DNA from: Acidobacteriota bacterium
GTDB lineage: Bacteria > Acidobacteriota > Vicinamibacteria > Vicinamibacterales > JAFNAJ01
Direction: 5' to 3'
Length of the DNA: 64,000 bases
NCBI GenBank assembly: GCA_023384575.1
Contig: JAHDVP010000010.1
Span: 62,001 to 126,000 of the forward strand
A program made the translations under genes and the position numbers. Below the pieces are notes generated by a model. That model searched no databases. It saw only the letters and a program-made list of their open reading frames with translations, and was not told the origin of the DNA. Of this stretch, positions 1 to 64,000 are shown in pieces; within the stretch, counting starts at the first letter, position 1, and every line of letters starts with the position of its first letter.

Positions 1-343
1 CGGCGAGCGTCTTCATCGAGCACGGCACGATGACCATCCCCTCGCACCGCTGGCTGCCGCTCGCCAGCTTCGCCCCGAGATCCTTGTTGCTGTGCAGCCG
101 GAGCGAGCCGCGACCGACCTCGTCGCCCCAGCGGTCGGCGAGAAACCCCGGCCATCGCTCGACGGCGGCGTCGTGACCCATCTCGTCGCGAAGAAGGCGC
201 CGTCCGTACTCGGTCACGACCAGATCGAGCTCGCATCCCTGGGCGAGCAGGGCCGCGACGGTGCGGGCGGCGTAGATGGCGCCCGACGCCCCGGTCACGG
301 CCACCGCGATGTTGCGCGCGCGCGCGACGGATTCAGCCGACAT
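1..343 (-). CDS. UbiX-type flavin prenyltransferase, 3' end outside window (partial)
   Basis: UbiX-family enzymes prenylate FMN to make the cofactor of UbiD-type decarboxylases. The N-terminal 114 residues are visible. They include the family nucleotide-binding segment VTGASGAIYA near residue 17 and the later segment VIVPCSMKTLA, where the window edge cuts the gene. The ATG at 343 overlaps the end of the upstream UbiA-type gene by 11 bp, which suggests translational coupling. The gene closes a menaquinone (futalosine) cluster here. Its likely job is to support the UbiD-like decarboxylation that follows prenylation of dihydroxynaphthoate; that role is inferred from context. The UbiD partner would lie to the left of the window. 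Confidence 0.85.
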   Translation of the reverse strand, partial: MSAESVARARNIAVAVTGASGAIYAARTVAALLAQGCELDLVVTEYGRRLLRDEMGHDAAVERWPGFLADRWGDEVGRGSLRLHSNKDLGAKLASGSQRCEGMVIVPCSMKTLA

Positions 344-1187
344 AGAGCGCCACTCCCGTCGTCAGCAGGTACAGGACGCCGACGTAGCCGTTCAGATCGA
401 AGGCCTGCTTGACCTTCGACAGGTCGTCGGCCCGGACGAGCGACTGCTCGTAGGCGAGCAGCAGCGCGACGGCCGCCACGCCGGCGTGGTAGATCGCGCC
501 GAGGCCGGCGAGGTGTCCGAGCGCGAACAACGATCCGACCGTCACCACGTGCAGCCCCCGCGAGATCGCCAGGGCCGTCGGCACGCCGAAGCGGACCGGG
601 ATCGAGCGCAGGCCGTGGGTCCGGTCGAAGTCGAGGTCCTGGCAGGCGTAGAGGACGTCGAACCCGCCGACCCAGGTACCGATGGCGACAGCCAGCCAGA
701 CCGGCTCCCACCCCAGACCACCGCCGGCGGCCAGCCATCCTCCCACGGGGGCGACCGCCATCGCCAGCCCGAGGAAGAACTGCGTGCTCCAGGTGAAGCG
801 TTTGGCGAGCGAGTACCAGAAGACGATGGCCAGCGCCACGGGCGAGAGAGCGAAGCAGATCGGCCCGAGTTGCCACGCCGAGACGACGAACCCGACCGAC
901 GCGACGCCGACGAACCACGTCGCCTCGGCCCGTGACATGCGCCCCTGGGGCAGCTCGCGCATCGTCGTGCGGGGGTTCAACGCGTCGAACCTGGCGTCGA
1001 CCAGCCGGTTGAAACCCATCGCGGCGCTCCTCGCCGTCACCATCGCCACGAGAATCCACCAGACGCGCCACGGCGTGAGCGGCTCGGCGCGTGCCGCGAG
1101 CAGCGCGCCGACCAGGGCGAACGGCAGCGCGAAGACCGTGTGGCCCACGCGCACGAACGACGCGTACGTTCTGAGACGCTCGATCAC
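333..1187 (-). CDS. UbiA-family prenyltransferase of the menaquinone pathway (MqnP-like)
   Basis: This integral membrane protein would transfer a polyprenyl chain to an aromatic acceptor. The family aspartate-rich motifs are present: NRLVDARFD near residue 61 and a second motif, DLDFDRTHG, near residue 185. About eight hydrophobic segments are spread over 284 residues, a normal length. In-frame starts are GTG at 1187 and TTG at 1190; the GTG is chosen because an AGG-rich stretch sits about 5 bases upstream. The gene lies between an MqnX-like deaminase and a UbiX-type gene in a run with mqnA and mqnC. A 1,4-dihydroxy-6-naphthoate prenyltransferase therefore fits better than a ubiquinone UbiA, but the substrate is inferred from the neighbours. 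Confidence 0.85.
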   Translation of the reverse strand: MIERLRTYASFVRVGHTVFALPFALVGALLAARAEPLTPWRVWWILVAMVTARSAAMGFNRLVDARFDALNPRTTMRELPQGRMSRAEATWFVGVASVGFVVSAWQLGPICFALSPVALAIVFWYSLAKRFTWSTQFFLGLAMAVAPVGGWLAAGGGLGWEPVWLAVAIGTWVGGFDVLYACQDLDFDRTHGLRSIPVRFGVPTALAISRGLHVVTVGSLFALGHLAGLGAIYHAGVAAVALLLAYEQSLVRADDLSKVKQAFDLNGYVGVLYLLTTGVALYVG

Positions 1188-1228
1188 CAAGTCCTACCCT
1201 GCTTCGCCGGCAAGCGCGCCGGCGTCCT

Positions 1229-2614
1229 TCACGGCTCCACGAGGTCGCGCAGCCAGTGTACCCGCGACGGCTCGATTCCCGAGACGAGCGCCGCCTCGAC
1301 GTCCGCGACGCCCGGCGGCACGTCGACAGCGACGAGCGCCGGCCGCGCGCCCGCCACGATGGCCCCCAGCCGCCCCTCGACACCCAGGGCCCGCGCGCCA
1401 CCGAGGGTGGCCGCCTCGATCAGCCGGCGCGGCGAGATGTCGGGCGCGAGCCGGCGGAGCGCCGCGAGCTCCGAGAACAGGTTGAGATCGGCGTTGCTCG
1501 CCAGGCTGTCGGTCCCGACGGCGAGGGTGACGCCCGAGGCGAAGAACGCGGCGACCGGGGGCGGGCCGGCCCCCACCCAGACATTGCTGCGCGGACAGGT
1601 GACGAGCGTGGCGTCCCATTGCGCGAGGCGCTCGAGGTCGGCCGCGCCAAGCTGCGTGCCGTGCACGCAGACCATGCGCGGGTGAGCGAACCCGACTCGC
1701 TCGAGGTACTCGACGGGCCCGCACCCGGGGGGCCGCCAGTCTCCCGTCCAGACGCCGAGATCCTCGAGCAGGGTTCGCCACGGCCCGGTGCCATCGGCCA
1801 GCAGCTCCAGCTCCTCGGCCGACTCGGCGAGGTGCACCGACGCCCATCCGGGTGGCTGGGCCGCCGCGGCCCGCCCCACTTCGGCGAACAGGGCCGGAGC
1901 CACCGAATATGGCGCATGGGCCGCGAGACCCGCCCGGAGCCCGCCCGACGGATCTGCCGGAGCCTCGCGCCCTGCCGCGCGTGCGACCACCCTCCGGAAG
2001 ATCGCCCGGTCGAGCCACTCCGCCCGCAACAGGCGGGGCCACCACGTCGGTACCGGCGAGCGGAACCCGAGCAGCTCGCGGAAGAGCACCGACCCATCAG
2101 CCATCGACGACCGGGCCAGGGGCCCCCAGGCCGCGGTGGTATTGCCAATGTCGCCGACCGCCGCGGTACCCGACGCCGCCAGGTCCGCCACGGCGTCCTC
2201 GATGGCGGCCTCGACGCTCACGTGGCCTGCGTGCCGCCGCGCCGATCCTGTCGCGCGAGGCCCAGCCGCCCGTTCGGCCATCAAGCGCCGGACCCAGTCG
2301 CACATCGAGGGCGCGGGGGGCACGAGGCCGCGCATCCACGACAGCTCGAGGTGCGTGTGCGCGTTGATGAGGCCGGGCAGGATGGCGCGGGCCCCGAGGT
2401 CGACGAGCCCACCGCCGCCCTCGTCGAGCGGCGCCCACCCCGCCTGCGGGCCCCATCGCGCCCACACCTCGCGCGCGGGTCCGACGTCGGCGATCGCCTC
2501 CGCGTCCCACACCACCGCGCCGTCCTCGATGGGCGGCCCGACGACCGGAACGACCCACGCCGCGCGACAGCCCCTCACCCGGCCACGAGGCGCGTCCCCT
2601 GGCCTGCCGGGCAT
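1229..2614 (-). CDS. mqnX: amidohydrolase, probable aminodeoxyfutalosine deaminase
   Basis: A metal-dependent amidohydrolase of the cytosine deaminase/chlorohydrolase type, 461 residues. Visible metal and substrate motifs, in order, are NAHTHLE (about residue 85), HAPYS, HLAES, and GTDSLASN near the C terminus. In the futalosine pathway, enzymes of this superfamily deaminate 6-aminodeoxyfutalosine to futalosine in organisms whose hydrolase needs futalosine. The ATG follows the mqnC stop codon directly, with no intergenic base, so the two genes are surely co-transcribed. The MqnX assignment rests on this position as well as the family. A general guanine or S-adenosylhomocysteine deaminase cannot be excluded from motifs alone. 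Confidence 0.75.
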   Translation of the reverse strand: MPGRPGDAPRGRVRGCRAAWVVPVVGPPIEDGAVVWDAEAIADVGPAREVWARWGPQAGWAPLDEGGGGLVDLGARAILPGLINAHTHLELSWMRGLVPPAPSMCDWVRRLMAERAAGPRATGSARRHAGHVSVEAAIEDAVADLAASGTAAVGDIGNTTAAWGPLARSSMADGSVLFRELLGFRSPVPTWWPRLLRAEWLDRAIFRRVVARAAGREAPADPSGGLRAGLAAHAPYSVAPALFAEVGRAAAAQPPGWASVHLAESAEELELLADGTGPWRTLLEDLGVWTGDWRPPGCGPVEYLERVGFAHPRMVCVHGTQLGAADLERLAQWDATLVTCPRSNVWVGAGPPPVAAFFASGVTLAVGTDSLASNADLNLFSELAALRRLAPDISPRRLIEAATLGGARALGVEGRLGAIVAGARPALVAVDVPPGVADVEAALVSGIEPSRVHWLRDLVEP

Positions 2615-3835
2615 CTACTCGGGCGAGGGCGGCGGCACCTGCCGGGCCCGCTTGCCCACCCGGCTGCGCGCGGCGTAGTTGATCAGCTCGGCCGGCATCA
2701 GCGGTTCGCCGTCGCGACGGGCGACATCGAGGCCGAACCGGCGCGGCACGGCGCGCAGCCGGAAGATGGGCTCGCCGAGGATGTCGTAGTGCATGTTGCG
2801 GCGCGCGGCGCGGAACCCGGCGTCCTCGACGTTGCGCACGATCTCCACCTCGTCCATGCAGTAGCTCGCCCCGGCCGCGCGGACGACGTTCTCTTCGATC
2901 ATGACGCTGCCCATGTCGTTGGCGCCGAACGCCAGGCTGAGCTGCCCGACCTTGCCCCCCTGCGTGACCCACGACGCCTGGAGGTTGTCGACGTTGTCGA
3001 GGACGACCCTCGCGATGGCCAGCGTGCGAAGGTACTCGACGCCGGTGGCCTCGACGCCCGCGAGCTCCGTGTGCTCGGGCTGATAGCTCCACGTGATGAA
3101 GGCGGTGAAGCCGCCGGTCTCGTCCTGCAGGTCGCGCAGGCGGAACAGGTGCTCGAGCCGCTCGTCGGGCGTCTCGACGCTGCCGTACATCATCGTGGCG
3201 GTCGTGCGCAGCCCGGCCCGGTGCGCCGCCCGCATGACGTCGAGCCACTCGTCCGCCGTCGCCTTCGAGTAGCAGTTGAGCAGCCGGCGCACGCGGTCGA
3301 CGAGGATCTCGGCACCACCACCGGGGATCGAGTCGAGCCCCGCGTCGACGAGCTGCTCGATGACCTCGGCCGGCGTGCGCCTCGACAGACGCGAGAGGTG
3401 GACCACCTCGGGCGGCGAGAGCGCGTGCAGACGGAAATCGGGATAGCGCGCCTTGATGGCACGGAAGAGATCGACGTACCACGTCAGCGGCAGGTCGGGG
3501 TTGTGTCCACCCTGCAGCAGCAGCTGCTCGCCCCCCACCTCGATCGTCTCGTCGATCTTTCGGAAGATGTCGTCGAAGCCGAGCACGTAGCCCTCGGCCG
3601 ACCCGACCGGACGGTAGAACGCGCAGAAGGTGCAGCGCGCGACACAGACGTTCGTGTAGTTGACGTTCCTGTCGATGATGTAGGTGACGACGCCCTCGGG
3701 GTGCCGCCTGGCGCGGATGCCGTCGGCGAGCGCCCCGAGCAGGAGCGTTGGCGCGTTGCGATAGAGGGCCGCCGCTTCGTCGCGGTCGATCCGTTCGCCG
3801 CCCCTCACGCGGTCGGCGATGGCCTGGATGCTCAT
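2615..3835 (-). CDS. mqnC: cyclic dehypoxanthine futalosine synthase (radical SAM)
   Basis: MqnC cyclises dehypoxanthine futalosine, the third core step of the futalosine route to menaquinone. The 406-residue protein carries an intact radical-SAM CX3CX2C motif at Cys64, Cys68 and Cys71, followed by a CofH/MqnC-type TIM barrel (GGHNPDLPL, LHALSPPEV, IPGGGAEIL). The start at 3835 is preceded by a GGGAGAG ribosome-binding site 4 bases away; in-frame sequence further upstream is not family-like. The gene follows mqnA after 38 bp and abuts the deaminase gene downstream. Unlike its MqnE-like neighbour at 4668-5561, this enzyme keeps every cluster-binding cysteine. Confidence 0.95.
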   Translation of the reverse strand: MSIQAIADRVRGGERIDRDEAAALYRNAPTLLLGALADGIRARRHPEGVVTYIIDRNVNYTNVCVARCTFCAFYRPVGSAEGYVLGFDDIFRKIDETIEVGGEQLLLQGGHNPDLPLTWYVDLFRAIKARYPDFRLHALSPPEVVHLSRLSRRTPAEVIEQLVDAGLDSIPGGGAEILVDRVRRLLNCYSKATADEWLDVMRAAHRAGLRTTATMMYGSVETPDERLEHLFRLRDLQDETGGFTAFITWSYQPEHTELAGVEATGVEYLRTLAIARVVLDNVDNLQASWVTQGGKVGQLSLAFGANDMGSVMIEENVVRAAGASYCMDEVEIVRNVEDAGFRAARRNMHYDILGEPIFRLRAVPRRFGLDVARRDGEPLMPAELINYAARSRVGKRARQVPPPSPE

Positions 3836-3873
3836 CACGCTCTCCCGATTCGCGGCCTTCAGTGAGGGCCTGC

Positions 3874-4671
3874 TCAGCGTGGGCCGAACACGGGCCTCGT
3901 GCCGGGCGGCACGAGACCCAGAGCCGCCGCCGACGTGTAATACCGCTCGAGCGCCGCCTCGTGCGCCGGCCCGAGCCCGTACGTGATGTGGTGGCGCAGG
4001 TAGTGCGCCGCCACGCGCTCTCTGGCTTCGTCGCCCGCGGCGTAGGCCGACGCGATCTCGTCGACGGCGGCCACGCCGCGGTCTCGCGCGTCGGCCAGCG
4101 CGCGGCACACGTCGGCCGTGACCACCGGCGGCCGCCCCGCCCAGAACGCCCACACGAACGGCAGGCCCGTCAGGGCCGTCCACTCCTCGCCGAGGTCGAT
4201 CTTCAGCAGCCCGCGGGCGGCGTGGTCGGCAAAGAGCGCAGGGTCTCCGATGACCAGCGCCGCGTCGCACCGCCGCAGCATGTCGTCGAGCGAGGGCGCG
4301 TCGGCCTCCAGCCGGGGCGCGATGTCGAACCGTTCACGACAGAGCACGCGCAGCAGGGCGACCGACGTTCGCGAGCTCGTGTCGAGCGCGATCGAGCCGA
4401 TGGACGCGAGCGGCTTCGAGGAGAATACCGCCACCGACGCCACGGGCCCCTGCGAGGCAATGGCGACGCCGGGCACGACGCGATAGTCGTCGCCCGACGC
4501 GATCTCGATCGACGGGATCAGGCCCAGGTCGATCTGCCCGGCGTGCAGCAGCTCGGCACAACGGGCGGGCACGTCGAACCTCACCGCGAACCGGCCCGGC
4601 ACCGCGTCGAGGCCGTGCACGAGCGGCAGCGTGTTCAGGTAGCCGACGGCACCGAGGCGCAGCCCGCTCAT
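3874..4671 (-). CDS. mqnA: chorismate dehydratase MqnA
   Basis: MqnA dehydrates chorismate to 3-[(1-carboxyvinyl)oxy]benzoate, the committed step of the futalosine menaquinone pathway. The 265-residue protein has the periplasmic-binding-protein-like fold typical of the family. Its N terminus reads LRLGAVGYLNTLPLVHGL and is followed by IDLGLIPSIE and SRTSVALLRVL. Length and layout are normal. Its ATG (4671) overlaps the stop of the MqnE-like gene by the four bases ATGA, a coupling arrangement that ties the degenerate MqnE homologue to mqnA expression. Menaquinone is made in the cytoplasm and inserted in the membrane, so this gene also indicates a naphthoquinone-based respiratory chain. Confidence 0.93.
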   Translation of the reverse strand: MSGLRLGAVGYLNTLPLVHGLDAVPGRFAVRFDVPARCAELLHAGQIDLGLIPSIEIASGDDYRVVPGVAIASQGPVASVAVFSSKPLASIGSIALDTSSRTSVALLRVLCRERFDIAPRLEADAPSLDDMLRRCDAALVIGDPALFADHAARGLLKIDLGEEWTALTGLPFVWAFWAGRPPVVTADVCRALADARDRGVAAVDEIASAYAAGDEARERVAAHYLRHHITYGLGPAHEAALERYYTSAAALGLVPPGTRPVFGPR

Positions 4672-5561
4672 CGCACCCGCACGGCGAAGCGACCGTCGCG
4701 CTCGACGGGCTCGAGCCCCGCCGCGCGGATGTTCCTGACGACCTCCTCGAGAGGCGCGCGCCGGCGGCCTGCCGACAGGTCATCGCGAGGCGACACGGCA
4801 TCGAGATCGTCGGCCCCGAAGAGCAGCGCGACCTGCGCGAGCTTCGGACCGTACAGCGTCCAGTCGACCTGGATGGACGGAACCCCGCTCAGCACCAGCC
4901 TCGCCAGGGCCACGAGCTTGACGTCCTCGTAGCCCGTGGTCGGCTGCGTCGGACTGACCTCCCGCGGGAGCGGCGCGAAGGCGTGGACCGCGCCCGTCGC
5001 CCGGTGGACGTCGTGCGCCGTCGCAATCGCCGACCACGGACGAGCGGTGTCGAGGCGAGCCGTCACGAACCGGGAAGGGCGGCAGGCCGCCCTGACGACC
5101 GCGTCGACGCTCGTGACGGGCTCACGCAGGCGGTCGAGCGGGGCCTCGGCAATGCCGGCGACGCCCGCCTCGACCAGGCGGGCCGCGAGATCGGCCAGGG
5201 CATCCGGCGTCGCGCACAGCCTTTCGAGATCCGCGAGCGAATAGGCGGTCACCGGCGTGCCGCCCGCCTGGCCGACGACCTGACGCGCCACGGCGACCGC
5301 CGTCTCGGCGTCCGGAGGCGCCCCGACCAGTCGCACCTCCGCCGTTCCGGGATCGAGGTCGACCGACGCCGCGGCCTCGATCGGCACGTCGCTCACGCGC
5401 ACGAAGGTGATCCGGGCGTCGTGGCGCGCGCGACGGGCCTGCTCGGCCAGCACGCCGAGGTGGACCAGGTCGCGCGTGGCCCACAGGGTGGCCGCATCGT
5501 CGTGCGAGAGGGGCACACCCGCCTGCAGGCGCGCCGCGACGTCGTCGAGAAGCGAAGGCAT
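4668..5561 (-). CDS. MqnE (aminofutalosine synthase) homologue without radical-SAM cysteines
   Basis: The 297-residue product resembles MqnE/CofH proteins at both ends. An N-terminal helical region (LLDDVAARLQAGVPLSHDDA) leads to the place where these enzymes bind the 4Fe-4S cluster. The C-terminal block has TTGYEDVKLVALARLVL and LALLFGADDLD-like sequence (VALLFGADDLDAV). The CX3CX2C motif expected around residue 60 is absent: only two cysteines exist, both isolated. The protein is also about 70 residues shorter than a typical MqnE. It cannot use S-adenosylmethionine in the normal way. It overlaps mqnA by 4 bp and is kept as an open, family-like frame, so it may be a scaffold, a regulator or a partner of a true MqnE encoded elsewhere. 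Pseudogenisation by deletion is the alternative. The ATG at 5561 starts 11 bp after the upstream stop. Confidence 0.75.
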   Translation of the reverse strand: MPSLLDDVAARLQAGVPLSHDDAATLWATRDLVHLGVLAEQARRARHDARITFVRVSDVPIEAAASVDLDPGTAEVRLVGAPPDAETAVAVARQVVGQAGGTPVTAYSLADLERLCATPDALADLAARLVEAGVAGIAEAPLDRLREPVTSVDAVVRAACRPSRFVTARLDTARPWSAIATAHDVHRATGAVHAFAPLPREVSPTQPTTGYEDVKLVALARLVLSGVPSIQVDWTLYGPKLAQVALLFGADDLDAVSPRDDLSAGRRRAPLEEVVRNIRAAGLEPVERDGRFAVRVR

Positions 5562-5572
5562 GTTCCCGGCCC

Positions 5573-6559
5573 TCAGGACGGCAGTACCGCCGCGGCGGCC
5601 GACGGGCCGCCGGCCGCCGGCTGGTGCTCGATGCACTCGGTGATCCGGCGAGCGAGGTCGAGCGCACGACGCCCGTCGAGGCCCGCCACCCGCGGCGGCC
5701 GACGAGTCCGTACGGCCTCGACGAAGTCGGCAAGCTCCAGCTTCAGCGGCTCGTCGCGCGCGACCTCGAGGCGCCCGCCCTCGATGGCCGGCACCGCCCC
5801 GTCGCGCCGAGCGAGCGTCCAGCGTTCGACCTCCTGGCTGGCGTAGTCGATCGAGATGTACGCCGAGGGCTGGAAGAAGCGCACCTTGCGCACGCGCTCG
5901 CGGCTGATGCGGCTCGCCGTCAGGTTGGCGATGCAGCCCGAGGCGAAGCGCAGCCGCGCGTTGGCGATGTCGACCCGCCCGGTCAGCACCGGCACGCCGA
6001 CGGCCTCGATCGCCACGACGTCGCTCCGGACGGTGGCCAGCAACACGTCGAGGTCGTGAATCATGAGATCGAAGACGACATCGATGTCGAGGCTGCGCTC
6101 GGGGAAGGTCCCGAGCCGGTGGACCTCGACGAAGCCCGGCGTCGTGATGAGCGGGAGCGCCGCGGACACGGCGGGGTTGAAGCGCTCGGTGTGGCCGATC
6201 GCCAGCACCGCCGACGCCCGGGCCGCCGCTGCGATGAGGTCGTCGGCCTCCTCGAGGGTCCGCGCCATCGGCTTCTCCACCAGCACGCCGAGGCCCCGAT
6301 CGAGCAGGCCCCGCGCAATCGCGTGGTGCGACTCGGTCGGCGTCACGACGGTGGCCGCGTCGAGGTGCTCGATGACGTCGCCCACGTCGGCGGCCGCGCG
6401 CGTCCCCGCCGACGCCGCCACGTCCCTGGCGCGGTCGGCGTTCCGGTCGACGACGGCCACGAGGTCGACGCCGGGCAGCTGCGACAGGATCCTGGCGTGG
6501 TGGCGTCCGAGATACCCCACGCCGACGACCGCGACCCGCACGGGGGAGTCGTCACGCAT
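5573..6559 (-). CDS. Gfo/Idh/MocA-family NAD(P)-dependent oxidoreductase in the lipid A operon
   Basis: An N-terminal Rossmann fold ([17 protein letters not shown]), the EKPMA motif near residue 95 and the C-terminal alpha/beta dimerisation domain identify a Gfo/Idh/MocA sugar oxidoreductase of 328 residues. The ATG at 6559 is chosen because GGAGGGG lies 6 bases upstream; it overlaps the lpxI stop by 8 bp. Genes of this family often accompany lpxA-lpxI-lpxB. One known role in lipid A is GnnA, the UDP-GlcNAc 3-dehydrogenase that works with the aminotransferase GnnB. No GnnB candidate lies next to it here, so the substrate is uncertain. A cytoplasmic nucleotide-sugar dehydrogenase is the most likely function. 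Confidence 0.8.
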
Positions 6560-7400
6560 CGCGTGCCCCTCCGCGGTCGCCGCCCGTCGCGCGTCCCCAG
6601 ACGGCAATCCCGGCCTCGTCGGCCGCGCGAAAGAACGCCTCGCCGTCGAGGACGAGCGTCCGCCCGGCGTCGATCGAGATCGCCGTCGCCCCTGCGCCTC
6701 GCATCGCGTCGACGGTGGCCATCCCGACGACAGGCACGTCGAACCGCATGTCCTGGCCGGGCTTGGCGACCTTCACGACCGCGGTCCCGCTGCCCGCCAG
6801 GCGGCCGGCCCGGGCGATGACCTCGTCGGTGCCTTCCATCGCCTCGACCGCGACGACCGCCCGGTCCTTCACCACGATCGTCTGGCCGATGTCGAGGCCG
6901 GCGATGGTATCGGCCATCCGATACCCGAAGCTGAAGTCGTCGGCTTCCTGAGGTGTCGGCGCGCGGCGACCGAGCGCGCCCTCGCGGGCGAGCAGCGGGG
7001 CCAGGTAGACGGTGGAATCGAGCAGCTCGATGCCCCGCTCGCCCATGACCTCGGCCACGGCCGCAATCAGCGAGTCGGTGTTCTTCTGGCGGAGGCGGGT
7101 CAACACCGACAGCAGCGTGAGATCGGGGAGGATGCCCGAGAAGATCTTCGTGTGCTTGACCTGCCCCGCCATCACTGCCTGCGTGACGCCCGCCGCCTTC
7201 AGGACGGCAATGGCCTTGCCGAGGTGGCCGAGCGACACCCAGTGTACGTCGGCCCCGCGCGCCTCGGCGGCATCGGCCAGTTCGGGAAACGCCTCTTCCT
7301 TCACCGCGACGACGGTCACCTCGTGCCCCATCGCCCGCGCGGCGTCGAGCACGAGGAAGGGAAACCGGCCGTTGCCGGCGATCAGGCCGACCCGCGTCAT
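6552..7400 (-). CDS. lpxI: UDP-2,3-diacylglucosamine pyrophosphatase LpxI
   Basis: LpxI hydrolyses UDP-2,3-diacylglucosamine to lipid X and UMP, replacing LpxH in many bacteria outside the Gammaproteobacteria. The 282-residue protein starts [20 protein letters not shown], contains GQVKHTKIF and [11 protein letters not shown], and ends with the family block [22 protein letters not shown]. The ATG at 7400 has a GAGGGGG site 4-5 bases upstream and lies 10 bp after the fabZ-lpxA stop. Direct adjacency to lpxA supports the assignment. An extended upstream frame exists but runs inside lpxA and shows no family similarity. Confidence 0.93.
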
Positions 7401-7410
7401 GCGCGCCCCC

Positions 7411-8661
7411 TCACTCCTCGTCCCCGGCCTCGTCGGAGCGAGGCGCCCGGCGCAAGGTGACCCCGCGCGTCGAGGTGCGGATGAACTCGACGAGGTACAT
7501 GACGTCGGCACAGCCGCGGAGCCCGGCGTCGCGCTCGATCTCCGCGAGCGCTCCGGTGGTGTTGAGCTTCGACTGCAGCAGCACCCGGTAGGCGCGGCGC
7601 AGGGCGTCGACGGTCTCCGGAGCGAACCCCCTCCGCACCAAGCCGATCCGGTTCAGGCCGAAGATCCTGGCGCGGTTGCCGACCGTCTTGGCAAACGGCA
7701 GGGCGTCCTTCGTGACGACCGAATAGCCGCCGATGAAGGCATGGCGGCCGATGCGGCAGAACTGGTGCACCCCGGAGAAGGCGCTGATCGTGGCGCAGTC
7801 CTCGACCACGACGTGCCCGCCGAGCGTGGCGGCGTTGCCGAAGATCGTGTCGTGCCCCACGTGGCAGTCGTGCGCCACGTGCGCGTACGCCATGAACAGG
7901 TTGCGATCGCCGATGGTTGTCATCCCGCCCCCGCCGGCCGTCCCGCGGTGGATGGTGACGAACTCGCGGAAGACGTTCAGGCTCCCGATCGAGAGCCGCG
8001 TCGGCTCGCCGCGGTACTTCAGGTCCTGCGGCGGAAGGCCAATCGAGGCGTACGGGTAGATCTGCGTGTCGTCGCCGATCTCCGTCCAGCCCTCGACGAT
8101 GGCCCCGGTGCCGATGCGGCACCGGCGGCCGACCCGCACGTGCGGCCCGACGACGGCCTGGGCCTCGACCACGGTCCCGTCGCCGAGCCGGGCGTCGGGA
8201 TGGACGCGGGCCAGCGGGTCGACCAACGCGCCCTGCGTCTCGAGGCCGAGCCAGAGATCGGCCTCGGCGACGACCTGATCGCCCACGTAGGCCTCGCCTC
8301 GCACGCGGGCGAGCGCGCGCCGGCGCGCCAGCACGGTCACCTCGAGGCGGACCGCATCGCCCGGGACCACCTGCCGGCGGAACTTGGCGTTGTCGACGCC
8401 CCGGAGGAAGGCTCGCCCCCCCGGCACGAGGCCGGCCTCGGTCACGAGCAGCGACGCCGCCTGCGCGAGCGACTCGATCATGAGCACGCCCGGCATCAGG
8501 GGCAGGCCGGGGAAATGTCCCTGGAAGAAGTCTTCGGTGACGGTGACGTTCTTGACGGCGACGACGCGCGCGCCGGGTTCGAGCGACGTCACCGCATCGA
8601 CGAGCGGCGTGGGGTATGCGTGGCGGAGGCGGCGAGCCGCCCGGGGCATGGTGATCGACAC
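7411..8661 (-). CDS. fused beta-hydroxyacyl-ACP dehydratase (FabZ) and UDP-GlcNAc acyltransferase (LpxA)
   Basis: One 416-residue frame joins two enzymes. Residues about 18-145 form a hotdog-fold FabZ domain with the catalytic histidine in GHFPG and the acidic residue in [14 protein letters not shown]. Residues about 150-416 form the LpxA left-handed beta-helix of hexapeptide repeats, with the catalytic histidine in [11 protein letters not shown], then the C-terminal helical domain. FabZ dehydrates 3-hydroxyacyl-ACP, while LpxA consumes the same 3-hydroxyacyl-ACP for lipid A, so the two domains compete at a metabolic branch point. fabZ and lpxA are normally neighbours; here they are one gene. 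The start is uncertain: GTG at 8661 or ATG at 8649, neither with a strong ribosome-binding site. Confidence 0.92.
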
Positions 8662-8743
8662 GTCTGGGATCGCGGTGGCGGCCCGGCCGGGAGCCGGCCG
8701 CGCGGGGCGCCCCGCGCGGCGAGCGCCGGCCTGGCGCGGGAGG

Positions 8744-9313
8744 CTACGGGTCCTGCGGCTTCGACCCGCCGGTCACCTGGTCGAAACGCGCGATGATGTC
8801 GGCCGTGATGTCGAGGCCCGTGTCGGCCCACACGAGGCCCGAGTCGCTCTGACTGAACACCATGTGCAGCCCCTTCTCGGAGGCCACCGCGTTGATGACC
8901 GGAATGAGCTTGTTCTGGAAGTCGATCTGCAGGTCCTGCTGCAGTTCCTGCACTTCGGCCTGCGCGTCCTGCGTGAATCGCTGGATCTCGACCGACTGCC
9001 GCTCGATCTCCTTCTCGAGCTGCGCCCGTGCCTGGGCGCTCAGCACGCCCTCGCCCTGCTGCAGCTTCTGCTGGTTCGCCGTCAGCGCCTTCTGGCGCTC
9101 GCCGAGTTCGCCGACCTTCTTGTCGTTGAGCGCCTTCACCTTCTCGGTCGCCGCCCGGCCCTCTGCCGACTCCGAGGCGATCCGCTGGATGTTGACGTAG
9201 GCGATCTTCGCGCCCTCGGGAAACGGGCGGGGCGGCGCTGGCTGCTCCTGAGCGAACGCAGGTCCGGCCGACAGCACGACCGCCGCGGCCATGGCAACGA
9301 GAGACGGTTTCAT
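8744..9313 (-). CDS. periplasmic OmpH/Skp-family chaperone
   Basis: Skp-type chaperones hold unfolded outer-membrane proteins in the periplasm and deliver them to the BAM complex. The 189-residue protein has a clear signal peptide (hydrophobic core VAMAAAVVLSAGPAFA) with a likely cleavage after AFA. Then come the Skp beta strand IAYVNIQRIASES and a long Q/E/K-rich coiled-coil region from about residue 50 to 130. The start at 9313 has an AAAGGGAAG site upstream. It directly follows bamA (35-bp gap), the usual bamA-skp order; the lpxD gene commonly found next is missing, and fabZ-lpxA comes straight after. Confidence 0.9.
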   Translation of the reverse strand: MKPSLVAMAAAVVLSAGPAFAQEQPAPPRPFPEGAKIAYVNIQRIASESAEGRAATEKVKALNDKKVGELGERQKALTANQQKLQQGEGVLSAQARAQLEKEIERQSVEIQRFTQDAQAEVQELQQDLQIDFQNKLIPVINAVASEKGLHMVFSQSDSGLVWADTGLDITADIIARFDQVTGGSKPQDP

Positions 9314-9348
9314 TCGCGACTTCCCTTTCGTGTGAGGTGAGACGGACG

Positions 9349-11919
9349 CTAGAAGGTGGAGCCCACGGCGAAGCGGAAGGTCCACTTCTTGGCGGGTTGG
9401 TAGTTGTTGTCGAGCACGTCGCCCCGGTTGGGGTTGTGCGCGAAGATCAGCCGGAAGGGCACGTTGAGCACCGGCATGAAGAACCGGACCTCGGCACCCG
9501 TCGACGTGATGAACTCCTTCAGCGCGTAACGCTGGTCGTTGTCGCGGACCTGCCCGGCATCGTAGAAGAAGATGAGCCGGACGGGCCCGCCGACCGAGAT
9601 CATGTACTCGGCGTTGAAGAGCAGGCTCTTGTTGCCGCCGATGACGAGCCCCGACACCGGATCGCGCGGGCCGATCGTCCGGATGTCGTAGCCCCGTACG
9701 CTGTACTCGCCGCCGAGGAACAACCGCTCGAAGATGGGTAGCACCGCGGTGCCGCCGTACGGCTTGACGAACTCCACCTGCCCCCGCAGCGCCAGCGTGA
9801 GCCGCGGCGTCTGCTGGAAGAGGTGCACGACCTCGAAGCGTGGCTTGACGAAGTTCGTGTTCCCCCCGAGCCCGGCCAGGTCGACGGTGGCCGTGTATCG
9901 TCGTCCCTGGGTCGGGAAGATGGGGTTGTCGATGGTGTTCATCACCACGCTCGGCGTCACCTTGCTGATCGTCCGGCGGCCGCCCTGCCCGAGCAGCAGC
10001 GCGTCGGCGAGGAACGGGTTGCGGCCGATCAGGTCGAGATCCGGGTCCGTGAACAGCTCGTTCAGGTCTTTCACCTGCACGCGCTCGTAGCTGTAGCCCG
10101 TGAACATGCGCGTGAAGTCGGCGAGCGGGAAGCCGAACACCAGGTTGCCGCCGGCGGAGGCCTGCGTGAACTGGCCGATGTAGCGAATCTCGCGCTTGAA
10201 CAGGTCGACGCCGCCCGTGATCGGACGGTCGAAGAGGAACGGCTCGGTGAAGGCGAGCTGGTAGTTCTGCGAGCGCGACCCGGCCGCGATGCCGAGCGAG
10301 AGCGTCTCGCCGCGCCCCATGAAGTTCGCCGTCTGGAACGACAGCTGGCCGAAGACGCCCTCGAACTGCGACACGCCCGCGCCGAAGGTCAGCTGGTTGC
10401 GGTTCTGCTCTTCGAACTTCAGCGTGACGTCGACCTGGTTCTCGGTGTTGGGCGTCTTCTCGACGTTGATCGCGTCGCCCTCGAGGTTCTTGAAGTAGCC
10501 GAGCTGGTTCAGGCGGCGGACGCTGTACTTCAGTGCCTCGGTGTTGAAGACGCCGTTCTCGTAGAGCCGGATCTCGCGGCGGATGACGTTGTCGCGCGTC
10601 GTCGTGTTGCCCACGAACGTGATCCGGTTGACGAAGTACTGCCGCCCCTCCTGCATCCGCATCGTGACGTCGACGGTGGGCGCGCTCGCCGTGGCCTCGG
10701 CCCGCGCCTGTTCCTCGGGCGAGGCGTCCGGGTCCGGGAAGTCGCTGGGCTTGAGGTCGGGAAACCCGGTGAACTCGAAGTACCCGCCCGCGCCGTACAC
10801 CTCGCGCGCCTTCTCGAGGCCCTTGCGGATCGCCTTCTCGGAGTAGAAGTTCCCTTCCCTGACCTTGAACAGCGGTCGCAGCCCCTCCGAGGTGACGACG
10901 GTGTTGCCCTCGAAGTCGAACGACGACACCCGGTACCGTCCGCCCTCCGTCACGGGCACGCGCAGCCGGACGAAGCGCGTCCGGCCGTCGGGGGCGTCCT
11001 GCAGCGTCTCGACCTCCGGCTGCCCCACCCGGGCCGCGATGTACCCGCGGTCGCGGTAGAACTCGATCACCCGGTCGGCGTCCTCCTCGAACTTCGTCTC
11101 CTGGTAGGTCCCGCGGCCGGTGATGAACGAGAAGAGCCACTGGGGCTTGTTCTCCTTCATGCGGCGCCGCAGCCGCCGGTCGCTGATGGCCTCGTTGCCC
11201 TCGAAGGCGATCTCCTGAATCTTGTACTTGGGCCCCTCGTCGATCCTGAACGTCAGGTGCACGAGCTTGGGTCCGCCCGACACGGGGCGCACCTCGTGCG
11301 ACACGGCGGCGTCGAGGTGCCCCTTCTCCGACAGCAGCTCGCGGACCACGCCCTCGACCCGCCGCACGAGCCCGGGATCGATGAACGAGTCGAGACGGAT
11401 CGTGATCGACCGCTCCTTCAGCGCTTCGTCGATCTTCGTCTGGTCGACGACCTTCGTCCCGACGTAGTCGACGATCTTGACGCGCTGGCGTTCCTCCATG
11501 TTGTAGGTCACCATCTTGCCCACGACGCCGTTGGCGAAGACGTAGTCGGTGACCTCAATCGACAGGTCGTCGAGGAAGTTCGTGTTCCAGAGGCGGCGGA
11601 AGTCGTCGATGATGAGCCGCTCGGTCTCGTCGTTGTACGGCACCCAGACGTCGGCCGACGGTCGGCTCGGTCGGAGCTGGATGTAGTAGAGGTAGGTCTG
11701 GGGTTCGATGACCGAGGCCCCGCCCTGTTTCTCGAAGCAGGGGGCGATCGTGTAAACGACCGGGTCCGATCCCTCCGGGGGCAGGCGGCTCGGCGGCGGC
11801 ACGGTGACGCCACACTGTTGCGGTGGACGCGTCGGCTCGCTGGGCGTCTGAGCCACGAGGCCGACCGGCGACGCGATCAGCATGGCGGCCAGCACGAGGC
11901 GGTAAGTGGACGTGCTCAT
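9349..11919 (-). CDS. bamA: outer membrane protein assembly factor BamA
   Basis: BamA is the central beta-barrel of the machine that folds outer-membrane proteins. The 856-residue product has a signal peptide ending near LVAQ, several POTRA domains over about residues 60-430 (for example RVKIVDYVGTKVVD, YKIQEIAFEGNEAISD, YFVNRITFVGNTTTRD), and a C-terminal 16-stranded Omp85 barrel. The loop-6 motif VRGYDIRTIGP lies near residue 740, and the chain ends FRFAVGSTF with the terminal phenylalanine used as assembly signal. A poorly conserved stretch of about 70 residues between signal peptide and first POTRA is Pro-rich and contains two cysteines. A TAGAAT box at 12011-12016 (minus strand) could be the -10 of its own promoter, but no good -35 was found. 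Confidence 0.95.
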   Translation of the reverse strand: MSTSTYRLVLAAMLIASPVGLVAQTPSEPTRPPQQCGVTVPPPSRLPPEGSDPVVYTIAPCFEKQGGASVIEPQTYLYYIQLRPSRPSADVWVPYNDETERLIIDDFRRLWNTNFLDDLSIEVTDYVFANGVVGKMVTYNMEERQRVKIVDYVGTKVVDQTKIDEALKERSITIRLDSFIDPGLVRRVEGVVRELLSEKGHLDAAVSHEVRPVSGGPKLVHLTFRIDEGPKYKIQEIAFEGNEAISDRRLRRRMKENKPQWLFSFITGRGTYQETKFEEDADRVIEFYRDRGYIAARVGQPEVETLQDAPDGRTRFVRLRVPVTEGGRYRVSSFDFEGNTVVTSEGLRPLFKVREGNFYSEKAIRKGLEKAREVYGAGGYFEFTGFPDLKPSDFPDPDASPEEQARAEATASAPTVDVTMRMQEGRQYFVNRITFVGNTTTRDNVIRREIRLYENGVFNTEALKYSVRRLNQLGYFKNLEGDAINVEKTPNTENQVDVTLKFEEQNRNQLTFGAGVSQFEGVFGQLSFQTANFMGRGETLSLGIAAGSRSQNYQLAFTEPFLFDRPITGGVDLFKREIRYIGQFTQASAGGNLVFGFPLADFTRMFTGYSYERVQVKDLNELFTDPDLDLIGRNPFLADALLLGQGGRRTISKVTPSVVMNTIDNPIFPTQGRRYTATVDLAGLGGNTNFVKPRFEVVHLFQQTPRLTLALRGQVEFVKPYGGTAVLPIFERLFLGGEYSVRGYDIRTIGPRDPVSGLVIGGNKSLLFNAEYMISVGGPVRLIFFYDAGQVRDNDQRYALKEFITSTGAEVRFFMPVLNVPFRLIFAHNPNRGDVLDNNYQPAKKWTFRFAVGSTF

Positions 11920-12032
11920 CAGATCTGGATTCCTGGGCGTCCCCGGCCCCTCGTACGCCACGCGGCCGGGACGCACCCGGCCACGCCCCATCGGCGGGGG
12001 GCAAACGAAGATTCTACAGGAAGTTAGACGCG

Positions 12033-14468
12033 CTAGACCAGCCGGCGGCCGGCCGCGGCCTGCCCCGCCGGCCGGTACGACAACGTCCCCTCGTGGAGGT
12101 AGACCTCGAGGTCGCCCCCCCGCAGATGGCCGCGGATCAGCTCCTCGGACAGCGGATCCTCGATGTAGCGCTGAATGGCGCGACGCAGGGGCCGCGCCCC
12201 GTACGAGCGGTCCTTGCACGTGAGCTCGATGATCCAGTCGATCACCTCGTCGGACACCTCGAGGTGCAGCCGGCGATCGACCAGGTGCCCGTTCAGCTGA
12301 TCGACGAGCAGCCGCGTGATCCGCCGCAGGTCGTCGTCGCTCAGGGCCTCGAAGACGATGATCTCGTCGATGCGGTTGATGAACTCGGGGTTGAACGTCC
12401 GGCGCACCTCGCCGAGCACCATGTCCGACACGCTCTTGCTGATCTCGCGCGCGTCGCTCGACTGGAACCCCATCGAGGCCTTCTTCTGGATGAAGCGCGC
12501 CCCGATGTTCGACGTCATGATGATGATGGCGTTCTTGAAGTTCACCCGGTTGCCGAGGCCGTCCGTCAGATGCCCGTCCTCGAACACCTGCAGCAGGATG
12601 TTGAACAGGTCCGGGTGGGCCTTCTCGATCTCGTCGAGCAGCACGACCGAGTAGGGGTGCCGCTTCACCTTCTCGGTGAGCTGTCCGCCTTCCTCGTGGC
12701 CGACGTAGCCCGGCGGCGAGCCGATCAGCTTCGAGACGGAGTGCTTCTCCATGTACTCCGACATGTCGAAGCGGATGAGCGCCGTGTCGGCCCCGAAGAG
12801 AAAGCTCGCGAGCGCGCGCGCGAGCTCGGTCTTGCCGACGCCGGTCGGCCCGAGGAAGACGAAGCTGCCGACGGGCCGGTTGGGCGACTTCAGCCCCGCC
12901 CGCGACCGCCGGATCGCGCGCGACAGCGCCGAGATCGCCTGCTCCTGGCTGATGACGCGCCGGTGCAGCTCCTCCTCCATCCGCAGGAGCTTGTCGCTCT
13001 CGTCCTGGTTGATCGAGGTCATCGGCACGCCGGTCCACTTGGCGACGACCTCGTCGATTTCCTGCTTGCCGACCAGAATCCGCTGCTCGGTCGACTTGAC
13101 GTCGAACTTCTCGCGCACGAACTGCAGGTTCTCGCGCGCCATGACCTCCTGCTCGCGGTAGAACTGGGCGCGCTCGAAGTCGCGCTGCGACACGGCGCTC
13201 TCCATCTGCTCGACCGCGACCCGGATGCTCTGGTTGATCTGGCCGAGCTCCTCGCTGTAGGTGGCCTCGCGCAGCTTCACCCGCGCGCCGGCCTCGTCGA
13301 GCAGGTCGATGGCCTTGTCGGGCAGGAACCGGTCGGTGATGTAGCGGCTCGACTGGAAGACGGCCGCCTCGATGGCCTCGGGCGTGAACTCGACGTGGTG
13401 GAACGACTCGTACCGATCCCTGACGCCGAGCAGAATCTGGATCGTCTCGCGCTCGCTCGGCGGCTCGACCTTGATCGCCTGGAACCGGCGCTCGAGCGAG
13501 CGGTCCTTCTCGATGTACTTCCGGTACTCGGCCGGCGTCGTGGCGCCGATGCACCGGATCTCGCCGCGCGACAGGGCCGGCTTGAGGATGTTCGCCGCAT
13601 CGAGCGACCCCTCGGCCGATCCCGCGCCGACCAGCGTGTGCAGCTCGTCGATGAAGACGATGATGTTGGGGTTCTCCGTGAGCTCCTTCATGATCGCCTT
13701 CAGGCGCTCCTCGAACTGCCCCCGGTACTTCGTGCCCGCGACGATCAGCGAGATGTCGAGGGCGAGGATGCGCTTGTCGGCGAGGAAGTGCGGCACGTCG
13801 CCGCACACGATCTTCTGCGCGAGCCCCTCGACGATGGCCGTCTTGCCGACACCGGGCTCGCCGATGAGCACGGCGTTGTTCTTCGTGCGCCGGCACAGGA
13901 CCTGCTGGACGCGCTCGAGCTCGTGATCCCGCCCGACGAGCGGGTCGAGCTGGTTCTTCAGCGCCGCCTCCGTGAGGTCGCGGCTGAACTCCGCCAGCAG
14001 CGGCGTCTCCTTCACCCGCGTCAGCGTCGTCTTCTCGTTGAGCAGCTGGACGATGTCCTCGCGCACGGTGCTGAGGCGCATCCCCTTCTCGACGAGGATC
14101 GTCGCCGCGACCGACCGCTCCTCGCGCAGGATGCCGAGCAGCAGGTGCTCGGTCCCGATGTAGTTGTGCAGCAGCCGGTCGGCCTCCTCGGCCGCGAACT
14201 GCAGCACGCGCTTCGTTTCCGCGCTGAACGGAATCTCGACCGACGTCGACACCTTCTCGCGGAAGACCGTGCGGCCCTCGATCTCCTTGCGGATCCCCTC
14301 GAGCGACAGGTGCGACCGGGCGAAAATCCGGCTCGTCAGGCCCTTCCCCTCGCGAATCAGGCCGAGCAGCAGGTGCTCGGTCTCGATCGAGATGCTCCCG
14401 AGCTGGCTCGCCTCGTATCGCGCGAAGAACAGCACCCGCCGCGCCCGCTCCGTATACCGTTCGAACAT
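12033..14468 (-). CDS. clpC: ATP-dependent Clp protease ATPase subunit ClpC
   Basis: A class 1 HSP100 unfoldase of 811 residues that feeds substrates to ClpP. Order of domains: a double Clp_N repeat (residues 1-145, two [16 protein letters not shown] copies), first AAA+ module with Walker A GEPGVGKT, a middle region with a UVR-type segment ([20 protein letters not shown]), second AAA+ module with Walker [12 protein letters not shown] and Walker [12 protein letters not shown], and a C-terminal D2-small domain. The UVR-like middle segment separates ClpC from ClpA and ClpB. It is preceded by a good promoter (TTTCAG-17-TATAAT), separate from lolCD upstream. Confidence 0.93.
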
Positions 14469-14501
14469 CCGGCCTTACCTTGGGAAATGTGGCATCGCTG
14501 C

Positions 14502-14517
14502 ACGGGAAGAGTCCCGT
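14502..14517 (-). promoter_or_regulatory. inverted repeat at the predicted clpC transcription start
   Basis: The arms ACGGGA and TCCCGT match perfectly around a 4-base loop. They cover the transcription start expected about 7 bases below the clpC -10 box. The repeat could be an operator or a small 5'-leader hairpin. No known heat-shock operator such as CIRCE or a CtsR box is recognised in it. Confidence 0.4.
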
Positions 14518-14519
14518 TC

Positions 14520-14548
14520 ATTATAAGGCAACGCCCGGGGGCCTGAAA
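14520..14548 (-). promoter_or_regulatory. sigma70-like promoter of clpC
   Basis: Read on the minus strand, TTTCAG (14548-14543) and a perfect TATAAT (14525-14520) are separated by 17 bases. The start of transcription would fall near 14513, about 45 bases before the clpC ATG. This is one of the clearest promoters in the window and lets clpC be expressed apart from lolCD. Confidence 0.65.
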
Positions 14549-14567
14549 CCGCCAAATTGCCCGGGCG
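14532..14567 (-). terminator. GC-rich stem-loop between lolD and clpC
   Basis: The arms CGCCCGGG and CCCGGGCG (8 bp, perfect) enclose a 20-base loop, starting 8 bases after the lolD stop codon. There is no U-run, so intrinsic termination is doubtful; a stalled or factor-dependent terminator is possible. The loop contains the -35 box of the clpC promoter, so structure here could also affect that promoter. Confidence 0.35.
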
Positions 14568-14574
14568 GCGCGCG

Positions 14575-15258
14575 TCAGGCCGGCCGGAGCCGGCCGTCCT
14601 CCAGCCGCAGCACGCGATCGCAGGCCGCCGCGAGACGGGTGTTGTGCGTCGCGATGAGCGAGGTCACCCGCGTCTCCTGGTGGATTTCCCGCAGTAACCC
14701 GTGCAGGGCGTCGGCCGTGTGCTCGTCGAGGTCGCCCGTCGGTTCGTCGGCCAGCAGCAGCACCGGCGACATGACGAGCGCCCGGGCGATGGCGACCCGC
14801 TGCTGCTCTCCCCCCGAGAGCATGCCCGGCCTGTGGGTGAGACGCTCGCCGAGGCCGACCCGTCGCAGGAGCCCCTCGGCCCGGCTGCGGGCCTCGGGCA
14901 GCGGTCGCCGCGCGATCCGGAGCGGCATCTCGGCGTTCTCGAGGGCCGAGAACTCCGGCAGCAGGTGATGGAACTGGAAGACGAACCCGACACGCGCGTT
15001 GCGGAACCCGACGCGGCCCGCGTCGTCGAGATCGCTCAGCACGGTGTCGCCGATCCGGATACGCCCGCCGTCGAGCGCGTCGAGACCGCCCAGCACGTGC
15101 AGGAGCGTGCTCTTGCCGACCCCAGACGCGCCGACCACCGCCACCATCTCGCCCTCGGCCACCGCCAGGTCGAGACCCCGCAGCACGCGGATGGTCTCCC
15201 GTCCCGCGACGTACGACTTCGTCAGGCCGGCGACTTCGAGAAACGGCGTGGCGGACAT
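14575..15258 (-). CDS. lolD: lipoprotein-releasing ABC transporter ATPase LolD
   Basis: LolD is the ATPase that powers extraction of mature lipoproteins from the inner membrane by LolCE. The 227-residue protein shows Walker A (GASGVGKST), Q-loop, the ABC signature LSGGEQQR and Walker B (VLLLADEPTGDLDE) in order. These are the features of the MacB/LolD family, and the length matches LolD. The ATG at 15258 lies 20 bp after the lolC stop. It works at the cytoplasmic face of the inner membrane with the product of the preceding gene. Confidence 0.92.
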   Translation of the reverse strand: MSATPFLEVAGLTKSYVAGRETIRVLRGLDLAVAEGEMVAVVGASGVGKSTLLHVLGGLDALDGGRIRIGDTVLSDLDDAGRVGFRNARVGFVFQFHHLLPEFSALENAEMPLRIARRPLPEARSRAEGLLRRVGLGERLTHRPGMLSGGEQQRVAIARALVMSPVLLLADEPTGDLDEHTADALHGLLREIHQETRVTSLIATHNTRLAAACDRVLRLEDGRLRPA

Positions 15259-15278
15259 CGCGGTCGCAGGCTCCGGGC

Positions 15279-16511
15279 TCACTGGTAGCGCAGCGCCTGC
15301 GCGGGGTCGAGCCGCGAGGCCTGCCGCGACGGGTAGAGGGTCGCGACGAAGCAGACGACGAGCGCCGCACCCACGACGAGCGCGAAGTCGAGCGGTTCCA
15401 CCGTGAACGGGACGTGGGAGACCTGATAGACGTCCATCGGCACCCGAATCAGCTGGTAGCGATCGAGCACGTGCGCGACCGCCCATCCGCCGGCCGCGCC
15501 GGCCGTCGTCCCCACGAGGCCGATGATGAGGCCCTGCAGCATGAAGATGCCCATGATGCTGCCAGACGACGCCCCCATCGTCTTCAGGATCGCGATGTCG
15601 CGGCTCTTTTCCATCACCAGGAGCACCAGGCTGGCGATGATGTTGAGCGCCGCGACCATCACGATGAGCCCGATCGTGATCGAGATCGCCACCTTCTCGA
15701 GCCACAGCGCCGAGAACAGCGACCGGTTCATCTCGGACCAGTCCTGCGTGATGTAATCGTGGCCGAGCGTCTCGGTGATCGACGCGGCGATGCGGGGCGC
15801 GGCGTAGATGTCGTCGACACGCAGCTGCACGAAGTCGACGTGGGGCTTGTCGAGCAGGCGGCCCGCCACGGGCAGCGACACGAAGCCGTAGGCCGCGTCG
15901 AACTCGTACAGCCCCAGGCGGAAGATCGCCACCACCTGCAGGCGGCGCGACCGCGGCAGCATGCCCATCGGCGAAAGCGTGCCGTGCGGCGTCAGCACCG
16001 AGACGGTGTCGCCGACGTACGCCCCGAGCTGGACCGACAGCTCGTGGCCGATCGCGATGCCGTCGAGCCCGGCCTCCCCGGGCGGCGCGACGAGCGCGTC
16101 GAGGCTCCCCGACTGGATCGACCGCGCGATCTCGGTCACCGTCGTCTCGAGCGCCGGATCGATGCCCTTGACGGTGATGAAGGCCTCGCCGCGATCGGTC
16201 GTGACGAGCGCCTTGCCGAGCATCGCCGGCGCCGCGCCCCGCACCTGCGGGAGGCTGCCGAGCCGGCGCGCCTCCGCCTGGTAGTCGGCGACCCCGCCCT
16301 CGCCGACCTTCCAGACGTAGACGTGCGCCGCCGAGCCGACGATCCGGTCGCGCAGCTCGCCCTGCAGCCCCGTCATCAGCGCGAGCGCGATGACGAGCGC
16401 CATCACCCCGACCATCACGCCCAGCGTCGAGATGAACGAGATGAGCGAGATGAACGCCTGCTTGCGCCGGGCGACCAGGTAGCGCAACGCGACGTACAGC
16501 TCGAACGACAG
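15279..16511 (-). CDS. lolC: lipoprotein-releasing permease LolC/LolE, probable CTG start
   Basis: The transmembrane partner of LolD, 410 residues. It has one N-terminal membrane segment (about residues 25-50), a large periplasmic domain to about residue 270 with the LolC-type hook region, and three C-terminal membrane segments (MVAALNIIASLVLLVMEKSRD, the FMLQGLIIGLVG region, DFALVVGAALVVCFVATLYPSRQA). In-frame ATG and GTG codons are absent. A TTG at 16487 would remove the conserved LSFELYVALRYL N terminus and has no ribosome-binding site. The CTG at 16511 sits exactly where family proteins begin, 7 bases after AAGGAG, and is therefore preferred. It begins 4 bases after the lysS stop, in the widespread order lysS-lolC-lolD. 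Confidence 0.88.
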   Translation of the reverse strand: MSFELYVALRYLVARRKQAFISLISFISTLGVMVGVMALVIALALMTGLQGELRDRIVGSAAHVYVWKVGEGGVADYQAEARRLGSLPQVRGAAPAMLGKALVTTDRGEAFITVKGIDPALETTVTEIARSIQSGSLDALVAPPGEAGLDGIAIGHELSVQLGAYVGDTVSVLTPHGTLSPMGMLPRSRRLQVVAIFRLGLYEFDAAYGFVSLPVAGRLLDKPHVDFVQLRVDDIYAAPRIAASITETLGHDYITQDWSEMNRSLFSALWLEKVAISITIGLIVMVAALNIIASLVLLVMEKSRDIAILKTMGASSGSIMGIFMLQGLIIGLVGTTAGAAGGWAVAHVLDRYQLIRVPMDVYQVSHVPFTVEPLDFALVVGAALVVCFVATLYPSRQASRLDPAQALRYQ

Positions 16512-16515
16512 GGGC

Positions 16516-18015
<1,500 letters not shown>

Positions 18016-18021
18016 GGGGGT

Positions 18022-18474
18022 TCAGCGCGGAGTCGGGGCATCGAGCGCACGGCCGATGCCGTCGAGGACGCCGTTGATGAACTTGACGGCGGCGTCGGTG
18101 CTGAACGTGCGCGCCAGCTCGATCGCCTCGTTGATGACGACCGAACGCGGCGTGGCCGGCGTCTCGAGGAACTCGTACACCGCGAGCCGGAGGATCAGGC
18201 GATCCACGACGGGCATGCGCTCGATCCGCCAGTGCTCCGCGCGCTCCTCGATCAGGGGATCGATGCGGTCGAGGTGCGCCGCCGTGCCCCGGACGAGCGC
18301 GACCGCCATGGCCTCGCCCGCCTCGTCGAGCAGGCGCGGCCGCACCGCGCGGTACGACTCGAAGACCTCCTCGATCGGCTGGCCGCCCACCTCCCACTGG
18401 TACAGCATCTGGAGCGCCGACTCGCGCGCGTGGTGACGCCGGTCGGCCCGCGGGGCCCGCGCGGCGGCAGCCAT
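18022..18474 (-). CDS. nusB: transcription antitermination factor NusB
   Basis: NusB binds boxA RNA together with ribosomal protein S10 and prevents premature termination in rRNA operons. The 150-residue protein is all-helical, with the family segments ARESALQMLYQWEVGG near residue 17, a central DRLILRLAVYEFLE, and the C-terminal NEAIELARTFSTDAAVKFINGVLD. The start is ATG 18474; it shares one base with the ribH stop (TGATG), the classic ribH-nusB arrangement. Its length (about 150 aa, of which the first 15 are Ala/Arg-rich) is normal. Confidence 0.93.
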   Translation of the reverse strand: MAAAARAPRADRRHHARESALQMLYQWEVGGQPIEEVFESYRAVRPRLLDEAGEAMAVALVRGTAAHLDRIDPLIEERAEHWRIERMPVVDRLILRLAVYEFLETPATPRSVVINEAIELARTFSTDAAVKFINGVLDGIGRALDAPTPR

Positions 18475-18965
18475 CACGCGGTCGCCCCGGGCGGCACGCC
18501 GCCGTCGCGGGCGAAGCGCGCCATCTCGATGGCCGCGGCGGCCGCCTCGACGCCCTTGTTCGTCTGGTCGGGACGCGCCCGGGCGAGCGCCTGCTCGAGC
18601 GTGTCGCAGGTCAGCACCCCGAAGGCCACCGGACGACCCGTGTCGAGCGCGACCCGCATGAGCCCCTGCGCCACGGCCGAGGAGATGTACTCGAAGTGCG
18701 GCGTCTCGCCGCGCACGAGGCACCCGAGACACACGACCGCGTCGACGCGTCCCGCCCGGCACAGGCGCTGCGCGACAAACGGCAGCTCGAACGCCCCCGG
18801 CACGTGGAAGGTCTCGACGCCGGCCGCGCCGGCCGCGCCGAGCGCCTCGCGCGCCCCGGCGAGCAGGCGGTCGGTGACGTCGCGGTTGAAGCGCGACACG
18901 ACGATGGCGAAGCGCAGGCCGTGCGCATCCGGCACGCCCGACGGCCGATCGGAGTCGGGCCGCAT
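18474..18965 (-). CDS. ribH: 6,7-dimethyl-8-ribityllumazine synthase
   Basis: Lumazine synthase condenses 5-amino-6-ribitylaminouracil with 3,4-dihydroxybutanone phosphate, the penultimate step of riboflavin synthesis. The 163-residue protein shows the family motifs FAIVVSRFN, VPGAFELPF, CLVRGETPHFEYI (with the catalytic histidine) and GVLTCDTLEQALAR, and it forms icosahedral or pentameric shells in relatives. The start at 18965 follows the enoyl-CoA hydratase stop by 2 bases. Other riboflavin genes are not in the window. Linkage to nusB by a TGATG overlap is typical. Confidence 0.94.
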   Translation of the reverse strand: MRPDSDRPSGVPDAHGLRFAIVVSRFNRDVTDRLLAGAREALGAAGAAGVETFHVPGAFELPFVAQRLCRAGRVDAVVCLGCLVRGETPHFEYISSAVAQGLMRVALDTGRPVAFGVLTCDTLEQALARARPDQTNKGVEAAAAAIEMARFARDGGVPPGATA

Positions 18966-18967
18966 CG

Positions 18968-19750
18968 TCACTTCCCCGTGAAGACCGCGGGGCGCTTCTC
19001 GAGGAAGGCCCGCGTGCCCTCGCGCATGTCGTCGGTCGCGGCCGCAAGGCCGAACAGCGTCGCCTCGAGCGCGCAGCCGTCGGCAAACGGGAGGTCGGCT
19101 CCGCGGACGACGGCCTCGATGGCGTAGCGGACGGCCAGCGGGGGCTTCGTCGCCAGGAGCGCCGCGAACGCGCGGGCCTCGTCGAGCAACGCCGCCGCGG
19201 GCACGACGCGGGTGACGAGCCCCATCGCGAGCGCCTCGGCCGCCGCCACGTGGCGGCCGGTCAACACGAGATCGAGCGCGCGGTCGCGGCCGACGAGGCG
19301 CGTCAGCCGCTGCGTGCCGGCGTAGCCCGGGATGATCCCGAGGTTGATCTCGGGCTGGCCGAGCCGCGCGGTCTCGGCCGCGATCCGGAACGTGCACGCC
19401 ATGGCCAGCTCGCAGCCGCCGCCGAGAGCGAACCCGTTGATGGCGGCGACGACGGGCTTGCCGAGGTGCTCGACGAGATCGAACACGTGCTGGCCGCGCC
19501 GCGCCAGGTCGTGCGCCGTCGTCGCATCGAGCGTGGCCAGTTCGCCGATGTCGGCGCCCGCCACGAACGCCTTCTCGCCCGCCCCGGTCAGCACGACCGC
19601 CCTGACCGAGGCGTCGTGCCGCAGGTCGAGGAAGGCCCGCCGCAGCTCGTCCATCGTCTGCGCGTTGAGCGCGTTGAGCACCGTCGGGCGGTTGACGGTG
19701 ACGACGGCGACGGCCTCGTCGCGAGTGAGGAGCAGGGTCTGGTACGACAT
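18968..19750 (-). CDS. enoyl-CoA hydratase/isomerase (crotonase family)
   Basis: A 260-residue crotonase that likely hydrates trans-2-enoyl-CoA, possibly a short-chain substrate. The oxyanion-hole segments are AFVAGADIGEL and NGFALGGGCELAMACTFR. Both catalytic glutamates expected in hydratases are present: one in GGGCELA, one in LGQPEINLGIIPG. The ATG at 19750 is preferred to an in-frame GTG three codons earlier because it gives the usual length and N terminus. The gene sits at the head of the ribH-nusB-lysS run with only 2 bp to ribH. There is no obvious metabolic link, so it may simply share a promoter. Confidence 0.85.
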   Translation of the reverse strand: MSYQTLLLTRDEAVAVVTVNRPTVLNALNAQTMDELRRAFLDLRHDASVRAVVLTGAGEKAFVAGADIGELATLDATTAHDLARRGQHVFDLVEHLGKPVVAAINGFALGGGCELAMACTFRIAAETARLGQPEINLGIIPGYAGTQRLTRLVGRDRALDLVLTGRHVAAAEALAMGLVTRVVPAAALLDEARAFAALLATKPPLAVRYAIEAVVRGADLPFADGCALEATLFGLAAATDDMREGTRAFLEKRPAVFTGK

Positions 19751-19820
19751 GGGACTCACCGGATGGGACGGCTCGGCCGATCGACAGCCGGGGGCTGCGG
19801 GCCGGAGAGGGCGTCGCCGC

Positions 19821-20255
19821 TCAACCTCGAGGCCGATCGACGACCGCCAGACGCCGGGACCGGCCGATTATACTCCACGCCCACAGCGCACCCGCGGCCG
19901 CCGTGGCGCCAAGCGCGTCGGCCGCCAGATCGGCGAGTTCCGCCTGCCGCCCCGGCACGAACGACTGGTGCCACTCGTCGGTGACCCCGTAGGCTGTCGC
20001 GATCGCGAGCGCGGCGAGGCCGCGGCCGAACGTGAAGTCCGAGCGCCGCCCGCCGGCCAGCGCCCGGAAGACGAGGGCCGACAAGACCCCGTATGCCACG
20101 AAGTGCGCGTGCTTGTCGGTGAAGATCCCCGGGGGAGCCGGCAGTCCCGGCAACGACGACAGGACGAAGATGGCGGCCATCACGGCAAGCGGCGGGCCCC
20201 AGAGACCCGCGGCCGACCGCCGGCGCGCCGGGCGCGTGCCGGACCGGCGCGGCAC
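19821..20255 (-). CDS. VanZ-like membrane protein
   Basis: A small inner-membrane protein of 144 residues with about four hydrophobic segments. The VanZ-family signature is clear: TDKHAHFVAYGVLSAL near residue 47 and GVTDEWHQSFVPGRQAELADLAADALG near residue 90 (conserved Asp-Glu, His-Gln, and Arg-x-x-x-x-x-Asp positions). VanZ confers low-level teicoplanin resistance in enterococci, but most family members, including such chromosomal ones, have no defined function. The start is a GTG at 20255, 3 bases after the preceding small gene; a later start is possible since the first 15 residues are Arg-rich and not conserved. Confidence 0.75.
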   Translation of the reverse strand: MPRRSGTRPARRRSAAGLWGPPLAVMAAIFVLSSLPGLPAPPGIFTDKHAHFVAYGVLSALVFRALAGGRRSDFTFGRGLAALAIATAYGVTDEWHQSFVPGRQAELADLAADALGATAAAGALWAWSIIGRSRRLAVVDRPRG

Positions 20256-20258
20256 CGC

Positions 20259-20441
20259 TCAGGACCGCCCGATCGGAAACGGCAGCATCAGCCAGCCGAA
20301 CACGAGCGCCGCCCCGACGAACCCTGCGAACAGCAGCAGGCCGAGCCGGACCTGCTCACGCGGCGCGTCGCGCTGGAGCACGGCGAAGACGAGCGAGACG
20401 AGCGCGGCGAAGAGGACGAGCAGGAGGAAATGGCTGGTCAT
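20259..20441 (-). CDS. 60-residue hydrophobic protein of unknown function
   Basis: The 60-residue product has two hydrophobic segments, FLLLVLFAALVSLVFAVL (residues 5-22) and LLLFAGFVGAALVFGWLML (about 35-53), separated by a charged loop. It looks like a two-pass inner-membrane protein. No family is recognised. Its support comes from tight packing: it starts 16 bp after the DUF6677-like gene and ends 3 bp before the VanZ-like gene, all in the same direction. Confidence 0.6.
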   Translation of the reverse strand: MTSHFLLLVLFAALVSLVFAVLQRDAPREQVRLGLLLFAGFVGAALVFGWLMLPFPIGRS

Positions 20442-20457
20442 GGCACTCGCCGCGTCG

Positions 20458-20859
20458 TCACTTCCGGCCGACGGCGATGTCGTACACGTCGAGCACGACG
20501 AGCGCGTTCAGCAGCCCGGCGACGATCAGGAACGTATTCCCGTACTCGTACGCGGCCGACACGACGACGCCGTGGCCCGCGCCGATCGCCCAGGCCACGA
20601 AGTACGGCAGGCCGATGCCGATGTCGGCGAGCGCCGCCAGCGCGACGAGCGGCTGGGTCACCTCGAAGGGGAAGATCCGGCCGTCGAAGGCGAGCCCCAG
20701 CACGAACATCAACGGCAGGGCCGCGAGGAAGACGAGCCCCTTCGCAGTCCACCCGAGGTACAGGTGCCCGGCCCCCGGAACGGCCCAGGCCAGCAGGCAC
20801 ACGGCCAGCGCGCTGTTCCTCTCGAGAGGACGGCTCCGGTCGGCGGTCGACACTCGCAT
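20458..20859 (-). CDS. DUF6677-like integral membrane protein
   Basis: The 133-residue protein begins with a short basic segment and then AVCLLAWAVPGAGHLYLGWTAKGLVFLA, the pattern (PGxGHxYxGxxxKG) of small TM2/DUF6677-type membrane proteins. Three or four hydrophobic segments follow, ending LLNALVVLDVYDIAVG. Function is unknown. The family name is assigned from memory of the motif and is tentative. It is one of three adjacent small membrane-protein genes and begins 7 bp after the DUF2085 stop. Confidence 0.65.
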   Translation of the reverse strand: MRVSTADRSRPLERNSALAVCLLAWAVPGAGHLYLGWTAKGLVFLAALPLMFVLGLAFDGRIFPFEVTQPLVALAALADIGIGLPYFVAWAIGAGHGVVVSAAYEYGNTFLIVAGLLNALVVLDVYDIAVGRK

Positions 20860-20866
20860 CCGACGG

Positions 20867-21370
20867 TTAGTTTACCTCAGCCTCGGCGGCGTCCAGGTCG
20901 CCGCCCGCCCAGGCCGCCACGATCCACGCCACCGTCGCGCCGAGCGGCGCGGCCGTCGCCGCACGCACGGCGTTGGTCATCGGCACCCCGGCCACGACCT
21001 CGAGACCGACGGTCGCGATCGTCGGCACGGCGGCGGCGACGAGCACCGCTCGCGCCGACAGCTCACCCCGGCGACGGGCCGGCGACCGCAGTCGCGGGCG
21101 GCCGATGGCCGCAAGGCACGCGCCGAACGGCACGGCCACGTACAGCCCCAGGCACCGGGCGCAGACCGGCAGCGCCCTGCCCTGCCAGGCAAACGAACGG
21201 TCGGGCCGCTGGTGACACAGGCGCTGACCGACGACGTACACGCCGGCGGCGGCCAGCCGCCCCGACGGGGACCCGGCCCCGAGCCCGGGTGCGGCCGCGA
21301 GCAGCGCGCCCATCCACGCGGCACCGGCCATGAGCACCGCGGCCGCCGCCGCGGCCCGCCGCGTTACCAC
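20867..21370 (-). CDS. DUF2085-family membrane protein
   Basis: The protein has the conserved cysteine motif of DUF2085: LCHQRPDRSF followed by LPVCARCLGLYVAVPFG, with hydrophobic segments on both sides. The family is widespread, membrane-embedded and of unknown function; the CHQ...CxRC pattern suggests metal or thiol chemistry. The start is unclear. A GTG at 21370 overlaps the end of the kinase gene by 7 bp and gives 167 residues; an ATG at 21331 would give 154. Neither has a strong ribosome-binding site. The longer form keeps the first hydrophobic segment complete. Confidence 0.7.
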   Translation of the reverse strand: MVTRRAAAAAAVLMAGAAWMGALLAAAPGLGAGSPSGRLAAAGVYVVGQRLCHQRPDRSFAWQGRALPVCARCLGLYVAVPFGACLAAIGRPRLRSPARRRGELSARAVLVAAAVPTIATVGLEVVAGVPMTNAVRAATAAPLGATVAWIVAAWAGGDLDAAEAEVN

Positions 21371-22299
21371 GCGAGCGGGCCGAAGTGCCGCTCGTATCGC
21401 GCACGAAACGCCGTCCGATCGAACGCGTGGCTCTGGGCGCCGACGTGCTCGAGCGCGTAGGTCGCCGCGACGCTCCCGAGCCTTGCGCACACGTCGAAGG
21501 CGAGGCCCGCGGCGAGGCCCTTCATGAAACCGGCCCGGAACGCATCGCCGACTCCCGTCGGGTCGGCCACGACCTCAGGTGGCACGGCCGGCACGTCCGC
21601 CCGCCCGGCGGACGTGAACACCGACGAACCCTGTTCACCGCGCGTGATGATCAAGGCCTCCGACTGCGCGACGACCGCCGCCTCGTCGAACCCCGTCTTC
21701 TGCCGGATCAGCTCGAACTCGTAGTCGTTGCAGACGAGCAGGTTCGCCCCGACGAGGCCGGCCTCGAGCTCCTCGCCGCTGGCCCGGGCGCACTGCTGGC
21801 CGGGGTCGAAGATGAACCGGATGCCGAGCCGGCGGCATTCCTCGGCATACTTGACCATCGCCCCCGGCTCGTTCGGCGAGATGATCGCCAGGTCGCAGCC
21901 GCCCGCGTCGGCAAACGACAGCTCGCTCGCGTGGGCCATGGCGCCGACGTAGAAGGAGGCGATCTGGTTGTTCTGCTGGTCGGTGCTGCAGAAGAACGAC
22001 GCCGAGAACTTGCCCGGGATCTCCCGGACGAGCGACGTGTCGACGCCGACGCCCTCGAGCCAGCTGCGGTACTCGGGGAAATCCTGCCCCGCCGTCGCCA
22101 TGATGACCGGGCGCTCGCCGAGCAGCGCCAGCGTGTAGGCGATGTTGGGCGCGCAGCCGCCCCGGCGCTTGTCCATCGTGTCGACGAGGAAGCTCAAACT
22201 GACCCGCGACAGGTGATCGGGCAGGAAGTGCTCGGTGAACGAGCCGGGAAACGACATCAGGTAGTCGTACGCGATCGAACCGGTGACGATGATTCTCAT
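21364..22299 (-). CDS. PfkB-family carbohydrate/nucleoside kinase
   Basis: A ribokinase-fold kinase of 311 residues. Features in order: N-terminal GSIAYDYLMSFPG, the glycine motif RRGGCAPNIAYTLALLG near residue 50, an NNQIASFYVGAM segment, and the C-terminal anion-hole/catalytic motif DPTGVGDAFRAGFMKG with the catalytic Asp in GVGDAF. The DPTGxGD variant and the NQ-rich lid strand resemble bacterial adenosine/nucleoside kinases more than fructokinases, so a nucleoside substrate is likely but not proven. The ATG overlaps the thioesterase stop by 4 bp (ATGA). Confidence 0.85.
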   Translation of the reverse strand: MRIIVTGSIAYDYLMSFPGSFTEHFLPDHLSRVSLSFLVDTMDKRRGGCAPNIAYTLALLGERPVIMATAGQDFPEYRSWLEGVGVDTSLVREIPGKFSASFFCSTDQQNNQIASFYVGAMAHASELSFADAGGCDLAIISPNEPGAMVKYAEECRRLGIRFIFDPGQQCARASGEELEAGLVGANLLVCNDYEFELIRQKTGFDEAAVVAQSEALIITRGEQGSSVFTSAGRADVPAVPPEVVADPTGVGDAFRAGFMKGLAAGLAFDVCARLGSVAATYALEHVGAQSHAFDRTAFRARYERHFGPLAW

Positions 22300-22739
22300 G
22301 GACGGTGACTGTGGCCCGGCCCGGTCACGGACGCCCGGGCGAGGAGCGCGAGGACGGTGGACGGAAAGTCGCACGCGGCGAAGTCGGCGGTCGAGACGCA
22401 GGCGACCCGATAGCTCCCCTCGGCGGCGACCTCGCCCGAGGGGGCCCGCACCACGAAGGTGAAAGCGAGCCGGCGCGGGTTGAGGATCTCGACGTCCACG
22501 GAGACGCCGAGCAGGTCGCCCGCGCGGAGCGGGGCCCGGTAGACGATCCGCGCCTCGACCCGGGGCAGCAGGACGCCGTGCTGCGCCATCATCTGCTCCC
22601 GCGGCTGGCCGAGCGCCCGAAACAGCGCGTCCTCGGCCTGCTCGAAGAACCGGAGGTAGCTGCCGAACCAGACGATGCCCGCCGCGTCGGTGTCGGCAAA
22701 CTGCACCCGGACGTCGATGGAGAAGGGCGAAGGCGCCAC
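22296..22739 (-). CDS. YbgC/FadM-type acyl-CoA thioesterase
   Basis: A single hotdog domain of 147 residues with the 4-hydroxybenzoyl-CoA thioesterase/YbgC signature VQFADTDAAGIVWFGSYLRF, including the catalytic aspartate in DTDAAG. The best start is a GTG at 22739, placed a few residues before the conserved strand, as in relatives. It lies 56 bp below the MarR gene and overlaps the kinase gene by 4 bp. With the crotonase, SDR and RidA genes upstream it could release a CoA-bound intermediate of the same aromatic or acyl-CoA pathway. A general housekeeping thioesterase is the alternative. Confidence 0.85.
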   Translation of the reverse strand: MAPSPFSIDVRVQFADTDAAGIVWFGSYLRFFEQAEDALFRALGQPREQMMAQHGVLLPRVEARIVYRAPLRAGDLLGVSVDVEILNPRRLAFTFVVRAPSGEVAAEGSYRVACVSTADFAACDFPSTVLALLARASVTGPGHSHRP

Positions 22740-22795
22740 GGGCGGGTACTCTACACCAGAAGGTTGCCGGACCCCGGTGGAGAACGGCGCCTGCG

Positions 22796-23425
22796 TCAGA
22801 GGTCGCGGAAGGCCGCCTTGCGCGGGACCGACTCGTCGTGCCACCGGGCGCCGCGTTCGTGCAGGTAGTCGCGGAGCCGGCCGAGCCGGTCGGCGAGCTG
22901 CGACAGGTCGCCCCGCGGAAAGGCCGCGAGCACGGCCTCGATGTCGTCGGCATGCGCCGGGAGCATCTCGTCGGTCAGGCGGCGCCCCCGGGGCGTCAGC
23001 TGGATGCGGATGACCCGGCGATCGGTCGGGTCGGACTCGCGCCGCACCAGCTGGTCGCGCTCGAGGCGATCGACGATGCCGGTCAGGTTGCCCGAGGTGA
23101 CGAGCAACAGGCGCGAGAGTTCGATGAAGGTGAAGCCGCGGTCGCCGGCTCGCGCGAGCTCGGCCAGCACGTCGAACTGCGGCAGCGTCAGCTGCCACCG
23201 GTCGATGCTGCGGCGCGCCTCGCGCATCAGCAGGTTGCGGCACGTCGCAAGGCGCAGGTGCACCCTGAGCGCCAGGCGGTTCCGGTGGACGCCCTGGTCG
23301 TCGCCGGTCCGGGTCTTGCGGGCGGGTCGAGGCCGCACGCTCGTTGCCGGGCGTTTCGACACGGGTGGTGAAGGAGGACTGGTCTTCGGCATGTCACTCT
23401 GCGGCATCGCGTGAGCAGACGTCAT
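22796..23425 (-). CDS. MarR-family transcriptional regulator
   Basis: A winged-helix regulator of 209 residues. The N-terminal 50 residues are low-complexity, Pro/Ser/Arg-rich and outside the family domain. The MarR core then follows: QFDVLAELARAGDRGFTFIELSRLLL, recognition helix region TSGNLTGIVDRLERDQLVRRE, and the wing DPTDRRVIRIQLTPRGRRL. MarR proteins usually bind a phenolic or CoA-thioester ligand and repress a neighbouring catabolic operon. Its ATG overlaps the crotonase stop by 4 bp, so it is the fourth gene of an operon it probably controls. A candidate operator lies in the SDR promoter at 25545-25573. Confidence 0.88.
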   Translation of the reverse strand: MTSAHAMPQSDMPKTSPPSPPVSKRPATSVRPRPARKTRTGDDQGVHRNRLALRVHLRLATCRNLLMREARRSIDRWQLTLPQFDVLAELARAGDRGFTFIELSRLLLVTSGNLTGIVDRLERDQLVRRESDPTDRRVIRIQLTPRGRRLTDEMLPAHADDIEAVLAAFPRGDLSQLADRLGRLRDYLHERGARWHDESVPRKAAFRDL

Positions 23426-24255
23426 CGGGGCGTCGGCGTACCGGTTGACGGCGCGGGCCCCCTGTCGGCGAACCGCGGCGCCCGTTTCTCGACGAACGCC
23501 CGGTAGCCTTCGCGAAACGCCGGCGTCTGCATGCACAGCGCCTGCGCCTGCGCCTCCGCCTCGATGGCGGCCTCGAGGCCCAGCGCCTGTTCCTGGTTCA
23601 GCAGGGTCTTCGTCAGACCGAGGGCGAATGCCGGTCCGTCGGCGAGCCGGCGGGCCAGCGCGCGGGCCTCGTCCATGAGCCGGTCGGGCTCGACTACTCG
23701 CGTGACCAGGCCGACGCGCAGGGCGTCGTCGGCGGAGATCCGGTCGCCCAGCATCAGCAGTTCGGTCGCCCTGGCCAGTCCGACCACTCGCGGCAGCAGC
23801 CACGCCGCGCCCATGTCGGCGCCCGTCAGACCCACCCGGGTGAAGAGGAACGCGAGGCTCGCCCGGTCGGTGGCCAGGCGGAAGTCCGAGGCAAGCGCGA
23901 TCACGGCGCCGGCCCCGGCCGCCACGCCGTTGAGCGCGGCGACGATGGGCTGGGGCGCGGTGCGCATGCGAAGGATCAGGTCGCCCGTGAGACGCGTGAA
24001 CTCGAGCAACCGGCGCGTGTCGTACTCGAGCAGCCGCCCGATGATGTCCTCGACGTCGCCGCCGGCGCAGAAGGCGCGCCCCGCGCCGGTCACGATCACC
24101 GACCGGACGCGCTCGACGTCGGCGAGGGCCGCGAAGCAGTCGCGCAGTTCGGCGTAGACCTCGAAGGTGAGCGCGTTCAGGCGATCGGGACGGTCGAGCG
24201 TGATGACGGCGACCGGGCCCTCCTCTTCATAGCGGAAGGTCGAAGGCGTCTGCAT
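23422..24255 (-). CDS. enoyl-CoA hydratase/isomerase family protein
   Basis: A crotonase of 277 residues. The CoA-binding and oxyanion motifs are AFCAGGDVEDII and NGVAAGAGAVIALASDFR. The first classical catalytic glutamate is replaced (GAGAVIA where hydratases have GGGxE), and TGADMGAAWLLP occupies the second site. This pattern suggests ring-modifying or isomerase-like chemistry rather than simple hydration. The start at 24255 overlaps the ridA end by 29 bp. Grouped with SDR, RidA and MarR genes, it fits a CoA-dependent aromatic amine or anthranilate route. The exact reaction is unknown. Confidence 0.82.
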   Translation of the reverse strand: MQTPSTFRYEEEGPVAVITLDRPDRLNALTFEVYAELRDCFAALADVERVRSVIVTGAGRAFCAGGDVEDIIGRLLEYDTRRLLEFTRLTGDLILRMRTAPQPIVAALNGVAAGAGAVIALASDFRLATDRASLAFLFTRVGLTGADMGAAWLLPRVVGLARATELLMLGDRISADDALRVGLVTRVVEPDRLMDEARALARRLADGPAFALGLTKTLLNQEQALGLEAAIEAEAQAQALCMQTPAFREGYRAFVEKRAPRFADRGPAPSTGTPTPR

Positions 24256-24724
24256 CGGGACTCCTGGCCGCCCCCGGCGGCACGACCGCGATGGCTTCGA
24301 TCTCGACGCGGGCCTCGGGTTCGAGCAGGCCCTTGACCTCGACGAGGCTCATCGCCGGGTAATGGCGGCCCATGCGCGCGCGGTAGACCGCCCCGAGCCC
24401 TCGACGGGCCGCCACGTACTCCGCCCGGTCGACCACGAAGATCGTCATCTGGCCGATGGACGTGGCGTCGCCGCCGGCGGCGCCGACGACCTCGAGCACG
24501 TTGGCGAGCGCCTGGTCGAACTGCGCGACGAAGTCGGGGCCGACCATGCGCCCGTCTGGCGTCCACCCGATCTGTCCGGCCACGAACAGCAGCGCCCCGG
24601 TCCCGGGTTCGAAGCGCACCCCGTGGGTGAAGCCGTGCGGAGCCGCGAGCCCGGGCGGGTTGACGTAACGCGCGCCGGCGTGGTGGCGCGTCGCCGCGGC
24701 GCCGACGGCGGGTGGCCGGCTCAT
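24227..24724 (-). CDS. RidA/YjgF-family enamine/imine deaminase
   Basis: RidA proteins hydrolyse reactive enamines and imines to ketones and ammonia. The 165-residue product has an N-terminal extension of about 20 residues, then the family core: LLFVAGQIGWTPDGRMVGPDFVAQFDQALANV, and near the C terminus the arginine-containing RARMGRHYPAMSLVEVKGLLEPEARVEIEAIAV block. The conserved Arg and Glu of the active site appear to be present. The ATG overlaps the SDR stop by 4 bp. In CoA-dependent 2-aminobenzoate degradation a RidA-like protein accompanies the ring-opening genes, which would explain it here; that link is inferred. Confidence 0.87.
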   Translation of the reverse strand: MSRPPAVGAAATRHHAGARYVNPPGLAAPHGFTHGVRFEPGTGALLFVAGQIGWTPDGRMVGPDFVAQFDQALANVLEVVGAAGGDATSIGQMTIFVVDRAEYVAARRGLGAVYRARMGRHYPAMSLVEVKGLLEPEARVEIEAIAVVPPGAARSPDADAFDLPL

Positions 24725-25503
24725 GACATCACCTCGCCCCCATCCACGTTGAGGGCCTGCCCGGTCAGGCCGGCGGCGGACGGGCCGGCGAGGAACAGCG
24801 CCACGGCGGCCACTTCGTCGGGCGCGACGAGGCGCTCCTGGGGACTCATGCGCTCGAGCGCGGCGCGGGCCTCGTCGCGCGTCCGGCCGGTCCGCGCGGC
24901 GATCCGGTCGATCGTCTCGATCGTCATGTCCGTGTCGACCCAGCCGGGACACACGGCGTTGACGGTGACCCCGCGCCTGGCGGTCTCGAGCGCGAGCGCC
25001 CGGGTGAGCCCGAGCACGCCGTGCTTGGCGGCGCAGTAGGCGGTCGAGTACCGGAATCCGACGCGGCCGGCGACCGAGGCGATGTTGATGACGCGGCCCC
25101 ACCCGAGCGCGAGCATGCCGGGCAGCACGGCCCGGGTGCAGAGGAACGTCCCCGTGAGGTTGACGGCGAGCGTGCGCGCCCACGACGCGTCGGTGACCTC
25201 GACCAACGGCGCGCTCTCGGCCATGCCGGCGTTGTTCACGAGCACGTCGATCGCCCCGAAGCGGCGCTCGATGGCCCCCACCGCGGCGGCCACGCTCGGC
25301 GCCTCGGTCACGTCGCAGGCGACGCCCATCGCCTCGCTGCCCGCCCGCAGGAGATCGGCCGCCACCCGCTCGACGTCCGCCGTGGTCCGCGACGCGACGG
25401 CGACGCGGGCGCCGGCGTCCGCGAACGCGAGGGCGATCGCGCGTCCGATGCCCCGGCCGCCGCCGGTCACCATCACCGTGTGTCCGTCCATCACCCGTGC
25501 CAT
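24721..25503 (-). CDS. short-chain dehydrogenase/reductase (SDR)
   Basis: A classical SDR of 260 residues. The dinucleotide-binding motif TGGGRGIG starts at residue 13, followed by NNAG near residue 92 and the catalytic Ser...Tyr-x-x-x-Lys (INIASVAG, then YCAAKHG). The final LTGQALNVDGG is typical of FabG-like enzymes. The ATG at 25503 is chosen by length; ATG 25491 is equally possible, while longer frames extend into the promoter region. It is the first gene of a minus-strand operon (SDR, RidA, crotonase, MarR, thioesterase, kinase) and probably oxidises a hydroxyacyl-CoA-type alcohol. Confidence 0.87.
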   Translation of the reverse strand: MARVMDGHTVMVTGGGRGIGRAIALAFADAGARVAVASRTTADVERVAADLLRAGSEAMGVACDVTEAPSVAAAVGAIERRFGAIDVLVNNAGMAESAPLVEVTDASWARTLAVNLTGTFLCTRAVLPGMLALGWGRVINIASVAGRVGFRYSTAYCAAKHGVLGLTRALALETARRGVTVNAVCPGWVDTDMTIETIDRIAARTGRTRDEARAALERMSPQERLVAPDEVAAVALFLAGPSAAGLTGQALNVDGGEVMS

Positions 25504-25544
25504 GGCGTCGTCGGCCGGCGCGCCCGCGGCCCCGGCCGCCTCGA

Positions 25545-25573
25545 ACGATACAATAACTCCCGAAATAGTTGAA
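25545..25573 (-). promoter_or_regulatory. candidate promoter and operator of the SDR-RidA operon
   Basis: On the minus strand TTCAAC (25573-25568) and TATCGT (25550-25545) are 17 bases apart, in an AT-rich island in otherwise GC-rich DNA. Half-sites AACT and AGTT (25555-25558 and 25567-25570) face each other across 8 bases between the two boxes, a possible MarR site. The downstream leader would be about 35 bases. Confidence 0.4.
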
Positions 25574-25830
25574 CCCTGAATTATCATGGCATCGGCCCGC
25601 TTGACACGGGCCTCGGCCAGGCGATACAACTGGCGGCGCCCTACCCAACCCTGATCCGACAATCTGGCTGGCGGCTACAGGCTGGTGGCCTGGTTGGAGA
25701 CATCAACGATTGAACGCCTGGCCTTCGCTTCACTGCCGGTGAGGTTGCCGATCACGGAGAAGGCGGCGATTGTCATCGTGCTGGCCGGTCGCCGCTGGCC
25801 GGTGGTCGCAAGCCGAATGTCGGATCGGGG

Positions 25831-25843
25831 CTGAATCATTCAG
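25831..25843. promoter_or_regulatory. 13-bp palindrome upstream of the aminotransferase operon
   Basis: CTGAATCATTCAG is a perfect inverted repeat around one central base, 62 bases before the aminotransferase start and followed by an AT-richer TGTAAA. It is a plausible operator for the plus-strand operon. No matching copy was found elsewhere in the window. Confidence 0.35.
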
Positions 25844-25904
25844 GTGTAAACGGCCTGGCACCCGCCGCGGCGGGCGTCGACCGATTCGCCGCGAAGGACC
25901 CTGC

Positions 25905-27077
25905 ATGCCCGCTCTCCCGCTCGCCGACTTCCGTGCCAGGTTCCCCATCCTCGGGCGGCGCGTCTACGTGAACAACTGCTCGCAGGGCGCGTTGTCGCTC
26001 GACGTGGAGGCGGCCTTCGCCGGGTTCCTCGAGTCGTGGCGCGAGGGCGGCTCACCGTGGGACCGGTGGGTCGACGCGGTCGAGCGCCTCCGCGGCGCCG
26101 TCGCCGCCTGGATTGGCGCCGACGCCGACGAAGTGGCCGTCGTGCCGAGCGCCTCGGCCGCCATCAGCGCCATCGCGAGCGCGCTCGACTTCACCGGGCC
26201 TCGGCGCCGCGTGGTCGTCGGGGATCTCGAGTTCCCGACGATGGCGCACGTCTGGCTCGCGCAGGCCCGCCGGGGAGCCGAGGTCGCGTTCGCCCACGCC
26301 GAGGGGGAGTCGATCGCGCCGTCGGCGTACCGCGCCCTCGTCGACGATCGCACGCTCGTCGTGCCCGTGACCCACGTCTGCTACCGCAACGGGTTCAGGC
26401 TCGACGTCGAGGACATCGTCGCCGCGTGCCACGAACAAGGCGCGCTCGTGTTTCTCGACGACTACCAGCACACGGGCACGGCCCCCATCGACGTGCGCGC
26501 GCTCGGCGTCGACTTCTGGGTGTCGGGCGCGCTCAAGTACCTGCTGGGGCCGTCGGGTGTCGCCTTCCTGTACGTCCGCCGGGACCTGATCGATCGCCTC
26601 GTGCCCTCGGTGACCGGGTGGTTCGGCCGGATCGATCCGTTTGCCTTCGACCCCACGCGGTGCGACTGGTCGGCGAGCGCCCGGCGCTTCGAAGGCGGAA
26701 CGCCGCCCATCCCGAACGCGTACGCGGCCCTCGCCGGGCTGGAGCTGCTGCAGTCGGTCGGGGCCGGCGTCATCGCCGCGCGGATTGGGGAGCTGACCAC
26801 GAGGCTGCACCTGGGCGGGAGCCGCGCCGGGTACCGGCTGCTGACGTCGGCCGACCCCGCGCGGCGCGGTCCGCTCGTCGTGATCTCGAGTCCCGACGCC
26901 GCAGCCCTCGTGGAGCGGCTCGGCCGGCGGGGCATCATCGCGTCGGCCCGCGGCCGCGGCGTGCGGATCTCGTTCCACGCTTACAACGACACCAACGACG
27001 CCGACGCGGTGCTCGATGCGCTCGCCGCCGAGGCGCATCTCGTCGACCGCGTGCCGGCCGCGGAGCCGGCGCGGTAG
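25905..27077 (+). CDS. class V aminotransferase-fold PLP enzyme
   Basis: A 390-residue PLP enzyme of the aminotransferase V/cysteine desulfurase/kynureninase fold. The N terminus reads VYVNNCSQGALS. The cofactor-binding aspartate is in FLDDYQHTG and the Schiff-base lysine in SGALKYLLGPSG near residue 225. The layout (QH-T-G-x-x-PIDVRALGVDFWVSGALKYL) resembles kynureninase- and isopenicillin-N-epimerase-like lyases, but the substrate cannot be read from it. GAAGGA lies 7 bases before the ATG. It heads an operon with a lipocalin-like protein, an APC transporter and an FAD amine oxidase, which points to uptake and breakdown of an amino compound. Confidence 0.8.
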   Translation: MPALPLADFRARFPILGRRVYVNNCSQGALSLDVEAAFAGFLESWREGGSPWDRWVDAVERLRGAVAAWIGADADEVAVVPSASAAISAIASALDFTGPRRRVVVGDLEFPTMAHVWLAQARRGAEVAFAHAEGESIAPSAYRALVDDRTLVVPVTHVCYRNGFRLDVEDIVAACHEQGALVFLDDYQHTGTAPIDVRALGVDFWVSGALKYLLGPSGVAFLYVRRDLIDRLVPSVTGWFGRIDPFAFDPTRCDWSASARRFEGGTPPIPNAYAALAGLELLQSVGAGVIAARIGELTTRLHLGGSRAGYRLLTSADPARRGPLVVISSPDAAALVERLGRRGIIASARGRGVRISFHAYNDTNDADAVLDALAAEAHLVDRVPAAEPAR

Positions 27078-27121
27078 CCCGTCGCCGCCCGGTGGCCGGT
27101 CGGGCGCGATCCAGGAGAGCG

Positions 27122-27484
27122 ATGTCCCTACTCGACCCCCCTCCGCTCGACGGCGCCTGGCAGCTGCACGAGTACGTCGTCGGCGGCCAGCCCTCCCCTA
27201 TCGACGGCTTGCTGCTCTTCGCCGGCCGGCGGTGGTCCACGGTGTTCTTCGTGCCCGCCGGCGCCGGGTGGTGGGGCAGCGCCGAAGCCGGCGAGTACGC
27301 GTTCGACGGCGCGTCGCTGACCTTCACCCACCGCTACACGTTCCAGGGCGGCGGCGGCCGGCCGCTCGTGCTCAATCCGGCCAACGACCGGATCGAACCC
27401 TGCGGCGTGACGCTCTCCGACGCCGCGCTCACGATCACGTTCCCGAGCGGGAACCACCTGCATTGCCGGCGAGTGACCTCATGA
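27122..27484 (+). CDS. lipocalin-like small protein of unknown function (cytoplasmic copy)
   Basis: A 120-residue beta-rich protein with no signal peptide. It opens LDGAWQLHEYVVGG and contains DGLLLFAGRRWSTVFFV, then ends LTITFPSGNHLHCRR. The pattern of a G-x-W start and alternating beta strands suggests a lipocalin-like barrel, assigned by resemblance only. The same signature (DGLMFFSPTHWTALFFIV and LRIDFPSGNHMVFRR) recurs in the exported protein at 30105-30593, so the two are paralogues. AGGAG precedes the ATG; its last codons overlap the APC transporter start by 4 bp (ATGA). Confidence 0.65.
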   Translation: MSLLDPPPLDGAWQLHEYVVGGQPSPIDGLLLFAGRRWSTVFFVPAGAGWWGSAEAGEYAFDGASLTFTHRYTFQGGGGRPLVLNPANDRIEPCGVTLSDAALTITFPSGNHLHCRRVTS

Positions 27485-28980
27485 CGACCGCGCCTCCGTC
27501 CACGTCCGCGCACCTCGCGCGGGAGATGACCCTGCTCGGTCTGATCGCCACCGCGCTCTGCGCGATGATCGGGGTCGGCATCAACATCATCCCGTTCATG
27601 CTGCAGCGATCGCGCCCGGGCATCGGCGACGCCGTGCCCTGGGCGTTCGTCGTGGCGGCGGTGCCGGCGGCGCTCGCGGCGCTCTGCTACGCGCTGCTGT
27701 CGTCGGCGATGCCGCGCGCGGGCGGCAGCTACGTCTACGCGACGCGCGCCCTGAACCCGTTCGCGGGCTTCCTCGCGAGCTTCGCCCAGTGGTTCGGTCT
27801 GTCGATGGGCATGGGCGTCGTGGCGTACCTGATGGTGCCGATGCTGCGCGACACGCTGCTCACGGCGGGCTGGTCGGGAGCGGGCGCCTTCTTCGAGCAG
27901 GCCTGGGTCAGAGTGCCGCTCGCGCTGGGCGCGATCTGGGCGTTCTGGTGGGTCAACCGGGTGGGCATCAAGGCCTACGAGCGCACGGTCGTCGTCATGG
28001 CGGTGGCGATGATCGCCGGCCCGGTCGTGATGACGATCACCGGCTTCCTGCACACGCCCGCCGACTTCGCAAGGGCCATGGACGGCCTCGGCACCGCGCT
28101 GCCGGTCGAGCCGGCCGAGCTGCCGTCCTTCTCGCGCGGCGTGTTCCTGAGCGCCGCCGTCGTGCTCTTCTCGTCGTTCATCGGCTTCGACGCCATCTCG
28201 CAGGCCGGCGGCGAGGCGCGCAATCCGTCGCGGGCGCTGCCCCGGTCCATCCTGCTCGCCATGGGGGTGGTGACGTTGTACTACCTGCTGTTCACCTCGG
28301 CGGTGTACCACGCCGTGCCGTGGGACTACATCTACCGCGTCTCGCTCGTGCGCGACGTCTCGGCGCCGGCGCTGCTCGCGCCGCTCATGCCCCCCTGGCT
28401 GGGCGTGGTCATCCTCCTCGCCGTGACCGTGGCCATCCTCAACTCGATCCCGTCGGTCATGCTCGCCAACTCGCGCATGCTCTACGCCTTCGGCACCGAT
28501 CGGATCTTCCCGGCTGCCCTCGGCCGCGTGCATCCCGTCCATCGGACGCCGCACGTGGCCATCACCGTGACCGCGATCGCCGGCAGCCTGTCGGTCGTCG
28601 GCTGCCATTTCGCCGGCGACTTCTTCCTCGGCGTGGACGTGCTCGTGCTGTCGATGCTGCTGAACTTCGTGCTGATGGCCGCCGCCGTCATCACGTTTCC
28701 GAAGGTGAATCCGCACCTCTATCGCGAGGTCGCCTTCCTGCGTTCGCGCACCACCCAGGTCGGCGTGGCCGTCGCGGCCGGCGTGCTGCTCGCGGCGCTG
28801 CTCGTCATCCAGCTCGCCGGCGACCTCACGTCGGCGACGCCGTGGTACCTGCGTTCGACGACGATCTGGATCGCGGTGATGGCGGGCGCGTCGCTCGTCT
28901 TCGTCCGGTCGTGGCGGCGGCTGCGCGACGAGGGCGTCGACCCGCGCCGTGACATCTTCGGCGCGCTGCCCGAGGAGTGA
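27481..28980 (+). CDS. APC-superfamily amino acid/amine permease
   Basis: A 499-residue inner-membrane transporter with about 12 hydrophobic segments. The first segment contains the family substrate-binding motif, here CAMIGVGINIIPF, and the later GFDAISQAGGEARNPSRALPRSI matches the conserved E-x-NP loop between segments 6 and 8 of APC transporters. The C terminus is short and charged. Starts ATG 27481 inside the previous stop. Flanked by a PLP enzyme and an FAD oxidase, it most likely imports the amino acid or amine that these enzymes degrade. Confidence 0.85.
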   Translation: MTTAPPSTSAHLAREMTLLGLIATALCAMIGVGINIIPFMLQRSRPGIGDAVPWAFVVAAVPAALAALCYALLSSAMPRAGGSYVYATRALNPFAGFLASFAQWFGLSMGMGVVAYLMVPMLRDTLLTAGWSGAGAFFEQAWVRVPLALGAIWAFWWVNRVGIKAYERTVVVMAVAMIAGPVVMTITGFLHTPADFARAMDGLGTALPVEPAELPSFSRGVFLSAAVVLFSSFIGFDAISQAGGEARNPSRALPRSILLAMGVVTLYYLLFTSAVYHAVPWDYIYRVSLVRDVSAPALLAPLMPPWLGVVILLAVTVAILNSIPSVMLANSRMLYAFGTDRIFPAALGRVHPVHRTPHVAITVTAIAGSLSVVGCHFAGDFFLGVDVLVLSMLLNFVLMAAAVITFPKVNPHLYREVAFLRSRTTQVGVAVAAGVLLAALLVIQLAGDLTSATPWYLRSTTIWIAVMAGASLVFVRSWRRLRDEGVDPRRDIFGALPEE

Positions 28981-28981
28981 G

Positions 28982-30112
28982 ATGCCCGCGGCGTCGGTCG
29001 CGATCGTCGGGGGCGGCATCGTCGGGTGCGCGGTCGCGTACTTCCTGTCGGAGTGCGGCGAGACCGAGGTCGTGCTGTTCGAACGCCACCGGCTCGCCTC
29101 GGGTGCGACGGGCATCTGCCCCGGGGGCATCCGCCAGCAGTTCGAGGGCGAGGCCGACTGCCGGCTCGCCCGACGGTCGCTCGGGTTCTACGAGTCGCTG
29201 AACGGCCGCCTCGGGCCGGACGTCGCCTTCACGCTCGAGCGGACCGGGTACCTGTTCCTGGCCGAGTCGCCGGCGCTCGTCGAGCGCTTCGAGGCCAACG
29301 TGGCGATGCAGAACCGCCTCGGCATCCCCTCCGAAGTGCTGGATGCCGACGAGGTGCGGCGGCTCGTCCCGCGCCTGAAGCCCGATGCCCCGATCGTCGG
29401 CGGCGCGTTCTGCGCGGAGGACAGCTTCCTCGAGGACTGCCATGGGGTGACGTACGCGCTCGCGCACGCGGCGAGGCGACGCGGGCTGCGGGTCGAGTAC
29501 CAGGCCGTGCTCGGCCTCGAGCGGCGCCAGCACGGATGGCGCCTGATCACGGCCGTCGGGGCGACCGACGTCGACACGGTCGTGCTCGCGGCCGGCGCGG
29601 ACAGCCGCGCGCTCGCCGCCGGCGTGGGTGTGGCCCTGCCCATCGAAGCGGTGCCGCGTCGGCTCGCCTACTCCGCGCCCGCCGCACCCGGCCTCCTGTC
29701 GCCCCTCGTCGTCGCGCTCGAGCGTGGCTTCGCCGGCAAGCAGTTGACGTCCGGCGTGGTGTACATGGGATGGCTCGGCGAGCGGGCCGACGCCGACGAC
29801 CTGACGTTCGTCGAGGAGGCGCTCGAGCGCGGGGCGTCGCTGCTCGAGGGCCTCGACGAGCTGCCGGTGCGACGCGTGCTCTCGGGGCTCTACGACAACA
29901 CGCCCGATCGCCGTCCACTGCTCGGCGAGGTGACCGGCCACGAGGGGCTGTGGCTCGCGACCGGCTTCAGCGGGCACGGGTTCATGATCGCTCCGGCGGT
30001 CGGAGAGGCGCTGGCGCGACGGATCTGCGGCCTCGAGACCGACCTGCCGGTTGCCGACTTCTCGCTCGACCGCTTCGCGGTGCGGCGCCCGGGGGAGGGT
30101 CTCTTCATCTGA
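28982..30112 (+). CDS. FAD-dependent amino acid/amine oxidoreductase (DAO family)
   Basis: A 376-residue flavoprotein of the glycine/D-amino acid oxidase type. The N-terminal dinucleotide motif GGGIVG starts near residue 10, with LASGATGICPGGIRQQF following, as in sarcosine oxidase beta-like dehydrogenases. The C-terminal block LYDNTPDRRPLLGEV and GLWLATGFSGHGFMIAPAVGE is typical of the family's FAD/substrate site. GAGGAG lies 4 bases before the ATG and overlaps the permease stop region. It probably oxidises the imported amine to an imine or aldehyde. Its 3' end overlaps the convergent gene at 30105 by 8 bp. Confidence 0.87.
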   Translation: MPAASVAIVGGGIVGCAVAYFLSECGETEVVLFERHRLASGATGICPGGIRQQFEGEADCRLARRSLGFYESLNGRLGPDVAFTLERTGYLFLAESPALVERFEANVAMQNRLGIPSEVLDADEVRRLVPRLKPDAPIVGGAFCAEDSFLEDCHGVTYALAHAARRRGLRVEYQAVLGLERRQHGWRLITAVGATDVDTVVLAAGADSRALAAGVGVALPIEAVPRRLAYSAPAAPGLLSPLVVALERGFAGKQLTSGVVYMGWLGERADADDLTFVEEALERGASLLEGLDELPVRRVLSGLYDNTPDRRPLLGEVTGHEGLWLATGFSGHGFMIAPAVGEALARRICGLETDLPVADFSLDRFAVRRPGEGLFI

Positions 30113-30593
30113 TCGCCGCGGCGGAGTCGGCCGCGCGACGGAAGACCATGTGGTTGCCGCTCGGGAAGTCGATGCGGAGCCGGCCCGCCTCGAAGGCGAT
30201 GACGCACACCTCCTCGGTGGCCTCGGCAGGCGACCGCGCGTCCATCCGCAGCGGGTCCGTGCGCGGCACGTGCGGGAGGGCGCGGCCGGCCGACAGGTGA
30301 TACTGGTGGCGCAGCACGAGGCGCGTGCCTTCGAGCGAATAGGCGCCGCCTTCGCCCGCCCCGCGCTCGATCTCGCCCTCCTCGACGATGAAGAAGAGCG
30401 CTGTCCAGTGGGTCGGGCTGAAGAACATGAGCCCGTCGACCGTTCGCCGGGTGCCGTCCTTCATGACGTAGACCTCCGGATGCCAGGTGCCGACGAGGGA
30501 GGGCGCCTGAGCCTCGAGGGGCGGGCACAGCGTGGTCAGCGCGATGGCCAGGCCGGCGATCGTCGCCGCGGCGCAGGGGGACTCGATGGTCAT
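30105..30593 (-). CDS. exported lipocalin-like protein, paralogue of 27122-27484
   Basis: A 162-residue protein with an N-terminal hydrophobic signal segment (ATIAGLAIALTTLCPPLEAQA). It then has the same small-barrel pattern as the cytoplasmic copy: SLVGTWHPEVYVM, DGLMFFSPTHWTALFFIVEEG, and LRIDFPSGNHMVFRRA near the end. It carries an insertion of about 25 residues between strands relative to the shorter copy. It faces the amine-oxidase operon and overlaps its last gene by 8 bp. Function is unknown. A periplasmic ligand-binding role that complements the cytoplasmic copy is an inference. Confidence 0.65.
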   Translation of the reverse strand: MTIESPCAAATIAGLAIALTTLCPPLEAQAPSLVGTWHPEVYVMKDGTRRTVDGLMFFSPTHWTALFFIVEEGEIERGAGEGGAYSLEGTRLVLRHQYHLSAGRALPHVPRTDPLRMDARSPAEATEEVCVIAFEAGRLRIDFPSGNHMVFRRAADSAAAIR

Positions 30594-30623
30594 GTGGGCG
30601 CTCCGATCGGCACCGGTCGTTTA

Positions 30624-30653
30624 GTGACAAACTATTTATACCCTAACTATACT
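30624..30653 (+). promoter_or_regulatory. candidate promoter of the DUF885 gene
   Basis: GTGACA (30624-30629) and TATACT (30648-30653) are separated by 18 bases in the only strongly AT-rich patch between the divergent genes. AACTAT occurs twice (30630-30635 and 30645-30650). The leader to the ATG at 30732 would be about 70 bases. The same patch may serve the minus-strand gene. Confidence 0.45.
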
Positions 30654-30731
30654 GCTCGGACACGTGCCGAGGGCCGTCCCCGCCCGGGCGGGTGGCTCGC
30701 ACAGCGGCACCCCGAGAAAGGAGTCCGGTCC

Positions 30732-32366
30732 ATGCCCTCTCGTCACGGCGTCGGCCTCACGGCGGCGGTCCTTGCGCTCACCGGAGTCGTGTTCCTGTTC
30801 GCCCGCACGCCCGCGGTCCAGGCGACGGGCGACTTCCAGGCGCTGCTCGCGCTGCAGGAGGAGCTGACCCGGCTGCGCCAGCCGACGATCGCCGCCGGCG
30901 TGCCCGACTACACGGCGGCCACGATGGAGGCGCGACACCGCGAGCTGGCCGGCCTGCGGCGCCGGCACGAGGCCATCGACGCGACGGGCTGGGCGGTCGC
31001 CGATCGCATCGACCACCTGCTCGTGCGGACGCAGATCGACGCGCTCGACTTCGAGCACCGGGTCTCGCGGCCCTGGGCTCGCGACCCGGGGCTCTACGTC
31101 GATCTCGTGCGGCGGGCCCCGTACGCCGACACGCCGGTTCCGGCCGATCGGATCGACGCGGTGCGCGCGGCCCTGCAGGCGGTGCCGACGATCCTCGAGC
31201 AGGCCCGGGCGAACCTGACGGCGCCGTCGAGCGAGCTCGCGCGCATGGCGATCCGGCAGCTCGAACGGTCCGACGGCGTCAACCAGGGTGAGCCGCGCCG
31301 GCCGACGCCGCCCGAGGGCGTGATCGGCTGGTATCAGGACCTGCTCGCGCGGCTTCCCGCGCACCATCCCGACCTCGTGGCCGACGCGCGCGCCGCGCTC
31401 GCGGCCGCCGAGGGGTACCGCGACTGGCTGAAGGCCCGGGAGGCCTCGATGACCGAGCCGGCGGGCATCGGTCTCGAGCACTACGAGTGGTTCGTGCGCC
31501 ACGTCCGGCTTCTGCCGTACGGCGTGGAGGCGATCCGGCTCATCGGCGATCGCGAGCTCGAGCGCGCGCGCACGCTGCTCAAGATCGAGCAGCACCGCAA
31601 CCGCCGCGCCCCGGTGCTGGAGCCGGCGACGACGGCCGAGGAGCACGAGCGGCGGACCCGTGAGGCGGAGACGCTCATCCGCGACTTCATCGAGCGCGAG
31701 CGGCTGATGACGATCCCGCCCGACATCCCGCCGCAGTTCGAGACGGACGCGTTCTGGATCGTTCGCCCGGGCGGCCACCGGCACTTCTGGGAGGAGCTGA
31801 CGTACCGCGACCCGCTCAACAATCACATCCACGCGTCGATCCCCGGCCACCGGTTCGACGGGCTGATCCAGCGAAGGCACGCGCGCCCCATCCGGCAGGC
31901 GTTCCGCGACGGCACGCGGTCGGAGGGCTGGGCCTTCTACATCGAGGAGATGTTCCTGCAGGCCGGACTGCTCGACGCGCGGCCGCGGACGCGGGAGCTG
32001 TTCTACATCGCCCAGCTGAAGCGCGCGGCGCGCATCCCTGCGGAACTGCGGATGCAGACGGGGGAGTTCACGCTGCAGCAGGCGATCGACTACCTGATCG
32101 ATCAGGTGCCGCTCATGGAGCCCGACCTCGCGCGGTACGATCTCGCCATCTACCTCAGGCGGCCGGCCTACGGCATGAACTACACGGTGGGCAAGGCACA
32201 GATGGAGCGGCTGCTCTCCGATCGCGCGCACCAGCTCGGCGAGCGATTCGATCTCGGGACCTTCCACGACGAGTTCCTCGCCGCGGGGCCCATTCCCATC
32301 TCCCTCATCCGCTGGGAGATGACCGGGCTCGACGACGAGGTGCGCCCGCTGCTCGCGCGGCGATGA
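30732..32366 (+). CDS. exported DUF885-family protein
   Basis: A 544-residue protein with an N-terminal hydrophobic signal segment (AAVLALTGVVFLFA). It is largely alpha-helical and ends with the DUF885 core: SIPGHRFDGLIQRRHARPIRQ, then SEGWAFYIEEMFLQAGLLD near residue 400, and a helical C terminus. The EGWAxYxEE motif recalls zinc-peptidase helices and the family has been suggested to be peptidase-like, but no canonical HExxH is seen. AAAGGAG lies before the ATG. It stands alone between the amine-oxidase module and the TonB receptor. Several acidobacterial genomes carry many such genes. Confidence 0.8.
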   Translation: MPSRHGVGLTAAVLALTGVVFLFARTPAVQATGDFQALLALQEELTRLRQPTIAAGVPDYTAATMEARHRELAGLRRRHEAIDATGWAVADRIDHLLVRTQIDALDFEHRVSRPWARDPGLYVDLVRRAPYADTPVPADRIDAVRAALQAVPTILEQARANLTAPSSELARMAIRQLERSDGVNQGEPRRPTPPEGVIGWYQDLLARLPAHHPDLVADARAALAAAEGYRDWLKAREASMTEPAGIGLEHYEWFVRHVRLLPYGVEAIRLIGDRELERARTLLKIEQHRNRRAPVLEPATTAEEHERRTREAETLIRDFIERERLMTIPPDIPPQFETDAFWIVRPGGHRHFWEELTYRDPLNNHIHASIPGHRFDGLIQRRHARPIRQAFRDGTRSEGWAFYIEEMFLQAGLLDARPRTRELFYIAQLKRAARIPAELRMQTGEFTLQQAIDYLIDQVPLMEPDLARYDLAIYLRRPAYGMNYTVGKAQMERLLSDRAHQLGERFDLGTFHDEFLAAGPIPISLIRWEMTGLDDEVRPLLARR

Positions 32367-32465
32367 CCCCCGGGGGCGGGCGGCGCGTGCGCCGTCCGCC
32401 CCCACCCGCCCCGGCGTCGTCGCGCCACCGCCTCGGCAGTCATTGAAGCCTCAATTGTTTATCTA

Positions 32466-32495
32466 TTGACACCTCAGCGCTGAGGCATCGACAAT
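32466..32495 (+). promoter_or_regulatory. promoter of the TonB-dependent receptor with palindrome in its spacer
   Basis: A perfect TTGACA (32466-32471) is followed 18 bases later by GACAAT (32490-32495). A 14-bp perfect palindrome, CCTCAGCGCTGAGG (32472-32485), fills most of the spacer. Operators inside the spacer are typical of MerR-type activation or of simple repression. The leader to the ATG at 32640 would be about 140 bases; no riboswitch is recognised in it. Confidence 0.5.
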
Positions 32496-32639
32496 CTCGG
32501 CACAACCCTGGCAGCACGGTGGGGCCTGGCGAAGCCCGCGTGGCGCACGGGGGCGGGCGACGACGGCGCGGGCCGGCGTGCGCCCGGCCGCCGGCGCCGG
32601 TCGCCAGCTCGACCGATCCATCTCAGGAGGCGCACGACC

Positions 32640-35477
32640 ATGACACGAGTCATCGGCTTCTTCGTCGCGGCACTCGTCTGCGCCAGCGCGGCTGGCGCTC
32701 AGGTTCGGAGCGCGGAAATCGCCGGCACGGTCACCGACGAGTCGGGCGGCACCCTGCCCGGCGTGACGGTCACCGCCTTGCACGTCGATACCGGGCAGGT
32801 TCGCTCGACCGTCACCGAGTCGGGCGGCACCTACGTCATCACCGCCCTACCCGTCGGCACCTACACCGTACGGGCCGAGCTCGGCGGCTTCAACACCGTC
32901 GTCTTCGAGGCCATCCGCCTCGAAATCGGGCAGTTCGCCCGCGTCGACGTCCGCATGCAGGTGGCGTCGGTCGAGGAGACCATCACGGTCATGGGCGAGG
33001 TCCCGCTCGTCGACCCGTCACGCTCCGACCTCACGGGCCGCATCAGCCAGGCGCAGGTCGAGGAACTGCCGGTCAGCGGGCGCAACTGGATGAACCTGGC
33101 CGCCATGGCGCCAGGCGTCAAGTCGGAGGCAGGCGGCGGCCAGCCGACCGCCGGGCTCGGCACGAACCAGATGAGCAAGGTGTACCTGGACGGCGGGTCC
33201 GTGCAGAACCTGTCCACCGTCGCCGTCGACATCCAGGTGTCGAAAGAGGTCATCGGCGAGTTCGAGGTCATCACGAACCGGTTCGACGCGGTCATGGGCC
33301 GTGCGGGCACCGCCGTCGTCAACGCCGTCACCAAGTCGGGCACCGACGCCTTCCGCGGCGCGAGCTTCTTCTACTGGCGCGACGACTCGCTCAACGCGAC
33401 CGACTTCTTCACCGGGCGGAAGGAGCCCTACGAGAACCGCCAGTATGGCGGCGTCCTCGGCGGACCCGTGCTCCGCGGCAAGACGCACTTCCTCGTCAGC
33501 TACGAGCGGCAGAGCGAGCCGAAGACGCTCTCGGCGAACACGGGCATCGCGGAGTTCGACCGGCCCGTCGACAGCACCGACTCGCGCAACCTCTACTTCC
33601 TTCGCCTCGATCACAGCGTCACGCGGAACCATCGGGCGAACGTGCGCTTGAACCGCTACACGCTGAAGCAGCCGAACGCCGGCGTCGGCGGGCTGACGAC
33701 ACCCTCGAGCGCGTCGAACGCCCGCTTCGAGATCAACCGGGCGAACGTCGGGCTCACCTCGGTGGTCGGATCGCGCTTCGTCAACCAGTTCCTCGTGACG
33801 CACATGGACAGCCTGCGGCAGTGGAGCCGCGTCGATCCCGGGTCGCAGCACTCGTTCCCGTCGCTCGCCATTGGCGGACCGCCGGCCGGCATCGGCCGGG
33901 AACACCCGTTCTTCTGGGCCGTCCGCAACGACTCGTCGTACCTGTTCCAGAAGGGCGGCCAGCACCACGTGAAGTTCGGCGGCGAGTTCCAGTACGGCAA
34001 CGTGCAGGGCGTCTTCCTGTCGCAGACCAACGGCACGTTCTTCTACAACCAGGACCCGGCCAACATCGCGACCTGCTGCCCGGGCGTCGACCAGGCGCAA
34101 TGGGACAAGTCGCAGTTCCCCATTCCGGCGCGCTTCACGATCGCGCTCGGCGACTTCACCCTGACGTCGCCGAACCGGATCTGGGCGCTGTACGTGCAGG
34201 ACGACTGGACCATCTCGCCGCGCCTGACGCTCAACCTCGGGCTGCGCTACGACCTCGAGACCGGCTCGCTCGCACCCAACCAGACGGGGCTTGCGGTGAA
34301 CCCCCGTGGCAACGACACGAACAACCTCCAGCCGCGTGTCGGCTTCGCCTGGGACTTGAACGGGACGGGACGGACGATCGTCCGGGGTGGCGGCGGTCTC
34401 TACTACGATCAGGCGTGGCTGAACCTCACGTTCAACCAGATCCGCACCAACACGGGCAAGCAGGTGGTCGTGACGACCTTCAACACCGCCAACGATCCCG
34501 GCTTCGCGCTCGACCCGCTCGGCGGCCGTGGGTTCGACGACTTCATCGGCAGCCGGGGCGCGATCAACGTGACGAAGTTCGACGAGAACGCCGAGCAGCC
34601 GCACCTGTGGACCGGGGCGGTTGGCGTGGCCCACCAGCTCAACAGCACGCTGGCCTTCAGCGCCGACTACGTCTACCAGCGTTCCGACTCGATGCTCGTG
34701 ACGGTCGACTCGAACCTCTTCTGCTGCCTGCCCGACGGCAACGCCCTGCCGATTCGTCCCGGGAACTTCCCCGAGCTCGGCGGCGCCGTGCAGGGCTTCG
34801 GGCGACCCAATCCGGACTTCAACGCGATCTCGACCTACACGTTCATCGGCAAGTCGCGGTACCACGGCCTGCAGGTCGCCGTCGACAAGCGCTTCTCGCA
34901 CAATTACCAGTTCGGCGTGTCGTACCTGCTCTCGAAGAACGAGGACACGGGGTCGCCGCCGAACAAGGCGTTCGCCATCGACGAAGACTACGGCGTCTCG
35001 GGTCTCGACCAGCGCCACCGGATCGTGGCCAACTGGGTGAGCCGGCTGCCCCTCGGTCTGAGCTTCGGCGGCATCCTCACGGCGGGCTCCGGCCGGCCGC
35101 TGAACCCGACCTCCGGGGGCGTCGACGTGAACGGCGACGGCCAGGCGGGCGGCGACCGCCCGATCTGCGGCATCGACCCCCGCTTCGCCCCTGGGTGCCG
35201 GGCGCTCGGGATTGCCGACGGCCAGCGCGTGCCGCGCAACGCGTTCCGCTCCGATGCCACGGTCAAGCTCGACTTCCGTCTGTCGCGACGGTTCCGCGTG
35301 GCGAACGTCGACGTCGACCCGAGCTTCGAGGTGTTCAACGTCTTCAACCGGCGGAATTACGACCCGCTTCGATACAACCGCAGCCTGTCGAGCGCGGCGT
35401 TCGGCTCACCGGGCCGATCCGACCTGCTGCCCTACCTTCCCCGCCAGATGCAGCTCGGCGTCCGCATGACGTTCTGA
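32640..35477 (+). CDS. TonB-dependent receptor with N-terminal carboxypeptidase-regulatory-like domain (Oar-like)
   Basis: A 945-residue outer-membrane receptor. Signal peptide to about residue 20 (VIGFFVAALVCASAAGAQ), then a Cna-B/CarboxypepD_reg-like domain at about 25-105 (IAGTVTDESGGTLPGVTVTA ... YTVRAELGGF). Next comes a plug domain (VEELPVSGRNWMNLAAMAPG) and a 22-stranded barrel ending MQLGVRMTF with terminal phenylalanine. This architecture resembles Oar of myxobacteria and is expanded in Acidobacteriota, where it probably takes up oligosaccharides, peptides or other large ligands by TonB energy. The nearby S9 peptidase could process an imported peptide. No TonB or ExbBD gene lies in the window. 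Confidence 0.9.
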   Translation: MTRVIGFFVAALVCASAAGAQVRSAEIAGTVTDESGGTLPGVTVTALHVDTGQVRSTVTESGGTYVITALPVGTYTVRAELGGFNTVVFEAIRLEIGQFARVDVRMQVASVEETITVMGEVPLVDPSRSDLTGRISQAQVEELPVSGRNWMNLAAMAPGVKSEAGGGQPTAGLGTNQMSKVYLDGGSVQNLSTVAVDIQVSKEVIGEFEVITNRFDAVMGRAGTAVVNAVTKSGTDAFRGASFFYWRDDSLNATDFFTGRKEPYENRQYGGVLGGPVLRGKTHFLVSYERQSEPKTLSANTGIAEFDRPVDSTDSRNLYFLRLDHSVTRNHRANVRLNRYTLKQPNAGVGGLTTPSSASNARFEINRANVGLTSVVGSRFVNQFLVTHMDSLRQWSRVDPGSQHSFPSLAIGGPPAGIGREHPFFWAVRNDSSYLFQKGGQHHVKFGGEFQYGNVQGVFLSQTNGTFFYNQDPANIATCCPGVDQAQWDKSQFPIPARFTIALGDFTLTSPNRIWALYVQDDWTISPRLTLNLGLRYDLETGSLAPNQTGLAVNPRGNDTNNLQPRVGFAWDLNGTGRTIVRGGGGLYYDQAWLNLTFNQIRTNTGKQVVVTTFNTANDPGFALDPLGGRGFDDFIGSRGAINVTKFDENAEQPHLWTGAVGVAHQLNSTLAFSADYVYQRSDSMLVTVDSNLFCCLPDGNALPIRPGNFPELGGAVQGFGRPNPDFNAISTYTFIGKSRYHGLQVAVDKRFSHNYQFGVSYLLSKNEDTGSPPNKAFAIDEDYGVSGLDQRHRIVANWVSRLPLGLSFGGILTAGSGRPLNPTSGGVDVNGDGQAGGDRPICGIDPRFAPGCRALGIADGQRVPRNAFRSDATVKLDFRLSRRFRVANVDVDPSFEVFNVFNRRNYDPLRYNRSLSSAAFGSPGRSDLLPYLPRQMQLGVRMTF

Positions 35478-35589
35478 GCGGCATCGCGTATTGTTCGTCG
35501 ATGCACGCGGCGGCGGCCGCCGGCCGCAGCCGCCGTTCGATCGCGGAGCGTCCGAGACGCGCCCGCCGTTCTCACCAGCCAGGAAGGAC

Positions 35590-37908
35590 ATGCCGCACAC
35601 GAACGTTCGTCCCGACCGCTCCGGGCCTCGTGCCCGAGGGCATCTCGTCGTCGCGATCGCCGCCCTGTCGCTGCTCGGCACGAGCGCCGCGCTCGACGCC
35701 CAGCAGCCGCCGCGCCTCACGCTCGAGCGCGTCGCCTCGCTGCCTTCGCTGACCGGCACCGCGCCGTCACAGCCCACGTGGTCTCCCGACAGCCGCCGCC
35801 TCGCGTTTCTCTGGAACGACGAGGGTCTGCCGTTCCGCGACGTGTGGGTCGTCGACGTGGCCGCCGGCACGGCGCCGACGCGAGTGACCCGCCTCCACGA
35901 GGCGGCCTCGCCGGCAGTCGACCACCCGGACCCGAACATCGCCCTGCGCCAGCGTGTCAACGCGCGGCTGCGCACGGGCGTGTCCGCCGTGCAGTGGTCG
36001 CCCGACGGCCGGTCGCTGCTCTTCGTATACGAGGGCGGACTGCACCGCATCCTCCCGGACGGCTCCGGGCGCGAGCGCCTCCACCCCGGCGTCTCGGGCG
36101 TCTCGGCCATCGAGGTCTCGCCCAATCGGACGTTCGTGTCGTTCCTCTCCGGTGGTGACGTCTGGCTGTGGAACCAGGACACCGGCCTCGTGACGCGGGC
36201 CACCCGGATCGGTCAGCCACCGGTGGGCGTCGTGCCGGGCGCCCGCTACCTCCGCAACGACGTCGAGGTCAGCTCGTACCGCTGGTCGCCCGACAGCCGC
36301 TGGATTGCGCTGCAGCTCGACGACCGGAGCCGCGTGCGCCAGGTCGCCATCCCCGACTACCTCGCCGAAGAGACGACGATCAACGTGCTGCGGCGCGACT
36401 TCCCGGGGGAGAACGACCACCTCCGCACGATCGGCGTGCTGTCGGTGGACCGCGGCCGCGTCTGGCACGTGCCGCTCCCGGAGCCCGAGGCCCGGCGCAA
36501 CGCGAGCTACGCCTGGTCGCCGGACAGCCGGCTGCTGCTCATCGACCGGTTCTCCGAGGATGCGGTGCACCGCTGGCTCACCCTCGCCGACGTCACCGAG
36601 CAGTCGGTGCGCGACCTCTGGCACGATCGCCGCGACACACGCACGACCGTGTACTGGAACTCCGACTGGCAGAGCGACGGCCGAGGCGTGCTGTTCATCT
36701 CGGACATGGAAGACCGCCACCGTCTCTACGGGCTGCCGGTCACGGGCGGCAAGGCCACCCGCCTCACCGACGGCGACTGGAGCGTCGTTGGCGCGGCCCT
36801 GTCGACGTCTCCGCTGATCGTCTCGGCCTCGAGCAAGGAGGTCTTCTTCCTCTCGACGCAGGAGGGGCCCTACGAACGGCACGTGTACCGGATGCCGCAG
36901 GGTGGCGGACCGACCTCGCGGGTGACCAGGCTGCGGGGCGTGCACCAGCCGCTGCTCTCGCCCGACGGCTCGCGGATCGCCCTGCTCCACTCGAACGACA
37001 CCACCCCGCCCGATCTGTACGTCGTCGACAGCCGCGGCGCCGAGCCCGAGCGTCGGCTGACGACGTCGCCGCCGGCGGAGTTCAACGGCTACCCGTGGAC
37101 CGCCGCGGAATACGTCACCTTCAAGAGCCATGTCGACGGCACGATGCTGCACGGCCGCCTCGTCCTGCCGCCGAACATGGACCGGACGAAGAAGTACCCG
37201 GTCATCATCGGTCCGGTGTACTCGGACACGGTGCGCAACCAGTGGCGAGGCACCTTCGCCCTGCTCCAGCAGTACCTGGCGATTGAAGGCGGCTACATCG
37301 GCTTCCACGTCGACATCCGCGGCAGCGTCGGCTACGGGCGCGACCACAAGGAGCGGCTGCTGATGGACTACGGCGGCATCGACGTCGAGGACATCCACAG
37401 CGGCGCCGAGTTCCTGAAGACGCTGCCGTACGTCGACCCGGACCGCATCGGGCTCTGGGGCAGCAGCTACGGCGGCCTGATGACGGCGATGTCGCTCTTC
37501 AAGAAGCCAGGGGTCTACCGAGCGGGGGTGGCGGGGGCGCCGGCCACGAACGTCTGGCACGCGACGACGGGCGAGGTCGACGTCGCGCGTCGCCCGGACA
37601 TTCACCCGGACAGCTATCGCCGGGCGTCGGTCTTCATGCGCGGCGAGGACCTTCGCGACCCGCTCATGATCATCCACGGCATGCAGGACGATGTCGTCCT
37701 GTTCAAGGACTCGGTGGTCCTGGCCGAGAAGCTGATGATGCTCGGCAAGGACTTCGACTTCGTGGTCGCGCCAAGCGCCGTGCACGGGTGGACGCAGAAG
37801 GAGTATGCCGCCGTGTACCTGCTGCGCAAGCTCGTCGACTTCTTCGACCGCCACGTCGGGCGCGGCCCGACCGGGCCGGGCACCACCGCCGGGCCGCCTC
37901 GTCACTGA
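35590..37908 (+). CDS. exported S9-family prolyl oligopeptidase-type peptidase
   Basis: A 772-residue serine peptidase of the DPP-IV/acylaminoacyl peptidase type. Signal segment (LVVAIAALSLLGTSAALDAQ) near residue 25, then a WD40-like beta-propeller up to about residue 500 with repeated WSPDSR blades. The C-terminal alpha/beta-hydrolase carries the nucleophile Ser626 in GSSYGG, an aspartate in HGMQDDVV and a histidine in SAVHGWTQ. The start ATG 35590 has AGGAAGG directly upstream. It follows the TonB receptor after 112 bp in the same direction and is a close paralogue of the lipoprotein peptidase at 41853-44090. Periplasmic peptide degradation is the likely role. Confidence 0.88.
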   Translation: MPHTNVRPDRSGPRARGHLVVAIAALSLLGTSAALDAQQPPRLTLERVASLPSLTGTAPSQPTWSPDSRRLAFLWNDEGLPFRDVWVVDVAAGTAPTRVTRLHEAASPAVDHPDPNIALRQRVNARLRTGVSAVQWSPDGRSLLFVYEGGLHRILPDGSGRERLHPGVSGVSAIEVSPNRTFVSFLSGGDVWLWNQDTGLVTRATRIGQPPVGVVPGARYLRNDVEVSSYRWSPDSRWIALQLDDRSRVRQVAIPDYLAEETTINVLRRDFPGENDHLRTIGVLSVDRGRVWHVPLPEPEARRNASYAWSPDSRLLLIDRFSEDAVHRWLTLADVTEQSVRDLWHDRRDTRTTVYWNSDWQSDGRGVLFISDMEDRHRLYGLPVTGGKATRLTDGDWSVVGAALSTSPLIVSASSKEVFFLSTQEGPYERHVYRMPQGGGPTSRVTRLRGVHQPLLSPDGSRIALLHSNDTTPPDLYVVDSRGAEPERRLTTSPPAEFNGYPWTAAEYVTFKSHVDGTMLHGRLVLPPNMDRTKKYPVIIGPVYSDTVRNQWRGTFALLQQYLAIEGGYIGFHVDIRGSVGYGRDHKERLLMDYGGIDVEDIHSGAEFLKTLPYVDPDRIGLWGSSYGGLMTAMSLFKKPGVYRAGVAGAPATNVWHATTGEVDVARRPDIHPDSYRRASVFMRGEDLRDPLMIIHGMQDDVVLFKDSVVLAEKLMMLGKDFDFVVAPSAVHGWTQKEYAAVYLLRKLVDFFDRHVGRGPTGPGTTAGPPRH

Positions 37909-37967
37909 ACCACCCGCCGGGGCGGCGTCGCCCGTTTTCGCGACGCCGTCCCCACCGCCCGCCTTCC

Positions 37968-38192
37968 GCCTGGAGCGGATCTCACTTGCGTTGATGCTGC
38001 CCGTCCCGGTTCCGACGACCGGACCGCCCTGCGAGGGCGCCGCGGACCGCTGGCCGCGCGGGTCGCGCCGGGGCCCCGTCGCCAGCGCTCAACCGCGCTG
38101 GCCCCCCGAGCCTTCTCGGGCGGTCAGGCGTGTCGCGTCGGTCGTCTCCACAGGGCCAGGCACCCTCAACGCAAGTGAGATCCGGCCTAGAG
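37968..38192. repeat. small element bounded by 18-bp inverted repeats, MITE-like
   Basis: An 18-bp sequence starting GGATCTCACTTGCG at 37977-37994 returns exactly inverted at 38166-38183. Similarity continues for about 20 bases inside with mismatches. Outside, GCCTGGAG (37968-37975) and GCCTAGAG (38185-38192) form a 7-of-8 direct repeat, as an imperfect target duplication would. The right repeat abuts the MTA phosphorylase stop codon. No transposase is encoded in the 171-bp interior. It lies between convergent genes and could also act as a bidirectional terminator. Confidence 0.45.
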
Positions 38193-39044
38193 GTACTTGC
38201 CGACGATGGGCGCGAGCTCCACGCGTACGGCGTCCGGTACGGCATCCGGGCGGGTGATGATGGCGGCCGACAGGGCCCGTGCGCACTCGCACGCGCGCTC
38301 GACGGGCAGCTTCGCGACGGCGTTCCTGATCACCCGTTGCGCCGCGACGGCGTTCTGCTGCAGGTTGGCGATCACCATGTCCACGGTGACCTGGTCGTGT
38401 TCGGGATGCCAGCAGTCGTAGTCGGTCACGAGCGCGATCGTCACGAAGCAGATCTCGGCTTCGCGCGCCAGCTTGGCCTCCTGCAGGTTCGTCATGCCGA
38501 TGACGTCCATGCCCCACGACCGGTACAGCTCCGACTCGGCCTTCGTCGAGAACTGCGGCCCCTCCATGCAGACATAGGTCCCGCCCGGATGCACGCGGAC
38601 GCCGGCGTCGACGGCCGACGCGTAGGCGATGCCGCTCAACGTCGCGCACACCGGGTGGGCGAACGAGACGTGCGCGGCCAGGCCGCGGCCGAAGAACGTG
38701 CTGATGCGCCCGCGGGTCCGGTCGAAGAACTGGTCGGGGATCACGAGATCGAGCGGCGCGTACTGCTCTTTCAGGCTGCCCACGGCGCTCGCCGACAGGA
38801 TCCACTCGACACCCAGGGTCTTGAAGCCGTAGATGTTCGCGCGGAAGTTCAGTTCCGACGGCAGCAGACGGTGCCCGACCCCGTGCCTGGCGAGGAAGGC
38901 GACGCGACGGCCATCGAGGGTCCCGGTGACGTACGGCCCCGACGGCGGGCCGAACGGCGTCTCGACGTGCACCTCCTGCCGATCCTGGAGGTCTGCCATG
39001 TCGTACAGCCCGCTGCCACCGATGATCCCGATCTGAATGCTCAT
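38187..39044 (-). CDS. mtnP: S-methyl-5'-thioadenosine phosphorylase
   Basis: The enzyme cleaves methylthioadenosine with phosphate to adenine and methylthioribose-1-phosphate, starting methionine salvage. The 285-residue protein has the family N terminus [11 protein letters not shown] and phosphate-site [20 protein letters not shown]. Later it has [32 protein letters not shown] and the substrate-site residues around VTDYDCW. Length and order match MtaP rather than purine nucleoside phosphorylase. Other methionine-salvage genes are not in the window. Its stop codon touches the repeat element to the left. Confidence 0.92.
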
Positions 39045-39114
39045 GAACGTTCGCTCCCGACGCGGTGCCCTGGGGGGCCTCTCGCCGGTCGATGCCGGCG
39101 TGCGAGGCGGGTCG

Positions 39115-39146
39115 GTCGGCCGGCCGGGCCCAGGGTCCCGGCCGAC
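39115..39146. terminator. GC-rich hairpin downstream of the flavin monooxygenase gene
   Basis: The arms GTCGGCCGG and CCGGCCGAC match perfectly over 9 bp around a 14-base loop. It lies 48 bases beyond the stop of the minus-strand monooxygenase gene, before the mtnP promoter area. No U-run follows on either strand, so efficient intrinsic termination is doubtful; it is the most stable structure in this 149-bp gap. Confidence 0.35.
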
Positions 39147-39193
39147 GGTTCAACGCGACAGTGCCGAAGCGTAGAGGGTGGCTCGGGCCCCGG

Positions 39194-40350
39194 TCAAGCC
39201 GCACCGCCCGCGGCGGGCGGCCCCTGGCCCCTCACCGCCTCGTACGCGGCCACGAATGCGGGATCACGCCGCCTGAGCCGGTCGAGGTCGATCCGCTTGC
39301 TGCGGGTCATGGCATGGTAGGCGAACTCGATGGGATCGAGGTGCAGGTAGTCGGCCGCGTGTTCGAACCAGACGAGGCTCTCGTGAGCGGCCTCCTGCAG
39401 ACGCTCGACCACCGGGCGGCGGCTCGCCTCGAAGGCCGGCAGCGCCTCCCCGACGCGCTCGCCCTGTTCGAAGGCGGCCGCGAGCGCGATGGCGTCTTCG
39501 AGCGCGAGCTTCGTCCCCGAGCCAATCGAGAAATGGGCCGTGTGCAGGGCGTCGCCGAGCAGGACGACGTGGTCGTGGAACCAGTGCCGGTTCTTCACCA
39601 GCGGGAAGTTGAGCCAGCGGACGAAGTCGTTCGTCAGCAGGCGGTGGCCGCCGAGATCGTCGGCGAACACCCGCTCGAGATAGGCGCAGGTGTCGGCGTC
39701 GCTCATCCGCTCGAAGCCGGCGGCCTGCCACGTGGCGGCCGGGCACTCCACGATGAAGGTGCTCGTCGTCGAGCTGAACCGGTAGGAGTGCGCCATGAAG
39801 AGGCCCGCACCATCCTGGCGGAACGTCAGGGTGAGACCGTCGAACACCCGGTCGGTGCCCAGCCAGATGTACTTGTTCGGCCGCAGGTCGACCGACGGCT
39901 GGAAATGGGGTGCATACGTTCGTCGAACGAGGCTGTTGGCGCCATCGGCGCCGACGAGCAGGTCGCTCGGCGGGAGCTCCGCGAGGTCGGCGATCGCCGT
40001 GCGAAACCGCAGCGTCACCCCGAGCTCCGCCGCCCGCTCCTGGAGGCTGCGCAGGAAGTCGACCCGCGCGATGCCGGAGAAGCGGTTCCCGCCGATGCTG
40101 ATCTTCTGCCCTCGATGGACGATGTCGACGTTGTCCCAGATCGCGCACTGGGACGAGATGCGATCGTAGGTCGGCTCGTCACTCTCCCGCAGATACGCGA
40201 ACGTGCGATCCGAGAAGACGATGCCCCAGCCGAACGTGTCGCCTGGCGCATCGCGCTCGAACACCGTGATGTCCCACGAAGGCCGGCGACGCTTCATGAG
40301 AATCGAGAAATAGAGGCCTGCCGGCCCTGCTCCCACAATGGCGATGCGCA

Positions 40351-40351
<1 letters not shown>
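39194..40351 (-). CDS. FAD monooxygenase of the salicylyl-CoA/2-aminobenzoyl-CoA hydroxylase type
   Basis: A 385-residue class A flavin monooxygenase. Dinucleotide motif GAGPAG at residues 7-12, then the distinctive DTFGWGIVFSD near residue 39. GADGANSLVRR follows, and the second FAD motif LLGDALHTAHFSIGSG near residue 275. The FGWGxVFSD segment is characteristic of the N-terminal half of fused 2-aminobenzoyl-CoA monooxygenase/reductase and salicylyl-CoA 5-hydroxylase proteins. Here it is a separate gene whose ATG shares one base with the stop of an Old Yellow Enzyme gene (TGATG). It probably hydroxylates an aryl-CoA; the exact substrate is not known. Confidence 0.8.
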
Positions 40352-41841
<1,490 letters not shown>

Positions 41842-41852
41842 GTGACCGGTCC

Positions 41853-44090
41853 CTACCGCGTCGGCCCGCGCCCCAGGTGCCTCTCGAAGAAGTCGACCAT
41901 CTTCCGGAACGCGAACCGGGTCTGGTAGAGCCCCTCGTTGTCCCAGCCGTGCTGCGCGTCGGGCAGCGTCACGAACTCGACGTCCTTCTCGAGCAGCATG
42001 AGGTGCTGCACGAGCGTCACCGAGTCCTTGTAGAGCACGATGGAGTCGCGCATGCCGTGCACGAGCATCAGGTGGTCCTGCAGGCCGGCCGCCTTCGTGT
42101 GCGACGAGGCGTTGGCATACGCCTCGGGCTGTTCCTGCGGCCGCATCATCACGCGCTGCTCACCGGTCAGCGCGTGCCACACGTTCGTCGCCGGCGCCCC
42201 GGCGATGCCCGCCGCGTACACCCCCGGCTTCGTGAAGAGCGACATCGTCGTCAGCAGCCCGCCGTAGCTGCTGCCCCACATGCCGATGCGCGCCGGGTCG
42301 GCAATGCCCTCGTCGACCAGGTATCGCGTGCCGCTGTACAGGTCCTCGACGTCGATGCCGCCGTAATCGAGCCGGATCCGTCGGCGGAACGCCTTGCCCC
42401 GCCCGGAGCTGCCGCTGATGTCGACGGTGAGGAGGACGTACCCCTCCTGGAGCAGGAACTGATCCAGGCCCCATGTCGGGTGCGCCGTGCGGCCGCCCCA
42501 CTGGTTGCGCACGGTGTTCGAGTAGACCGACCCGAGAATCGCCGGATAGCGCTGGCCCTGCCGGTAGTCGGGCGGCAGCGCCAGCCGGCCGTGGAGCGTC
42601 GTCCCGTCGAGGTGGTGACGGAACGTCACGTACCGCGGCTGCACCCAGGTGTACTCCGCGAACTCAGGCAGGGGCGACGTCGTCACGCGACGCTCGGTGC
42701 TCTCGTCGGGTGAATCGACGTCGAGCCGGGTCAGGAAGAAGTCGGGCGGCACCTCGTCACTCGAGAAGTGCACCGCCGCGTGACGACCGTCAGGTGAGAT
42801 CACCGAGGCGTGCGTGCCCGGCCTGACCGACAGGCGTCGGGCATCGCCACCCGCGAGCGGCACGCTGAAGACGTGCCGCTCCTCGGGCCGGCCCTCGTTG
42901 CCGACGACGATGACGCCCTGCGGCGTGACGGTCGCGCCGAACACGGCCCAGTCACCCGACGTGATGCGACGCGGCGCGCCGCCAGCACGCGGCACGAGAT
43001 ACACGTGGTAGTCCTCGTCACGATCGGACACGAAGTAGAGACCTTCGCCATCCCGCGCCCACGCGATCCACCATTGCGCCGTCACGTTCTCGGGCTCGTT
43101 CTCGCGCACGAGGAGCGTGGTCGCGAGGCTCGCAGCGTCGACCAGCAGGATGCGCCGATCCTTCACGAACACGTCGCTCTTGTCGACGGCCAGCTGCCGG
43201 CCGTCCGGGGCCCACTCGTATCCGAAGATGACATCCATGCGCTCCGGCCCCAGATCGACCCACCGGAGGTCGCGGCCGTCGGCGCCGACCAGGCCGAGGC
43301 GCCGCCCGTCCGATGTCTCGCCGGGGAACGGCCGGCGGATCTCGACAAACGACGTTTCCTCGGTCAGGTAGTCGGGAATGCGCCTGACGCTGACCGCCGT
43401 GCGGTCGTTCTCGACCAGCGCGAGGCGCCGCCCGTCGGGCGACCACCGGAAGCTCTCGACGAACACGGCATCACGCGCGATCGACGCGACACGCCGCGCG
43501 GGTCCAGGCGTCTCGCCGGCGAGGTCCATCACCCAGAGGCCGCCGCCGTGCAGGTAGGCGAGATCCGACGAGCCCGGGGCGAAGGCGGGACGGGTCTCCG
43601 GACCTGGCGTCTCGGTGAGCCGCCTGGGCTCGCTGCCGGCTTCGACGCTGTACAGGTCGCCGCCGAACGTGAAGACCATCCGGCGGCCGTCGGGATGCCA
43701 CAACACACCGTTCACGCCCGAGTCGGTCTCCGCGGCCACGGCCTGCTGGCGCAGCGAGATGTCGGCACCCGGCTCCGGCGGGGCTTCACGCCGCGGCAGG
43801 CGCGTCACCCGCTCCGGCCGCTCGCCGTCGACGGCGACCGTCCACACGTCGTAGAAGTTGGTGCCTTCGTCGTTCCAGAGGAAGGCCACCCGTGTGCTGT
43901 CGGCCGACCACGCGAAGCCTCGCGGCTCTGTGCCGATCAGCGTCGGCAAAGAGTACAGCCGTTCGAGCGTCAGCCTCTTGGCCGGGGGCGCGGCCGGCGG
44001 CGGTGCGCACCCGGCAAGGCCCGCGAGCCCCAGAACCACGAACAGGGCACCGGCAACAGCCGGGCGCCGGGGGGCGTTCCACGTGATCAT
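41853..44090 (-). CDS. S9-family peptidase, predicted lipoprotein
   Basis: A 745-residue serine peptidase, paralogous to the one at 35590-37908. Both share RLTLERLYSLPTLIGT-like openings and the WNDEG propeller blade. The signal ends with LAGLAGC, a good lipobox, so the enzyme is probably membrane-anchored in the cell envelope. A WD40-like propeller spans to about residue 490. The catalytic domain has Ser608 in GSSYGG, an aspartate in HGMRDSIV and a histidine in DAQHGWDN. GGAGA precedes the ATG. It is embedded between a cyclase-family lipoprotein and aryl-CoA oxygenase genes, in the same direction. Confidence 0.87.
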   Translation of the reverse strand: MITWNAPRRPAVAGALFVVLGLAGLAGCAPPPAAPPAKRLTLERLYSLPTLIGTEPRGFAWSADSTRVAFLWNDEGTNFYDVWTVAVDGERPERVTRLPRREAPPEPGADISLRQQAVAAETDSGVNGVLWHPDGRRMVFTFGGDLYSVEAGSEPRRLTETPGPETRPAFAPGSSDLAYLHGGGLWVMDLAGETPGPARRVASIARDAVFVESFRWSPDGRRLALVENDRTAVSVRRIPDYLTEETSFVEIRRPFPGETSDGRRLGLVGADGRDLRWVDLGPERMDVIFGYEWAPDGRQLAVDKSDVFVKDRRILLVDAASLATTLLVRENEPENVTAQWWIAWARDGEGLYFVSDRDEDYHVYLVPRAGGAPRRITSGDWAVFGATVTPQGVIVVGNEGRPEERHVFSVPLAGGDARRLSVRPGTHASVISPDGRHAAVHFSSDEVPPDFFLTRLDVDSPDESTERRVTTSPLPEFAEYTWVQPRYVTFRHHLDGTTLHGRLALPPDYRQGQRYPAILGSVYSNTVRNQWGGRTAHPTWGLDQFLLQEGYVLLTVDISGSSGRGKAFRRRIRLDYGGIDVEDLYSGTRYLVDEGIADPARIGMWGSSYGGLLTTMSLFTKPGVYAAGIAGAPATNVWHALTGEQRVMMRPQEQPEAYANASSHTKAAGLQDHLMLVHGMRDSIVLYKDSVTLVQHLMLLEKDVEFVTLPDAQHGWDNEGLYQTRFAFRKMVDFFERHLGRGPTR

Positions 44091-44162
44091 CGTTCGTCTC
44101 CTGCGTTGCCCGCGGTCCGGGGCAGAGGCACGGATCGCCGGGGCTTCGCCAATATCCCGTAG

Positions 44163-44186
44163 CGGCAGGGACTTCAGCCCCTGCCG
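44163..44186. repeat. REP-like hairpin between cyclase and peptidase genes
   Basis: CGGCAGGG and CCCTGCCG pair perfectly around an 8-base loop ending the phrase GACTTCAGC. The form (GGCAGGG-xCTTCAGC-CCTGCC) is that of intergenic repeats found dispersed in many bacterial genomes. Only one copy lies in this window, so its repeat status rests on general knowledge. It may stabilise or terminate the upstream message. Confidence 0.4.
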
Positions 44187-44224
44187 TCCCTCCCTGCCGT
44201 CCCCCCGCAACCCCACCACCAGCG

Positions 44225-45115
44225 TCAGGACCCCGACGGCACGAGCGCGATGACGCGCACGGGACTGCCCGAGCCCCGTACGATTTTGAGCGGCGTCGCG
44301 ATGACGACCGCGCCCGTGGCGGGCAGCCGGTCGACGTTGGCGAGCTGCGTCAGCCCGTACTTGCCCGCGCCGTGCATCGTGAAGTGATTGGGAAACGGCG
44401 GGTCGGCGGTCGCCCCCACGGCCGCATCGGTGCCGACGGCCTCGGTGCCGACGCCGAGCACGTTGCGCTCGGTCGTCAGGAACTCGGCCGACTCGAGGCC
44501 GAAGCCCGGGTAGCGCGGTGCGCCATTCTCGCCGACGTTGAAGAACCGTCCGGCATCGGCCGCCCGCTCGCCCCACCCGCTCCTGAGGATCACCCACGCG
44601 CGATCGGGAATACGGCCGTGTTCGCCTTCCCAGTCGAGGAGCGTCTGGCGCGTCGCCACGAAATTCGGGTTCTCGCGCACCTCAGCGGTCACGTCGATCA
44701 CGGCCGCCGGCCCGATGAACTGGTCGGGCGCGATCGTGTCGACGCACGCGAGATCGCGACCGCTGATCCAGTGACAGGGCGCGTCGAAGTGCGTCCCGAC
44801 GTGCTCGCCGAACGCCATCGCGTTCCAGTACCACGCGGGACCCTGCTCGTCGAAGTTCGACAGCAGCGTCCGCGAGAACCCGGGGGTGTTCGCAAACGGG
44901 GGCGGCAGCGAGATGATCGGCGTCGCCTCGTCGAGAGGCTGCGTGAGATCGACCACCGACACGGCCCCGCTGGCGACGGCGGCGGTGAGGGCGTCGAGCG
45001 TCCCGGTTGCCCCACCGGCCGCCGGGGCCGGACGATCGGCCGGGGCAGGGGCCCCGCACCCGAAGGCGGTGAGCAGCGCAAGGGCGGCGAGCGTTCGAGA
45101 CGACATCGTGCGCAT
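44225..45115 (-). CDS. cyclase-family (kynurenine formamidase-like) lipoprotein
   Basis: A 296-residue metal-dependent hydrolase. The family metal motif HVGTHFDAPCHW (HxGTHxDxPxH) lies near residue 108, preceded by VVDLTQPLDEATPI and followed by VILRSGWGE. The N terminus is a signal ending LLTAFGC, a lipobox-like site, so the protein is probably exported and lipid-anchored, unlike cytoplasmic KynB. AGGAGAT lies before the ATG at 45115. Family members hydrolyse formylkynurenine, isatin or similar ring amides. Neighbouring aryl-CoA oxygenase genes make an aromatic amide plausible, but its envelope location argues against a simple KynB role. Confidence 0.8.
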   Translation of the reverse strand: MRTMSSRTLAALALLTAFGCGAPAPADRPAPAAGGATGTLDALTAAVASGAVSVVDLTQPLDEATPIISLPPPFANTPGFSRTLLSNFDEQGPAWYWNAMAFGEHVGTHFDAPCHWISGRDLACVDTIAPDQFIGPAAVIDVTAEVRENPNFVATRQTLLDWEGEHGRIPDRAWVILRSGWGERAADAGRFFNVGENGAPRYPGFGLESAEFLTTERNVLGVGTEAVGTDAAVGATADPPFPNHFTMHGAGKYGLTQLANVDRLPATGAVVIATPLKIVRGSGSPVRVIALVPSGS

Positions 45116-45157
45116 GCGGCGATCTCCTGGTCTGCGCGGAGCACGAGGCTTCGCGGT

Positions 45158-46555
45158 TCACGAGCGGTTTCGTTCGACAGCCTCTCCAGCCGGCGAGGCG
45201 GCAGCCCCGCCGGCCGACTCGAGCCTGTGTTTCACGCGATCGAGGTACTGGAACGCCACCATGCCGTCGGCGGCCCGGTGGTCGAAGGTCAACGACAGGG
45301 TCATGATGGGGCGCACCGCAATCGCGTCCTCGTCGACCACCACCGGCCGCTTGACGATGGCGCCGAGGCCGAGGATGGCCACCTGCGGCTGATTGAGGAT
45401 CGGCGTCCCGGTCAGGCCGCCGAAGATGCCCGGATTGGTCAGGGTGAACGTCCCTCCCTGCACGTCGTCGACCGTCAGCGCGCGGCTGCGCGCGCGCGTC
45501 GCGGCGTCGTGAACGGCATGGGCCAGCCCTGACAACGAGAGGTCCTCGGCGCGGCGAATCACCGGGACCACGAGGTCGCCGGTGTCCGGGACCGCCACGG
45601 CGATCCCGAGGTTGACGTGCGGCTTCAGCACGAGATCGTCGCCGACGATCGACGCGTTCAGCACCTCGAACTCCGCCAGCGCGGCCACGGCCGCGGCGGC
45701 GACGAGTACCGTGTACGTGACGGGCGGATCGGCCGGACCCCGTCGATCCCGATCGCGTGAGACGATGGCGGCGGCGCGCGACATGTCGCACTCGGCAAAC
45801 GCCGTCGCGTGCGGACTGATCCTGACCGACCACGCCATGTGTTGCGCAATCTTGCGCCGTACTGGCGACAGGGGCACGCGGCGGTCGCCAGGCCCCGGAC
45901 GATACACGTACTCCGGCGGGATCGGGTCGAGGGGCGCCGCCCCGCCGCTCGCCGCGGCGATCGGCACAGCCGGCCGCACGGTCGGTGCGCCCGCGGCACG
46001 CGCCGCGAGGAAACGCTCGACATCGCGCTTGGTCACGCGCCCGCCGCGCCCCGACCCCTCGAGCGCCACGAGGCCGTCGAGCGGCAGGCCGCCGGCCCGT
46101 GCCGCGTCGAGCACGGCCTGACTGAGGGACCGGTTGGCCGGCGCGGGGACGTGGTGCGGCGTCGAAGCCGGCGCGGGAGGGCTGCCGGACGCCAGCGGCG
46201 CCCGCACACCGCCGCGCTCGAAGGTGAGCGGCGCGTGTGTTGCCTTGAAGTGTCCGGAGGCCTCCTCGGCCGGCGGCGCCGCCGGCGGCGGCGCGGGCCC
46301 GGTCGCGCCGGCGGCTGCGCCGCGCGGCCGCACGCGCGCCATCACCGCACCGACGGCCACGGTGTCGCCGGGTTGCGCCAGGATCTCGGCGACCACACCG
46401 GCGACCGGCGAAGGCACCTCGGTATCGACCTTGTCGGTCGAGATCTCGACGATGGCCTCGTCGCGTTCCACGACGTCGCCCGGTGCCTTCAGCCACCGTA
46501 CGATCGTGCCCTCGGCGAGCGACTCGCCCATCTGCGGCATCACGACGTCGTCCAT
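45158..46555 (-). CDS. dihydrolipoamide acyltransferase, E2 of a 2-oxoacid dehydrogenase complex
   Basis: The 465-residue E2 core carries one lipoyl domain at residues 1-77 with the modified lysine Lys42 (STDKVDTE). A long Ala/Pro linker follows, then a peripheral-subunit-binding domain near residue 160 (GSGRGGRVTKRDVERFL). The catalytic acyltransferase domain ends with the active-site motif DHRAADGM near residue 430. The acyl group could be acetyl or branched-chain; the single lipoyl domain and the separate E1alpha/E1beta genes fit a branched-chain or acetoin/pyruvate complex equally. It begins 36 bp after the E1beta stop. No E3 gene is present in the window. Confidence 0.9.
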   Translation of the reverse strand: MDDVVMPQMGESLAEGTIVRWLKAPGDVVERDEAIVEISTDKVDTEVPSPVAGVVAEILAQPGDTVAVGAVMARVRPRGAAAGATGPAPPPAAPPAEEASGHFKATHAPLTFERGGVRAPLASGSPPAPASTPHHVPAPANRSLSQAVLDAARAGGLPLDGLVALEGSGRGGRVTKRDVERFLAARAAGAPTVRPAVPIAAASGGAAPLDPIPPEYVYRPGPGDRRVPLSPVRRKIAQHMAWSVRISPHATAFAECDMSRAAAIVSRDRDRRGPADPPVTYTVLVAAAAVAALAEFEVLNASIVGDDLVLKPHVNLGIAVAVPDTGDLVVPVIRRAEDLSLSGLAHAVHDAATRARSRALTVDDVQGGTFTLTNPGIFGGLTGTPILNQPQVAILGLGAIVKRPVVVDEDAIAVRPIMTLSLTFDHRAADGMVAFQYLDRVKHRLESAGGAAASPAGEAVERNRS

Positions 46556-46591
46556 GGCTCCTGTTCCCTCCCGTCGCCCCCGTGCGTCGGT

Positions 46592-47566
46592 TCAGTACTC
46601 GAGCACGTCGACCGCCGCGCGGTAGATCTTGTCGGCGTTCGGCAGGACCTCGTCCTCGAGCACCGCGCTGAACGGCACGGGCACGTCGAGCCCGCCGACG
46701 CGCGTGACCGGGGCATCGAGCGCGTCGAAGGCGCGCTCGGCGATGATCGCGGCCACCTCACCGCCGAACCCGCCGGTCAGATGGGCCTCGTGGACGACGA
46801 GCGCCCGCGAGGTGCGGCGCACGCTGTCGAGGAAGGTCCGGGAGTCGAGGGGGCACAAGGTGCGCAGGTCGATCACCTCGCACTCGGCGCCTTCGGCCGC
46901 GAGGCGTTCGGCTGCGGCGAGCGACTCGTGGACCATCGCGCCGTAGGTCACGATGGTGAGGTCGCGCCCGGTACGCTTTATGTCGGCCACGCCGAGCGGC
47001 ACGACGTAGTCGTCTTCGGGCACGTCCTCCCGGATACGGCGGTAGAGGTGCTTGTGCTCGAAGTAGATCACGGGGTCGTTGTCGCGGATGGCCGCCTTGA
47101 GCAGCCCCTTGGCGTCGTACGGGGTCGAGGGTTGCACGACCTTCAGCCCCGGCACGTGGGTGAACCAGGCCTCCGGGTTCTGCGAGTGGAACGGCCCGCC
47201 ACGGAAGCCGCCGCCGGACGGTCCCCGGAACACCACGGGCACGGCCGTTCCCCATCGGTAGTGGGCCTTGGCGGCGAAGTTCACGATCTGGTCGAACGCG
47301 CAGGCGATGAAGTCGGCGAACTGGAACTCGACAACGGGACGAAGCCCCTCGATGGCGGCGCCGCAGGCCGCGCCCACGAACCCGCTCTCGCTGATGGGCG
47401 TGTCGATGACGCGGTCGGCCCCGAACTCCTCGAGGAACCCGCGGGTGATCTTGAACGCGCCGCCGAAGACGGCGATGTCCTCGCCGAGCAGGAAGACGTC
47501 GGGATCGCGCCGCATCTCCTCGCGCAAGGCCTGCGAGATCGCGTCGAGATAGGTGATGACCGGCAC
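46592..47566 (-). CDS. 2-oxoacid dehydrogenase E1 component, beta subunit
   Basis: A 324-residue transketolase-like E1beta. The N-terminal pyrimidine-binding domain shows LGEDIAVFGGAFKITRG and the TPP-activating glutamate region ISESGFVGAACGAA, then QFADFIACAFDQIVNFAAK and GPSGGGFRGGPFHSQNPE. The C-terminal transketolase domain begins near DLTIVTYGAMV. All features of PDH/BCKDH beta subunits are intact. It forms an alpha2beta2 tetramer with the product of the upstream gene, 6 bp away, and docks on the E2 encoded downstream. Acyl specificity (pyruvate or branched-chain oxoacid) cannot be decided from sequence alone. Confidence 0.92.
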   Translation of the reverse strand: MPVITYLDAISQALREEMRRDPDVFLLGEDIAVFGGAFKITRGFLEEFGADRVIDTPISESGFVGAACGAAIEGLRPVVEFQFADFIACAFDQIVNFAAKAHYRWGTAVPVVFRGPSGGGFRGGPFHSQNPEAWFTHVPGLKVVQPSTPYDAKGLLKAAIRDNDPVIYFEHKHLYRRIREDVPEDDYVVPLGVADIKRTGRDLTIVTYGAMVHESLAAAERLAAEGAECEVIDLRTLCPLDSRTFLDSVRRTSRALVVHEAHLTGGFGGEVAAIIAERAFDALDAPVTRVGGLDVPVPFSAVLEDEVLPNADKIYRAAVDVLEY

Positions 47567-47572
47567 GCGGGC

Positions 47573-48682
47573 TCACTCCGTTCGCCCGGGGCGAGCGGCG
47601 GGCTCGCCCCCCGGGCTGGCGAACAGGCGCCAGGTCACCGATTCCGGGCGCGGGAACGGAAGGCCGGCGGCTTCGTCGGCGGCCCGATCGGCTTCGTCGG
47701 CCGCTGCTCGATCGATGGCGGCCACATCGTCCTCGGCGACGCCTCCCTCGCCCACCAGGAACTCGCGGAACAGCCGCAGCGGATCGCGGCGCTCCCAGAA
47801 CGCCCTGAGGTCGGCCGGCACGTAGCCCATGTCGTCGTGCTCGCCGTGGCCGCGCTGCCTGAAGGTCTTGAACTCGACGAGGTAGGGCCCCCGCCCGCTC
47901 CGCGCGTGCTCGATCGCGCGGCGGGCGACGCGCCGCACCTCGAAGATGTCGTTGCCGAAGGCCACCTCGCCGGGGATGCCGAAGGCGGGCGCGCGGTCGG
48001 CGATGTTCGCCACGGGCATCTGCAGCGCGTTCGGCGTGGAATAGGCAAAGGCGTTGTTCTCGGCGATCACCACGAGCGGCAGCCGGTGGATCGCCGCGAA
48101 GTTGAGTCCTTCGTAGAAGTCGCCGGGGCTCGTGGCCCCGTCGCCCGTGAAGGCGACGTAGACGCGCGGCTGCCTGCGGTACTTGAACGCGAGGGCGAAC
48201 CCGGCCCCCGACGGAATCCAGGAGGCCATCGACCCGTTGTGATACGGGGCGATGCCGTACTGCGCGAGGTCGGCGAGGAAGAGGCCGAGCTCGCGGCCGT
48301 GGCCCGGTGGCACGTCGCGCCCCAGCCACCTCGCCATCACGTCGACCGGACGGACGCCCCGCAGGAACCACGCGGCGAGGCCGCGCGCGACGGTCGAGAA
48401 GTAGTCGTCGGGCCGCAGCAGACTGACGACGCCCGTGCAGACGGCCTCCTGGCCCATGCCGAGGTACACCGCGCCGACGATGCGACCCTGCCGGTAGAGG
48501 GCGGCGAGCTTCTGCTCGAACGCGCGGGCGAGGCGCATCGCGCGATACCAGCGCCGCCACTCCTCCGGGGACGCCGGGTCGTCGCCGGCCGAGAGGATCA
48601 GCCGGTCGAGCGCGGGGTCGAGAGGTGCGGCCGCGTCTGCTGACCGCGCGGCTGCGCCATCGGGAACGTGAGGTGAGCCCAT
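47573..48682 (-). CDS. 2-oxoacid dehydrogenase E1 component, alpha subunit
   Basis: A 369-residue E1alpha. The thiamine diphosphate motif starts at GDGATSPGDFYEGLNFA and ends ENNAFAYST about 30 residues later (GDG-x-NN pattern). Upstream are MRLARAFEQKLAALYRQG and GQEAVCTGVVSLLRPDDYFS, as in PDH/BCKDH alpha subunits. The phosphorylation-loop region of eukaryotic enzymes is not conserved. The ATG at 48682 lies only 4 bp from the 25-bp operator-like element at 48687-48711. It is the first gene of a minus-strand run through E1beta, E2, cyclase, peptidase and aryl-CoA oxygenase genes. Confidence 0.92.
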   Translation of the reverse strand: MGSPHVPDGAAARSADAAAPLDPALDRLILSAGDDPASPEEWRRWYRAMRLARAFEQKLAALYRQGRIVGAVYLGMGQEAVCTGVVSLLRPDDYFSTVARGLAAWFLRGVRPVDVMARWLGRDVPPGHGRELGLFLADLAQYGIAPYHNGSMASWIPSGAGFALAFKYRRQPRVYVAFTGDGATSPGDFYEGLNFAAIHRLPLVVIAENNAFAYSTPNALQMPVANIADRAPAFGIPGEVAFGNDIFEVRRVARRAIEHARSGRGPYLVEFKTFRQRGHGEHDDMGYVPADLRAFWERRDPLRLFREFLVGEGGVAEDDVAAIDRAAADEADRAADEAAGLPFPRPESVTWRLFASPGGEPAARPGRTE

Positions 48683-48686
48683 GGCC

Positions 48687-48711
48687 GGTCGGTTCGTTTA
48701 GGTCTAAAGTA
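48687..48711 (-). promoter_or_regulatory. operator-like element (left copy) at the E1alpha promoter
   Basis: This 25-bp sequence matches the reverse complement of 48821-48845 at 22 of 25 positions; the first 15 and the last 7 are identical. Its core TTTAGGTCTAAA is a near-perfect inverted repeat (TTTAG/CTAAA with 2 central bases). On the minus strand it contains TACTTT (48711-48706), identical to the -10 box on the other side; the minus-strand -35 is weak. Confidence 0.7.
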
Positions 48712-48797
48712 GCGACCGACTATAGCACAACACGGGCGCGGTCCGGCGTGTGTCGCTCTGACGAGACGCGCCCGCGAGCCGGTCGTCCCGATCGGGA

Positions 48798-48826
48798 TTG
48801 ACGCCGCGGCGGACGTGGTTTACTTT
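48798..48826 (+). promoter_or_regulatory. promoter of the small ORF and symporter
   Basis: TTGACG (48798-48803) and TACTTT (48821-48826) lie exactly 17 bases apart. The -10 box forms the first bases of the right operator-like copy. Transcription would start near 48833, leaving a leader of only about 16 bases before the ATG at 48849. Confidence 0.65.
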
Positions 48827-48845
48827 ACGTCTAAACGAACCGACC
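48821..48845 (+). promoter_or_regulatory. operator-like element (right copy) at the symporter promoter
   Basis: Inverted partner of 48687-48711. Its core TTTACGTCTAAA is a less perfect inverted repeat. It covers the -10 box and the predicted transcription start, so a bound protein would block this promoter. The two copies are centred 134 bp apart, about 13 helical turns. Confidence 0.7.
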
Positions 48846-48848
48846 CTC

Positions 48849-48965
48849 ATGCGATTCTTCGGCCTGCCGCTGTCGAGCGCCATCGTCCTGCTCGTGATCC
48901 CGCTCGCCATCGTCGCGCTGCAGTACTACATCTGCTGGCAGATCCGGACGGGACGGCGCGAGTAG
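48849..48965 (+). CDS. 38-residue membrane peptide upstream of the symporter
   Basis: The short frame starts with Met-Arg-Phe-Phe and contains one hydrophobic stretch (SSAIVLLVIPLAIVALQYYI) followed by a basic C terminus ending RTGRRE. It looks like a single-pass membrane peptide, N-terminus outside. It starts 4 bases after the operator-like element, at the correct distance from the promoter, and ends 26 bp before the symporter. Small hydrophobic partners precede some sodium:solute symporters. No ribosome-binding site is visible, and the short leader suggests near-leaderless translation. No named family is recognised. Confidence 0.55.
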   Translation: MRFFGLPLSSAIVLLVIPLAIVALQYYICWQIRTGRRE

Positions 48966-48991
48966 CGCCCGCCCCAGGCGACTCCGTCACG

Positions 48992-50479
48992 ATGGCCGTC
49001 ACCGCCGGCTTGCTCGTCTTCGGCCTCTACCTCGTCGTCATGGTGGCCATCGGCCTGTGGAGCGGACGGCAGCAGCTGAGCGCCGCCGACCTCTGGGTGG
49101 CCGGGCGCCGGTTCACGACGCCCGTCATGGTGCTCGGCCTGATGGCCGCCGTGATGCACGGCGGCTCCATCCTGAGCGGGGTCGCGTTCGCCGGCGCCTT
49201 CGGCGGCGTCGCCATCCTGCCGTTCATCAGCTTCACGGTCGGGTTCCTCATCATCCTCGTGTTCTTCGCGAGGAGGATGCGCGAGATCGGCGCGTTCACG
49301 ATCCCCGACTTCATGGCCGACCGCTACGGCGGCGTGGCCCTGCGCGCCTTCAGCGCCCTGGTCATTCTGTGCTCGAGCGTCGTGTACCTGGTCGCGCAGA
49401 TCCGCGGGATGGGGCTCATTCTCGAGAGCCTGCTGGGCCTGCCGTTCACCGCGGCCATGGCGGTCGGCACGGCGCTGTTCGTCTTCTACGTCGCCATGGG
49501 CGGCATGCTGGCCGTGATGTGGACCAACATCGCGCAGTTCGTCTTCATGTGGGTGGGGCTCGCCATCCTGCTGCCGGGCGTCTACGAGGCCACCGGCGGG
49601 TGGACCAATGCGCTCGAGCGCGCTGACGCGCTCGCCCCCGGCTGGACGTCGGTGGCCGGCACGTCGTGGACGTGGACCTACCTGCTGTCGTGGTGGCTCG
49701 TGTGGCTCGTGGCCTACTGCACGCGCATCGAGCTCGTCAGCAAGGTGTTCATCGCGCGCGACGCACGCGTGGCGCGCTACGCCATCCCGACGACGTGCCT
49801 GCTCGTGATGATCTTCCTCCTGTACGGCAACCTGTACCTCGGCGCGGCCGCGCGGGTACTGGTGTGGGATCAGATCCGCATCCCGGACCAGGCGTTCCCC
49901 GCCCTGGCCTCCCTGATTCTCTCGCCCGTGGCCGGCGCCGTCGCCCTGACGGGCATCGCGAGCGCCGCCATGTCGACCACCGACTCCCTCCTGCTGCTGT
50001 CGGGCGCCGCCGTCGCACACGACCTGCTCCGGAAGTCGTGGGACGAACCGCGCGGCCACGTGCGCAGCGAACGCACTTACCTGCTCGTGTCGCGCGCGAC
50101 GATCGGCGTCATCGGCCTCGTGGCACTCGTTGCGGCCATGCAGACGCCGCAACTCATCCTGGCCATCGTGTCGTACGCCGTGGCCATGGTCGGCGCGACG
50201 TTCTTCTGCCCGCTGCTGGCGGGCATGACGTGGCGGCGCGCGAACGCCGCGGGCGCCCTGGCCTCGGCGGCGGGCGGGTTCTTCACGACGGCCACGTGGA
50301 CGGCGCTCACGCTCGCCGGCAGCGCGGCCACGGCCGGCGTGCACCCCATCGTCCCCGGGCTCGCCGTGTCGGTCGCGCTGCTGCTGATCGTGACGCCGCT
50401 CGGGCGGCCCCCCGGTCGGCTCGTCCTCGCACGCTACTTTCCGGACAGGCGCCACGACACCGCCGCCGGGGCCCGCTGA
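48992..50479 (+). CDS. sodium:solute symporter (SSF family)
   Basis: A 495-residue permease with about 13 hydrophobic segments. The family features are the N-terminal GLWSGRQQLSAADLWVAGRRF and GGSILSGVAFAGAFGG. The sodium-symporter segment in the middle of the protein is followed by LTGIASAAMSTTDSLLLLSGAAVAHDL, the conserved region of the sodium site 2 serines. The solute could be an organic acid, a sugar or an amino acid; PanF/proline-type members share this pattern. It is divergent from the 2-oxoacid dehydrogenase operon and shares its mirrored operator, so its substrate may be a precursor of the oxoacid. Confidence 0.85.
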   Translation: MAVTAGLLVFGLYLVVMVAIGLWSGRQQLSAADLWVAGRRFTTPVMVLGLMAAVMHGGSILSGVAFAGAFGGVAILPFISFTVGFLIILVFFARRMREIGAFTIPDFMADRYGGVALRAFSALVILCSSVVYLVAQIRGMGLILESLLGLPFTAAMAVGTALFVFYVAMGGMLAVMWTNIAQFVFMWVGLAILLPGVYEATGGWTNALERADALAPGWTSVAGTSWTWTYLLSWWLVWLVAYCTRIELVSKVFIARDARVARYAIPTTCLLVMIFLLYGNLYLGAAARVLVWDQIRIPDQAFPALASLILSPVAGAVALTGIASAAMSTTDSLLLLSGAAVAHDLLRKSWDEPRGHVRSERTYLLVSRATIGVIGLVALVAAMQTPQLILAIVSYAVAMVGATFFCPLLAGMTWRRANAAGALASAAGGFFTTATWTALTLAGSAATAGVHPIVPGLAVSVALLLIVTPLGRPPGRLVLARYFPDRRHDTAAGAR

Positions 50480-50549
50480 CAGCCCGGGCCGCGAGACGCA
50501 CCCGTGCCGGGAGCGGGGCCACGCCGGGCGGTGGCCGGCGCCCGGCGGG

Positions 50550-50954
50550 TTACGGGCGCGGCTGCTTCAACTCGACGAGCACGCCCTGCGTGGCCGCCGG
50601 GTGGAGGAAGGCGACGAGCGCGCCTTCGGCCCCGGGCCGCGGCACCTCGTCGATGAGCCGGATGCCGCGCGCCTTCAACTCGGCGAGCGCCGCCTCGAGA
50701 TCGGCCACGCGAAAGGCGACGTGGTGCAGGCCTTGCCCCCGCTTCGCGATGAACTTCGCCACCGTCGATTCGGGCGCGGTGGCCTCGAGCAGTTCGAGCT
50801 TCGCGGCGCCCGCCGGCAGGAAGTGCGCCCGCACCTTCTGCGAGCCGACCTCCTCCGAGGCTTCCAGTTCGAGGCCCAGCGCATCGCGCAGGAACCCGAG
50901 CGAGTCGTCCAGACTGGCTATCGCGATCCCGATGTGATCGAGTTCGACCTTCAT
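50550..50954 (-). CDS. mce: methylmalonyl-CoA epimerase
   Basis: A vicinal-oxygen-chelate fold enzyme of 134 residues that interconverts the R and S forms of methylmalonyl-CoA. The metal ligands fit: His7 in LDHIGIA, a second histidine in GLHHVAFRV, and the C-terminal glutamate in GVLVELKQP. The family segment FLPAGAAKLELLEA is also present. Its ATG shares a base with the meaB stop (TGATG). The mutase itself is not in the window. The pair indicates propionyl-CoA or branched-chain amino acid degradation feeding succinyl-CoA. Confidence 0.92.
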   Translation of the reverse strand: MKVELDHIGIAIASLDDSLGFLRDALGLELEASEEVGSQKVRAHFLPAGAAKLELLEATAPESTVAKFIAKRGQGLHHVAFRVADLEAALAELKARGIRLIDEVPRPGAEGALVAFLHPAATQGVLVELKQPRP

Positions 50955-51928
50955 CACCTGCTCCGTCGGTCGTCGGTCGCCGCCTCGCGGGCCAGCGCCC
51001 GCGCGAGAATGGCGTCGGCCGCCGAGTAGTGGTCGGTCTCGCGGCGGGCGATCCGGTCGAGCACGGTGTCGAGCTCGCCCCGCGCGAGCACCTGGTGCTC
51101 GAGATAGTGCATGAACCGGTGGCCGAGGGTGTCGCGCAGGCGGTACTCCGCGCGCTCGCGCCGGCGCGCACCCTGCACCGCCGTCGTGTGCGCGCGGAAC
51201 CGCTCGATCTCCGCCAGGAGATCGCTCACGCCGCGGCCGGTCGTCGCCTCGGTGCGCACGATCGGCGGGCGCCACGTGCCTTCCTCGAACGTCTGCAGCG
51301 ACAGCACGGCCTCGATGGAGGCGGCCATGCGGTCGGCGCCCTCGCGGTCGGCCTTGTTGACGACGTAGATGTCGGCGATCTCCATCACGCCGGCCTTGAG
51401 CGCCTGGACGTCGTCGCCGGTACCGGGCACCACGGTGAGGATCGAGACGTCGGCGGTCCGGACGATGTCCACCTCCGCCTGGCCGACGCCGACCGTCTCG
51501 ATGAGGACCACGTCCTTGCCCGCGGCATCGAGCACGAGCGCCGCATCGCCGGTCGCGCGCGAGAGCCCCCCGAGGTGCCCGCGCGTCGCCATGCTGCGAA
51601 TGAAGACACCGCTGTCGCCGGCGTGCGCCTGCATCCGGACCCGGTCGCCGAGAATCGCTCCGCCCGAGAACGGGCTCGTCGGGTCGACGGCGATGACGCC
51701 GACCGACCGTCCCGACGCGCGAATCTCGGCGGTGAGACGGTCGACGAGCGTGCTCTTGCCCGCGCCGGGCGGTCCGGTGACGCCAATCAGATACGCGCGC
51801 CCGGTCCGCGCGAAGATCTGGCGGACGAGCGTCGCGCCGGCGGGCGCTTCGTCTTCGATGAGCGTGATGGCACGCGCGATGGCCCGCGGGTCGCCCGCGA
51901 GCAGGCGGTCTGACAGCGTTGCAGTCAC
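50954..51928 (-). CDS. meaB: methylmalonyl-CoA mutase-associated GTPase MeaB
   Basis: MeaB is the G3E-family GTPase that loads and protects the B12 cofactor of methylmalonyl-CoA mutase. The 324-residue protein has Walker A GPPGAGKS (residues 52-59), the switch segment [30 protein letters not shown], and the base-specificity motif NKAD. A GTG at 51928 overlaps the acyl-CoA dehydrogenase stop by 4 bp (GTGA) and gives a normal N terminus. It lies in an operon with an acyl-CoA dehydrogenase and the epimerase; the mutase subunits must be encoded elsewhere. Confidence 0.93.
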
Positions 51929-53067
51929 GAGAGCAGGTGGCGGGCGATGACGAGTCGCTGGATCTCGCTCGTCCCCTCGCCGATGGTCATGAGCTTGACG
52001 TCCCGGAAGAACTTCTCGGGCGGATAGTCCTTCGTGAAGCCGTACCCGCCGTGGATCTGCACCGCCTCCTCGGCCGCGCGCACGGCGATCTCGCTCGCAT
52101 AGAGCTTGGCGATGGACGACTCGCGCGTGGTCCGCGCATGGCCCCGATCCTTCAGGTCCGCGGCCCGATACGTGAGCCAGCGCGCCGCCTCGATCCGCGT
52201 CGCCATGTCGGCGAGCTTGAACTGGATGGCCTGGAACGCCGCGATGGGGCGGCCGAACTGACGGCGCTCGCGCGCGTAGCGCAGGGCCGCCTCGTAGGCG
52301 CCCTGCGCGAGCCCGACCGACAACGCCGCGATGCCGATCCGCCCGGCGTCGAGCACCTGCAGGGCATTGATGAAGCCCTGCCCCTCGTCGCCCAGCAGGT
52401 GGTCGGCGGGAACGCGGCAATCGGTGAAGACGACCTCGCTCGTGTCGCTCGCCCGGAACCCGAGCTTGTTCTCCTTCTTGCCGGGCGCCATGCCCGGCGT
52501 GCCCTTGGGGACGATGAACGCCGAGATGCCGCGGTTGCCGCGGGCCCGGTCGGTGACGGCCATGGCCACCATGACCCCGGCGACGCTGCCGTGGGTGATG
52601 AACGTCTTTGCGCCGTTCAGCACCCAGTGGTCGCCGTCGCGCACGGCGGCCGTGCGCGTACCGGCGGCGTCACTGCCGGCCGTCGGCTCGGTGAGCCCCC
52701 AGGCGCCGAGCACCTGCCCGCGGGCGAGCGGCGTCAGGTACCGCTCGCGCTGGGCCTCGGTGCCGAACAGGAAGATGTGCGACGAGCAGAGGCCGTTGTG
52801 GGCGGCCACGGTGATGCCGACGGAGGGGTCGACACGCGACAGTTCCTCGATGCAGAGGCAGTAGTCGACGGCCGACATGGCCGCGCCCCCGAAACGCTCT
52901 GGAAACTGGATGCCGAGCAGGCCGAGGCTGCCGAGCCGAGGCACCAGCTCGTGGGGAAACTGCTGAGCTTCGTCCCAGGCCATGACGTGCGGCCGGATCT
53001 CGGCTTCGGCGAACTCTCGGATGCTGCGGCGCAGCACCTCCTGCTCCGGGCTGAGGCGGAAATCCAT
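51925..53067 (-). CDS. acyl-CoA dehydrogenase
   Basis: A 380-residue FAD flavoprotein of the short/branched-chain acyl-CoA dehydrogenase type. Visible features are the FAD/substrate loop [18 protein letters not shown], the dimer motif [29 protein letters not shown] and the C-terminal QIHGGYGF with [15 protein letters not shown], containing the catalytic glutamate of SCAD-type enzymes. Longer in-frame upstream sequence (from 53253) runs through a repeat-like intergenic region and is not part of the gene. With meaB and mce in the same operon, a branched or odd-chain acyl-CoA substrate is likely. Confidence 0.9.
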
Positions 53068-53152
53068 GACGCCCCGCCAATTTACCACAGCGGGTGCGGT
53101 GCCCACGGCAGGCGCCGGCAGGGATGGGCCGACCTGGCACCCTGGTGACGAG

Positions 53153-53200
53153 TCGTGAAAAAACCGCAGGTTCAAGACCTGACCCCGAACCCTGAGGGGG
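53153..53200. repeat. dispersed-repeat-like intergenic segment
   Basis: Within the gap between the divergent acyl-CoA dehydrogenase and TetR genes lies CAGGTTCAAGACCTGACCCC next to a run of six A residues and CCGAACCCTGAGGGG. Phrases of this kind (GGGGTCAGGTCTTGAAC on the other strand) recur in intergenic DNA of several bacteria, often near IS200-like/REP-associated transposases. Only one copy is present in this window, so the repeat status is from general knowledge. No transposase is present. Confidence 0.35.
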
Positions 53201-53264
53201 CGGGATGCGTCTAACGGCGTTGGCGGCCTGAACGGTGTTCGTTCGGCCAACATGGCTCAACCCT

Positions 53265-53945
53265 ATGGGCATCAGAGAACGTCAGGAACGTGAACGCGAG
53301 GGCGTCCGCCGGGCCATCCTCGACGCCGCCCGGGCCCTCTTCGTGGAGGAGGGCTACGCGCAGGTCTCCATGCGCAGGATCGCCGAGCGCATCGAGTACA
53401 GCCCCGCGGCCATCTACGGCTACTTCCCCAGCAAGGACGACATCTTCTTCGCCCTGGCCGAAGAAGGCTTCGACCTGCTGCACGCGGCCGCCGCGGCCGA
53501 GCCCGACTCCGCCGACCCGCTCGACACCCTGCGCAGCCGGCTGTTCGGCTTCTACGAGTTCAGCAAGGCCCATCCCGAGTATTTCGCATTGATGTTCCTC
53601 GACCGCTCGGTGCCGCGGATCCTGGAGCAGTACCCGCAGTTCGAACGCCTGGCGGCGCTGCGCGAGCGCGCCGCCGCCACCGTGCGCCGCGCCATCGACG
53701 CCGGCGTCTTCCCGGCCACGCTCGACGCCATGTCGGCCTTCGCCGTGCTCATCACCGCCGTCAAGGGCGCGGCCGTCACGCGGACCTGTCATCGTCACGC
53801 CCACGGCGAGGACACCGATGCGCTCGCTCGCGACCTCATCGAGACGGTCATCGCGGGCCTGCGCACCGGCACGCCGCTCTCTTTCCGGGCGGACGCCGCG
53901 GGTTGCCCCGCCGGTGCCCCTGTCGATCGGGCGCCGGTGTCGTGA
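53265..53945 (+). CDS. TetR-family transcriptional regulator
   Basis: A 226-residue regulator. The N-terminal helix-turn-helix is standard (ILDAARALFVEEGYAQVSMRRIAERIEYSPAAIYGYFPSKDD region, residues about 18-60). It is followed by a ligand-binding domain of the TetR_C class, with FYEFSKAHPEYFALMF. The C-terminal 25 residues are low-complexity. The ATG at 53265 is preferred to a GTG at 53235. It lies 65 bp upstream of an RND adaptor and pump in the same direction, and so is the likely repressor of this efflux operon, inducible by a hydrophobic compound. No operator was recognised. Confidence 0.88.
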   Translation: MGIRERQEREREGVRRAILDAARALFVEEGYAQVSMRRIAERIEYSPAAIYGYFPSKDDIFFALAEEGFDLLHAAAAAEPDSADPLDTLRSRLFGFYEFSKAHPEYFALMFLDRSVPRILEQYPQFERLAALRERAAATVRRAIDAGVFPATLDAMSAFAVLITAVKGAAVTRTCHRHAHGEDTDALARDLIETVIAGLRTGTPLSFRADAAGCPAGAPVDRAPVS

Positions 53946-54010
53946 GCCCCGTCATCCTCCCGGTCCCCACCGTGTCGTTCAGCGTCATTCGTCTGTCGAG
54001 GAGCCTGTTC

Positions 54011-55264
54011 ATGCCTCCGCTCACCCCCTGCCCCGCTGCCATCCGCCGTGCCGCCCTGCCACTGGTCCTGCTGGGCACCGCCCTGACGTCAGGCGCCTGC
54101 TCGACGGCTGCGGGCTCGTCCCCCGACGCCGCGCCGGAGCCCCCAGCGATCGAAGTCGGGGCGGTGGCGCCGGTCACGCGCGACCTTTCGCGCACCCTGC
54201 AGGTGACGGGCACGCTCATCGCCGACGAGCAGGCCGAAGTCAGCGCCGAGACACCGGGCCGAGTGGTCGCCACGCCCGTCGAACGTGGCACGCGGGTCGA
54301 GGCGGGCGCGGTCCTGATCCAGCTCGCGACCGAGCAGGCGGCGGCCCAGCTCGCCGAAGCCGAGGCCAACGCCGGACAGATCGCCGCCGGCCTCGGTCTC
54401 GGCACCGACGGCACGCTCGATCCGGAGCGCGTGCCCGACGTGGCCAACGCGCGGGCCGAGTGGCGGCTCGCCGAAGCCGAATACGACCGGTTCCGGTTGT
54501 TGCGTGAGCAGAACGTCGTCTCGGCCTCTGAATACGACCAGCGCATGACGAAGGTCGAGGCGACGCGCCAGCGATACGAAACCGAGCGCAACGTGGCCCG
54601 GCAGCGCTACCAGGCCTACGAGGCCGCGAAGGCCCGCGTCCGCCTCGCGCGCAAGGCCCTGGCCGACACGACGGTGCGCGCGCCATTTGCGGGAATCGTC
54701 GGCGAACGCCTCGTGAGCGTGGGCGACTTCGTGACGACCGGGCACCGGGTGGCGATCGTCGTCCGGAACACGCCGCTGCGCGTCGCGCTCACCGTGCCGG
54801 AACAGGCCGTCGCGCTCGTCAAGGCCGGCCAGACGGTTGGCCTGTCGGTCGATGCCCATCCCGGCCGGCGCTTCGCAGGGACCGTCCGGTACGTCTCACC
54901 CGCCCTGCGCGCGGACCAGCGCTCGCTCGTGGTCGAGGCCACCGTCCCCAACGCCGACGGCGCGCTGATGCCGGGCCTCTTCGCCACGGCCGACATCGAG
55001 CAGGCCGTCGTCGAGACCGCGTTGATGATCGACGCGCGGCACGTTCGCGACGTCGGCGCCACGCGCCGCGTCTTCGTGATCGCCGGCGACCGCGCCGAGG
55101 AGCGCATCATCCGCACGGGTCAGGCCCTCGGCGAGCTCGTCGAGGTGGTGGCCGGCCTGGGCGCGGCCGATCGGCTCGCCGATGCCCGGGGCGCCGCCCT
55201 GACCGACGGGGCGCGGGTGCGCGTCGTGGGCGGCGCGGCGGCCGCACCCCGGTCGGTCGACTGA
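54011..55264 (+). CDS. RND efflux periplasmic adaptor (HlyD/MFP family)
   Basis: A 417-residue membrane-fusion protein. The N terminus is a signal with ALTSGAC, a possible but non-canonical lipobox. A biotinyl-lipoyl-like domain (residues about 65-105, GTLIADEQAEVSAETPGRVV) is interrupted by a long alpha-helical hairpin (about 105-205), then closes with ADTTVRAPFAGIVGERLVSVGDFV. The beta-barrel (LRVALTVPEQAVALV) and membrane-proximal domains follow. The hairpin links an inner-membrane pump to an outer-membrane channel. It lies 36 bp before a gene in which pump and channel are a single polypeptide, so this adaptor serves that fusion. Confidence 0.9.
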   Translation: MPPLTPCPAAIRRAALPLVLLGTALTSGACSTAAGSSPDAAPEPPAIEVGAVAPVTRDLSRTLQVTGTLIADEQAEVSAETPGRVVATPVERGTRVEAGAVLIQLATEQAAAQLAEAEANAGQIAAGLGLGTDGTLDPERVPDVANARAEWRLAEAEYDRFRLLREQNVVSASEYDQRMTKVEATRQRYETERNVARQRYQAYEAAKARVRLARKALADTTVRAPFAGIVGERLVSVGDFVTTGHRVAIVVRNTPLRVALTVPEQAVALVKAGQTVGLSVDAHPGRRFAGTVRYVSPALRADQRSLVVEATVPNADGALMPGLFATADIEQAVVETALMIDARHVRDVGATRRVFVIAGDRAEERIIRTGQALGELVEVVAGLGAADRLADARGAALTDGARVRVVGGAAAAPRSVD

Positions 55265-55300
55265 TGCCCGTGTTCCGCCTGCGTCATTCAGAGGTCCGTC

Positions 55301-60031
<4,731 letters not shown>

Positions 60032-60087
60032 AGCCAGTAGCCAGTAGCCAGTAGCCGGCAGCCTGTCGCCCGCAGCCTGCAGCCTAT
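60032..60087. repeat. heptameric tandem repeat array (AGCCNNN)
   Basis: Eight consecutive 7-base units fill the whole gap between two convergent genes: AGCCAGT three times exactly, then AGCCGGC, AGCCTGT, CGCCCGC, AGCCTGC and AGCCTAT. Such AGCCAGT/ACTGGCT heptads occur in intergenic regions of various bacteria. The array starts one base after the RND-TolC stop. No function is known; slippage could change its length. Confidence 0.6.
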
Positions 60088-60089
60088 CG

Positions 60090-61394
60090 CTACTGCTTGT
60101 AGATCCGTCCGCCCTTCATGACGAAGCGCACGTCGGTCATTCGGCGGATGTCGGCTATCGGGTCGCCCGACACGGCGACGAGGTCGGCCAGTTTGCCGGG
60201 TTCGACGGTGCCGAGTTGGTCGTCCATGTCGATCAGCCTGGCGGCCTCGATGGTCGCCGACTTGATCGCGGCCATGGGCGGCATGCCGGCCTCCACCATG
60301 TAGACGAACTCGAGGCCGTTGTCGCCGTGCGGCCCCACGCCCTGGTCGGTGCCGAACGCAATCTTCACCCCGGCCGCATAGGCGCGGCCGAACGTCTCCT
60401 GGATGAGCGGACCGATCGTCGCGGCCTTCGGGCGCACGATCTCGGGGAAATAACCGTCGACCTTCGACTTCTCGGCGACGAACCTGCCGGCGCTGATGGT
60501 CGGGACGTAGTAGGTGCCCCGCTCCTTCATGGCCGCCATCACCTCGTCGGTCATGTAGGTGCCGTGCTCGATGGATCGCACGCCGGCCCGCACCGCGCGC
60601 AGCATGCCCTCGGTGCCGTGCGCGTGCGCCGCGACGACCAGCCCGTAATCGCGCGCGGTCTCCACCAGCGCGGCCAGCTCCGCCTCCGTGAAGAGCGGTG
60701 CCTGCCCGCTCTTCGCGAGGCTCAGCACGCCGCCGGTGGCCGCGACCTTGATGAAATCGGCGCCGTCCTTGTATCGCTGCCTTACCGCCGCGCGCATTTC
60801 GTCGGCCCCGTTGGCCGTCCCTGGCAGCCGCGGCGCGAGCAGTGCCTGCAGCTCGCTGGCGAGCCCGTTGGTGCTGTCGCCGTGACCGCCCGTCGTCGTG
60901 ACCGAGCCGGCCGCGATGACGCGCGGGCCGTCGATCCAGCCCTTGGCGACGGCATCGCGAATGGCGAGGTTCAACTTGTCGCCCGCGCCGCAGTCGCGCA
61001 CGGTGGTGAAGCCTGCCATCAGCGTCTTCCTGGCGTAGGTCGTCGCACGAAGCGCGACATCCGCCGGGTTCAGGTAGAACCGCTCGGCGTAGCCCGCCGC
61101 GCCCGACTGCTGGCTGCTGATGTGCACGTGCATGTCCATCAGCCCGGGCATGAGCGTCGCATCGCGCAGGTCGATCACGGTGTCGCCGGCGGCGGGCGTC
61201 GTGTACCCCGCGATCACGCTCACGATGCGGTCGCCGTCGACGGTCACGGTGACGGCCGTCCGCACGGCATCGCTCCGGGCGTCGACGAGCCGCCCGGCGT
61301 GTATCAGGGTCTTCGCACTGGCTGGTGCCGGCGCGGCACCCACGAGCAGGCACACCGCCGCACACCACACGCCCCGTCGCCTGAGTAACATCAT
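60090..61394 (-). CDS. exported amidohydrolase (imidazolonepropionase-/Xaa-Pro dipeptidase-like)
   Basis: A 434-residue metal-dependent amidohydrolase with a signal peptide ([14 protein letters not shown]). Metal ligands appear as HVHI (residue about 80), a lysine or carboxylated-lysine region around [13 protein letters not shown], then [13 protein letters not shown] and the catalytic aspartate in [13 protein letters not shown]. The family (Sgx9260/prolidase-like subgroup) hydrolyses N-acyl or Xaa-Pro dipeptides. Start ATG 61394 is about 11 bases from GGAGG; ATG 61391 is equally possible. It faces the pump gene and is separated from it only by the heptamer array. Confidence 0.83.
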
Positions 61395-61614
61395 GCGAGC
61401 CCTCACCTCCAGCCGCCCGCCGGTTCACCCGTGCAGACGACCCGTTGTCCGAGTGGTTCCGTGACGCAGAAGCGGGGCTCACTATACCGCAACTCGCGCC
61501 ATCGCGGCCGCGGTGGGCGCCAACGCGAGCGCCATCGGCGGACGCGTGCCGCCGCCGGCGCGTCGCCGCCACCGACGGGCACCTCGACCGGAAGGCGCCG
61601 GGTGATAATGACTG

Positions 61615-62094
61615 ATGCACACTCGATTCGCCGCGCTGCTCGTCACCGGCCTGTGCGTGGGCGTTGCGAGCCCCGCCCGCGCCGACGTCACGTTGTTTGC
61701 CGGCGTGAATGCATCGCCGGAGAGCCGACCCGTCGTCGGCTTCGCGGCTGGGGCCGGGTTGGCCATCTTCGCCTTCGAGGGCGAGTACGCCCGAACGAGC
61801 GACGACCTGCCGGCGGGCGCCCCGGCGCTGCGCACGTTCATGGGCAACGTCCTCGTCCAGACGCCGTCGGTCGGCGGCCTGCAGGTGTATGCGACGGCCG
61901 GGGCCGGCTTCTACCGTGAGACGTTCGACCAGGACTCGGTGACCAACGCCGGCACGAACGTCGGGGGGGGCGCGAAGGTGGGCCTCGCCGGGCCGCTGCG
62001 ACTGCGCCTCGACTACCGGGTGTTCATGCTCGCCGGTTCACCCATCGAGTCGACGGTCCAGCGGTTCTACGCCGGCTTCAATCTGGCGTTCTGA
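61615..62094 (+). CDS. small outer-membrane beta-barrel protein, unknown function
   Basis: A 159-residue exported protein: signal peptide to about residue 22 (LLVTGLCVGVASPARA), then alternating hydrophobic beta strands such as VVGFAAGAGLAIFAFEGEYA and GGLQVYATAGAGFY, ending RFYAGFNLAF with a terminal phenylalanine. This is the pattern of small 8-stranded barrels of the OmpA/OmpW type, but no specific family is recognised. A CACTATAC box near 61480 may be the -10 of its promoter. It is transcribed away from the amidohydrolase gene. Confidence 0.7.
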   Translation: MHTRFAALLVTGLCVGVASPARADVTLFAGVNASPESRPVVGFAAGAGLAIFAFEGEYARTSDDLPAGAPALRTFMGNVLVQTPSVGGLQVYATAGAGFYRETFDQDSVTNAGTNVGGGAKVGLAGPLRLRLDYRVFMLAGSPIESTVQRFYAGFNLAF

Positions 62095-62250
62095 GGGGTC
62101 GGCGGGCGCGATGGTCCGGCGGACTGGCGGCGTGGCCGTCCGGCGAACGGGGGGAGGAAGCGGCGCCAGAGACCACGTCGGACGGATCGCGGGCGCGAGC
62201 CGGACCTGGACGACGCCGTGCGGCGCCCTCGCAGATCCGGCGACGGCCGA

Positions 62251-62730
62251 TTACGGCTGACCGAGACGCATGACGTGCTGCAGCGACAGCTTGTTCTGAC
62301 CACCGGCGTAGGCGTCGCGGAACTTCGGCCACATCTCCTGCACCTCGGTCGGGTACGCCTCGGCGAGGATGGTCGACACCGTGTAGTCGGCATCCTTCAC
62401 GACCGGGTCCATGATGAAGAGGTACATGACCGTGTTGTTCGGGCCAGGCTCCTGCACCTTCACGACCTTCCAGCCGGCCGCCTGCTGCTTCCTGACCGGA
62501 TCCTCGCTGCGCGCGAGGGCTTCCTTGAGCTTCCCGAGCACCTCTTCGAAGTCGGCCGTCTTCTCGGGTTTGATGATGTTGAAGACGATGCCGGCGTCGG
62601 TGCCGAACGTCATCCCCGCCGGCTGGGCGGGCTGGGCCTGTTCCTGCGCGATGGCCGGGACCACGGCGACCATCGCGAGAGCCAGCACGAATCCGGTGAC
62701 TGGCCGCATGTAACGAGTCATCCTCTCCAT
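62251..62730 (-). CDS. secreted protein of unknown function, paralogue of the next gene
   Basis: A 159-residue exported protein: signal peptide VTGFVLALAMVAVVPAIA, then a Q/P-rich spacer and a conserved domain with GIVFNIIKPEKTADFEEVLGKLKEAL, AAGWKVVKV, and VMYLFIMDPVVKDADYTVS. The adjacent gene encodes the same domain (GVLFHQIKADRTDDFNWVM and VTYMVLINPTVKDADY). The fold looks like a small alpha/beta ferredoxin-like or ABM-type domain, unassigned. GGAAGGG lies upstream of ATG 62730. Tandem duplication within one operon, with diverged C termini, is likely. Confidence 0.7.
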   Translation of the reverse strand: MERMTRYMRPVTGFVLALAMVAVVPAIAQEQAQPAQPAGMTFGTDAGIVFNIIKPEKTADFEEVLGKLKEALARSEDPVRKQQAAGWKVVKVQEPGPNNTVMYLFIMDPVVKDADYTVSTILAEAYPTEVQEMWPKFRDAYAGGQNKLSLQHVMRLGQP

Positions 62731-62788
62731 CGCTGCTACCCTTCCAGGGGCTCCGGTTCGTCGCGAGGGCATCGCCGCCCTCGCGCGA

Positions 62789-63307
62789 TCACTTCGAGAA
62801 ATCGGCCACCTGATCGAGGTTCACGCGGCTCGTCGGCCCGCCGAACGTGCCGTTGACCTTCGTGAAGATCTCCTGCTGCTCTTCGGGGAACGCCTTGTAG
62901 AGGAGCATCAGCAGGCCCTGCATCCCGTAGTCAGCGTCTTTGACCGTCGGGTTGATCAGCACCATGTACGTGACGTTGCCGTTCTGCGGCGGGTCGGTCG
63001 ACTTGAACACCTTGATGCCGGCGGCCTGCTGCTGGTGCGACGGGTCCTCCGACTTGTGCAAGGCCTCCTTCAGCCGATTCATGACCCAGTTGAAGTCGTC
63101 GGTCCGGTCGGCCTTGATCTGGTGGAACAGGACGCCCGCCCCGGAACTCATGGTCAGGGCCTGCACCTGGGGCTGGGCGGGCTGCTCCTGAGCAGGCTCT
63201 TCCTGGGCCAGCGCCGGAGACGCCGACAGGGCGAGGCCGAGAACGACGGCAGCCAGGGGGGCCACCCGATAGCGACACGCGGCACGACTCGAAGACACGA
63301 TCTTCAC
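62789..63307 (-). CDS. secreted protein of unknown function, paralogue of the previous gene
   Basis: A 172-residue protein with an Arg-rich n-region, hydrophobic core (APLAAVVLGLALSASPALA) and cleavage after ALA. A Q/P/E-rich spacer precedes the same domain as in the downstream gene: GAGVLFHQIKADRTDDF, KEALHKSEDPSHQQQAAGIKVF, and a DADYGMQGLLMLLY segment. The start is taken as GTG 63307, because AAGGAGG lies 8 bases before it; the GTG at 63316 overlaps that site. Function unknown; the shared KSEDP...QQAAG stretch may define a new acidobacterial family. Confidence 0.7.
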   Translation of the reverse strand: MKIVSSSRAACRYRVAPLAAVVLGLALSASPALAQEEPAQEQPAQPQVQALTMSSGAGVLFHQIKADRTDDFNWVMNRLKEALHKSEDPSHQQQAAGIKVFKSTDPPQNGNVTYMVLINPTVKDADYGMQGLLMLLYKAFPEEQQEIFTKVNGTFGGPTSRVNLDQVADFSK

Positions 63308-63358
63308 TTCCTGCACCTCCTTGGGCGGTCAGAGCGCATACTCTACCGTACCGACCGG

Positions 63359-64000
63359 TCAAACGAAAACCGCCAGCACTTCGTTCGACACGAGCATACC
63401 CTCCCGTGTCAAGCGCAGGCGGCTGCCCTCCCGCACGAGGTGGCCCGACTCGACAAACGGCGCGAGCGCCGAACCGTACCCCTCCCAGACGCTCACGCCG
63501 TAGCGCCCACCGAGCACCGCGAGGTCGACGCCCTCCGTCAGGCGGAGGCCCATGAACAGGGCATCGCCGAGCCGTTCGACGGTCGCCGGGGTACGGCGCT
63601 CGACCGCTGCCGCCTGACCGGCGTCGATTCGTGCGACGTAGTCGCCCGCCCCGGCGACGTTGCGCCAGCGTTGGCCCCGAAACGTGCCGTGGGCGGCGCT
63701 GCCGAAGGCGAGCCACTCGCCATCGGTCCAGTACTTCAGGTTGTGCCGCGACTGGCGGCCGGGACGCGCGACATTCGAGATCTCGTACTGGACGTAGCCA
63801 GCGCGGTCGAGCCGGGCCAGCCCCTCGAGATACATGGCGGCCGCCTCATCCTCTGGCGCGACGTGCCAGCCGCCACGCGCCATGTCGTCGCGCAGGGGCG
63901 CATTCGGATAGATCTCGAGCAGGTACAGCGACGCGTGCTCGGGCCCGAGGTCGATGAGCGCGTCGACAGACTCGAAGTACTGCGGCGGCGTCTGCCCGGG
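63359..64000 (-). CDS. hemW: HemW-like radical SAM protein, 5' part outside window (partial)
   Basis: The C-terminal 213 residues of a HemW/HemN-type protein are visible. They contain the family segment LYLLEIYPNAPL near the window edge, then EISNVARPGRQSRHNLKYWTDGEWLAFGSAAHGTFRG and the C-terminal HemN_C winged helix with GLRLTEGVDL. The N-terminal radical-SAM cysteine motif lies outside the window. HemW binds heme and was long annotated as oxygen-independent coproporphyrinogen oxidase. The LKYWxDGEW-LAFGxxAH signature favours HemW over HemN. The frame is open to the last base. Confidence 0.88.
   Translation of the reverse strand, partial: PGQTPPQYFESVDALIDLGPEHASLYLLEIYPNAPLRDDMARGGWHVAPEDEAAAMYLEGLARLDRAGYVQYEISNVARPGRQSRHNLKYWTDGEWLAFGSAAHGTFRGQRWRNVAGAGDYVARIDAGQAAAVERRTPATVERLGDALFMGLRLTEGVDLAVLGGRYGVSVWEGYGSALAPFVESGHLVREGSRLRLTREGMLVSNEVLAVFV

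Follow-up and report, generated by a model that had tools for sequence, protein, structure and literature searches.

A conserved cluster-less homologue of MqnE in the menaquinone operon of a bacterial order, rated as a putative pseudoenzyme

What might a protein built like aminofutalosine synthase (MqnE) do once the ligands of its radical-SAM cluster are gone? The question is raised by a gene, referred to here as X, that directly precedes mqnA in a 64-kb stretch of an Acidobacteriota genome (the window). The initial annotation, made from the letters of this DNA, had described the product of X as aligning with MqnE/CofH at both ends while lacking the cluster motif, and had offered two readings: a scaffold or regulator, or a former enzyme with a cluster-free reaction. 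The genes around X are as follows.

333..1190, minus strand: UbiA-family prenyltransferase, MqnP-like (curated and Pfam models)
1229..2614, minus strand: amidohydrolase; top curated models TRZ/ATZ hydrolase and aminofutalosine deaminase family hydrolase (109 bits, short of the cut-off of 320)
2615..3835, minus strand: mqnC, cluster-bearing (TIGR03699, 481 bits, above the cut-off of 428.1; start inferred from homology)
3874..4671, minus strand: mqnA (PF02621, 187 bits)
4668..4671, minus strand: overlap of the X stop (TGA) and the mqnA start (ATG), read in the sequence as ATGA
4668..5561, minus strand: X, cluster-less MqnE-like protein of 297 aa; intact ORF, predicted complete (beta/alpha)8 barrel
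5573..6607, minus strand: Gfo-like oxidoreductase, conserved across the order as the upstream neighbour of X (presumably of the Gfo/Idh/MocA type)

The translation of X contains only two cysteines, C116 and C160, neither of them conserved, and no CX3CX2C motif, just as the initial annotation had it. The 4-bp overlap with mqnA is likewise present (ATGA at 4671-4668). Among curated models the MqnE model TIGR03700 ranked first for X; the match (E 6e-19) came mainly via the C-terminal part and reached 68.1 bits against a cut-off of 434.55. The MqnC model TIGR03699 scored nearly as high (62.9 bits). The Pfam family CofH_C (PF19288) matched at 37.6 bits, above its gathering cut-off of 27, and Radical_SAM (PF04055) gave no match at E <= 1. 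When the profile of X was compared with that of the order's true MqnE, 292 columns aligned (99.6%, E 2e-24), which indicates homology from end to end. X is therefore a collinear MqnE-type protein minus pieces, and not a protein that merely has a short domain in common with MqnE.

The structural model agreed with this assignment. AlphaFold2 folded X, from an 82-row alignment, into eight strands in TIM-barrel order (pLDDT 96.1, pTM 0.92; the corresponding model of true MqnE had a pLDDT of 84.8). When the X model was searched against the PDB with Foldseek, the top four matches were all to MqnE (crystal structures 6XIG and 6XI9; TMq ~0.81, E from 5e-18), followed by other radical-SAM enzymes at E ~1e-10 or weaker. 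Of the properties expected of a TIGR03700 equivalog, X thus shows the fold and lacks the score, CX3CX2C and the GGG motif. The two proteins also have invariant P, G, A, R, W and D residues in common, but X is ~80 aa shorter and its active-site residues are replaced. MqnC and CofH resemble X in their barrel and CofH_C family; X differs from them in carrying no radical-SAM motif whatever, and a full MqnC is encoded two genes downstream.

To define what has been lost and gained, we compared 70 distinct X sequences with 51 MqnE sequences, using the MqnE numbering of sequence L001. CX3CX2C was found in 0 of the 70; the MqnE cysteines 82, 86 and 89 and the SAM-binding GGG motif (PGGG; G191-193) were deleted in all 70. 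Most other positions that are invariant in MqnE were gone or replaced (N73, H125, K156, N230, T232, H237, H303, K305 and T330), some of them by residues that are themselves near-invariant in X (N73 by V56, H125 by R77, K305 by Q231, T330 by V256). G265, R267 and R268 are new in X. The loss of the cysteines and of GGG excludes radical-SAM chemistry by X, to the extent that this can be judged from sequence, and with the cluster ligands gone aminofutalosine synthase activity is not expected. The exchange of polar side chains for aliphatic ones (N to V, T to V, T to L) argues for an active site that was probably filled rather than rebuilt.

Despite these losses X is under clear constraint. Between close species pairs, dN/dS of X was 0.05-0.22 by YN00 (median ~0.13) and 0.10-0.32 by NG86, slightly above the values for mqnA and mqnC. 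Eight residues are invariant in the 82-row alignment (P197, G210, D213, A218, W234, Q243, G249 and G265), and many further positions are more than 90% conserved. This purifying selection and the near-invariant residues rule out a pseudogene or a gene with relaxed constraint; the initial annotation had argued against a decaying pseudogene from the intact frame. Loss of catalytic motifs combined with purifying selection is the mark of a conserved pseudoenzyme, and we rate X as a putative conserved pseudoenzyme of the MqnE family.

If X does not catalyse the MqnE reaction, another protein might. The initial annotation had noted that a true mqnE and mqnD are not in the 64-kb window and had proposed checking the genome for a second mqnE with cysteines. 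Neither gene lies in the window, and a true MqnE scoring 488 bits, above the cut-off of 434.55, is encoded on another contig, about 6 kb from mqnD. An absence of mqnE from this genome is thereby ruled out. With MqnA and MqnC in the window and MqnE and MqnD on the other contig, all four futalosine enzymes are present without counting X. Neither of the two outcomes named beforehand as contrary to the initial reading, an absent mqnE together with lost constraint or a placement of X outside the MqnE family, was observed.

X proved to be a property of the whole order, a group of soil bacteria. The search covered 193 genomes of the class, 162 of which are from the same order, and X (counted at E below 1e-18) was present in 138 of the 162, nearly always together with MqnE. 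Every exception that was examined lacks the pathway or is broken by a contig end. Seven genomes of family f4 (G071-G077) and G088 are without mqnA, mqnC, mqnD and full mqnE as well as X. In three others (G037, G053 and G108) the contig ends in or beside mqnA or mqnC. No mqnC was found in most of the remaining X-less genomes, so the contig with the operon is missing from them. Sporadic loss of X among members of the order was considered and rejected, since the exceptions examined are contig ends (loci L141, L142 and L117) or the pathway-less genomes (f4, G088); among the genomes of the order no case was seen of an intact upstream flank of mqnA-mqnC without X. The order Gfo-X-mqnA-mqnC holds wherever the contig is long enough, except in genus g22. 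G008, which also lacks X, had no full-length MqnE or MqnC match, and MqnA and MqnD were likewise missing where searched. From their gene content, the futalosine pathway seems to have been lost or replaced in f4, G088 and G008. Outside the order, single-sequence and profile searches of 396 genomes of the phylum found no X. The single-sequence search matched only true MqnE there; the later profile search exposed a separate case, described below.

Where did X come from? Three related families of the class (f16, f18 and f19) have the gene order mqnE-mqnA-mqnC with a cluster-bearing mqnE, so X sits in the position of mqnE. A tree of full-length sequences placed X, as one monophyletic group, on the MqnE side (SH-aLRT 97); its stem was long, at 3.4 substitutions per site. 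We infer from synteny and this tree that X derives from mqnE rather than mqnC, and it looks like a former resident mqnE refitted with conserved residues of its own. Descent from mqnC, with the mqnE slot taken later, could be argued from the near-equal MqnC score and from the well-aligned C-terminal part: trees on 113 C-terminal columns left X unplaced with respect to MqnE or MqnC, and an AU test restricted to such columns did not decide whether X groups with operonic MqnE, the order's own MqnE or MqnC (X plus MqnC, p 0.50). We nevertheless consider this origin very unlikely, given that X stands where mqnE stands in related families with mqnC still downstream, and that the full-length tree points to the MqnE side.

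Genus g22 departs from the common arrangement. In both of its genomes (G055 and G056; loci L143-L146), X adjoins mqnC and mqnA is located elsewhere. X, MqnA, MqnC and MqnD are present, and MqnE was not found in these two draft MAGs. The genes on either side of mqnE in relatives are direct neighbours in G056, with ORF ends 23 bases apart (L143:15491-15514); mqnE is therefore gone from its usual site, and has not been cut off by a contig end. Either mqnE has moved to a place that was not assembled or g22 makes aminofutalosine differently.

From the established homology, motif loss, selection, replacement at the locus and true MqnE elsewhere, we infer a role for X as a non-catalytic, putative partner or scaffold of the futalosine enzymes, descended from the resident mqnE; this is a proposal to which we give roughly even credence. 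In such a history, X would go back to the mqnE that once stood in an old operon of the arrangement mqnE-mqnA-mqnC. The radical-SAM reaction would be supplied in this bacterial order by a second, divergent MqnE whose gene now lies near mqnD, and the operonic copy would have dropped the [4Fe-4S] loop, the SAM-binding GGG and most active-site residues while retaining the TIM barrel and the CofH_C end. Purifying selection would hold X as a non-catalytic protein that joins MqnA, MqnC or MqnE, or stabilises one of them, and the overlapping start may keep its production in step with that of MqnA. The lost catalytic signatures and the hydrophobic replacements in the predicted active site make us lean towards a non-catalytic role. 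Evolutionary-rate covariation (X-Gfo 0.32, X-MqnC 0.29, X-MqnE 0.17, X-MqnA 0.16) singled out no partner, as no pair survived correction for 21 pairs. If the absences in g22 are real, a genus that keeps X with no detected mqnE and with mqnA outside the operon is hard to reconcile with a partner of MqnE or MqnA alone. Of the initial reading, the constrained, cysteine-less MqnE relative fixed in the mqnA-mqnC operon, with the real mqnE and mqnD elsewhere, is supported; between its two proposals, a non-catalytic role seems likelier than that of a cluster-free former enzyme.

Instead, the barrel might have been refitted for a new task in the futalosine pathway or close to it, be it a non-radical step or the binding of an intermediate. 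Such a cluster-free enzyme could use the polar residues R55, E75, R77, Q231, D233, D252 and D254, which are near-invariant in X and lie on the adjacent strands beta7-beta8-beta1-beta2, and the possibility is kept alive by g22, where X occurs without a detectable MqnE and where, in G056, the conserved mqnE locus does not contain the gene. G557 and G567, which belong to another family, point the same way with matches of cluster-less length, known from match geometry alone, and no MqnE-level match. However, E75, D252 and D254 are invariant in MqnE too and so may be structural, the N-to-V and T-to-V changes would fill a site rather than build one, X and MqnE coexist in nearly all genomes of the order, and the g22 genomes are draft MAGs; we hold a new enzymatic function to be possible though doubtful.

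A position directly before mqnA with a conserved overlap would also suit a regulator: as a ligand-binding remnant of MqnE, X would sense an intermediate of the pathway and adjust MqnA or MqnC. The conserved barrel with its altered polar core could be read in this way. Yet Pfam found no DNA-binding or signalling domain in X and several polar active-site positions are lost, which makes a sensor unlikely. The overlap could even suggest that X is a mere translational spacer or a slowly decaying relic, retained because mqnA needs a coupled upstream ORF: the -4 spacing occurs in 76 of 103 loci, some genomes being counted via more than one locus. This explanation is barely credible. The other 27 loci lack the 4-bp overlap, and a pure spacer is refuted by selection at the protein level, with its X-specific near-invariant residues, and by g22, in which X stays although mqnA has moved away.

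A parallel to X emerged from the profile search of the phylum, which returned short relatives in family f26, of another class. Six of them, listed here, are homologues of MqnC that lack the cluster motif and stand at the canonical mqnC locus.

L284:7711-8643, cluster-less MqnC homologue
L285:7710-8624, cluster-less MqnC homologue
L286:8197-9084, cluster-less MqnC homologue
L287:1652-2605, cluster-less MqnC homologue
L288:2080-3216, cluster-less MqnC homologue
L308:1483-2373, cluster-less MqnC homologue

None of the six sequences contains CX3CX2C. In the tree they fall within the clade of canonical f26 MqnC (100/100; the cluster-less clade itself 100/98), beside the canonical enzymes of G375 and G395, the former from the same genus as several of them. 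Neighbours are held in common with the canonical mqnC of G375 on one side in 6/6 loci and on the other in 3/6. The genomes concerned encode instead an unlinked and divergent MqnC-like enzyme, which scores 300-317 bits and stays below the cut-off; CX3CX2C was kept in all five such enzymes that were read (L341, L348-L351). By score this pattern occurs in 12 genomes, which were chosen for having short matches and so give no frequency within f26; the cluster-less copy is confirmed by sequence in 6. The resident mqnC of f26 thus appears to have become cluster-less at its own locus, independently of X. The two cases are alike in the motifs lost, the locus kept and the unlinked, divergent cluster-bearing copy, but the f26 copies come from canonical MqnC, evolve far faster and have other neighbours.

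Conserved radical-SAM homologues stripped of their cluster are little described, and a search of the open-access literature turned up no account of an MqnE or MqnC without cysteines. The Dph1-Dph2 heterodimer is a radical-SAM enzyme of two unlike subunits, both with Cys-bound clusters (PMC11048331); its pairing of unlike subunits is an analogy only, because X carries no cluster. The two separate cases make it probable that MqnE and MqnC do something non-catalytic that is worth retaining. We tentatively suggest that the futalosine pathway follows a recurrent route, in which the cluster is lost and the barrel kept at its own locus (MqnE in one class, MqnC in another). This would imply that its radical-SAM enzymes serve an essential non-catalytic purpose in some complex, or that a cluster-free protein takes the MqnE step where X occurs without MqnE. 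With X throughout an order in a vitamin K2 (menaquinone) operon, and the MqnC case beside it, the idea that futalosine enzymes work as a complex becomes directly testable. Annotation by gene neighbourhood would label X as MqnE and assign the catalysis to the wrong gene.

Cluster-less matches in G327, G238, G567, G557 and others are known from match geometry alone. Those in G567 (G567:C1:715180-716031, a single-contig genome) and G557 (G557:C38:154528-155259) accompany a canonical MqnC. Upstream of X, the genes at 5573-8661, which we take to be LpxA-like, LpxI-like and Gfo-like, are conserved neighbours of X in the order and did not accompany mqnE in those related families that were examined. 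On the other side, the amidohydrolase and the UbiA-type prenyltransferase extend the operon, and the order of both is conserved across the bacterial order; the amidohydrolase at 1229-2614 is a possible candidate for the aminofutalosine deaminase.
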